From IMG/VR virus record IMGVR_UViG_3300032050_000525, positions 1 to 31,672 of that record: a stretch of 31,672 bases of DNA; one strand, 5' to 3'. A program made the position numbers and the translations under genes. The notes below the pieces were generated by a model. The model was not told the origin of the DNA, searched no databases, and saw nothing but the letters and a program-made list of their open reading frames with translations. This document shows, one piece after another, positions 1-31,672 of this stretch; position 1 is the first letter of the stretch; each line of letters opens with the position of its first letter. The stretch is from a virus.

Positions 1-11
1 AAGGAGTCACA

Positions 12-1952
12 GTGCCATACGGCGACGACATCACCGAGGGAATACCCTACGTACTCTCCAACCCTGCAGGATCTACTTCGTATACTCCAACTGGACCAGC
101 CTACGATGTAGCCTTTGCTGCTCTTCCATTCTTTCTTGCTGCATCCGATGAGCAACCTTATCGTCGAGTAACAGCGCAGTATCGCAAGCAACAGATTGAC
201 CAGACGCGTGAGCCTGGTGAGCAGACGCTCACCGGTTGGTGGGTTAGATCTCAATCCTCGTTCCACTTCGGAGCGGGGATTAAGTATTTCGAGCCTATCC
301 AAGAGGAGTCGCTACGCTTTCAGTACACAGAATCTAAAGGTTTAGATGTCTGGACTAGAGGACAAGCAACTCTACTGAACACCACAGTCAGAGCTGAGCC
401 TGCAACAGCAACTAACCTATCTTTATTTGGCGCTAGAGATACTACCAATAACGTAGATGCAGTTGTCTTTACTGAAGGACCCGATCTAAAGAAACTTACT
501 ATGAGTGGTGATACACCTACTGTTACCACCTACACTCTAGTAACAGTTCCGCACACACTTGATTTCAAGTCATTAACCTCTGATGGCACTAGGTACTTTG
601 CAGCAGATAATGCTCGCATCCATAGAGGTAATATATTTGGTACCACATCTGATGGTCATATTTACGATCTTGGTGGTCCAGTAACTACAGTAGTACTGCG
701 CTATGCAAAGCAACGTTTACTTGCTGGAGTTGATAGAGATCTATATGAACTAGATTCTAACAAGACACCTACTTCAGGTGGTCACGCTCTACCTACTGAA
801 CTCTATACACACCCAAATCCATCTTGGGTATGGACAACTATATCTGAAGGACCGGCTGCTTTCTATGTTGGTGGCTATGCTGGATCTCAATCATCTCTAT
901 ACAAGATTACACTAGATACTGCTACTCCTAACTCTCTAGGTTTCCCAACACTAGAGACACCTACTGTTGTAGTTGATCTACCAGAGGGTGAGATACTCAA
1001 TGCCTTCGATGTATACCTTGGTACCTTTGGAGTTCTTTGCACCAATAAAGGTGTAAGAATTGCAGTGGTATCTGCCGATGGTAACGTCAGTTATGGACCG
1101 TTACTGTTAGATACAGAGTGCAAGAGCGTAACCTTCAAGGATAGTTTTGCTTATGTAACAACCTTGCAAGGTGCTGAGTCAGGTCTAATCCGTATTGATT
1201 TATCACAGCCAGTAGTTCCTAACAGCCTTGTCTTTGCTTATGCTTGGGATGTTTATGCAAGCGGTGAGACTGCCAATCCAGTATCTACAGACTTCCTTGG
1301 TTCTACCGATAGAGTTGTCTTTGGTGTCCCAGGTGATGGAATATGGATTGAATCTGCAAGCACTCTTGTACCAACAGGTTACCTACGTACCGGTTATATC
1401 CGCTACAACACACTTGAGACTAAGATCTACAAACTGCTACAAGCTCGTATTGATACAACCAATGGCAGTATCACTATCCAATCTATTGACTCAACCGATA
1501 CTGAATATGCTATTGGTGTTTTCTCACAAGGTGAGACTGTTCCTGAGATCAACGTAAACTACCCAACTACTGCACAAGAGTATCTAGGCTTTAAGTTTAC
1601 TATGACTCGATCAAGCAGTGATGCTACTAAGGGACCGCTATTTACTGGCTATCAGTTGAAGTCACTACCTGCCGTTCCACGTCAGCGCCTGATCCAATAC
1701 CCAGTCTTCTGTTATGACCACGAGAGCGATAAGTTCAGCAACGAAGTAGGCTATGAAGGATCTGCCTATGCTCGTATGTCTCAACTTGAGCAGGTTGAAA
1801 ATGTTGGTGACACTATCCGCGTTCAAGACTTTAGAACCGGTGAGTCATACCTTGGCATCATCGAAGAGATGGACTTCATCAACAAGACTCCAGAGGATAA
1901 GAGATTCTCTGGCTTTGGCGGAACACTTCTAGTTACGATTCGGACGGTCTAA
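12..1952 (+). CDS. Tail protein with propeller-like repeats
   Basis: This 646-residue protein starts at GTG 12, with AAGGAG at 1-6 giving good Shine-Dalgarno spacing. It is rich in Thr, Ser, Tyr, Gly and Asp, with many short beta-prone segments through residues about 100-480 that look like degenerate beta-propeller blades. The last ~90 residues form a distinct module (RQRLIQYPVF, then YEGSAYARM, QDFRTGES and RFSGFGG) that resembles the C-terminal module of actinophage tail proteins. It lies immediately upstream of the lysis genes and overlaps the next gene by one base (TAATG), so it is the last gene of the tail module. No signal peptide or membrane segment is visible. A virion tail role is inferred from position and composition; whether it is a tail hub, nozzle or receptor-contacting protein cannot be told. 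Confidence 0.65.
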   Translation: MPYGDDITEGIPYVLSNPAGSTSYTPTGPAYDVAFAALPFFLAASDEQPYRRVTAQYRKQQIDQTREPGEQTLTGWWVRSQSSFHFGAGIKYFEPIQEESLRFQYTESKGLDVWTRGQATLLNTTVRAEPATATNLSLFGARDTTNNVDAVVFTEGPDLKKLTMSGDTPTVTTYTLVTVPHTLDFKSLTSDGTRYFAADNARIHRGNIFGTTSDGHIYDLGGPVTTVVLRYAKQRLLAGVDRDLYELDSNKTPTSGGHALPTELYTHPNPSWVWTTISEGPAAFYVGGYAGSQSSLYKITLDTATPNSLGFPTLETPTVVVDLPEGEILNAFDVYLGTFGVLCTNKGVRIAVVSADGNVSYGPLLLDTECKSVTFKDSFAYVTTLQGAESGLIRIDLSQPVVPNSLVFAYAWDVYASGETANPVSTDFLGSTDRVVFGVPGDGIWIESASTLVPTGYLRTGYIRYNTLETKIYKLLQARIDTTNGSITIQSIDSTDTEYAIGVFSQGETVPEINVNYPTTAQEYLGFKFTMTRSSSDATKGPLFTGYQLKSLPAVPRQRLIQYPVFCYDHESDKFSNEVGYEGSAYARMSQLEQVENVGDTIRVQDFRTGESYLGIIEEMDFINKTPEDKRFSGFGGTLLVTIRTV

Positions 1953-2155
1953 TGCAAGCACAAGACTATGCAACGGTAGCAGTAGCAGTAGTAACCATCA
2001 TTGGTGGCTTTGCTGCAGCAGTAAGGTGGCTAGTAAAACACTACCTCAATGAACTCAAGCCTAACTCTGGCAGTTCACTCAAGGATTCAGTAATCCGTTT
2101 AGAAGAGAAAGTAGAGATCCTCTACCAGATCCTGATACAGAAGAAGGAGCTATGA
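1952..2155 (+). CDS. Small membrane protein, holin-like
   Basis: This 67-residue protein has one hydrophobic segment at residues about 8-28 (TVAVAVVTIIGGFAAAVRWL). A short charged linker and an amphipathic coiled-coil-prone tail (residues about 44-67, RLEEKVEILYQILIQKK) follow. The ATG overlaps the stop of the tail gene (TAATG) and its own stop overlaps the endolysin start (ATGA), so translation is probably coupled. A one-span membrane protein directly before an endolysin is the usual position of a holin or antiholin. Which of the two flanking membrane peptides (this one or 2601-2795) forms the pore cannot be decided from sequence. Confidence 0.6.
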   Translation: MQAQDYATVAVAVVTIIGGFAAAVRWLVKHYLNELKPNSGSSLKDSVIRLEEKVEILYQILIQKKEL

Positions 2156-2604
2156 TCCCATTAGCAAAGAAGGCCACACCTGCTGCTATCGCAGCACTGC
2201 GTCAAGCAACAGCTCACTTTCCTAAGCGCAAGAAGGCATCAGATGGATTGCTACCTAGTGCAGCACACGTTCATCAGAACCCTAACTCAGACCACAACTC
2301 AGGCTTTGCAGTAGATATCACACACGATCCTGATAAGGGTATTGATTGCACCATTGCCTACATAGATCTGCGTAATGATCCACGAGTAAAGTACCTGATC
2401 TTCCAGGGCAGAATCTGGTCAAGAGAAAAGGGTGACCGTGATTACACCGGTTCCAACAAGCACAACAAGCACCTACATATTTCGATCAAGGAAGGGTGCG
2501 GCAACGACACCTCACCTTGGTTCCCTTGGCTGCCCCAGCCAAAGGCTATCAACAAAGTAAAGGCAGCAGTTAAGCCTTTACCTAAGAAGAAAGAGAATAA
2601 ATGA
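2152..2604 (+). CDS. Endolysin, M15/VanY-like metallopeptidase
   Basis: This is a 150-residue predicted zinc peptidase that would cut peptide bonds in peptidoglycan during lysis. The fold signature of the D-Ala-D-Ala/L-Ala-D-Glu peptidase group is visible: SDHNSGFAVDIT supplies H48 and D55, and KHLHISI supplies H107 and H109 as the second histidine pair. No signal peptide is present, which fits holin-dependent release. The C-terminal ~25 residues are Lys/Pro-rich and may bind the wall. The gene is sandwiched between two small membrane proteins with ATGA overlaps on both sides, forming a compact lysis cassette. The substrate bond (DD- versus LD-type) is not determinable here. Confidence 0.8.
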   Translation: MIPLAKKATPAAIAALRQATAHFPKRKKASDGLLPSAAHVHQNPNSDHNSGFAVDITHDPDKGIDCTIAYIDLRNDPRVKYLIFQGRIWSREKGDRDYTGSNKHNKHLHISIKEGCGNDTSPWFPWLPQPKAINKVKAAVKPLPKKKENK

Positions 2605-2795
2605 AAATCAATGCAAAGATGAAATCAATGCTCGCAACATATCTCCGTGCAGGAGTAGCGTCAGTAATTGCGCTATACCTAGCAGGAGTTACAGATCCAA
2701 AGGCTTTAGCAACAGCAGGTATCGCTGCTATCGCAGGTCCATTGCTCAAGGCACTAGACCCAAAAGCATCAGAGTTTGGACGTGGAGCTAAGTAA
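2601..2795 (+). CDS. Small membrane protein, holin candidate
   Basis: This 64-residue protein has a positively charged N-terminus and two hydrophobic stretches, about residues 14-30 (YLRAGVASVIALYLAG) and 34-51 (ALATAGIAAIAGPLLKAL), followed by a charged tail. The ATG overlaps the endolysin stop. Its size, its Ala/Gly-rich helices and its position directly after the lysin and before a strong terminator fit a holin with two short membrane segments. The function is inferred from context only. Confidence 0.6.
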   Translation: MKINAKMKSMLATYLRAGVASVIALYLAGVTDPKALATAGIAAIAGPLLKALDPKASEFGRGAK

Positions 2796-2819
2796 TTAGC
2801 CCATAAGCGCGAGGCAATG

Positions 2820-2863
2820 GCCCCCTGCTCAGGAGAAATCCTGGGTGGGGGGCTTCTTTTTTT
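2820..2863 (+). terminator. Rho-independent terminator of lysis cassette
   Basis: A stem of about 15 pairs (left arm 2820-2834, right arm 2839-2853, some G-U pairs) closes a GAAA tetraloop at 2835-2838. It is followed by a T-rich tract (TTCTTTTTTT, 2854-2863). It lies 25 bases after the last lysis gene and ends the plus-strand late/tail transcript. Confidence 0.9.
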
Positions 2864-2870
2864 ATGCCAG

Positions 2871-2913
2871 AAAAGAACGAAACCCCTACAGGCCGCGAAG
2901 TCTGTAGAGGTTT
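2871..2913 (-). terminator. Terminator-like hairpin for minus-strand HNH unit
   Basis: Arms 2880-2891 (AAACCCCTACAG) and 2902-2913 (CTGTAGAGGTTT) pair over 12 positions with one mismatch around a 10-base loop. Read on the minus strand, the stem is followed by a T-rich run (TTTCGTTCTTTT) over 2871-2882. It lies just downstream of the HNH gene that ends at 2950, so together with the neighbouring plus-strand terminator it insulates the convergent units. Confidence 0.6.
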
Positions 2914-2949
2914 AGTCCAGCACTCGTGGGTACTTGGTTTCCCCACTGC

Positions 2950-3300
2950 TTAAAAAATACCAGAGTTGCTATCGTTATTCAAGTGTGTCTTTAGGCGGTG
3001 ACAGTTAGCACAGAGCGTCTGTAGGTTAGACGGGTCGTGGTCCCTGCCATCCCCGTTGATGTGGTCAACGTCAAGCTGACTGCTGTGGACTGGGATGAAA
3101 CCACATTGCTCGCAGGTGTCTTTCTTGTGGAGTGCGTATGGGTACTGGTTCTTAATAATGTTACGTTTGTAGACTGCCTTGCACCGATACCTGCTAGAGA
3201 GGGGATTGTTCTTGTCTCTGAGTTTAATCTTGGTCTGACCACAGACTGAGCATAGCGCAGTCCGAGCAGACTCATCAATATCCGTTAGCTTGTGGTCCAT
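2950..3300 (-). CDS. HNH endonuclease
   Basis: This 116-residue protein has a classical zinc-stabilised HNH (beta-beta-alpha-metal) nuclease motif. Structural Cys pairs are C63/C66 (CEQCG) and C97/C100 (CANC). The catalytic segment is DVDHINGDG (D79-H80), followed by N92 (DPSNLQTLC) and H101. A further N-terminal CSVCG plus C40 may form a second zinc site. It is encoded against the flanking plus-strand genes and shares a 26-base overlap with the upstream minus-strand zinc-ribbon gene, so the two are one transcript. Free-standing HNH genes in opposite orientation are typical of homing-type insertions in phages. A packaging-associated role is possible but it is far from the terminase. Confidence 0.9.
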   Translation of the reverse strand: MDHKLTDIDESARTALCSVCGQTKIKLRDKNNPLSSRYRCKAVYKRNIIKNQYPYALHKKDTCEQCGFIPVHSSQLDVDHINGDGRDHDPSNLQTLCANCHRLKTHLNNDSNSGIF

Positions 3301-3544
3301 CAGGGTTATCCACAGGGCAGGGTATTGTTACCAGATTTCCACAGTTGGCACAGGTTCCGTCGAGGTGCCACCAAGCAATGTCATAATCTTCAAAGGCTGC
3401 CATAATGTTGAACATAGTGCAGCCACAGGTACAGGCGTGGATCGGGCCTAAAGCCCTCAGATCGGCTCCAAAGGGGGCAGGAAGGCCATCGTAGAGTTTG
3501 CGCCTGCCTATGAATTTCTGCAGGGAGAGTAGACGGAGCAGCAT
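3275..3544 (-). CDS. Small zinc-ribbon protein
   Basis: I prefer the ATG at 3544 because GGAGG lies nine bases upstream and a palindromic hairpin (3567-3583) and a -10-like box (3611-3616) lie further upstream. This gives 89 residues. The open frame runs further, with in-frame ATGs at 3562 and 3610 (111 residues) and a longest form that would antisense-overlap the next gene. The C-terminal part carries a CTCGC cluster (three Cys spaced by one residue) and CANCG, a four-to-five Cys zinc ribbon, around a conserved-looking AAFEDYDIAWWHLDGTC segment. It is co-transcribed with the HNH gene. I do not know a function; nucleic-acid or protein binding is plausible. Confidence 0.65.
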   Translation of the reverse strand: MLLRLLSLQKFIGRRKLYDGLPAPFGADLRALGPIHACTCGCTMFNIMAAFEDYDIAWWHLDGTCANCGNLVTIPCPVDNPDGPQANGY

Positions 3545-3566
3545 ACTGTCGGGCCTCCACATTCCT

Positions 3567-3583
3567 CGGCCCGATAAGGGCCG
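3567..3583. promoter_or_regulatory. Perfect hairpin/palindrome in leader of zinc-ribbon gene
   Basis: CGGCCC-GATAA-GGGCCG is a perfect inverted repeat with 6-base arms. If transcription starts near 3604 on the minus strand it lies in the 5' leader of the zinc-ribbon gene, 20-odd bases before the preferred ATG. It could be an RNA hairpin or an operator. Confidence 0.45.
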
Positions 3584-3610
3584 CTGTACTGTTATTCGCC
3601 TACGGCTCAT

Positions 3611-3616
3611 ATTGTA
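3611..3616 (-). promoter_or_regulatory. Candidate minus-strand -10 box
   Basis: TACAAT on the minus strand would place transcription start near 3604, giving a leader of about 60 bases before the ATG at 3544. No convincing -35 element is seen. It is divergent from the plus-strand promoter at 3654-3662. Confidence 0.4.
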
Positions 3617-3635
3617 CACAGAGCCTGCCAAATGT

Positions 3636-3649
3636 GTGTCTTGCGACAC
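3636..3649. promoter_or_regulatory. Operator-like inverted repeat between divergent promoters
   Basis: GTGTC-TTGC-GACAC is a perfect 5-base-arm inverted repeat centred between the two divergent -10 boxes, overlapping where the -35 regions of both would be. The position suits a repressor or activator controlling both units. Confidence 0.45.
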
Positions 3650-3653
3650 GCCG

Positions 3654-3662
3654 TGATATGAT
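3654..3662 (+). promoter_or_regulatory. Extended -10 promoter, probably leaderless
   Basis: TG-A-TATGAT is an extended -10 element. Its TATGAT ends six bases before the ATG at 3669, so the expected start of transcription coincides with the start codon. There is no Shine-Dalgarno sequence before that ATG. Leaderless mRNAs with exactly this spacing are common in Actinobacteria. Confidence 0.65.
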
Positions 3663-3668
3663 CTGCCA

Positions 3669-4223
3669 ATGACAACTCTGGTAGGTATCCAAGGACCTGA
3701 CTTCGTAGTACTAGCTGCTGATTCGCAGATCACCGATAACGATCAGCGCATTATTTCTACTCAGACACCTAAGATCGTAAGCGTAGGTGACTACCTGATA
3801 GGTATCACGGGCGACTCAAGACCTGGAGATATCCTCGCGTTTAATTGGAAACCACCAACGTATAAGAACTATGATCCGGTGGAGTGGATGGGTAAGAAGA
3901 TACTGCCAAGTATCTACGCTGCCTTTAAGGATAATGGATACGACCCATCCGATAAGGAAGCTAACTTCGCCTACCTCATTGCCTTCAATGGGATGTTATT
4001 TTCCATCGGATCAGATCTATCATTCAACGCCAGTGAACGTGGACTCTTTACAGCAGGTAGTGGTGGAGCATTTGCTCTGGGCTACCTCTACTCACTCAAA
4101 CCTGGTTCTTACAAGTCCCTGCTTATGTCTAAGGTAGTAGCAGAACGCGCAATAAAGATCGCGTCGGTACTTGACGTGAACACCTGTCCTCCGATTCAAT
4201 TAGTTACTCAACAGAAAGGATAA
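3669..4223 (+). CDS. Ntn-hydrolase, proteasome beta/HslV-like
   Basis: This 184-residue protein begins MTTLVGIQGPDFVVLAADSQ. Removing Met leaves an N-terminal Thr, as in proteasome beta subunits and HslV. With Thr2 as position 1, Asp18 falls at position 17 and Lys35 at 34, close to the catalytic Asp17/Lys33 of the family. A family GSGG motif (AGSGGAFALG, residues 129-138) sits where the conserved Ser129 region is expected. There is no propeptide and no membrane segment. Transcription appears leaderless. It heads the long plus-strand replication operon. The expected activity is threonine peptidase, possibly in a self-assembled ring or docked on a host unfoldase; substrates are unknown. A non-proteolytic Ntn relative cannot be excluded. 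Confidence 0.8.
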   Translation: MTTLVGIQGPDFVVLAADSQITDNDQRIISTQTPKIVSVGDYLIGITGDSRPGDILAFNWKPPTYKNYDPVEWMGKKILPSIYAAFKDNGYDPSDKEANFAYLIAFNGMLFSIGSDLSFNASERGLFTAGSGGAFALGYLYSLKPGSYKSLLMSKVVAERAIKIASVLDVNTCPPIQLVTQQKG

Positions 4224-4227
4224 GATA

Positions 4228-4314
4228 ATGCTCGAATTTTTATTTGGATTACTGTTTGGCTTTGTACTAGCGTATGCCTTAGATGCTTTTCTACAGTATA
4301 GAGATAACCGATAA
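4228..4314 (+). CDS. 28-residue single-span membrane peptide
   Basis: The peptide is MLEFLFGLLFGFVLAYALDA followed by FLQYRDNR: almost the whole length is one hydrophobic helix with a charged C-terminal end. AAGGATAAG at about 4216-4224 supplies an SD-like sequence. The stop overlaps the next ATG (TAATG). The function is unknown. Conservation of coupling to its neighbours is the main argument that it is real. Confidence 0.55.
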   Translation: MLEFLFGLLFGFVLAYALDAFLQYRDNR

Positions 4315-4475
4315 TGGAAAAGACACTTAGCTATGCGATAGAGGAAGCAATACAATCTGGTCGTAGATCAGCAACTCCGGTCTTTATGGAGATAGAACTG
4401 CGTGAGCAGATCGCACAACAGTTAGAAGCAGCCAACTATCCAGGTGCTGCATTTATCGTAAGGAACCCGCAATGA
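4314..4475 (+). CDS. Small hypothetical protein, 53 aa
   Basis: Starts MEKTLSYAIEEAIQSGRR and ends AFIVRNPQ. It is largely helical and acidic, without Cys clusters or membrane segments. It overlaps the upstream stop (TAATG) and the downstream nuclease start (ATGA), so it is translated within the operon. I do not recognise it. Confidence 0.6.
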   Translation: MEKTLSYAIEEAIQSGRRSATPVFMEIELREQIAQQLEAANYPGAAFIVRNPQ

Positions 4476-5428
4476 TTACAGATCCCAAGGAACTGCTACT
4501 AACAGTGCTCCACGCTAAGGATGCCTCTCGTGATCGCAGTACTCAGACACAGGTAGGTCCATCAGAGATTGGTGGTTGCCGTCGTAAGGTCTGGTACCGA
4601 TTGAACGGACAGCCACATACCAACGATAACCAGTCAAAGCTGGCAGCAATTATGGGTACTGCTATCCACGCTGCAATCGAAGAAGCAATCGGTCACCTAG
4701 ATCCAGATGGCAAGGACTACCTAGTAGAAACTGCAGTAGCACACGGTGATATGAAAGCACACGTGGACTTGTTTATACCTAGCACCGGAGCAGTCATTGA
4801 CTGGAAGACAAGCAAGGTCAAGAACCTTTCTTACTTCCCATCAAAGCAACAGCGTTGGCAGGTGCAGATCTATGGCTATCTGCTATCGCAGAATGGTCAC
4901 ACAGTCAACACTGTGAACCTAGTTGCTATAGCTCGTGATGGTGCTGAGAAGGATGTCAAGGTTCACTCAGAACCTTACGATGAAGATGTTGCACTAGAGG
5001 CTATGGAGTGGTTAACTGAGATCAAGAAGATGGAGACTGTTCCAGAACCTGAGAAGGATGAATCTTTCTGCAAGCATTACTGTCAGTACTATGACGCATC
5101 AGGAACGATGGGTTGTGTTGGCTTAAAAAAAGAACATATCGTCCTTAGTGAAATAGTGATTGAGGACGAGCAGATTGACAAGAACGCCTTGCACTTTCTA
5201 CAATTAGATGCAAAGATCAAAGAGTTAGAAACGCAAAGAGATTCAATTAAGAGTTCTTTCGAGGGAACCGTTGGTGTTACAGCCAGTGGTATTGAAATCA
5301 GTTGGACAAAAGTTAAAGGTCGTGAGACAGTTGACAAAGATAAAGTTAAAGAACTTATTGGTTATGTCCCAGTAAGTGTAGGGCTAGAAACTGCCAGATT
5401 AAACATCAAACCAAGTGGAGGAAAGTAA
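4472..5428 (+). CDS. Cas4/RecB-like PD-(D/E)XK nuclease with Fe-S Cys set
   Basis: This 318-residue predicted DNA exonuclease of the RecB/Cas4 group has all the core motifs visible in order: GTAIHAAIE (H66), AHVDLF (D99), VIDWKTSK (D110, K112) and a QVQIYGYLL helix supplying the QxxxY-type motif (Q130/Y134). Four cysteines, C36 (IGGCRRK) plus C200, C204 and C215 in the C-terminal part, are placed as in Cas4/AddB proteins that hold a [4Fe-4S] cluster. Residues about 230-318 form an added helical tail with a coiled-coil-like stretch. It overlaps the 53-residue gene upstream and abuts the zinc protein downstream. The likely role is end resection in phage recombination or replication. There is no CRISPR array in the window. 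Confidence 0.85.
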   Translation: MITDPKELLLTVLHAKDASRDRSTQTQVGPSEIGGCRRKVWYRLNGQPHTNDNQSKLAAIMGTAIHAAIEEAIGHLDPDGKDYLVETAVAHGDMKAHVDLFIPSTGAVIDWKTSKVKNLSYFPSKQQRWQVQIYGYLLSQNGHTVNTVNLVAIARDGAEKDVKVHSEPYDEDVALEAMEWLTEIKKMETVPEPEKDESFCKHYCQYYDASGTMGCVGLKKEHIVLSEIVIEDEQIDKNALHFLQLDAKIKELETQRDSIKSSFEGTVGVTASGIEISWTKVKGRETVDKDKVKELIGYVPVSVGLETARLNIKPSGGK

Positions 5429-5809
5429 ATGGCTACAGAAGGAACAAAGTTCCAGGTTAACTACAAGTTATCTGATGGAACACTTATCAATCTTTATGCT
5501 GCAACAGTTGGAGAACTAGAAGCGGGACTAGCAGATCTTGCTATGAACGCACTTAACATCAAGGCAACAGGTGTCGAACTAGGTGCAAGCACAGCAGCAG
5601 CACCAGCACCAACAGTTGCATCAGTAGCTGCAGCCTTTAATGCAACACCAGTTGCTATTGACATTTCTGGCATTTCTGGTCAAACCTGCCGTCACGGAGC
5701 AATGACATATCGTGAAGGCACTAATGCTCAGGGTAAATCTTGGAAGGGTCATATGTGTGCTGCACCAAAGGGTGCGACAGACAAGTGCGAAACTATCTGG
5801 GTCCGATGA
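5429..5809 (+). CDS. Zinc-binding protein next to nuclease, possible DNA-binding
   Basis: 126 residues in three parts. An N-terminal ~50-residue segment (KFQVNYKLSDGTLINLYAAT) may be a small beta fold. An Ala/Pro-rich linker covers residues about 52-75. The C-terminal zinc module uses C87, H89, C110 and C120 (CRHGAMTYREG ... GHMC ... DKC). The start lies immediately after the nuclease stop, with GGAGG at 5418-5422. Its place between an exonuclease and a RecA/DnaB-fold ATPase suggests a recombination or single-strand-binding accessory role, but that is inference. The C-terminal module looks like one seen in other actinophage proteins of unknown function. Confidence 0.65.
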   Translation: MATEGTKFQVNYKLSDGTLINLYAATVGELEAGLADLAMNALNIKATGVELGASTAAAPAPTVASVAAAFNATPVAIDISGISGQTCRHGAMTYREGTNAQGKSWKGHMCAAPKGATDKCETIWVR

Positions 5810-5812
5810 TCG

Positions 5813-6079
5813 GTGCGCGAGCCAAGGTTCTATGAGAATCCTGCTTGCGCTACAGTCGGTGGCGACTTCTGGTTCCCTGAAAAGGAGGCCGGAAGTTCTA
5901 ACACAACCGAGATGGTTATGGCTAAATCAATTTGTAGAAGGTGTCCACATCAAGCAGAGTGTGCTGAGTGGGGAATACAAAATGAGCAGCACGGTATCTG
6001 GGGTGGCGTTGCTGAAGGTGAACGCAGGTTAATCAGACGTAAACGACGCATAACATTAAAGGGGGAAGGCATTGCTTGA
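5813..6079 (+). CDS. whiB: WhiB-family Fe-S transcription factor
   Basis: 88 residues. The diagnostic WhiB arrangement is complete: C12, then C41-x2-C44-x5-C50 binding a [4Fe-4S] cluster, followed by the G[I/V]WGG turn (GIWGG, residues 61-65) and a basic DNA-contacting tail (RRLIRRKRRIT). The GTG at 5813 gives a standard-length protein. It overlaps the downstream ATPase gene by 8 bases. WhiB proteins act with the host sigma-70 region 4 at promoters. Phage copies are known to alter host regulation, and this one may switch phage or host transcription. It is the strongest marker of an actinobacterial host in the window. Confidence 0.93.
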   Translation: MREPRFYENPACATVGGDFWFPEKEAGSSNTTEMVMAKSICRRCPHQAECAEWGIQNEQHGIWGGVAEGERRLIRRKRRITLKGEGIA

Positions 6080-6926
6080 CTTATCACGTGCTTGGAGTGG
6101 GGTGCTTACCAAAGCAACACCTCTTCCGGACGTGTGGCAGGGCTTAGCACTCAAGCAGATTAAGTTCCGAAGAGGACAAGTCTGTATGGTAGCTGCAGCA
6201 CCTAACGCTGGTAAGTCTATGTTTGCTCTCATCTATGCGATGAAGGCAGATGTGCCAACTCTTTTCTTCTCGGCAGATACTGATACAACAACTGTAATGA
6301 TGAGAGCAGCATCTGCTGCATCTGGTCACTCACAGGTATCAGTAGAGTCGAACCTATCTAAGGATAAGCACTACTACGACAAACACTTTGGCAAGTTGGA
6401 ACATATCAAGTGGGTCTTTGATTCATCACCATCACTAGATGATATCGAGTTAGAGATCAGAGCATATGTAGAACTCTACGGCCACGCTCCAGAGTTGATT
6501 GTCATAGACAACTTAATGAATGTGGCAGCAGAGACTGACAATGAGTGGGCTGGCTTACGTGCGATTATGATGGAGCTGCACGATATGGCACGTAAGACTG
6601 AAGCCTGCGTACTTGTGCTACATCACGTATCTGAGCAGAGTGAGTATGGATCACCATCTCAGCCACCTGCTAGACGTGCTATTCACGGCAAGGTAAGTCA
6701 GTTGCCGGCGTTGATCCTGACGCTGGGTTATGACCCAACCAACGGTGAGTTGAAGGTAGCTGCAGTGAAGAACCGCTTTGGTCCACACGCTGCAGATGGT
6801 AAGGATTACGTAACACTGTTCGTTAACTATGCTGCTTGTCAGATCTCTGATAAAAATGCCTGGGGTGTTATGCTAAGAAACGATGTAATAAATAAATATG
6901 GTGGCGACTATATCCTCCAAGAATAG
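6072..6926 (+). CDS. RecA/DnaB-fold ATPase (helicase-like)
   Basis: 284 residues. The start is TTG 6072, preceded by GGGGGAAGG, and overlaps the whiB stop. It has a Walker A AAPNAGKS (residues 42-49), an FFSADTD strand at the position where DnaB-like proteins carry FSLEM, Walker B ELIVIDNL (D146) and VLVLHHVSE as a sensor-type strand. A VAAVKNRFGPH segment follows, like the arginine/beta-hairpin region of DnaB C-terminal domains. There is no N-terminal DnaB domain. It probably works as the replicative helicase core or a recombinase-like ATPase together with the split primase 1-2 kb downstream. Repair ATPases of the same fold are the alternative. Confidence 0.75.
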   Translation: MLDLSRAWSGVLTKATPLPDVWQGLALKQIKFRRGQVCMVAAAPNAGKSMFALIYAMKADVPTLFFSADTDTTTVMMRAASAASGHSQVSVESNLSKDKHYYDKHFGKLEHIKWVFDSSPSLDDIELEIRAYVELYGHAPELIVIDNLMNVAAETDNEWAGLRAIMMELHDMARKTEACVLVLHHVSEQSEYGSPSQPPARRAIHGKVSQLPALILTLGYDPTNGELKVAAVKNRFGPHAADGKDYVTLFVNYAACQISDKNAWGVMLRNDVINKYGGDYILQE

Positions 6927-6938
6927 ATAGGGAATTAA

Positions 6939-7151
6939 ATGGCTGAAGTACAGTTAACAAACAAGTACCGAGATAGCATTAAGATAGAAGCACTACGCAC
7001 AGACGTTGATGCAATCAAGGTAGACTTAACCAACTTCGTTGGTGCGCTGCTGCAATCTGGTATTGTCGAGTTAGTTAAAGATGAAGAAGGCAATGTGGTC
7101 TATAAGATCAACAAGGTTGTACTGGTAGATGAGCAACCCGAAGTACAATAA
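6939..7151 (+). CDS. Small hypothetical protein, 70 aa
   Basis: An acidic, soluble protein (MAEVQLTNKYRDSIKIEALR at the N-terminus) with an alternating hydrophobic helix at residues about 20-45 and a short C-terminal beta-like segment (GNVVYKINKVVLVDE). AGGGAA lies just before the ATG. Its 3' end overlaps the next gene by 23 bases. No recognised domain. Confidence 0.6.
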   Translation: MAEVQLTNKYRDSIKIEALRTDVDAIKVDLTNFVGALLQSGIVELVKDEEGNVVYKINKVVLVDEQPEVQ

Positions 7152-7485
7152 GGCTAAGGGTGCTGCCTTTGAGATAGATGTTATGAAGTGGCTACGATCT
7201 ATGGGTCAAGTAGCTGACCGCTTACGTCTAGCGGGTAAAGATGACGAAGGTGATTTAGTATGTGTTGTCGCGGGACAGACCTACATACTAGAACTCAAGA
7301 ACACGGCGAGACTAGACTTGCCAGAGTTCTGGAGGCAAGCAGAAGTTGAGGCGCTTAACTACGCTAAGGCTCGTGGTATCGGGGAAGTGCCACTGCATTA
7401 TGTTGTAGTTAAGCGTCGCAACTCTGGCATAGATAAGGCTTGGGTAATCCAAGATCTAACACAATGGTTGAAGGAGAAGCAGTAA
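7129..7485 (+). CDS. Holliday-junction-resolvase-like PD-(D/E)XK nuclease
   Basis: 118 residues. The pattern matches small archaeal/phage resolvases and VRR-type nucleases: KGAAFEIDVMKWLR (E15 in the first helix), DDEGDLVCV (D42) and YILELKNT (E55, K57), then a helix (PEFWRQAEVEALNYAKA) and a strand-rich end. The expected role is resolution or trimming of branched DNA during phage recombination and packaging. It starts inside the preceding gene and ends in a TAATG overlap with the next. Confidence 0.75.
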   Translation: MSNPKYNKAKGAAFEIDVMKWLRSMGQVADRLRLAGKDDEGDLVCVVAGQTYILELKNTARLDLPEFWRQAEVEALNYAKARGIGEVPLHYVVVKRRNSGIDKAWVIQDLTQWLKEKQ

Positions 7486-7733
7486 TGGCTATTGCCATCA
7501 AGCCTCTTCGTCGTAGAAGGCGTACTGCACAACGCGGTAAACCGATGAGTCAATCCCAGAGATGGGGGAAGGTAGAGACAATAATGCCAGTACCAGAAGG
7601 TCAAATCACCACATCAGAGATACTAATTCCTGATGCAGTAGAAGAAGCAATCGTAGAAGCTGATGCTGAAGAAGCAGTAGAAGAGTACGTTGCTGAGAAG
7701 CCAGCACCTAAGAAGCGAGCAAAGAAAGTATGA
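7485..7733 (+). CDS. Small charged protein, basic and acidic blocks
   Basis: 82 residues from the ATG at 7485, chosen because AAGGAG lies at 7471-7476 and the ATG overlaps the previous stop. The frame is open further upstream but without an SD. The N-terminus is strongly basic (KPLRRRRRTAQRGK), the middle is acidic (EEAIVEADAEEAVEEY) and the end is basic again (PKKRAKKV). Probably disordered and possibly nucleic-acid binding. Function unknown. Confidence 0.6.
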   Translation: MAIAIKPLRRRRRTAQRGKPMSQSQRWGKVETIMPVPEGQITTSEILIPDAVEEAIVEADAEEAVEEYVAEKPAPKKRAKKV

Positions 7734-7897
7734 CAACCAAGATTGGCCTACCTGAAAATCGTAGGCGACTCAAAGGATTAGGTTATGAATCTGCAAAGAG
7801 TGAGTCCTTCGATCAAGGATACAACGCTGGCTTTGATGCAGGTGTTCTTTGGCAAAAGGCTCAGCAAGAACTAGAAAGTAAGAAGGTAGAAGAATGA
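7730..7897 (+). CDS. Small hypothetical protein, 55 aa
   Basis: Starts MTTKIGLPENRRRLKGLG and continues with an aromatic/Gly stretch (FDQGYNAGFDAGVLWQ) and a charged helix. The ATG overlaps the upstream stop (ATGA), and its stop overlaps the next ATG at 7894. No recognised domain; retained because of perfect coupling on both sides. Confidence 0.6.
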   Translation: MTTKIGLPENRRRLKGLGYESAKSESFDQGYNAGFDAGVLWQKAQQELESKKVEE

Positions 7898-8067
7898 TCT
7901 GTGACAACTGTATCAAGGCAGGTGAGGAGAACTCACTCAACCATCTAAAGCGTGCTGCACACTGGCACGAGAAGTGTGAAGGATGCGTATGCCAGCACAA
8001 GACTGGTCAAGGTTGGGTAAAGGTAGAGGGAGTTCGAACTCCACTTCTGCAAACGCAATCCCCATAG
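7894..8067 (+). CDS. Small zinc-binding protein, 57 aa
   Basis: Two Cys groups form a compact zinc site: CDNC at residues 3-6 and HEKCEGCVCQH at about 25-35, followed by KTGQGWVK. The first part is coupled to the previous gene (ATGA). The last 85 bases overlap, in another frame, the primase zinc-ribbon gene that starts at 7983. I read both as real because both carry coherent motifs. Similar small CxxC...CxCQH proteins occur in related actinophages as far as I recall; function unknown. Confidence 0.6.
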   Translation: MICDNCIKAGEENSLNHLKRAAHWHEKCEGCVCQHKTGQGWVKVEGVRTPLLQTQSP

Positions 8068-8366
8068 GTCCTATCGTCTCCTACTTCGGTGGTGAGGTAC
8101 GAGAAGGACAGGATGTATCGGTTAAGTGTTGCTTGCATAGCGACACTCGTAGGTCTGCTGTAATCAATACGTATAAGAATTTATACTTCTGCCACACCTG
8201 CGGTAAGGGTGGCAATGCAGTCAACATAGTCTGCATCATAGAGAACTTGGAGTTTAGGGATGGCCTCAAACGCGCAGTCGAAATTGCTACTGGAAGCGGC
8301 GCAGCGATACGCCCAAGAGGTAAGTCCGGAAACTCTGGTCGCACTAGACGAACGTGGGATCTCTGA
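7983..8366 (+). CDS. Primase CHC2-type zinc-ribbon protein
   Basis: 127 residues. The DNA primase N-terminal zinc motif is clear: VKCCLHSD (C50, H52) and YFCHTCGKGGNAV (C70, C73), with the typical helix after it (NIVCIIENLEFRDGLKRAVE). It lacks the catalytic TOPRIM domain, which is encoded by the overlapping next gene in the +1 frame. The residues after about 105 (Arg/Gly/Ser-rich) are encoded entirely within the overlap and look non-homologous. The start is the first of two close ATGs. Together with 8260-8913 it would make up one primase, assembled as two chains. Confidence 0.8.
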   Translation: MRMPAQDWSRLGKGRGSSNSTSANAIPIGPIVSYFGGEVREGQDVSVKCCLHSDTRRSAVINTYKNLYFCHTCGKGGNAVNIVCIIENLEFRDGLKRAVEIATGSGAAIRPRGKSGNSGRTRRTWDL

Positions 8367-8913
8367 ACTTGTAGCAGCTAAGTTCCAACTAGGCACAGTC
8401 ACTGGTGCAATGAATGGTCACGAGATGTATGAAGGATGGATCTCTATCCCTTACATCACTGCCGGTGGCAGTTGCGTAGGCTTTAAGTTCCGTAGGTTAG
8501 ATGATGGCAAGCCTAAGTATGGCTCACCTTCTGGACAGAAGGCACACCTTTACAATGTTGCAGATGTGCTACCGCTATCGCCTTACATAGTTATCTGTGA
8601 GGGTGAGTTAGATGCAGTCATTACTAGCGGGATGTTGGGTATCCCAGCAGTGGGAGTCCCAGGAGTACAGTCTTGGAAGCCACACTTTCCTAAGTTATTT
8701 ACTGGCTATGAGACTGTCTTTGTTGTGGGCGATAATGATATTAAAGAAGATGGGTCCAACCCTGGCGCTGACTTTGCTAAGCGTGTCGCCAACGAGATAT
8801 TGAACTCAACTATTGTTACACTACCACCAGGTATGGACATCAATGACTACTACCTAGCACACGGAGCAGATGCTACGCGGGCTTTGCTAGTGGGTGAATC
8901 GAAGGGTGAGTAA
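8260..8913 (+). CDS. Primase TOPRIM catalytic protein
   Basis: 217 residues. TOPRIM motifs are VICEGELDAV (catalytic Glu in residues 114-116) and VFVVGDND (D158, D160). They are preceded by an ALDERGISELVAAKFQLG segment typical of the region between zinc and catalytic domains in DnaG-type primases. It starts 107 bases inside the zinc-ribbon gene, in the +1 frame. Domain order and neighbours (helicase-like ATPase, resolvase) support a role in lagging-strand priming. Independent initiation at ATG 8260 is the simplest reading. Confidence 0.8.
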   Translation: MASNAQSKLLLEAAQRYAQEVSPETLVALDERGISELVAAKFQLGTVTGAMNGHEMYEGWISIPYITAGGSCVGFKFRRLDDGKPKYGSPSGQKAHLYNVADVLPLSPYIVICEGELDAVITSGMLGIPAVGVPGVQSWKPHFPKLFTGYETVFVVGDNDIKEDGSNPGADFAKRVANEILNSTIVTLPPGMDINDYYLAHGADATRALLVGESKGE

Positions 8914-8919
8914 AGAAGA

Positions 8920-9303
8920 ATGGCAGATGATTCTACAGACTATACAGCATATGGGCTTCCAGATCCTCGAAGTGGATACGGCAACCGAGACTATCTTGAT
9001 ACGACCTATCGAGACAAGATAAGTCCGGAGTTCATTACAGATGTATGGCGCATTATGGATACCGCAGGTAACCTACTCATTCGTAAGCATCACGACTACG
9101 GCCCAAAGAATATTGCTCAGTCACCAGGTGGACCACTTAATGGTCTGCGTGTACGTATGTGGGATAAGATAGCTCGCATCAATAACCTTCTTGACTCAGG
9201 CGTGCAGCCTAGCAACGAGTCCTTGCGTGATTCATTCCTGGATCTACTTAACTATTCTGCTATTGCAATGATGGTCCTTGACGAGACGTGGCCTGATGAG
9301 TGA
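8920..9303 (+). CDS. Nmad1-like (DUF1599) nucleotide-modification-associated protein
   Basis: 127 residues. The segment from about residue 48 (LIRKHHDYGPKNIAQS ... LRVRMWDKIARINNLL ... SLRDSFLDLLNYS) has the KhxDYG, R..DK..RI and ES..D...LNY pattern of the Nucleotide modification associated domain 1 family, an all-helical, MazG-like group found in phages. AAAGAAGA precedes the ATG. It might act on nucleotides or support base modification, but no modifying enzyme is seen elsewhere in the window. Confidence 0.65.
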   Translation: MADDSTDYTAYGLPDPRSGYGNRDYLDTTYRDKISPEFITDVWRIMDTAGNLLIRKHHDYGPKNIAQSPGGPLNGLRVRMWDKIARINNLLDSGVQPSNESLRDSFLDLLNYSAIAMMVLDETWPDE

Positions 9304-9928
9304 TCTCCACCCTATTGTCTATGAGTTAGCGCCGTCAGTTGCTTATGCAATTCACCGGCGCTACAAGCATTGGGTAGAGAGAGATGATGTTACTCAGGAG
9401 TGTATAGCGTGGGCTATCACACGTAATGCCTACATCACAGAGCAGATGAATGTGGAAGATCCTAAGCAATTAGAGTATAACCAGAGACGTGTTGCTTGGC
9501 AGATGAAGCGTGCAGTCGAACGCTATGCACGCAAGGAGAAGGCCAACAAGTCTGGCTATCAGATCAACGATGAGGTTTACTACCAGACCTTTACCCTTGG
9601 TCAGCTACTGCCTTTCGTTATTGCATCAGTCATAGATGGCACAGTATTGGAGCAAGTGCAGGAGATGATTAAAGATGGTCAGCCACGCGGATCATCTAGT
9701 CCAGCAGAAGGTGGCAACCTACTCATCAGCCTGATAGATATTAAGAAGTGTTATCTCAAGTTAGATCAGAAGGATCAGACTGTATTACGTATGCGCCACT
9801 ATGATAACGCTACCTTGCAGCAGATAGCGCAGTACTTAGAGTGTGCAGTATCTACTGCTGATCGTAGATGCACCAACTCACTGCGTAGATTGCAAGAAGA
9901 ATTAGGTGGGGAGACACCCTTCCGATGA
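9296..9928 (+). CDS. Sigma-70-like factor (region 2/4-like)
   Basis: 210 residues from the ATG at 9296. An upstream in-frame TTG at 9278 exists but gives a longer overlap. The C-terminal ~50 residues (KLDQKDQTVLRMRHYDNATL, then QQIAQYLECAVSTADRRCTN and a final helix) match a sigma region 4 helix-turn-helix. The N-terminal part (RYKHWVERDDVTQECIAWA) resembles sigma region 2 helices in small sigma factors. A linker of about 90 residues separates them. A role as a phage sigma or anti-/co-sigma factor is plausible, which together with WhiB gives two candidate phage transcription regulators in this operon. Confidence 0.65.
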   Translation: MSDLHPIVYELAPSVAYAIHRRYKHWVERDDVTQECIAWAITRNAYITEQMNVEDPKQLEYNQRRVAWQMKRAVERYARKEKANKSGYQINDEVYYQTFTLGQLLPFVIASVIDGTVLEQVQEMIKDGQPRGSSSPAEGGNLLISLIDIKKCYLKLDQKDQTVLRMRHYDNATLQQIAQYLECAVSTADRRCTNSLRRLQEELGGETPFR

Positions 9929-10308
9929 AAGAAGAAGAGTTATTTAACTATCTCAAAGGCAGCCTATATCCTGACTTAGTTAAGAGTCCAGGGATCTATG
10001 ATACTTATGATTGCACCAGTGAGAAGGCTGCTCACTATATCGAACTCAAGTGCAGGCAGACTCACTATCCCACACTGCTTATCGAAGAGATCAAGTACCG
10101 CAAGCTCATCACTCAGGCAGCAGAACGAGATCTGATCCCGTACTACATCAACTCCACTCCACTTGGTATCTATTCTTTTGATCTTATGGATCTGCCAGAA
10201 CCTAAATGGTATACACAAGTGATGCCAGTCTCTACTGAGTTTGAGAATAAGAATAAGACTTACAAGTTAGTAGGTTATCTAGATATAGAAGAAGCGGTGA
10301 AGCTATGA
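9925..10308 (+). CDS. Hypothetical protein with possible PD-(D/E)XK core
   Basis: 127 residues. GIYDTYDCTSEKAAHYIELK places an acidic residue (D26 or D29) ahead of an E40-x-K42 strand, followed by a helix (LLIEEIKYRKLITQAAERD) and a hydrophobic strand (IPYYINS), an order compatible with a minimal restriction-endonuclease fold. It overlaps the sigma-like gene by 4 bases (ATGA). The assignment is tentative. Confidence 0.55.
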   Translation: MKEEELFNYLKGSLYPDLVKSPGIYDTYDCTSEKAAHYIELKCRQTHYPTLLIEEIKYRKLITQAAERDLIPYYINSTPLGIYSFDLMDLPEPKWYTQVMPVSTEFENKNKTYKLVGYLDIEEAVKL

Positions 10309-10475
10309 TCTATGCTTTTAAGTGTGAGTGTGGTAATACCAGGGAGATTGAGCAGTCTATCCACGCTGAGATCATTGAGCCTATGTGTACTGACTGCCAT
10401 AGTTCTATGAGTCGTCTCTGGTCCTCGCCCGCTATCACCTTTAAGGGTCCAGGGTTCTACAGTAACGGCGGTTAA
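10305..10475 (+). CDS. FmdB-like zinc-ribbon protein
   Basis: 56 residues. Starts MIYAFKCECGNTREIEQSI, with a second Cys pair CTDC, then a Ser/Met/Arg stretch and ITFKGPGFYSNGG at the end. The C-x-C-G ... C-x2-C ribbon plus the FKGxGFY ending is the form of FmdB-type putative regulatory proteins. It is the last gene of the plus-strand replication operon and is followed by a hairpin between convergent units. Confidence 0.75.
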   Translation: MIYAFKCECGNTREIEQSIHAEIIEPMCTDCHSSMSRLWSSPAITFKGPGFYSNGG

Positions 10476-10479
10476 AGCA

Positions 10480-10516
10480 CTAACCCCCACCGGAAAGAGG
10501 TAACGGTGAGGGCTAG
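10480..10516. terminator. Hairpin between convergent operons, probable bidirectional terminator
   Basis: Arms 10480-10492 (CTAACCCCCACCG) and 10504-10516 (CGGTGAGGGCTAG) pair over 13 positions with two mismatches. A small second hairpin (TCCTTCGAAAGGA, 10517-10529) follows. It sits between a plus-strand gene ending at 10475 and a minus-strand gene ending at 10538. There is no long T run, so efficiency is uncertain. Confidence 0.5.
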
Positions 10517-10537
10517 TCCTTCGAAAGGAGGGCAAGA

Positions 10538-10699
10538 TTATTGTAGCACGGAGATAGCTACGTGGCAAGGATCGCCACCCTCATTCCATTCATATAGTTC
10601 TTCTTCATTCATATAGTCAAAGTTGCCATCGTGTGTGGCACAGTAGGGTTTACTTATCCACCCTCTCTTGATCCCGAACATAAGCCATAGATTAAACAT
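10538..10699 (-). CDS. Small conserved-looking protein, 53 aa
   Basis: Starts MFNLWLMFGIKRGWISKPYC and continues ATHDGNFDY, then an acidic helix and EGGDPCHVAISVLQ. The ATG overlaps the transglycosylase stop (TGATG). The KRGW-SKP-C-THDG ... GGDPC-HV pattern is one I associate with short proteins in other actinophages. The two Cys and His residues might bind metal. It is the terminal gene of the minus-strand operon. Confidence 0.65.
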   Translation of the reverse strand: MFNLWLMFGIKRGWISKPYCATHDGNFDYMNEEELYEWNEGGDPCHVAISVLQ

Positions 10700-11121
10700 C
10701 AGTACCACCCTCTTCTGTCTGAGTGTCGGAGAGCGCTACACGCATCGCCTCTATAGCGATGACCAATGTATCGTATACCGTGAAGGATTTGAAGTTCAGG
10801 CTCTCGACTTTTCTCTCTAAGGAGTTGAGCAATTCCGTAAGCTGAGGATCCTTGTCTGTTCTTAGCGAGGTGGTCAAACCTGCTCTCACGGGTCCATAAG
10901 GTGATAAGGCACGTTGTTTGCTTGTCCGTATATCCGAGAGCGCGACTATATTGCTTGGCGATTCGTTTGTTCTCACGCTTTTCCTCCATCGTTGCCTTGG
11001 TCTGGACCGGAGCTGGCTTGGTCGCCCTCTCCTCCACCCGTAAGTGATGCACTGGCGTTAAGATCCATATGCTGGTCAGTACTGCCGTCAATATCAAGCC
11101 ACTTCTTACCCATCTGTTCAT
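10699..11121 (-). CDS. SLT-type lytic transglycosylase with N-terminal membrane anchor/signal
   Basis: 140 residues. An N-terminal hydrophobic segment (residues about 8-23, GLILTAVLTSIWILTP) follows basic residues, so the enzyme is exported or anchored. The catalytic domain starts around residue 60: LWTRESRFDH with Glu79 as the catalytic acid, SSAYGIAQLL (92-101), GIRYIGHRYRG and a GWY end. This is the order of the small SLT/lysozyme-like domain. The proximal 149 bases overlap the upstream minus-strand gene in another frame. An internal ATG at 10989 would avoid this but lose the signal. It cleaves the glycan strand, unlike the peptidase endolysin at 2152, and is in a different transcription unit. 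Confidence 0.8.
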   Translation of the reverse strand: MNRWVRSGLILTAVLTSIWILTPVHHLRVEERATKPAPVQTKATMEEKRENKRIAKQYSRALGYTDKQTTCLITLWTRESRFDHLAKNRQGSSAYGIAQLLREKSREPELQILHGIRYIGHRYRGDACSALRHSDRRGWY

Positions 11122-11269
11122 CTACAATTTTCTCCTGTTCGAGCAGTTCTTTGTATGTCTCAGGGTAAGCATTGGATAGGCGTGTCATTGCCCTATCCCT
11201 CGCCCTCCGATAGTTGCGATAGCTTACTGCGCTGCGCTTGGCAGACTCTATCCTTCTAGCGATCTCCAT
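10973..11269 (-). CDS. Helical hypothetical protein, 98 aa
   Basis: The N-terminal half is basic and helical (SYRNYRRARDRAMTRLSNAY, then PETYKELLEQEKIVDEQMG). The C-terminal third is low-complexity Gly/Ser/Asp (SLTGGGEGDQASSGPD). GGAGG at 11280-11284 (minus strand) serves the ATG. The low-complexity tail is exactly the part that overlaps the transglycosylase gene, as expected when a dispensable tail is constrained by a second frame. Function unknown. Confidence 0.65.
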   Translation of the reverse strand: MEIARRIESAKRSAVSYRNYRRARDRAMTRLSNAYPETYKELLEQEKIVDEQMGKKWLDIDGSTDQHMDLNASASLTGGGEGDQASSGPDQGNDGGKA

Positions 11270-11345
11270 TATTAAACTTATCCTCCGTTACTATCAGTGC
11301 ATATGTTACCAGTAGAATTGCTATTAAACCCAAGGCGTAGCTCAC
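11256..11345 (-). CDS. 29-residue single-span membrane peptide
   Basis: GTG-initiated peptide MSYALGLIAILLVTYALIVT followed by EDKFNNGDR. It is essentially one transmembrane helix with an acidic end. The start overlaps the upstream stop as GTGA and lies after GAGGGCAAG. Its end overlaps the next gene by 14 bases. No known function. Confidence 0.5.
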   Translation of the reverse strand: MSYALGLIAILLVTYALIVTEDKFNNGDR

Positions 11346-11584
11346 TTGCCCTCACCCACCTTAGATCCTACGATTGCGGTCACTTCGATAGGTCTGCCCA
11401 CCATATGAGCGTCCTCATCATTACTATTCCACGCGGAGATGAATACCCTCGCCCCCTCTGGTGAGCGCCAGTACCAGTCAAACATATCCTCAATGTTCTC
11501 CCCTCCCCATATGGCTACGCCTTGCGGGTCGGTGACTTCATATAGGTAGATCAGATTCTCATTGGTCGAATAGAAGTTAGTCAT
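11342..11584 (-). CDS. Hypothetical protein, 80 aa
   Basis: The ATG at 11584 is chosen over upstream codons because AGGAGGG precedes it and it overlaps the previous stop by 8 bases. The sequence (MTNFYSTNENLIYLYEVTD, then IEDMFDWYWRSPEGARVFIS) is soluble and aromatic-rich with no Cys motif. It ends GEGK, encoded by the same GAGGGCAAG string that recurs at other gene junctions of this operon. Unknown function. Confidence 0.6.
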   Translation of the reverse strand: MTNFYSTNENLIYLYEVTDPQGVAIWGGENIEDMFDWYWRSPEGARVFISAWNSNDEDAHMVGRPIEVTAIVGSKVGEGK

Positions 11585-11816
11585 CGTCACCCTCCTGAAT
11601 ATAATCAAGGTCAATGGACATAACTATAACTATCTCGCTATATCCACCTTGCCCTCTTGCTAGTTGCAGCACTATCTCATTGCTATCTGCATCACCCAAA
11701 GCACCTAGATAGGTAGCTTCTGCCACAGTACTAGCGTCTAAGTAGGCCCCGTCCTGATATAAGCAAGGGATACTCATACCCTGCTCAGCTAAATCTTTAC
11801 GCATAGTTACTTTCAT
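11577..11816 (-). CDS. Hypothetical protein, 79 aa
   Basis: Begins MKVTMRKDLAEQGMSIPCLY. A short beta-rich body (EIVLQLARGQ, SEIVIVMSIDLDYI) ends with an acidic tail. AAGGGA precedes the ATG, which overlaps the upstream stop (TAATG). No recognised domain. Confidence 0.6.
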   Translation of the reverse strand: MKVTMRKDLAEQGMSIPCLYQDGAYLDASTVAEATYLGALGDADSNEIVLQLARGQGGYSEIVIVMSIDLDYIQEGDDD

Positions 11817-11983
11817 TATCGTCCCTTCCTCTCTTCTAGGTAGTTGATAAGGTTGATCTCCTCTAGCGCCCGTATCATACGCTTGAGGTTCTCCACGCCC
11901 TCTCTCTCATCACCATTGGTGAGTTGCTCGATGGCTAGATCCTTGCATAGATCCGCCTTAGCAATTAGATATTCTTTATTCAT
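11816..11983 (-). CDS. Helical hypothetical protein, 55 aa
   Basis: The start is the ATG at 11983, preceded by GGGGGAGAG. A GTG slightly upstream is possible. The sequence is two charged helices (MNKEYLIAKADLCKDLAIEQ and EGVENLKRMIRALEEINLIN). It overlaps the upstream zinc gene by 8 bases and the next gene by one. Unknown function. Confidence 0.6.
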   Translation of the reverse strand: MNKEYLIAKADLCKDLAIEQLTNGDEREGVENLKRMIRALEEINLINYLEERKGR

Positions 11984-12134
11984 TACTCTCCCCCTCACAA
12001 TCGTGGTTATAGATACCGCAGACTACGCAGATATTACCGCTATCTAGTAGGCAGTACTTAGCCCCCTCTATATCTTCGATCATATTTTCAGCGTCGAAGT
12101 CGCCCGCGCATACCATACAAGTTGCTAGTTCCAT
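11976..12134 (-). CDS. Small zinc-ribbon protein, 52 aa
   Basis: Cys pairs CMVC (residues 6-9) and CVVCG near residue 36-39, with a further His and Cys near the end (YNHDCEGE), form a treble-clef-like or ribbon zinc site. Acidic elsewhere. The ATG lies in a GAGGGCAAGTAATGG junction. Not long enough for a defined enzyme; a protein- or nucleic-acid-binding adaptor is the only reasonable guess. Confidence 0.6.
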   Translation of the reverse strand: MELATCMVCAGDFDAENMIEDIEGAKYCLLDSGNICVVCGIYNHDCEGESNE

Positions 12135-12277
12135 TACTTGCCCTCTTTCGCTAGTTTAAGTGCAGATATTGCACCCTCGATATACTCTTGTGTGTGCATA
12201 GAAAATAGGCCAGCCTTGATATTAGCCAGCTCGATCTCGCACCATTCCAACTCTTGTGTAATTGTTGGTGTCTCCAT
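12134..12277 (-). CDS. Helical hypothetical protein, 47 aa
   Basis: METPTITQELEWCEIELANI, then KAGLFSMHTQEYIEGAISAL and KLAKEGK: two amphipathic helices, one Cys, no clear motif. Both ends lie in GAGGGCAAGTAATGG junctions, giving TAATG coupling to its neighbours. Confidence 0.55.
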   Translation of the reverse strand: METPTITQELEWCEIELANIKAGLFSMHTQEYIEGAISALKLAKEGK

Positions 12278-12438
12278 TACTTGCCCTCTCTCTCTTTGAT
12301 AGTTAGCTCATTCTCACACTCTACGCAGGTGTCAGAATTATATTCTTTGCGGTCATACTCTCTCTCACACGTATCACACGTGATCCATTCTGAGTTATCG
12401 TCGAAGGCAGGGTCGGCAGCGTAGTAGTAATCGCTCAC
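12277..12438 (-). CDS. Small zinc-ribbon protein, 53 aa
   Basis: GTG-initiated at 12438, overlapping the upstream stop (GTGA) after GGAGGG. Starts MSDYYYAADPAFDDNSEW. Cys pairs CDTC and CVEC are about 14 residues apart, a minimal zinc ribbon. It ends EREGK from the recurrent junction string. Very acidic. Unknown function. Confidence 0.6.
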   Translation of the reverse strand: MSDYYYAADPAFDDNSEWITCDTCEREYDRKEYNSDTCVECENELTIKEREGK

Positions 12439-12611
12439 TCTTTACCCTCCTCGGCTATAAGTTCTTGCAAGTATTCGATAGCTACCTGCCTGGCGTCAAT
12501 ATAACCGGTGCCTACGATAAACTTAGGTGGGAATAGCCTGGCCTTTAACCCTTCTAATTGTTCTTGAGGGGTCATATTTGCCACCTCTCCTAGCGTGTAG
12601 ATGTATGCCAT
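12435..12611 (-). CDS. Hypothetical protein, 58 aa
   Basis: MAYIYTLGEVANMTPQEQLE, then GLKARLFPPKFIVGTGYIDA and a C-terminal helix ending AEEGKE. Soluble, no Cys. The start lies in an exact copy of the GAGGGCAAGTAATGG junction; the stop overlaps the next GTG. Unknown function. Confidence 0.6.
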   Translation of the reverse strand: MAYIYTLGEVANMTPQEQLEGLKARLFPPKFIVGTGYIDARQVAIEYLQELIAEEGKE

Positions 12612-12874
12612 TACTTGCCCTCCCCTGCCTTATGGGTGCAGCAATCGCCACAATTCCCACAATTACCGCACCGGTTATCTCTACTTGATAGCTCATAAGA
12701 GTCACCGCACCTATCGCACTCTCCCTCTATCGGGTGCAGATATCCTCCCATAGTGGAGATGAGATTGGTACGAATAACTATCCCGCCCTCACCCTCTTCC
12801 ACCGCTGCACCTTGCATATTCTCTTCCACCCATAGTCTTAGATCTTGCAAGGTATCTATCTCTTGTAGTTGCAT
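12611..12874 (-). CDS. Cys-rich zinc-binding protein, 87 aa
   Basis: The N-terminal half is acidic and helical (TLQDLRLWVEENMQG). The C-terminal half is dense in Cys: C53, C56 (CDRCG), then C69, C72, C75, C78 and C79 (CGNCGNCGDCC) and H81. This could hold one ribbon plus extra ligands, or two metals. The start is in a near-identical GAGGGCAAGTAATG junction. It is the first gene downstream of the candidate internal promoter at 12976. Function unknown. Confidence 0.65.
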   Translation of the reverse strand: MQLQEIDTLQDLRLWVEENMQGAAVEEGEGGIVIRTNLISTMGGYLHPIEGECDRCGDSYELSSRDNRCGNCGNCGDCCTHKAGEGK

Positions 12875-12975
12875 TACTTGCCCTCTTCCACTTTAATCTA
12901 GGGCAACTTGCCCTCCCTTACCCTCTCCCTCTACCGATAGGAGAGAGGATAAGAGATAACCTATTGCCTTACCTT

Positions 12976-12981
12976 ACTATA
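12976..12981 (-). promoter_or_regulatory. Candidate internal minus-strand -10 box
   Basis: TATAGT on the minus strand lies inside GTATAGTAAGG, an 11-base string shared exactly with the promoter at 14345. It sits in the only sizeable gap (12875-12989) of the minus operon and would serve the genes from 12874 downward. The -35 region is weak. The rest of the gap holds purine-rich SD-like repeats and a GGGCAA-C-TTGCCC palindrome (12901-12913), no gene. Confidence 0.45.
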
Positions 12982-12989
12982 CCGTACTC

Positions 12990-13160
12990 TTACTTTATTA
13001 TCTCATAACCTAAGCGGGCGCAGCTCTCGCGGTAACTACGCTTAGCGTCCCTTACGCTATAGCCGTAATAGGTACTACTCTCTAGCCACTTTACGCCTTG
13101 CCAGTAGACTAGTGCGCTTACTACTATCGCCCCGCTAGGGCGTACTCTTTCGATTATCAC
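12990..13160 (-). CDS. Hypothetical protein, 56 aa
   Basis: GTG start at 13160 overlapping the previous stop (TAGTG). MIIERVRPSGAIVVSALVYW, then QGVKWLESSTYYGYSVRDAK and RSYRESCARLGYEIIK: a short beta-beta-alpha-like protein. The final part (YSVRDAKRSYRESCARLGY) is a basic helix of a type seen in small phage DNA- or protein-binding proteins. Last gene of the upstream half of the operon. Unknown function. Confidence 0.6.
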   Translation of the reverse strand: MIIERVRPSGAIVVSALVYWQGVKWLESSTYYGYSVRDAKRSYRESCARLGYEIIK

Positions 13161-13306
13161 TAGGCCACCGCCTCAACGAATAGGCCGGCCTTAAGGTACG
13201 CCTTAACGATTGCCCTCGCCCTCGCCTCGCTTAGGTCTGCCACCGCTAAGATCTCGCCGGTGTGGGTGTCCTTGATTATCGTGTAACGCTTAGCCTTAGC
13301 ACTCAT
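13160..13306 (-). CDS. Hypothetical protein, 48 aa
   Basis: MSAKAKRYTIIKDTHTGEIL followed by AVADLSEARARAIVKAYLKA. It resembles a beta-hairpin plus a basic Ala-rich helix. Coupled on both ends (TAATG and TAGTG). Gene unrecognised. Note the GC-rich codon choice (GCG, GAG, GGC) relative to the late genes. Confidence 0.6.
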   Translation of the reverse strand: MSAKAKRYTIIKDTHTGEILAVADLSEARARAIVKAYLKAGLFVEAVA

Positions 13307-13440
13307 TACGCCACCGCACCCTCTCGCGCTTGACGATTAGCGCAGGGATAGCAATAGGTCTCAGTAGGTACGCCTAGAATAAAGGCATCCACCCCGCTAT
13401 AGACTAGATCCGTACTCTTGCAGCTCTTACACTCTTTCAT
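13306..13440 (-). CDS. Small zinc-ribbon protein, 44 aa
   Basis: MKECKSCKSTDLVYSGVDAF, then ILGVPTETYCYPCANRQARE: pairs CKSC and CYPC about 22 residues apart make a textbook minimal zinc ribbon. AGGGGC lies upstream of the ATG. The stop overlaps the next ATG. Possibly a transcription or protein-interaction adaptor; function not known. Confidence 0.65.
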   Translation of the reverse strand: MKECKSCKSTDLVYSGVDAFILGVPTETYCYPCANRQAREGAVA

Positions 13441-13490
13441 CTCTTGCCCCTTTTCTCATAATCTGCCCTATAGTTAGGTGCAGACTACCC

Positions 13491-13510
13491 CGCACCGGTA
13501 AGCCGGTGCG
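13491..13510. other. Perfect GC-rich hairpin in operon gap
   Basis: CGCACCGG-TAAG-CCGGTGCG: 8-base arms, 4-base loop, in the 83-base gap between the genes ending at 13524 and starting at 13440. There is no T run on either strand, so it is more likely an mRNA processing/stability element or protein site than a terminator. Confidence 0.5.
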
Positions 13511-13523
13511 AGATAGTACGCAA

Positions 13524-13667
13524 CTAGATACCTACGCACTCACTCATAGATCCGATACACCATCCCTCGCCCGTAAACCATAGGTTACCGGCTACCCATA
13601 GGGCTAGGGCTAAGCCCGCCCCAATTAGGATCGCCCGCACGATACGCCCGCGCTTATTAAGTCTCAC
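13524..13667 (-). CDS. Small single-span membrane protein, 47 aa
   Basis: GTG-initiated, coupled by GTGA to the preceding gene. The basic N-terminus (MRLNKRGRIVR) is followed by a hydrophobic helix (AILIGAGLALALWVAGNLWF) and a short tail with two Cys (WCIGSMSECVGI). By the positive-inside rule the tail with the two Cys faces outside, where a disulfide is possible. Unknown function. Confidence 0.6.
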   Translation of the reverse strand: MRLNKRGRIVRAILIGAGLALALWVAGNLWFTGEGWCIGSMSECVGI

Positions 13668-13870
13668 GATAATTCCCCCAATTCTTTATGAAAATTCCAC
13701 TCTCTAGTACGCTCTAAGATTAAGCGGTTAAGCTCTACACGGGCGCACGATACCGTGCAATAACCCCGCGATAAGTGAGATAGTCTGCCCGTAAAGTGGA
13801 CGGGGGTAAATCCTGCGGGCATAAGGCAGCTAGCCCCGCACCCGTAACACTTAAACGCCACCGCGCTCAT
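13664..13870 (-). CDS. Zinc-binding protein, 68 aa
   Basis: Starts MSAVAFKCYGCGASCLMPAG. C8/C11 (with C15) and C38/C42 (YCTVSC) supply a zinc site, followed by a C-terminal helix (RVELNRLILERTREW). GAGGGC precedes the ATG, which overlaps the upstream stop (ATGA). Function unknown. Confidence 0.65.
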   Translation of the reverse strand: MSAVAFKCYGCGASCLMPAGFTPVHFTGRLSHLSRGYCTVSCARVELNRLILERTREWNFHKELGELS

Positions 13871-14304
13871 ATTCTGCCCTCACGATCTAGGGCGCAGCCG
13901 TGACAGTCGCATATCTGCGGGGCGATAGTACAATTCCACCGCGCAGACTTACGGGCATCTTTAAGAGTCGGATAGTATGCAATAGGTGAGCCGTCGCTAT
14001 CCTTTAACCATTCACGGCCTAGCTCACCATAAGGGCATAGGGTTACGATCTCATATTCACGGGGCAGATCGTCGCGCTTGCTTGATACGATCACCATTAA
14101 ACTATCGGCGCGGGGCGTAATGCTTACCGCCTTAAAGTCTGCGATCCTACTATTAAAAAACCGCATAGTGTCGCGGGTAAAGTAATAGCCCTGCGCCTTG
14201 CTTGCTATCTGCGATTCGTGCCAGATTTCGGCGGGGCGTGTAGGGTAATTTCGGCAGCCGTTGCAGCTGCAAGGGTAAACGGTGAGAGCCTTATCGTTTG
14301 ACAT
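13867..14304 (-). CDS. First gene of minus operon, Cys-rich protein, 145 aa
   Basis: A CxCxGC motif occurs near each end: PCSCNGC (C12, C14, C17) and ICDCHGC (C132, C134, C137), with C90 and C125 between. The middle has a strand-rich segment (FKAVSITPRADSLMVIVSS) like a small alpha/beta domain. The twin CxCxGC ends could fold together around a metal. GAAAGG lies 15 or so bases before the ATG, and a good promoter lies about 40 bases upstream. Unrecognised. Confidence 0.65.
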   Translation of the reverse strand: MSNDKALTVYPCSCNGCRNYPTRPAEIWHESQIASKAQGYYFTRDTMRFFNSRIADFKAVSITPRADSLMVIVSSKRDDLPREYEIVTLCPYGELGREWLKDSDGSPIAYYPTLKDARKSARWNCTIAPQICDCHGCALDREGRI

Positions 14305-14344
14305 ATTCTAAGCCTTTCGGTAGTTGTTGATCTTGCTATGCCTT

Positions 14345-14372
14345 ACTATACGGTATAGGGCAGCTATTGCAA
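14345..14372 (-). promoter_or_regulatory. Sigma-70-type promoter of minus operon
   Basis: On the minus strand, TTGCAA (14367-14372), a 16-base spacer and TATAGT (14345-14350) form a good -35/-10 pair. Start would be near 14338, with a leader of ~34 bases to the ATG at 14304. The -10 lies in a perfect inverted repeat CTATAC-G-GTATAG (14346-14358), which could be an operator. Confidence 0.65.
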
Positions 14373-14551
14373 GCACATTTCACAATTATTTTGCGGATTA
14401 CTGGTCACACTTTCGACAGTAACACGGTAGACAGATAGGCCGGTGGTGTCTGCCCTGTTAGGGCTTGCCGGTAGGGATAAGAGCCGGATCTATCGGCACC
14501 GGTGCAAGGGTTAGCGGTATCGGATACTTAATTAGGGGAATAGGTGAGCGA

Positions 14552-14650
14552 TAGACCGCCAGAAGATGAGCAAGCCCCCAACAATTCACTAGACCACCGC
14601 GCTAGACCGACAGACTAAACCGACAGTAGGGCAGGGGTAGACGGCAACAG
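14552..14650 (+). repeat. Iteron-like repeats, consensus TAGACCGACAG
   Basis: Imperfect copies start at 14552 (TAGACCGCCAG), 14590 (TAGACCACCGC), 14603 (TAGACCGACAG), 14616 (TAAACCGACAG) and 14638 (TAGACGGCAAC). Copies two to four follow each other at an exact 13-base period. They are too short and too tightly spaced for a CRISPR array, and resemble initiator or terminase binding iterons. Confidence 0.6.
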
Positions 14651-14765
14651 GACAAACAGGCACCCGCCCATAGTGAAAACACCAGACACCATACCTATAC
14701 ACCCTCACAAAAAATATTTGCTAAAGTGAAAGCTAAAAGTGGCCTCTGAACAGGACTTATACCGG

Positions 14766-14781
14766 TGTGATAGACATCACA
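14766..14781. promoter_or_regulatory. Perfect CRP/GlxR-type operator TGTGA-N6-TCACA
   Basis: TGTGATAGACATCACA is an exact match to the consensus of the cAMP-receptor family (E. coli CRP, corynebacterial GlxR, mycobacterial Crp). The extended palindrome is TGTGAT-N4-ATCACA. Its centre lies about 60-62 bases upstream of the start expected from the -10 box at 14822-14827, the spacing of class I CRP activation, and that promoter has a poor -35. Confidence 0.7.
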
Positions 14782-14821
14782 GAAATAAAACGGGAAATGC
14801 GTTAAATTTCCTGCCTTAGTA

Positions 14822-14827
14822 TATAGT
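14822..14827 (+). promoter_or_regulatory. Candidate late promoter -10 box
   Basis: TATAGT in the context GTATATAGTAGGGG resembles the minus-strand boxes (GTATAGTAAGG). No good -35 is found 16-18 bases upstream, which would suit an activator-dependent promoter. Start would be about 14834, giving a ~220-base leader to the first late gene. Confidence 0.45.
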
Positions 14828-14833
14828 AGGGGA

Positions 14834-14945
14834 GCGAAGCGGGGAAGACCTTCGCGACCCGTACGGTTGCCTCTCACGAGGCCCCTAGGCCGAGTACTGA
14901 CTTACCCCTCAGTTCGCTGTAGCTCCTTCGGGCGTCAAGCCCGAA
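14834..14945 (+). other. Hairpin-rich leader of late transcript
   Basis: Three perfect stems occur in a row: GCGAAG/CTTCGC (14834-14839 with 14850-14855), GCCTC-TCAC-GAGGC (14869-14882) and TTCGGGC-GTCAA-GCCCGAA (14927-14945), followed by ACCG-CAG-CGGT (14945-14955) and a CTTTT. The first stem begins where transcription is expected to start. It could be a stabilising 5' leader, a small RNA or a packaging recognition structure; I cannot assign a known RNA family. Confidence 0.45.
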
Positions 14946-14991
14946 CCGCAGCGGTGCCTTTTAGTCGGGTGAGGTCTATCTAATACTAGAT

Positions 14992-15017
14992 CCGCTAAAT
15001 TACTCAGCCCGCTAAAT
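14992..15017 (+). repeat. 9-base direct repeat CCGCTAAAT
   Basis: CCGCTAAAT at 14992-15000 and again at 15009-15017, 17 bases apart, about 40 bases before the first late gene. Possibly a protein-binding site; short enough that chance is not excluded. Confidence 0.35.
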
Positions 15018-15056
15018 AAAATCACTTCCGGCCCAGCCGGTCCTAGGAGAATAACA

Positions 15057-15212
15057 ATGGCAACTAGAAAACCAAGACCAGTTTTACCTAAAGTAAAACC
15101 AACCCTTTCTGCTGTAAGACCTGTTTCTCCTGGTCGTACTCCTAAAACACCAAAAGATTTTTCGGGCGTTAAAATAGCTCCAAGAGCCGGAAGAGTCCGT
15201 CCAACTAAGTAA
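15057..15212 (+). CDS. Small basic Pro/Lys-rich protein, 51 aa
   Basis: MATRKPRPVLPKVKPTLSAV, then RPVSPGRTPKTPKDFSGVKI and APRAGRVRPTK. Highly basic and Pro-rich, almost certainly disordered. AGGAG precedes the ATG by eight bases. It is the first gene of the late operon, just before the large terminase. It could be a DNA-binding packaging accessory, but it does not look like a small terminase. Confidence 0.65.
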   Translation: MATRKPRPVLPKVKPTLSAVRPVSPGRTPKTPKDFSGVKIAPRAGRVRPTK

Positions 15213-15224
15213 ACTGGGAGTCTA

Positions 15225-17087
15225 ATGGCTGAGAACTCAGCAGACATCGCCAAGAGAATTATCCTCGGCGCTGTCGCAGAAGGTATGACAGTTGAGGCAG
15301 CTACTGCCTCTGCTGGCAAGTCCATTAAGACTTATGAGTATTACCGCCGCACAGATAAGATATTTGCAGATAAGGTGGATCGAACCCGCCTAGGGTTGAA
15401 GGATAAGCAGTTCGCTTCCGGCGATGCTCACGACCTGACCTTCGCAGAGTTTCGCCAGAACTTCCTCCACAGTAAGACCTTCCCACATCAGCAAAACATT
15501 GTAGATGTGATCGAAGGCAGAGAACCTGGGTGGCTACACCCCAGTATGAAGTTTGAGCCAGGACTTGCAGCAAACCGCGTCCTGATAAATATCCCGCCAA
15601 ACCACGCCAAGTCCATTACGATCACTGTGGACTACGTCACCTGGCAGGTATGTAGGAATCCTAACTTTAGAGTTCTTATTGTATCCCAGACGCAGCAACT
15701 AGCTGCCGACTTTCTCTACGCCATCAAGCAACGTCTGACTCACCCAATGTATGCAGATCTTCAGAGCGCTTATGCTGCTGGCGTAGGGTTTAATTCCAAG
15801 TCTGCTTCGTGGCAGGCAACCCGTGTCACCTTTGGTGATGAACTTCGTGAGTCATCTGAAAAGGACCCGAACATCGAAGCCGTCGGTATCGGTGGTCAGA
15901 TCTACGGTAAGCGTGCCGATATGATTATCGTAGACGATGCGGTCACCTTAAAGAACGCTAATGAGTTTGAGAAGCAGATCCGCTGGTTGACCCAGGACGT
16001 GCGATCCCGTTTGAACCCTACGGGTAAACTGATTGTTATTGGAACTCGTGTAGCCTCGGTGGATCTATACCGCGAGCTACGCTCTGAGGACCGCTACCCT
16101 GGTGGTCAGGTTCCTTGGAAGTATCTAGCAATGCCGGCCCTTCTTACAGCCGATGAAGATCCTGACAAGTGGGAAACCTTATGGCCTTTCTCGGACGCTC
16201 CATTTGATGGACAGTTAGAATCTGATAAGAACGAAGACGGCCTATACCCTCGCTGGTCTGGACGCAACCTTTACAATGAACGCCAAGCGATGGATGCAAG
16301 CACCTGGGCTTTGGTATATCAGCAGCAGGACGTTTCTGAAAATGCTGCCTTTGATCCCGTGTGTGTTAAAGGATCTATTGACGGTATGCGTAAGGCAGGC
16401 AACCTAGTTGCCGGTCACCCAGGACATCCACGAGACTTAAACGGCTTTACTTATATTTGCGGTCTTGATCCTGCAATGATTGGCGATACCGCAGCTATCT
16501 GCTATGCCATTGACCGATCAACGAGCAAGAGGTACATAGTAGATGCTATTAAAATTAGCCGCCCGTCTCCAGCCGATATCCGTAATCTTATTTTTGATTG
16601 GACATCCCTCTACTCCCCCTCAGAGTGGATCGTCGAAAAGAACGCCTTCCAATCCTTCTTAACCCAGGACGAAGGTATCCGTATGCACTTAGCCTCACGC
16701 GGAGTGCAGTTCAAGGAACACCACACTGGTTCTAACAAGTGGGATGCCGGCTTCGGTGTAGCTTCTATGTCTACCCTCTTTGGTACTAAGCAGTTTGATG
16801 GTAAGCACCATCGAGATAACTTAATACATCTGCCATCAGATCAGACTGAGAATGTCAAGGCTTTGATTGAGCAGTTAATTACCTGGACTCCAACGACTAA
16901 GGGTAAGACCGATATGGTGATGGCTCTCTGGTTCTGCGAGATCCGAGCACGTGAGATGCTCAACTATGGCAAGTATGCCACCCATCATATGAAAAATCCA
17001 TTCCTATCTCGCCAAGAGATAGGCAAGCGAACAGTCATCAACTTGGAAGAAGCGTTCGCAGAACAAAACAAAATGAGAGTAATCTAA
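15225..17087 (+). CDS. terL: Terminase large subunit
   Basis: 620 residues; the packaging motor ATPase/nuclease. The ATPase shows an atypical Walker A (IPPNHAKS, residues 123-130, Ala in place of the usual Gly), Walker B MIIVDD (233-238) and a VIGTR coupling-type motif (271-275). The RNase H-like nuclease has D415 (ICGLDPAMIGD), E471 (EWIVEKN) and D563 (KGKTDMVMALW). The first ~60 residues (RIILGAVAEGMTVEAATASA, then GKSIKTYEYYRRTDKIFADK) look like a helix-turn-helix of the small-terminase type, fused N-terminally, and no separate small terminase gene is visible nearby. GGGAG lies before the ATG at 15225. Confidence 0.92.
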   Translation: MAENSADIAKRIILGAVAEGMTVEAATASAGKSIKTYEYYRRTDKIFADKVDRTRLGLKDKQFASGDAHDLTFAEFRQNFLHSKTFPHQQNIVDVIEGREPGWLHPSMKFEPGLAANRVLINIPPNHAKSITITVDYVTWQVCRNPNFRVLIVSQTQQLAADFLYAIKQRLTHPMYADLQSAYAAGVGFNSKSASWQATRVTFGDELRESSEKDPNIEAVGIGGQIYGKRADMIIVDDAVTLKNANEFEKQIRWLTQDVRSRLNPTGKLIVIGTRVASVDLYRELRSEDRYPGGQVPWKYLAMPALLTADEDPDKWETLWPFSDAPFDGQLESDKNEDGLYPRWSGRNLYNERQAMDASTWALVYQQQDVSENAAFDPVCVKGSIDGMRKAGNLVAGHPGHPRDLNGFTYICGLDPAMIGDTAAICYAIDRSTSKRYIVDAIKISRPSPADIRNLIFDWTSLYSPSEWIVEKNAFQSFLTQDEGIRMHLASRGVQFKEHHTGSNKWDAGFGVASMSTLFGTKQFDGKHHRDNLIHLPSDQTENVKALIEQLITWTPTTKGKTDMVMALWFCEIRAREMLNYGKYATHHMKNPFLSRQEIGKRTVINLEEAFAEQNKMRVI

Positions 17088-17098
17088 GGAGAATAGAA

Positions 17099-17626
17099 AT
17101 GCCAGAATCAAAAAAGACAGGAAAGACCCTCCCTAAAGGGATGGGAAAAACACCAGCAAAAGCTGTAGCAAAAAAAGCAGAAGCAAAGAAGCCTTCAACT
17201 TCATACTCACCAAGAGCTTATGTAACAGGTTTGCGTAAAGAAATGTACGCGGTTCAAGGAGCAGAATCTAAAAAGAAGAGCGATGCTCGAATTGCTGCTA
17301 AGAAGGCAGCATCACGTGGCCCAAAGGCTGGTTCATCAGTAGTCTCTAAGGTAGGCAAGGTAGCAGGTAAAGTTGCAGGCCGTGCAAAGACAGTAGCACG
17401 TGAAGTACGCGACATTAAGACAGCAGTTGGAACTTCGCTTCGTGACCAAGAGCAGAACGTTCGTAGAGCCGCTATGGGTGTAAAGCCAACAGGTAAGAAC
17501 GTTGGTAAGAACATCAGAACACAGATCAAAGAAGTTGGAACTGCTATCAAGTCTGGTAAGAAGGGTACATCTTCTGATATGTACAACAAACCAGGCGCTT
17601 ACACAAAAGGCACAAAGCGTAAGTAA
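17099..17626 (+). CDS. Lys/Ala-rich basic protein, 175 aa
   Basis: Starts MPESKKTGKTLPKGMGK. It is very rich in Lys, Ala, Gly and Ser (KAVAKKAEAKKPS, KVGKVAGKVAGRAK), with a composition like histone H1 or phage DNA-condensing proteins and little predicted fold. AAGGAG lies 8 bases before the ATG. Between terminase and portal, so either a DNA-binding internal virion protein or a packaging factor. Confidence 0.65.
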   Translation: MPESKKTGKTLPKGMGKTPAKAVAKKAEAKKPSTSYSPRAYVTGLRKEMYAVQGAESKKKSDARIAAKKAASRGPKAGSSVVSKVGKVAGKVAGRAKTVAREVRDIKTAVGTSLRDQEQNVRRAAMGVKPTGKNVGKNIRTQIKEVGTAIKSGKKGTSSDMYNKPGAYTKGTKRK

Positions 17627-17656
17627 TAGTTTTAATCCCCGTTATTAGGAGTTACA

Positions 17657-19420
17657 TTGTTATCAGTCAAAGAAGTTGACGCGAAGTTATCGCGCCTACG
17701 CACACGCTCATCAGCGCGTGACCAGCGTATGCGTGATGTACTTTCGGTACGTCAAGGAGATATCTCCAAGGTATTTCCTTCGATGTTCTCAGAGGACTAT
17801 CCAAAGCCTCTCGTTGCAAACTTCATTGACGTAGCAGCACGCGACTTAGCAGAGGCAATGGCCCCATTGCCATCCTTTAACTGTTCAGCAACCAATATGG
17901 TTTCTGATGCAGCACGTAAGGCTGCAGATACTCGCACACGCATTGCTAACTTCTATATATCAAACTCTGATCTACAGCTCCAGATGTACACAGCAGCCGA
18001 TTGGTATAATACCTACGGTATGTGTGTAGGTATGGTTGAGATGGATTACGATGATAACAATCCTCGTATCCGTATGCTCAATCCATTTGGAATCTACCCA
18101 GAGTTAGATCGTTACGGCAGAACCTTATCTGTAACTCAGGTTATTGTTACCGATGCTGAATCACTAGCATCACAATATCCAGAGTTCTACGAGCAGATTC
18201 TAGGTCGTAACCAGTATCAGTTATCATCTCCTTATGTATCAATGGTCAAGTACCACGATAAAGATCAGGACCTGCTATACCTACCTGAGCGTAAGAACTT
18301 AGTTCTATCCTCAACGCCGAATGTTCTTGGCAAGTGTATGGCACGTACTGTTATGCGTTCCTCCTTAGATGGCGAAGCACGTGGTCAGTTTGATGATGTA
18401 CTCTCAGTCCAACTGGCCCGTGCTCGCTTTGCCATCTTGCAGATTCAAGCTGCTGAAAAATCTATCCAAGCACCTATTGCTATCCCACAAGATGTGCAAG
18501 AACTTGCACTTGGTCCGGATGCAATTATGCGTTCTGCTAATCCACAAGGTATTCGCCGTGTACCACTAGAGCTACCACCTGGAGTCTTTACAGAATCCGG
18601 TGTGCTAGAGCGTGAACTACGTATGGGTGCTCGTTACCCAGAGTCTCGTTCAGGTAACATTGACGCATCTGTTGTTACAGGTCGTGGTGTACAAGCTCTA
18701 CAGGCTGGATTTGATACACAGATCAAGGCAGCACAAGCACAGTTTGCTCGACTATTTACAGAACTTACCTCACTCTGCTTTGAAGCAGATGAGAAAATCT
18801 TTGGTGGAATTCCAAAGACTATCAAGGGTTCTGATGACGGAACACCTTATGTACTTAAATACATCCCAACCCGCGACATCAAGGGTGAATATGGCGTAGA
18901 TGTCCGTTACGGAATTATGTCCGGTATGGACCCTAACCGTGCCATCATTGCTTTGCTACAAATGCGTTCAGACAAACTCGTCTCACGCGACTATGTACGT
19001 CGTGAGATCCCTATGGATCTTAACGTTACACAGGAGGAACAACGTGTTGATATTGAAGAAATGCGTGATTCTCTGCGCGTTGCTGTTGCTCAGTACGCTC
19101 AGGCGATACCGGCACTCGCGGCGCAAGGCCAAGACCCTTCACAGATTATCAGCCGTATCGCAACTGTTATCCAAGGTCGCCAAAAGGGACAAGCCCTAGA
19201 AAACATTATTGAAAAGGCGTTTATGCCAGAACCAGTACCAGCACCAACCCCAGAGATGCCACCTATGGCACCAGGTATGGAGCAACAGATTCCAGCAGCA
19301 GGTGCGGCCCCCGCCCCTGCCTCGCAGCAACCTACACAAACACAAGCTGGTTCGGCCCCTGCTGCTGGTCAACGTCCAGATATAGCACAACTACTCGCTG
19401 GTATTACCGGCGCAGCATAA
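17657..19420 (+). CDS. Portal protein
   Basis: 587 residues from TTG 17657, with TAGGAG at 17645-17650. Its position after the terminase, its size, and a mixed helical/strand body with LNPFGIYPELDRYG (wing-like region) and a long helix-rich second half (SVVTGRGVQALQAGFDTQIK, then AAQAQFARLFTELTSLCFEA) correspond to a phage portal. The last ~70 residues are Pro/Ala/Gln-rich (EPVPAPTPEMPPMAPGMEQQ). It forms the dodecameric vertex through which DNA enters and leaves the head. Family within portals was not determined. Confidence 0.82.
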   Translation: MLSVKEVDAKLSRLRTRSSARDQRMRDVLSVRQGDISKVFPSMFSEDYPKPLVANFIDVAARDLAEAMAPLPSFNCSATNMVSDAARKAADTRTRIANFYISNSDLQLQMYTAADWYNTYGMCVGMVEMDYDDNNPRIRMLNPFGIYPELDRYGRTLSVTQVIVTDAESLASQYPEFYEQILGRNQYQLSSPYVSMVKYHDKDQDLLYLPERKNLVLSSTPNVLGKCMARTVMRSSLDGEARGQFDDVLSVQLARARFAILQIQAAEKSIQAPIAIPQDVQELALGPDAIMRSANPQGIRRVPLELPPGVFTESGVLERELRMGARYPESRSGNIDASVVTGRGVQALQAGFDTQIKAAQAQFARLFTELTSLCFEADEKIFGGIPKTIKGSDDGTPYVLKYIPTRDIKGEYGVDVRYGIMSGMDPNRAIIALLQMRSDKLVSRDYVRREIPMDLNVTQEEQRVDIEEMRDSLRVAVAQYAQAIPALAAQGQDPSQIISRIATVIQGRQKGQALENIIEKAFMPEPVPAPTPEMPPMAPGMEQQIPAAGAAPAPASQQPTQTQAGSAPAAGQRPDIAQLLAGITGAA

Positions 19421-19437
19421 GTGAGGGAGGTGTAAAT

Positions 19438-19578
19438 ATGAACAAGGGATCACGCGCTAAGGCGCCAATGTCAACGCCAGTAGAAGGCAAGAAGGATACC
19501 TCTAAGCCAAAAGGCGGCAAGGTTTTTTTCGGAATGATGGCAAAAGCTCGCAAAGGCACATCAGTAAAAAAAGGTTAA
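19438..19578 (+). CDS. Small basic protein, 46 aa
   Basis: MNKGSRAKAPMSTPVEGKKD, then TSKPKGGKVFFGMMAKARKG and TSVKKG. Lys/Gly-rich and basic. GAGGGAGG occurs before the ATG. One of several tiny basic proteins in the head module; function unknown. Confidence 0.6.
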   Translation: MNKGSRAKAPMSTPVEGKKDTSKPKGGKVFFGMMAKARKGTSVKKG

Positions 19579-19605
19579 TAGATTTAGTGGAAGGTGTGTA
19601 GGACG

Positions 19606-19815
19606 ATGGATAATAATAGAATACGTCGTCCTATACGCCCTTCTGATTTTATAGTAATACTTGCAGAAGCTGCATATAACTTCTCGCAGGTTGCATCAGG
19701 ATTTTTTGAATCATTATATGAATTAAGTATTTACCATTCTAACCATAAGACTGAAACTAATCAGGCGTGGCAACAAATGGCGCAAGACCTAGAGACTTTA
19801 GAGGAGGACCGATGA
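19606..19815 (+). CDS. Hypothetical protein, 69 aa
   Basis: ATG 19606 is preferred (GTAGGACG upstream); a GTG at 19594 is in frame. The N-terminus is basic (MDNNRIRRPIRPSDF), followed by a hydrophobic/amphipathic helix (IVILAEAAYNFSQVASGFFE) and an acidic end (LETLEEDR). The stop overlaps the next ATG. Possibly a short head or tail-joining factor; unknown. Confidence 0.6.
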   Translation: MDNNRIRRPIRPSDFIVILAEAAYNFSQVASGFFESLYELSIYHSNHKTETNQAWQQMAQDLETLEEDR

Positions 19816-20222
19816 CAACAGCACCAATGAATCCATTGGCTGGCCCAGCAGGTCCTGGCAAGTATTCCACACGTACAGATAATTTAGAGATGGGTTCCAT
19901 TGCATACGGCGAAGGCGTCGAGACACAGGCTATTAAGTCTGGTGCTCCACTAAGCAAAACAGCAGATGCAGTATCAGCACCACGAGATAGAGTACGTCCA
20001 GACCAAACACCAGTTACTGGTTTATATGAACCAACACAACGTCCAGAAGAACCTGTAACAGCAGGTATTGATATGGGTGCAGGCCCTGGATCTAGCGCAC
20101 TTATGATGCAATCAAAGTTTGCAGAACGCAAACTATCAGATATTCTCGCTGAGATGATTCCTTTTGACAATACAGGTGAAGTTGCTATCCTTTATCAGAA
20201 CGCTCTAGCGCGAGGTAACTAA
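19812..20222 (+). CDS. Hypothetical virion-region protein, 136 aa
   Basis: ATG 19812 is chosen because GAGGAGG lies upstream and it overlaps the previous stop (ATGA). The first ~95 residues are Pro/Gly/Thr-rich and probably unstructured (MTTAPMNPLAGPAGPGKYST). The C-terminal ~40 form helices (KFAERKLSDILAEMIPFDNT). One-base overlap with the giant gene downstream (TAATG). Unknown function. Confidence 0.6.
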   Translation: MTTAPMNPLAGPAGPGKYSTRTDNLEMGSIAYGEGVETQAIKSGAPLSKTADAVSAPRDRVRPDQTPVTGLYEPTQRPEEPVTAGIDMGAGPGSSALMMQSKFAERKLSDILAEMIPFDNTGEVAILYQNALARGN

Positions 20223-23200
20223 TGGCTGATAATATTTCATCAGCAGCCTATGCAGCTAAGTTGGCGGCAGAAGATAGAAAAAGGGTTGAGGCTTACAGTA
20301 AGTCCCTTAAGGCCCACAAACAACTCACTTCTCTTCCTAATGATCTAGCCCAACAGCAGTATGCTAAATATACACCTACACAACAGGCTTCATTAAAGCA
20401 ACAATATGGCACTGAAACTCCAGTTGAAAAACCGGATGAAGGTTGGCTATCTACTGCTTGGAACTATACTGGTGGAGCTGTAGTTGATCTGTTAGGTAAA
20501 GGTCTTGCAGGACTTCAGAATGTTTCAGATTTTTCTACACGCCTTGCTCGTACTGTTTTAGTTGCAGGAGATCAAAAGGTAAATCTTAACGAGGCTTGGG
20601 ATATAGCCAACGATAAAGGTGACAAAGTATTTAGCCCAGGTCGTATTGAACGTGCTAAGGAACTATTTGATCCTACTGCTGTTGATATCGCTATACGTAT
20701 TGCATCGGGTGAAGATCAAGGTAGAATTATTGCTGAGGCTACACCTCAGCAACTTAAGTATCTTAAACTTTACGATAAGACCCAAGGTACAAAGGAAGAA
20801 CAAGATCTCTTTCAAGATACAATGGATGCTGTTCAAGCAGCTAAGTACTCACCTGGTCGTTTCATAGCAAACCTATTTATTCCTGAGAAATACGAAGGAT
20901 CTGGATTTTTCTACAAGGCAGTATCAGGAGCAGTAGATGCTGCATATCGAATCTTTGCTGATCCACTTATTGTTGGTGGTAAAGTAAAGAAACTATATGA
21001 TATTTCTAAGTATTCAGTAGAAGTTATTGCAGGTAGCGCAGCACGTGATGGTGTTGCATTTGCAAAATACTTCGATCAGCCTAAGACTGCTACATTCTGG
21101 AATGAATACGGCGCTAAACTTAAAGCCTATCGCAAAGCCGATGAAGTACAAGATACTGTAACCAAAGCTCGTCTTATTGAAGAGATGAAGACTCTTGCCC
21201 CTGAGTTTGGCCCAGCAGTTATTCAAACATTTAATAAGGCGGCAGAGCCTATTGAAGACGTTCTTACCGCCAAAGCATTTTTTTCCAATGCAAAACAAAT
21301 GGATGAGATGATTACGGGCGCAGGTGGTCGTCGCCGCATTATTGCGCCACGTATGACAGAGGCTCGCAAACTTAGAGTTGCCACTTTGACTACGGCTAAT
21401 AGAATATTTAACATTGATAAAGTAGGACCGGCTCTTGTTAACGCATCATTCTTTGGTGAAGATGCAACAGATGCTGGTATCTATAAGGCCATCACAGAAG
21501 GCCGTGAACAAATCGTAGAGACAGTAGACGCTCTTAATAAGACCAAGAAAGTTGGCGTAGCGCGTTTTTCTACAGCAGATATTGGTGTCCGTATTGACCG
21601 ATTTAAGCAACGCTTTGCTATTGCACCTATGTTTAGGGACAATCAGTTTGATCTTCTTGACACTAAAGCACCAGAGTATATCTATCGCCTATCACGCCTA
21701 GTGTTTCCACAACGTGAAGCTAAGTTAGCAGCAGAAGTATTTCGTGGCATTGATGATGTAGGCCAGCGAAAAGAATTTTTTGATGGCATTATGGCTAACA
21801 TATCTGATATTCGTGGCATCAACACAACTGAACCTACCCAAAGCGTAGGTCGTGCTATGGCAGGTAAAGGTAAGGCTAAATTTGATAACAATGATAATGC
21901 ACTAGATGAAGTCGGTGCATTTGCTACAGACTTTAGTAGCATAGTTACAGTTCCAACTCTAAGAGACATTGATCGCCTTACTGCAAGAAGTACACTAGGA
22001 CAAAAGATTATTGGTCCGATTGCAAATAGTACATTTCTTGAAAAGACAGTTGGATATTGGTCATTCCTTACTCTTGCTGGCCCACGTTATGCTATTCGTA
22101 ACTCTGTTGAAGATCTTATGATTAGTCTTGCTATTGGTGTATCTCCTTGGGGAGTTGCAAGTAGCCGTCGTCTGACTACACGTGTACTTACCTCATTGCA
22201 AGAAGCACGTGGTGCTGGAGCATTTGAGAACTTGGCAAATAGTCCACTAGGTGTTGTTATGCGTATTGTTAATAAAGACGAGGCTGCTCGCTACGCAGAT
22301 GAGATCAAGGCGCTTGATCTTAAACTCACTACAAGCAAAGCTGAAATTAAAGAACTTCGTAAAACAATCGAAGAGTCTACAGACGAAGCAACTATCAACG
22401 CTGCAAAGAATCGAATTGCTCAACTGCGTAAAGAAACAGATGTTGATATCGTCCGTCAAACACGTGAGATTATGGCAAGTGCTCTTACTAGAGGACGTGT
22501 TAATAACTTCCTGAAATCACAAGGTCGCAAGCCAATGAACGAGGAAGCGGTAGAACTCCTTACAGAACAGATCATCTATGGCGACATCGAGAACTTCTTA
22601 TCTGTTATTTCAGAAGGTGGCTTTAACTTTGCTACAGGATCAGACTTTCTCACTAGCGCAGTAGGGTTTACCCAGGCGCACGGAGTACGTTCAGCAGAAC
22701 TACGCATTACCGGTCCTAAACAACAATACAGTCGTGATGCAAATACTCTTGGATTTAAGACTATTGGTATAACTAATCAGGATGAAGCATCACTTGTTTC
22801 CTGGCTACTTCGCATTTCATACGTTTCTAATGATGAACTAGGTGCTTTGGCTGTCGCAAACCTTGACAACCCAGAGGCTGCTATTGCAGCAATCCGTGCC
22901 TATCTTGGAAAAAACCCAGACATTGTAAACCAGTCACTTCTTAAGGCTAAGGGTATCAGTATTGATGAGCACGCTCGTCTTGTTTATGATCGCACCCGCA
23001 AAATATTTGAAACACGCAGAGTAGATGCCAATGGCGTTACAATACTTAATGATGATCTTCTCAACAAGGTTCGCACCCTTGATGACAATGGTGAGTATGT
23101 AGTATCTGGCAAGATATCATTAGATGATCTTCGCACAGCAGATGATATGGATCTACCAAGAAGTGTAATTGGACCACAACTTGTACCTGTAACTAATACA

Positions 23201-25057
23201 GGCAATATGGGTGCAACATTTATGGAAAATGGATGGCGCTGGCTGGGTATGGCTAACGCCCGTATGTCACGTCAGCCTATTGTTGTATCTGAAATGCTAG
23301 ATATTCGTAGGCAAATGCGTAAGTCAGGCTTTGAAGATGCGTGGATTGCCTCATACACTAAGGGTATTAACCCAGCAGAACGAGAACTTGTTTTTCAAGC
23401 TACTGAAAAGGCTAAGCGTGATTTAGCCACAGTAGTAGAAGAGCGTGCTATTGGACAAACTCTTGCATATATTGACAATCCGCTAGTTCGTTCACAGATG
23501 TCTTTCTCGATTCGTAACTTTGCACGCTTCTATCGTGCCACTGAGGACTTTTATCGTCGTGTTGGTCGTGCTGTTAAGTACAACCCAGAGTCAATCGCTA
23601 TAGCAGCCTTGACATATGAGGGAATTACTCACTCTGGTTTCGTACAAGAAGACGATCAAGGTGAAAAGTACTTTATCTACCCAGGAATTGAACCTGTATA
23701 TAACGCAATGCAGAAGATGCTTGACGGTTTAGGTATTGGATCACAGTTTAGAGCACCAATGCCTATTCAGTTTGGTGCTCAGGTTAAGATGTTAACCCCA
23801 TCTTTAAATCCAGATTCACTTGTTCCTACCTTTGCTGGACCCGTTGCTGGTATTTCTATCAAGACTCTTGAAAGTATTGTTAATATCTTTAGCCCAGGCG
23901 CAGCCGATACGATTACTCGTTATACTTTAGGTAAGTATGCAGTAGATCAACCTGTAACTTCAGCATTTTTACCGGCACACGTCAACCGTTTAATCGGTGC
24001 AATGGGCCGTGACGAGCGTGACTCACAGTACGCATCAGCACACCGCAAGGCAGTTACCTACCTTGAGGCAGCAGGACACGGTATTCCTAAGAGTTATGAT
24101 GCAGAAGGAAATCTTATTCCACCATCTGCTCAGCAACTTGAAGAGTACCGCCTAATGGTAAAGAATACTACCCTAGGTATTTTGGGTATGCGCTTTGTAT
24201 TTGGATTCTTTGCTCCCGCATCACCTCAAGTTCAGCTCAAATCAGATATGAACGAGTGGGTTCGTGACAATGGACGTGCTAACTTTAAGCAGTTGTGGAA
24301 TGATCTTAAAGATGAATATGTTGATTACGACGACGCAATGAAGCGTTGGGTAGAACTATACCCTAATCAAATACCTTTTACTGTTCCAGAATCTGAAAGA
24401 TCTACAGTTGCTTCCTTTGGTTATGCTGAAGAAGCCGGTATGTTTGTAGAACAAAACGAAAGTATCTTTAAAGAATATCCAGAGGCAGCAGTATTCCTTA
24501 TTCCTAACAAGGGTGGTTTCTCTTGGGATGCCTATAAGACTATGACTGATATGGGTCTACGCAAGAACCAGCGAGTAGAAGATCATCTACGTAAGATTCA
24601 AACATCAGCAGATCTACAGTCATACTATGATCGTAAAGATGAATACGAAAGCGGTTTAGAGTCAGCTGCAACTGATTATACTCGCAGCAAATTACGTAAA
24701 GAGTTTAGTGACTGGAAAGAACTATTCTTTGCTGGACGTCCATTGGTAGCAGAAGAACTTAATGCTGGCGGTCAGAAGGAAATTGAAAGAATCAATGCTC
24801 TTAACGATCTTGAGTTAATGCTTGCAAATAACAGTGTTCGAGCAAGAAGTCCTAAGACGTTTGATGCTCTTAAGAAAATGCTTGACACATATCTTGCTTA
24901 CAAGAAAGAGAAAGAAAACTTTGATCGTTTTGGTGGATCTGATTTCCTTGCAAGATCTAAAAAAGATAGCACAATAATTAAACTCAAGGAACTATCACAG
25001 TTTAATGAAAACACACTTGCAGCATATGACTCTTTATTCGGAAGGTTGTTGGACTAA
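20222..25057 (+). CDS. Giant internal virion / ejection-like protein, 1611 aa
   Basis: The largest gene of the window. It is helix-rich, beginning MADNISSAAYAAKLAAEDRK. A moderately hydrophobic segment around residues 610-645 (VGYWSFLTLAGPRYAIRNSV) may be membrane-active. A coiled coil follows at roughly 690-740 (RYADEIKALDLKLTTSKAEI). A segment near residue 1090-1130 (QMSFSIRNFARFYRATEDFY) and hydrophobic/Gly-rich parts near 1200-1230 complete the recognisable features. No catalytic motif of a transglycosylase, protease or RNA polymerase could be identified by eye. It lies with two further large helical proteins between portal and scaffold, the position of internal core/ejection proteins in short-tailed phages; that role is inferred from order and size. 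Confidence 0.6.
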   Translation: MADNISSAAYAAKLAAEDRKRVEAYSKSLKAHKQLTSLPNDLAQQQYAKYTPTQQASLKQQYGTETPVEKPDEGWLSTAWNYTGGAVVDLLGKGLAGLQNVSDFSTRLARTVLVAGDQKVNLNEAWDIANDKGDKVFSPGRIERAKELFDPTAVDIAIRIASGEDQGRIIAEATPQQLKYLKLYDKTQGTKEEQDLFQDTMDAVQAAKYSPGRFIANLFIPEKYEGSGFFYKAVSGAVDAAYRIFADPLIVGGKVKKLYDISKYSVEVIAGSAARDGVAFAKYFDQPKTATFWNEYGAKLKAYRKADEVQDTVTKARLIEEMKTLAPEFGPAVIQTFNKAAEPIEDVLTAKAFFSNAKQMDEMITGAGGRRRIIAPRMTEARKLRVATLTTANRIFNIDKVGPALVNASFFGEDATDAGIYKAITEGREQIVETVDALNKTKKVGVARFSTADIGVRIDRFKQRFAIAPMFRDNQFDLLDTKAPEYIYRLSRLVFPQREAKLAAEVFRGIDDVGQRKEFFDGIMANISDIRGINTTEPTQSVGRAMAGKGKAKFDNNDNALDEVGAFATDFSSIVTVPTLRDIDRLTARSTLGQKIIGPIANSTFLEKTVGYWSFLTLAGPRYAIRNSVEDLMISLAIGVSPWGVASSRRLTTRVLTSLQEARGAGAFENLANSPLGVVMRIVNKDEAARYADEIKALDLKLTTSKAEIKELRKTIEESTDEATINAAKNRIAQLRKETDVDIVRQTREIMASALTRGRVNNFLKSQGRKPMNEEAVELLTEQIIYGDIENFLSVISEGGFNFATGSDFLTSAVGFTQAHGVRSAELRITGPKQQYSRDANTLGFKTIGITNQDEASLVSWLLRISYVSNDELGALAVANLDNPEAAIAAIRAYLGKNPDIVNQSLLKAKGISIDEHARLVYDRTRKIFETRRVDANGVTILNDDLLNKVRTLDDNGEYVVSGKISLDDLRTADDMDLPRSVIGPQLVPVTNTGNMGATFMENGWRWLGMANARMSRQPIVVSEMLDIRRQMRKSGFEDAWIASYTKGINPAERELVFQATEKAKRDLATVVEERAIGQTLAYIDNPLVRSQMSFSIRNFARFYRATEDFYRRVGRAVKYNPESIAIAALTYEGITHSGFVQEDDQGEKYFIYPGIEPVYNAMQKMLDGLGIGSQFRAPMPIQFGAQVKMLTPSLNPDSLVPTFAGPVAGISIKTLESIVNIFSPGAADTITRYTLGKYAVDQPVTSAFLPAHVNRLIGAMGRDERDSQYASAHRKAVTYLEAAGHGIPKSYDAEGNLIPPSAQQLEEYRLMVKNTTLGILGMRFVFGFFAPASPQVQLKSDMNEWVRDNGRANFKQLWNDLKDEYVDYDDAMKRWVELYPNQIPFTVPESERSTVASFGYAEEAGMFVEQNESIFKEYPEAAVFLIPNKGGFSWDAYKTMTDMGLRKNQRVEDHLRKIQTSADLQSYYDRKDEYESGLESAATDYTRSKLRKEFSDWKELFFAGRPLVAEELNAGGQKEIERINALNDLELMLANNSVRARSPKTFDALKKMLDTYLAYKKEKENFDRFGGSDFLARSKKDSTIIKLKELSQFNENTLAAYDSLFGRLLD

Positions 25058-26578
25058 ATGGCAGATAATGTAATTGATGTTAAACAAGACATCGAAAAAA
25101 TTGAGCGCAGTCTTAAGACGCTAGAATATAATCTTTATGGCTATGGCACCCCTGGCTATAATATGAATAAATATAAAATTGGATCTTCACGTTATGAAGA
25201 AGCCAAAGTAAAGTTTGATAAGGCTTTTCCTGAATATCAGAAAAAGAAGTCAGAATTAGAAAAGCAGTTATCTTCTTTTGAGACTAAGTTGGCTGAAGCC
25301 GAAAGACAAGAAAAAGCTGACAAAAAAGAAAAAGAAGATAAGAAAAGATTAGACGAAGAAAAGAAAAAAGTAGCTGCGGCTAAAGAAGAGATTCAACGAG
25401 CAAAAGATCTTCAAGATAAAGCTGCTCAAGAAGCGGCTGAAAAGAAACTAGAAGAAGCTCGCATCAAGCGTAATCAAACAGAAAAGGTAATTACAGATAC
25501 TCAAAAGCCTTTTGTGGTAACAAGTCAACCATCTGGTTATCAAAGTCCTACACAATCTCCTGCTCAATCAATGACCATTGATGACTTTCTAAAAAGTGCA
25601 ATCGGTAGCGTTGAAAAAACAAAGAGATTGCAACAAGCCCTCAAAGATGCAGGAACCTACAAAGGTCCAGTCAATGGTGTCTTTAACGCTGAAGCTCTAC
25701 TTCCTGCCGCTATTGCCGCAGAAGAAGATCTTGATAAGTACGCAAGCCTTGGATTGGTCTACACAGATCGTTTTGAGTTTTACAAAACTTTAGCAAACAA
25801 TAGAAAAGCAGCAGGTGTAGGAGGTCTAGGCGATGGCCCAACTACTACACAGTACCCTTCAATCTCTAGTCCAACAGCGGCTGTTGCTAAAATCAATGAA
25901 GTCTTTAATGCTGAACTAGGCCGTGACGCAACTCCTAGCGAAATAAAAATATTTAGTTCAAAGTTGCTTGATGCCCAACGTAAGCAACCTTCTACTCAGA
26001 CTATAAAAATAGTCAATGGCAAGAAGATTGTTGAAACCCTTACTGGTGTTGATGCTAATCAATTCCTTTTGGATGAGATCAACAAGAATTCTAACCTCAA
26101 GAAAGAGGTCACACAACGCTTAGAAGGTGCTAAGTCTCTTACTCGCCAAGAGTTAGAAAAAACAGCAGTAGCAAATGGACTTGATCTTGATGACAATTTT
26201 GGTTCTATTGTTAATGACTGGGTTAAGCGTGTTGATAATGGTGAAAATGTAGATATCTTTAAGAACCTTATTCGCAGCACAGCCAAGATTGGTATGCCAG
26301 ATAAGGTTGCTCAGATGATAGACAACGGACTTGATCTTGATGTTGTCTATGCTCCTTACAAGAAGTTAATGGCTGCAACGCTAGAGATAGATCCAACAAG
26401 TATTTCTCTAAATGATCCAACACTGCGTATGGCTATTGGTCCAGATAAAGAAATGCCTATCTATGAGTACCAGCGTTCACTCCGCAAAGATCCACGCTGG
26501 CAGTTCACAGATAAGGCACGTGAGAACGTTTCAGAAGTAGCATCGAGAGTCCTCAAGGACTTCGGATTCCAGGGGTAA
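25058..26578 (+). CDS. Coiled-coil virion protein, 506 aa
   Basis: Residues about 60-150 are an uninterrupted Lys/Glu coiled coil (EKQLSSFETKLAEAERQEKA and onward). Residues about 175-215 (KTKRLQQALKDAGTYKGPVN) resemble a peptidoglycan-binding-domain repeat in the LQxxLxxxGxYxGxxxG pattern. The rest is helical. The start follows the giant gene directly and the stop overlaps the next ATG (TAATG). Best read as a second internal or ejection protein; the peptidoglycan-binding similarity is weak. Confidence 0.6.
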   Translation: MADNVIDVKQDIEKIERSLKTLEYNLYGYGTPGYNMNKYKIGSSRYEEAKVKFDKAFPEYQKKKSELEKQLSSFETKLAEAERQEKADKKEKEDKKRLDEEKKKVAAAKEEIQRAKDLQDKAAQEAAEKKLEEARIKRNQTEKVITDTQKPFVVTSQPSGYQSPTQSPAQSMTIDDFLKSAIGSVEKTKRLQQALKDAGTYKGPVNGVFNAEALLPAAIAAEEDLDKYASLGLVYTDRFEFYKTLANNRKAAGVGGLGDGPTTTQYPSISSPTAAVAKINEVFNAELGRDATPSEIKIFSSKLLDAQRKQPSTQTIKIVNGKKIVETLTGVDANQFLLDEINKNSNLKKEVTQRLEGAKSLTRQELEKTAVANGLDLDDNFGSIVNDWVKRVDNGENVDIFKNLIRSTAKIGMPDKVAQMIDNGLDLDVVYAPYKKLMAATLEIDPTSISLNDPTLRMAIGPDKEMPIYEYQRSLRKDPRWQFTDKARENVSEVASRVLKDFGFQG

Positions 26579-27750
26579 TGATGGCAACCAAAGCGCAAAT
26601 AAAAGAACTTCAAAAAAGACTTGCTCAAGAAGATGTTAATCTTAGTGCCGTTGCCGAATCTGCAAGAATCTCAAAAGAAACTGTTGATCTTGGTCGCCAA
26701 GAAGCAGCAGCTAATAGAGAAGTTATTAAAGGATTACGTGAAGCCTCAGAAGCTAGAAAAGCAGAAGCCGCAAAAAAGAAAGCGGCTGTAAAACCAATTA
26801 CTTATACGGCTACAGATGGCACAGTCTTTAATGACAAGGCTACCTATGACAAGTATGAAGCGCTACTTGCTGATAAGACAGCACTTTCTGATACTACGCG
26901 ACGTGCTGGCGAATCAGCCTACAACATTCTTTACAAGAAGTTTTCTGAGTATGGTCTGGGATCATTGGTTGAACCTCTACAGAAATACATTCAAGACGGA
27001 CTTTCAGATGATGAATTTACTCTACGTCTACGTGAGACACCTGCCTACCAGCAACGTTTTGGTGCTAATAAGCAGCGCATCGGTAAGGGACTAGCTGCAC
27101 TCAGCGAAGCCGAGTATATTAAGATGGAAGATCAGTACCAAGAAGTAATGCGTCAGTATGGACTACCAGAGTCATACTGGAGCAAAGACTCTATGGGTAC
27201 ACAAAAAGGTTTTGAACAACTCCTTGCTAATGATGTTAGCAACACAGAACTAGAAGATCGTTTGATGGTAGCCCAAGATCGAGTGCTTAAGTCTAACCCA
27301 GAAGTTCTCAAGACTCTTAAAGACTTTTATCCAGATATTAAAGATGGCGATATCTTGGCTTACACGCTTGATCCTAAGAACGCTATCAAAGAGATCCAAC
27401 GTAAGGTGACTGCTGCCGAAATTGGTGGAGCAGCAATGCAGCAAAAGGGTCTGACAACTAGCCTTTCAAGAGCAGAAGAACTACAGAAGTATGGTGTGGA
27501 TAAAGCAGCAGCTACTGAAGGTTACTCTACAATCGGTGCTGGACTACAGCGTGGATCAGAACTTGCTTCTATCTATGGTGAATCACCTTACACTCAAGCA
27601 ACTGCTGAGTCAGAAGTATTCAAACTTACAGGAGCACAAGAGGCACGCAAGCAACGCCAGAAGGTTACTGGACTTGAGAAGGCTACCTTTGGTGGTCAGA
27701 CCGGAGTAACTACTGGAGCCTTAGCGCGAGATCGCGCAGGCGGAATATAA
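26578..27750 (+). CDS. Helical virion protein, 390 aa
   Basis: The N-terminal ~70 residues are an Ala/Lys/Glu coiled coil (AQIKELQKRLAQEDVNLSAV). The rest is helical, with EYGLGSLVEPLQKYIQDGLS followed by DDEFTLRLRETPAYQQRF, a helix arrangement partly echoed near residues 200-240 (FEQLLANDVSNTELEDRLMV), suggesting an internal duplication. A second in-frame ATG is at 26581. Third of three long proteins in the same context; ejection or core component inferred. Confidence 0.6.
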   Translation: MMATKAQIKELQKRLAQEDVNLSAVAESARISKETVDLGRQEAAANREVIKGLREASEARKAEAAKKKAAVKPITYTATDGTVFNDKATYDKYEALLADKTALSDTTRRAGESAYNILYKKFSEYGLGSLVEPLQKYIQDGLSDDEFTLRLRETPAYQQRFGANKQRIGKGLAALSEAEYIKMEDQYQEVMRQYGLPESYWSKDSMGTQKGFEQLLANDVSNTELEDRLMVAQDRVLKSNPEVLKTLKDFYPDIKDGDILAYTLDPKNAIKEIQRKVTAAEIGGAAMQQKGLTTSLSRAEELQKYGVDKAAATEGYSTIGAGLQRGSELASIYGESPYTQATAESEVFKLTGAQEARKQRQKVTGLEKATFGGQTGVTTGALARDRAGGI

Positions 27751-27782
27751 TAAACCTGCCACTAGAACGACTGGCCTAGTGG
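27746..27782 (+). promoter_or_regulatory. Promoter with consensus TATAAT and 5' hairpin before capsid genes
   Basis: TATAAT at 27746-27751 overlaps the previous stop codon. Transcription would start at ~27758, immediately before a perfect stem CCACTAG/CTAGTGG (27759-27765 with 27776-27782). The remaining leader to 27872 contains CCAAT-CCCC-ATTGG inside a longer imperfect stem. The -35 is poor. A 5'-terminal hairpin usually stabilises mRNA, fitting a highly expressed capsid transcript. Confidence 0.5.
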
Positions 27783-27872
27783 AGCGACATCAATACCAGG
27801 AGTCAGAGCCATACCCAATCCCCATTGGAATATGAGGCTGGCGCAATCAACTAACTGATAGGGAGATGGACT

Positions 27873-28346
27873 ATGTCCAATTACGAGTACGAGGATGACG
27901 ACGACGATATCACTACAAACGATTCGTCTAATGACCTTGTAAAGCAACTACGCAAGGCTTCAAAGCAAAAGGATAAAGAACTACAAGAGCTTCGTGCTCA
28001 GTTTGAAAACCTAAGCAAGGGCCAACGCGAACGAGCAATTAAGGATGTCCTCGCATCTCGCGGGGTGAATGGCAAAATTGCTTCATTTATTCCGCAGGAC
28101 ATTGACCCAACTGAAGAGTCATTGTCTAAATGGCTAGATGATTATGCCGATGTATTCGGCTTTGAATCCAGCCAACCCCAGGCAACACCTAATGTAGATC
28201 CGGCTCAAGCGGCTGCGTATAAGAGAATGACTAACACTGCAGATGCTGGCTCATCGCCAGAACATAATGCAGACATAATGCAAAAACTTCTCAATACAAA
28301 CAGTCGTGAAGAACTAGATGAAGTCATTAGATTGTCTGGACTCTAA
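27873..28346 (+). CDS. Scaffold-like protein
   Basis: 157 residues. An acidic start (MSNYEYEDDDDDITTNDSS), a coiled coil (residues about 22-50, DLVKQLRKASKQKDKELQEL) and a helical C-terminus (EHNADIMQKLLNTNSREELD). The composition, size and position directly before the major capsid gene are those of a head scaffold. GGGAGATGG precedes the ATG. Confidence 0.75.
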   Translation: MSNYEYEDDDDDITTNDSSNDLVKQLRKASKQKDKELQELRAQFENLSKGQRERAIKDVLASRGVNGKIASFIPQDIDPTEESLSKWLDDYADVFGFESSQPQATPNVDPAQAAAYKRMTNTADAGSSPEHNADIMQKLLNTNSREELDEVIRLSGL

Positions 28347-28376
28347 CATCCGATCCTAAAGAAAGGCTAGACCCAA

Positions 28377-29558
28377 ATGGCTATCCCAACAGGTACCCCC
28401 ACCTCTAGCTCGACGATCAGCGCCCTAGTACAGGCCGCATACGACCAATATGTCAGAATGGCGCTTCGCTCCATTCCAGTTATGCGTTCTCTCGCTGACG
28501 TCAAGCCAGTGCAACAGGCAATGCCAGGATCATCAGTTGTATTCTCAATCTATTCAGATCTTGCACAAGCAACATCTACATTGACAGAAACATCAGATGT
28601 ATCTTCCATTGCTCTCGGTAACCCTTCACAGGTTACAGTAACTCTGAACGAATACGGTTCAGCAGTAACAACAACAAAGAAGCTAAACCTAACTTCTTTC
28701 AACGACGTTGATTCAGCTCTTGCTGACATCATCGCGTACAACGCAGCAGATTCGATTGACAACGTAGTAGGTCAGGTCCTCTCAGCAGGAACCAACGCGA
28801 TCTACGCTAACGGTCCATCAGGAACTGCTCCAACATCATCTGCAACAGTTCTACCAGTAGATACAATGTCAGTAGCGGATATCCGCAACGCTGTCGTTTC
28901 ACTACGCACAAACAAGGCATTGCCTCGTATGGGTGAACTCTACGCAGCATACCTCCACCCACGCCAGTCAGCCGATCTTCGTGCTGAAACCGGTACAGGT
29001 GGATTCCAGGAGCTAACAAAGTACGTAGAGCGTACACCGTTCGTTGCTGGTGCAGTAGGAGTTATCGAAGGCGCTTTCATCGTTGAGACACCACGTGTCC
29101 TTAACGGTCTAAAGCTCGCTTCAGGTATCACACCTACAGTTGCAATCACAAACGTTGCATTGACATCAAACGTCGCAACAATCACAACAGCAGTTGCTCA
29201 CGGTCTTGGCGTAGGCCAGGTCGTAACAGTTGCTGCTACAACTGCAACAACACTTAACGGTACATTTACAATCGCATCTGTACCATCAACAACAACATTT
29301 ACCTATGCTCTGACAGCAACTAACGTTACTTCAGCAGCAGATACAGGTACTGTTACATTTACCAACAACTACCGTGCGATCATCGCAGGTCGTGAAGCAT
29401 TGGCTGAAGCACAGGCTGCAGACATCTCAACCGTTATCGGTCCAGAGATTGATGCACTCCGTCGTTTCCGCACAATCGGTTGGTACTACTTCGGAGGCTT
29501 TGCACGCCTTCGTGAAGCAGCGCTCTATCGCATTGAGTCTGCAGCAACAAACGGATAA
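28377..29558 (+). CDS. Major capsid protein, N4-gp56-like, with inserted domain
   Basis: 393 residues. An N-terminal arm and helix (ISALVQAAYDQYVRMALRSI), VYAAYLHPRQ-type motif (YLHPRQSADLR, residues 192-202), an ELTKYVERTPFVAGAVGVIE segment and the IVETPRVLNG strand match the N4-gp56 capsid family. Residues about 252-328 are a Thr/Val-rich beta-sandwich (TPTVAITNVALTSNVATITT, AHGLGVGQVVTV, TLNGTFTIASVPSTTTFTYA) of a kind usually seen in phage fibres or decoration domains. It interrupts the C-terminal part, after which capsid sequence resumes (NNYRAIIAGREALAEAQAAD). AAAGG lies before the ATG. Confidence 0.85.
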   Translation: MAIPTGTPTSSSTISALVQAAYDQYVRMALRSIPVMRSLADVKPVQQAMPGSSVVFSIYSDLAQATSTLTETSDVSSIALGNPSQVTVTLNEYGSAVTTTKKLNLTSFNDVDSALADIIAYNAADSIDNVVGQVLSAGTNAIYANGPSGTAPTSSATVLPVDTMSVADIRNAVVSLRTNKALPRMGELYAAYLHPRQSADLRAETGTGGFQELTKYVERTPFVAGAVGVIEGAFIVETPRVLNGLKLASGITPTVAITNVALTSNVATITTAVAHGLGVGQVVTVAATTATTLNGTFTIASVPSTTTFTYALTATNVTSAADTGTVTFTNNYRAIIAGREALAEAQAADISTVIGPEIDALRRFRTIGWYYFGGFARLREAALYRIESAATNG

Positions 29559-29575
29559 TTCCGCTAGTGCAACGG

Positions 29576-29601
29576 CAGGGGTGGGGTCAAACCCACCTCT
29601 G
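29576..29601 (+). other. Strong hairpin downstream of capsid gene
   Basis: Arms 29576-29585 (CAGGGGTGGG) and 29592-29601 (CCCACCTCTG) form 10 pairs (one G-U) around GTCAAA. There is no T run after it, so it may only attenuate transcription or protect the 3' end of the capsid mRNA, lowering the downstream genes. Confidence 0.55.
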
Positions 29602-29621
29602 TCACTTAGGAAAGGTTAGAT

Positions 29622-29948
29622 ATGGCATACACGCTAGTAACACCCTACCAATGGCAAACTTGGGGCGCAGGTGCAACTGAGTTCACTCCATACTCACGTC
29701 TTGCTGGTCGCCGGTTTAACGGTGGAACTATTGACGGTGCTATCCCAATCAGCCTGACAGATGTGGCACGTGGTCAGACAATGATTGTCAACGGCACCAC
29801 AGTAACTCTGACACTAACTCCTAGCCAAGATGATCTAGCAGCAGCTAGTTATTACTTCCTTGGTGGACACGAGTACGAGATCAGTGACGGACAAGCACAG
29901 GTTCTTATCAACGCCGGCTACGGCGATTATGTGACACCGATAGTATGA
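29622..29948 (+). CDS. Hypothetical head-region protein, 108 aa
   Basis: MAYTLVTPYQWQTWGAGATE, then a beta-rich stretch (TMIVNGTTVTLTLTPSQDDL) and YYFLGGHEYEISDGQAQVLI. Predominantly strands, no Cys. AGGAAAGG lies upstream of the ATG. Follows the capsid gene, so a head decoration or completion protein is possible; unrecognised. Confidence 0.6.
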   Translation: MAYTLVTPYQWQTWGAGATEFTPYSRLAGRRFNGGTIDGAIPISLTDVARGQTMIVNGTTVTLTLTPSQDDLAAASYYFLGGHEYEISDGQAQVLINAGYGDYVTPIV

Positions 29949-30211
29949 AGCATTGGGAAGATCATCCTGAACCAGTAGCAACCTGCTTTGGGTGCAAGGT
30001 TCTAGGCTTACAAGTTAATGAAGTCTCTTTGCGTGGCAACGGTATTCCTACCGCTAAGCAGCACGATAAAGAACTACAGTCTTATTATGATGCAACACGT
30101 CAAGGAATAGAACCACGTTCTACTAAGTCTAAAGATATAGATGCAGCAGTTAAACTTTCCAACGAGGCTGGTAAGGCTTTCGATGGAATCGCAATGACCT
30201 TCAAAAACTAA
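29945..30211 (+). CDS. Hypothetical protein, 88 aa
   Basis: MKHWEDHPEPVATCFGCKVL carries one CxxC pair and two nearby His. GLQVNEVSLRGNGIPTAKQH and a charged helical end (DIDAAVKLSNEAGKAFDGIA) follow. The ATG overlaps the upstream stop (ATGA). A lone CxxC with upstream His residues might bind zinc. Function unknown. Confidence 0.6.
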   Translation: MKHWEDHPEPVATCFGCKVLGLQVNEVSLRGNGIPTAKQHDKELQSYYDATRQGIEPRSTKSKDIDAAVKLSNEAGKAFDGIAMTFKN

Positions 30212-30220
30212 GGAGTAACA

Positions 30221-30364
30221 ATGGAAAACTACGCAAAGATGGAAATGGAATCAGACGAGTACATCACAAAGTACCCAACACCTGACAAGCAATACGAAAG
30301 TGCTATGAAGTACTGCACCTACGAATCAATCCAGACAGGTGCAATGGGCAAGGCTGCCAAGTAA
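30221..30364 (+). CDS. Small hypothetical protein, 47 aa
   Basis: MENYAKMEMESDEYITKYPT, then PDKQYESAMKYCTYESIQTG and AMGKAAK. Charged with several Tyr and Met. AAGGAG lies 8 bases before the ATG; TAATG overlap with the next gene. Unknown function. Confidence 0.6.
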   Translation: MENYAKMEMESDEYITKYPTPDKQYESAMKYCTYESIQTGAMGKAAK

Positions 30365-30537
30365 TGAATAAGGCAGCTAAGAAAGCCAAGATTGCCAAGG
30401 TTATGAAAGAGTTCAAAGCTGGAACTCTAAACTCTGGGTCTAGTAGAGGGCCAGTAGTTAAGGGCAAGAAGCAAGCAGTTGCTATTGCACTATCACAAGC
30501 AAAGATGTCTAAGAAGAGAATGGGTAAGACAAAGTAA
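30364..30537 (+). CDS. DUF6496-like small basic protein, 57 aa
   Basis: KIAKVMKEFKAGTLNSGSSR followed by GPVVKGKKQAVAIALSQAKM matches the short K-x-VMxEFKxGTLxSGS...GPVVxxxKQAIAIALS pattern of DUF6496, a family found in phages and bacteria without known function. Coupled to both neighbours. Confidence 0.75.
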   Translation: MNKAAKKAKIAKVMKEFKAGTLNSGSSRGPVVKGKKQAVAIALSQAKMSKKRMGKTK

Positions 30538-30816
30538 ATGGCTAAGTCTCCAGCGTGGCAAAGAGCAGAAGGCAAGAACCCAAAGGGTGGCCTTAACGCA
30601 AAGGGTCGTGCCTCTGCCAAAGCGCAGGGGATGAACCTTAAGCCTCCAGTCAAAAAGGCTGAGGCTGCCAAGTCACCTAAGTCTGCAGGACGGCGCAAGT
30701 CTTTCTGTGGTCGTATGTGTGGAATGAAGGCAAAGAATACTTCTAGCAAGACAGCTAGAGATCCGAACTCAAGAATTAACAAGTCACTTCGTGCTTGGGA
30801 TTGTAGTTGCAAATGA
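30538..30816 (+). CDS. DUF6321-like basic protein, 92 aa
   Basis: AKSPAWQRAEGKNPKGGLNA followed by KGRASAKAQGMNLKPPVK is the pattern of the phage family DUF6321 (KSPAWQRxEGKNPxGGLNxKGR). The C-terminal half adds KSFCGRMCGMKA and ends AWDCSCK, four Cys that could bind metal. The start directly follows the previous stop. Function unknown; the combination with DUF6496 is common in virion-gene clusters. Confidence 0.75.
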   Translation: MAKSPAWQRAEGKNPKGGLNAKGRASAKAQGMNLKPPVKKAEAAKSPKSAGRRKSFCGRMCGMKAKNTSSKTARDPNSRINKSLRAWDCSCK

Positions 30817-30974
30817 AAAAGAAAGTAGCATTTTGGGATACAAAGAATCCTAAGAAGACATCAAAAGCGCTAACGCCTGCACAAAAGGCAGCAGCGAAAG
30901 CACGAGCTAAGGCAGCAGGACGACCATATCCAAACCTGGTTGATAACGCAGCAGCAGCCCGCAAGAAGAAGTAG
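30813..30974 (+). CDS. Small basic protein, 53 aa
   Basis: MKKKVAFWDTKNPKKTSKAL, then TPAQKAAAKARAKAAGRPYP and NLVDNAAAARKKK. Lys/Ala-rich helix; ATGA overlap with the preceding gene. AKARAKAAGRPYPNLVDN resembles a short tail seen in small phage proteins. Function unknown. Confidence 0.6.
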   Translation: MKKKVAFWDTKNPKKTSKALTPAQKAAAKARAKAAGRPYPNLVDNAAAARKKK

Positions 30975-30985
30975 AGGAGATATAG

Positions 30986-31270
30986 GTGGCACTAGGAGAA
31001 TACGGTACAACGCTATTAGACGAACTCAATCGTCTTGCTAATGGTGGCACCTATCGAACACCAGGTGAGATGGTAGATGAGGCACTTGCTGCTCGCCAGT
31101 GGGCTGTCCAACGTTCAGTATCAACAAACTTAACAGACACAGTAGGAGTATTAAATGCGATTGCGGGGACGACTAGCGCTAACCGCCTTGACTATAGCGG
31201 CGTATGTAACCTTATCGCTGGTACTTTTCAACTACCTGCAGCGCAAGCTCTCAGAGGAGTCTCTACGTGA
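30986..31270 (+). CDS. Hypothetical tail-region protein, 94 aa
   Basis: GTG start at 30986 with GAGGAGAT upstream. MALGEYGTTLLDELNRLANG, then TYRTPGEMVDEALAARQWAV and a C-terminal half with SANRLDYSGVCNLIAGTFQL. Helical. The GTGA overlap with the next gene at 31267 indicates coupling. Its place before a tail-type beta protein suggests a tail role. Confidence 0.6.
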   Translation: MALGEYGTTLLDELNRLANGGTYRTPGEMVDEALAARQWAVQRSVSTNLTDTVGVLNAIAGTTSANRLDYSGVCNLIAGTFQLPAAQALRGVST

Positions 31271-31608
31271 GTGCTAAATTTAATCTAATCTGCGAACAAG
31301 CAACAACATTTAATTTTCAGTTCTCGATCAACAACGATGCTGTTCCGATCAACCTTACTGGTTACACCGGAACTATGACAGTGCGCCCATTCGTTGGGTC
31401 AACTACTACCACCATCACTGCCACTACAACCAATGGTCGTATGGTAATTACTGGTGCTACTGGCACTGTGACTGTGACCCTGTCTGCAGCTCTTACAGAG
31501 CCAATCGTTCCTGGTCGCTATTCATATGACTTAGTACTAGATAGCGGATCTACTATCACTAGATATCTTGAAGGTTTATTTATCGTAACGGGGGCTGTAA
31601 CGCTATGA
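31267..31608 (+). CDS. Tail-associated beta-sandwich protein, 113 aa
   Basis: GTG start overlapping the upstream stop. The sequence AKFNLICEQATTFNFQFSIN, then NLTGYTGTMTVRPFVGSTTT and GRYSYDLVLDSGSTITRYLE, alternates strands in the way of the small N-terminal domains that attach fibres or baseplate proteins in many phages. Probably a tail/baseplate component. Confidence 0.65.
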   Translation: MSAKFNLICEQATTFNFQFSINNDAVPINLTGYTGTMTVRPFVGSTTTTITATTTNGRMVITGATGTVTVTLSAALTEPIVPGRYSYDLVLDSGSTITRYLEGLFIVTGAVTL

Positions 31609-31672
31609 CCACTTATGTAGTTATTGAATCTATTACCCCGAACCAATCCTTAGTATTCTCAGCACAGCAAGG
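31605..31672 (+). CDS. Partial CDS at window end, probable tail gene
   Basis: ATG overlaps the upstream stop (ATGA) and the frame stays open to the edge: MTTYVVIESITPNQSLVFSA then QQ. Only the first 22 residues are visible. Context suggests a tail protein. Confidence 0.6.
   Translation, partial: MTTYVVIESITPNQSLVFSAQQ

Follow-up and report, generated by a model that had tools for sequence, protein, structure and literature searches.

Class I CRP promoters, typified by the lac promoter of Escherichia coli, carry the CRP site centred at -61.5, 49.5 bases before the -10 hexamer. The common view of phage late genes is that factors encoded by the phage itself turn them on. The known target promoters of the GlxR/Crp proteins are those of host genes, and their motifs are GTG-N8-CAC for GlxR of Corynebacterium glutamicum and GTG-N6-GNCAC for Crp of Streptomyces coelicolor, according to the available part of the source (PMC10033298), where binding of Streptomyces Crp itself to its targets was not demonstrable by gel shift and GlxR was used instead. 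No phage target of GlxR/Crp, and no paper on Crp sites in actinophages, was found in the open-access literature. The nearest case found is E. coli phage T1, in which cAMP-CRP acts as a repressor of pir (and dam, recE) and governs lysogeny, as described in the available part of that report (PMC6737242).

The locus considered here lies in a window of 31,672 bases, the whole stretch of DNA that was analysed, which comes from a virus record. It shares with lac-type class I promoters a TGTGA-N6-TCACA site at about -60, a recognisable -10 and the lack of a -35. It differs from them in being a putative late promoter of a phage in actinobacteria, in a centre-to-hexamer distance of 47.5-48.5 in most freshwater loci (49.5 in lac), in an extra inverted repeat at the -35 region, in a structured RNA as the predicted first product, and in probably not being gated by cAMP in freshwater hosts. 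The operator fits GTG-N8-CAC, as GlxR targets do, and the sites of related Streptomyces phages fit GTG-N6-GNCAC, as Streptomyces Crp targets do, insofar as the available part of the source gives these motifs (PMC10033298); unlike those promoters of host genes, the operator here belongs to a phage. With phage T1 the locus would share phage promoters responsive to host CRP, while differing from what is described in the available part of that report (PMC6737242) in a conserved, class I-placed site ahead of a packaging operon.

The palindrome and its putative promoter

The palindrome TGTGATAGACATCACA matches TGTGA-N6-TCACA exactly, as the original prediction stated, and is the single exact occurrence in the window (Table 1). 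Dinucleotide shuffles contain the exact motif 0.03 times on average, with at least one copy in 3 of 100. When up to two mismatches are allowed, 14 matches are obtained against 16.4 expected, which is no excess, so that only the exact site stands out. About 750 bases separate a leftward gene from a small rightward ORF, and the palindrome is situated in this gap. Beyond the ORF comes the gene for the terminase large subunit (TerL), with which the large genes of the rightward late operon begin. The WhiB protein and the sigma region 4 protein encoded elsewhere in the window indicate an actinobacterial host. The protein encoded at 3669-4223 partly matches a proteasome subunit (PF00227, E 8.5e-7), and a tRNA/tmRNA search of the window returned none.

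Table 1. Positions of the features discussed, in window coordinates.
Feature	Positions	Strand	Basis or remark
WhiB protein	5813-6079		
Sigma region 4 protein	9278-9928		
Leftward gene	13867-14304	-	left border of the gap
Element A, CCCTCACAAAAAATATTTGCTAAAGTGAAAG	14702-14732		AT-rich, highly conserved; spacing to the operator variable
Element B, CTCTGAACAGGACTTA	14744-14759		nearly fixed spacing upstream of the operator
Crp/GlxR-type palindromic operator, TGTGATAGACATCACA	14766-14781		sequence and conservation in relatives
Inverted repeat, CGGGAAAT-N7-ATTTCCTG	14791-14813		covers the -35 region; symmetric changes in relatives
-10-like hexamer, TATAGT	14822-14827	+	sequence; operator spacing fixed in 112 of 123 loci with the site
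Conserved structured RNA, about 146 bases (leader or small RNA)	14825-14970	+	covariance model, relatives
Small basic proline-rich ORF, 51 aa	15057-15212	+	AGGAG ahead; first ORF past the RNA
Terminase large subunit (TerL)	15225-17087	+	phrog_38, E 5.6e-65

The centre of the site, at 14773.5, stands 48.5 bases ahead of the TATAGT hexamer. If +1 is placed twelve bases after the start of the hexamer, the operator centre falls at about -60.5, approximately the class I position and in agreement with the distance of some 61 bases first proposed; the transcript itself is predicted from the sequence to begin at about 14829-14834. The further claim that the promoter lacks a good -35 is borne out by a consensus scan, which detected no sigma-70-type -35/-10 pair on the + strand between 14300 and 15300.

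This geometry recurs among relatives. Of 123 distinct upstream sequences, all with no more than one mismatch in the site, 112 place the site centre 50.5 or 51.5 bases ahead of the AGTA of the -10 region, and the remaining 11 place it at 63.5-66.5, that is, 12-16 bases further off. Measured to the TATAGT/TACAGT hexamer, the distance in the 112 loci is 47.5-48.5. A pattern scan permitting gaps of 25-50 returned one gap length in 77 of 80 among the matches listed. The distance from operator to hexamer is thus within 2 bases of the lac class I value in the window, in 112 of the 123 loci and in all nine Streptomyces phage regions described below, and the arrangement, as read from the sequence, closely resembles that of class I Crp promoters.

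Conservation of the site among relatives

At least 80 relatives of the record were identified through TerL. From them a set of 71 upstream regions, the window included, was drawn (6 of 80 loci fell outside the upstream alignment, and 4 of 75 rows lacked sufficient length at the site), and the best site in these regions has no mismatch in 40, one in 24 and two in 7. One of the six loci outside the alignment, L029, carries an exact site, and a subgroup of seven loci (L021-L027) has only a site with two mismatches. L006 is counted within the 71 despite an end that resembles an assembly artefact: its positions 1-194, at the end of a 40,683-base contig, repeat the control region in inverted orientation and probably arose in this way.

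A second set was assembled by scanning viral contigs with the downstream RNA motif, so that neither the site nor TerL served for the selection; some contigs are common to the two sets. Among the matches listed, 7 of 115 were too short, and merging of identical rows left 103 non-redundant loci, in which the site has no mismatch in 59, one in 33, two in 9 and three in 2. At most one mismatch is therefore found in 92 of these 103 loci among the matches listed, compared with 1.3% of mononucleotide shuffles and 1 of 103 reversed sequences. A count over 136 rows gave at most one mismatch in 125, two in 7 and at least four in 4. In 99 of the 103 loci, nine of the ten arm positions are conserved at 88-100% and the tenth at 72%, against 30-75% for the N6 spacer, a comparison that favours the arms since the sites were picked as best matches.

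Whole phage records point the same way. The exact motif occurs in 17 of 22, once in each except for two copies in Planktophila phage F5, and the reversed control pattern in none; in ten IMG/VR records it is at the site upstream of TerL, and in six Streptomyces records it is upstream of the terminase. Five records (G004, G005, G006, G009 and W04) lack an exact site and have a one-mismatch site at the same place. The search of related phages for the site at the same position, suggested along with the original prediction, is thus clearly positive, with at most one mismatch in 92 of the 103 loci and the spacing fixed in 112 of the 123, and this conservation implies function.

Streptomyces and Planktophila phages

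The arrangement extends to isolated phages with named hosts. Streptomyces phages of the Beephvirinae, such as Abafar and Manuel, have a TerL 42-43% identical to that of the record, and Abafar is virulent according to the available part of its description (PMC11536984). Manuel and RosePharie were isolated on S. lividans. The order before the terminase is the same in these phages: two sites, one distal and one proximal, come first, then an inverted repeat, then a TATA box with a G-rich start after it, and last an untranslated stretch. Both sites have at most one mismatch in all nine regions fetched, and the centre of the proximal site is 48.5-50.5 bases before the TATA hexamer in all nine. In eight of these regions, scanned on both strands, both sites match the GTG-N6-GNCAC motif as given in the available part of PMC10033298, with no other match in the first 690 bases; in the ninth, L173, a scan of one strand gave no match.

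The phage records closest by TerL (46% identical) are OX376641 and OX376640, the Planktophila phages F5 (LanE43-AprF5) and E7 (LanE43-AprE7), both of which carry whiB and a sigma-70 factor and infect a host of 46.5% GC, as stated in the available part of their report (PMC10202952). Like the record, they have an exact TGTGA-N6-TCACA upstream of TerL; unlike it, their sites lie 710-790 bases before TerL, keep no fixed spacing to a TATA box and are accompanied by no match to the RNA model. In the regions from the Streptomyces and Planktophila phages the RNA model (R1) had no match at E values up to 10, so no shared RNA is claimed across these phages.

The inverted repeat and elements A and B

The inverted repeat between operator and hexamer is maintained by paired change. 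In its own register 87% of cells are paired, compared with 33-63% when the arms are slid (63 distinct segments), and symmetric changes include CGCTAAAT/ATTTTAGCG and CGCGAAA/TTTCGCG. The repeat could be a hairpin or, alternatively, a DNA site for a phage regulator that co-evolves with it; mismatches of the G-T and A-C types are both present, so that these data do not choose between the two. The Streptomyces phages have a different inverted repeat at the equivalent place, perfect in RosePharie.

Two further elements are found upstream. Element B, whose usual form among relatives is CTCTGACCTGCGGTTATA, is located 27.5 or 28.5 bases from the site centre in 102 of the 123 loci and 37.5 bases from it in 11, and was not found in 10. 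In a subgroup comprising L060, L063, L072 and L075, it stands in the reverse orientation (CTGACCTGCGG), which suggests a protein-binding DNA element. The TAAAGT of element A is 38.5-67.5 bases from the site across the 123 loci (not found in 2), a spacing too variable for a -35 or a sigma site, and these roles were rejected.

A structured RNA at the start of the predicted transcript

Directly downstream of the -10, at the start of the predicted transcript, lies the conserved RNA. Its model, R1, was built from the window and 38 loci (39 of 60 kept after thinning, with duplicates merged), the divergent L014, L015, L016, L020, L037, L049, L064, L071 and L078 being left out of the alignment, together with L006, L038 and L055. 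It matches 73 of the 80 TerL loci listed at E up to 0.01, nine of these 73 weakly.

The secondary structure is moderately supported by the sequence comparison. The fold of 14826-15057 has z = -2.29, with 5 of 200 shuffles as good, and the named helices score 0.148 for covariation, compared with 0.074 for shuffled alignments (0 of 500 as high), the score falling when the helices are slid. Helix pairs changed on both sides (6 against 5.2 in shuffles; 200 of 500) and further pair types in the helices (13 against 14.8; 479 of 500) are not above the shuffled level. Ranking by mutual information did not enrich for canonical pairs in general: of the 70 highest pairs 14 (20%) are mostly canonical, no more than the background of 21%, although the top pair is G-C/C-G.

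No Rfam covariance model matched the window up to E = 1, and a known Rfam family was accordingly rejected for this RNA; the relative L053 gave a single Rfam match, at E 0.6, far below the gathering score and on the other strand. That the RNA generally ends at an intrinsic terminator was likewise rejected, as a hairpin of at least four pairs right before a U-run is present in 27 of 69 loci and absent from the window. Terminator-like matches were seen at L023 and L060.

Host Crp and the question of cAMP

The host of the record would belong to an actinobacterial class, and small genomes of that class, judged by size and GC, probably represent the host order. A Crp-family regulator, which the original prediction presupposed in the host, is available in this putative host class: a GlxR/Crp homologue (E up to 1e-20) is encoded in 371 of 393 genomes of the class, which is that of a known actinomycete. 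In five small genomes (1.4-1.5 Mb; 45-48% GC at the loci read) the homologue is present at 54-56% identity and retains GASRETVNKAL unchanged. A subset of the small genomes on the 393-genome list, 18-19 in number, was picked by size, and a Crp homologue is present in 18 of 19 of these host-like genomes (1.2-1.5 Mb).

Signs of cAMP signalling are scarce in the same genomes. A class III adenylate cyclase was found in none of the 19, the control actinomycete G014 being positive, and a class I adenylate cyclase in none of 20 (the 19 and G014). Of 18 small host-like genomes one contains the exact motif, and the reversed control has 4 matches in 3 genomes. With one mismatch allowed, 11 small genomes contain 183 matches against 152 for the control and G014 contains 60 against 15; the Corynebacterium-like G371 also reaches only 25 against 23, which makes this enrichment test a blunt one. 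G291, G235, G307, G209, G315 and other small genomes of the class Actinomycetes have a Crp homologue and almost no perfect palindromes, and no class I or III cyclase was found in them.

The putative freshwater hosts thus have Crp, and there are few indications in them of cAMP synthesis or of an extensive TGTGA-N6-TCACA regulon. The claim that late genes are tied to cAMP signalling fared poorly, with a class I or III cyclase in 0 of 19 small genomes and no clear motif excess, and it is doubtful that the site reports cAMP in freshwater hosts. The residues FGEL..FDPGPRT and RRTN, which we take to line the cyclic-nucleotide pocket of the Crp homologue, look largely kept in the small genomes, and a ligand for the freshwater-host Crp is therefore possible.

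A Crp encoded by the phage itself was considered and set aside: the cNMP-binding domain (PF00027) was found in none of 14 freshwater phage records and the Crp HTH domain (PF00325) in none of 21 phage records, those of Streptomyces and Planktophila included, these being the two models searched. A search of genome contigs with TerL returned no relative and no host link.

Proposed mechanism and alternatives

Judged from sequence and conservation, the best explanation is that host Crp acts as an activator of late transcription, to which we assign a probability of about 0.75. The predicted binding, activation and start site, the presumed host and the putative roles of the repeat and the RNA would fit together as follows. 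The palindrome would be the operator for a host protein of the Crp/GlxR family. Bound about 60 bases upstream, this protein would allow RNA polymerase to use a weak promoter by touching the alpha subunit of the enzyme. This promoter would drive the RNA and, either directly or through read-through, the small ORF, the terminase and the other late genes. A second, phage-encoded regulator that sets the timing would most likely bind the inverted repeat at the -35 region, and in the freshwater phages Crp would probably be a constitutive co-activator and not a sensor of cAMP.

Alternatively, host Crp could bind and repress, or act as a silencer or anti-repressor, with the late genes off until Crp is displaced or titrated. 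Repression of phage T1 promoters by cAMP-CRP, as described in the available part of that report (PMC6737242), sets a precedent, and the presence of an inverted repeat at the -35 region lends plausibility to a second regulator. Activation is the better fit to a fixed distance of the class I kind and to the lack of a -35, and this alternative is considered unlikely.

A role in packaging is more improbable still. Here Crp or the terminase would bind the palindrome and bend or mark the DNA near a genome end, for which IHF at lambda cosB serves as a model of protein binding at a packaging site. Fifteen distinct contigs of relatives end 246-288 bases upstream of the AGTA, five of them exactly at the start of GNNNGCCC, and this clustering suggests a candidate physical genome end (cos) about 190-230 bases left of the palindrome. 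The spacing between the site and element B, which is on that side, is nearly fixed as well. Against such a role, the operator is fixed in its spacing to the -10 on its right and variable in its spacing to element A on its left, 29 of the 80 TerL loci listed reach at least 5 kb upstream of TerL, and the operator equals the Crp motif published in the available part of PMC10033298, in the Streptomyces phages too.

The position of the contig-end cluster also led to the rejection of the palindrome as the cos/pac end itself. The cluster corresponds to about 14570 of the window (GCAAGCCC) and to the starts of L004, L005, L026, L059 and L244; L003, L014, L015, L252 and L269 are single contigs that end within tens of bases of the palindrome at no common point. 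The first 100 bases of L052, L031, L064, L026 and L221, inside the presumed genome end, contain repeated TTATCCACA (DnaA-box-like), in place of which the window and others have TAGACC repeats, and these repeats are a possible replication origin.

Comparably remote is the idea that another dimeric protein of phage or host, sharing the half-site, reads the palindrome. The phage does encode WhiB, the sigma-like protein and many small proteins of unassigned role, yet a search of phage records detected neither a cNMP-binding nor a Crp HTH domain, homologues of Crp are nearly universal in the class, and the motif is the Crp/GlxR motif of the available part of PMC10033298. That the palindrome is a functionless accident, in a window with no excess of sites at up to two mismatches, is already contradicted by conservation and spacing across relatives and merits almost no credence.

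Implications

Activation by host Crp accordingly remains the preferred reading of the locus. Of the original prediction, the Crp/GlxR-type site at about class I distance is supported and the tie to cAMP is not, while the structured RNA and the inverted repeat at the -35 had been absent from it. A broader proposal, which we advance tentatively and hold to be rather less than an even prospect, is that two lineages of actinophages, the freshwater one, probably infecting Nanopelagicales, and the Streptomyces Beephvirinae, may long have used host Crp as an obligatory late activator. In streamlined freshwater hosts this would operate without cAMP, at an ideal palindrome nearly absent from host-like genomes, and the product driven would be a new structured RNA, one that controls expression of the packaging operon or accompanies it.

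If this is true, virus production would be tied to a single host protein that is a global regulator, and a handle would be gained on the phages of one of the most abundant groups of freshwater bacteria. The RNA between the promoter and the terminase would add a further conserved element, one without a known family.
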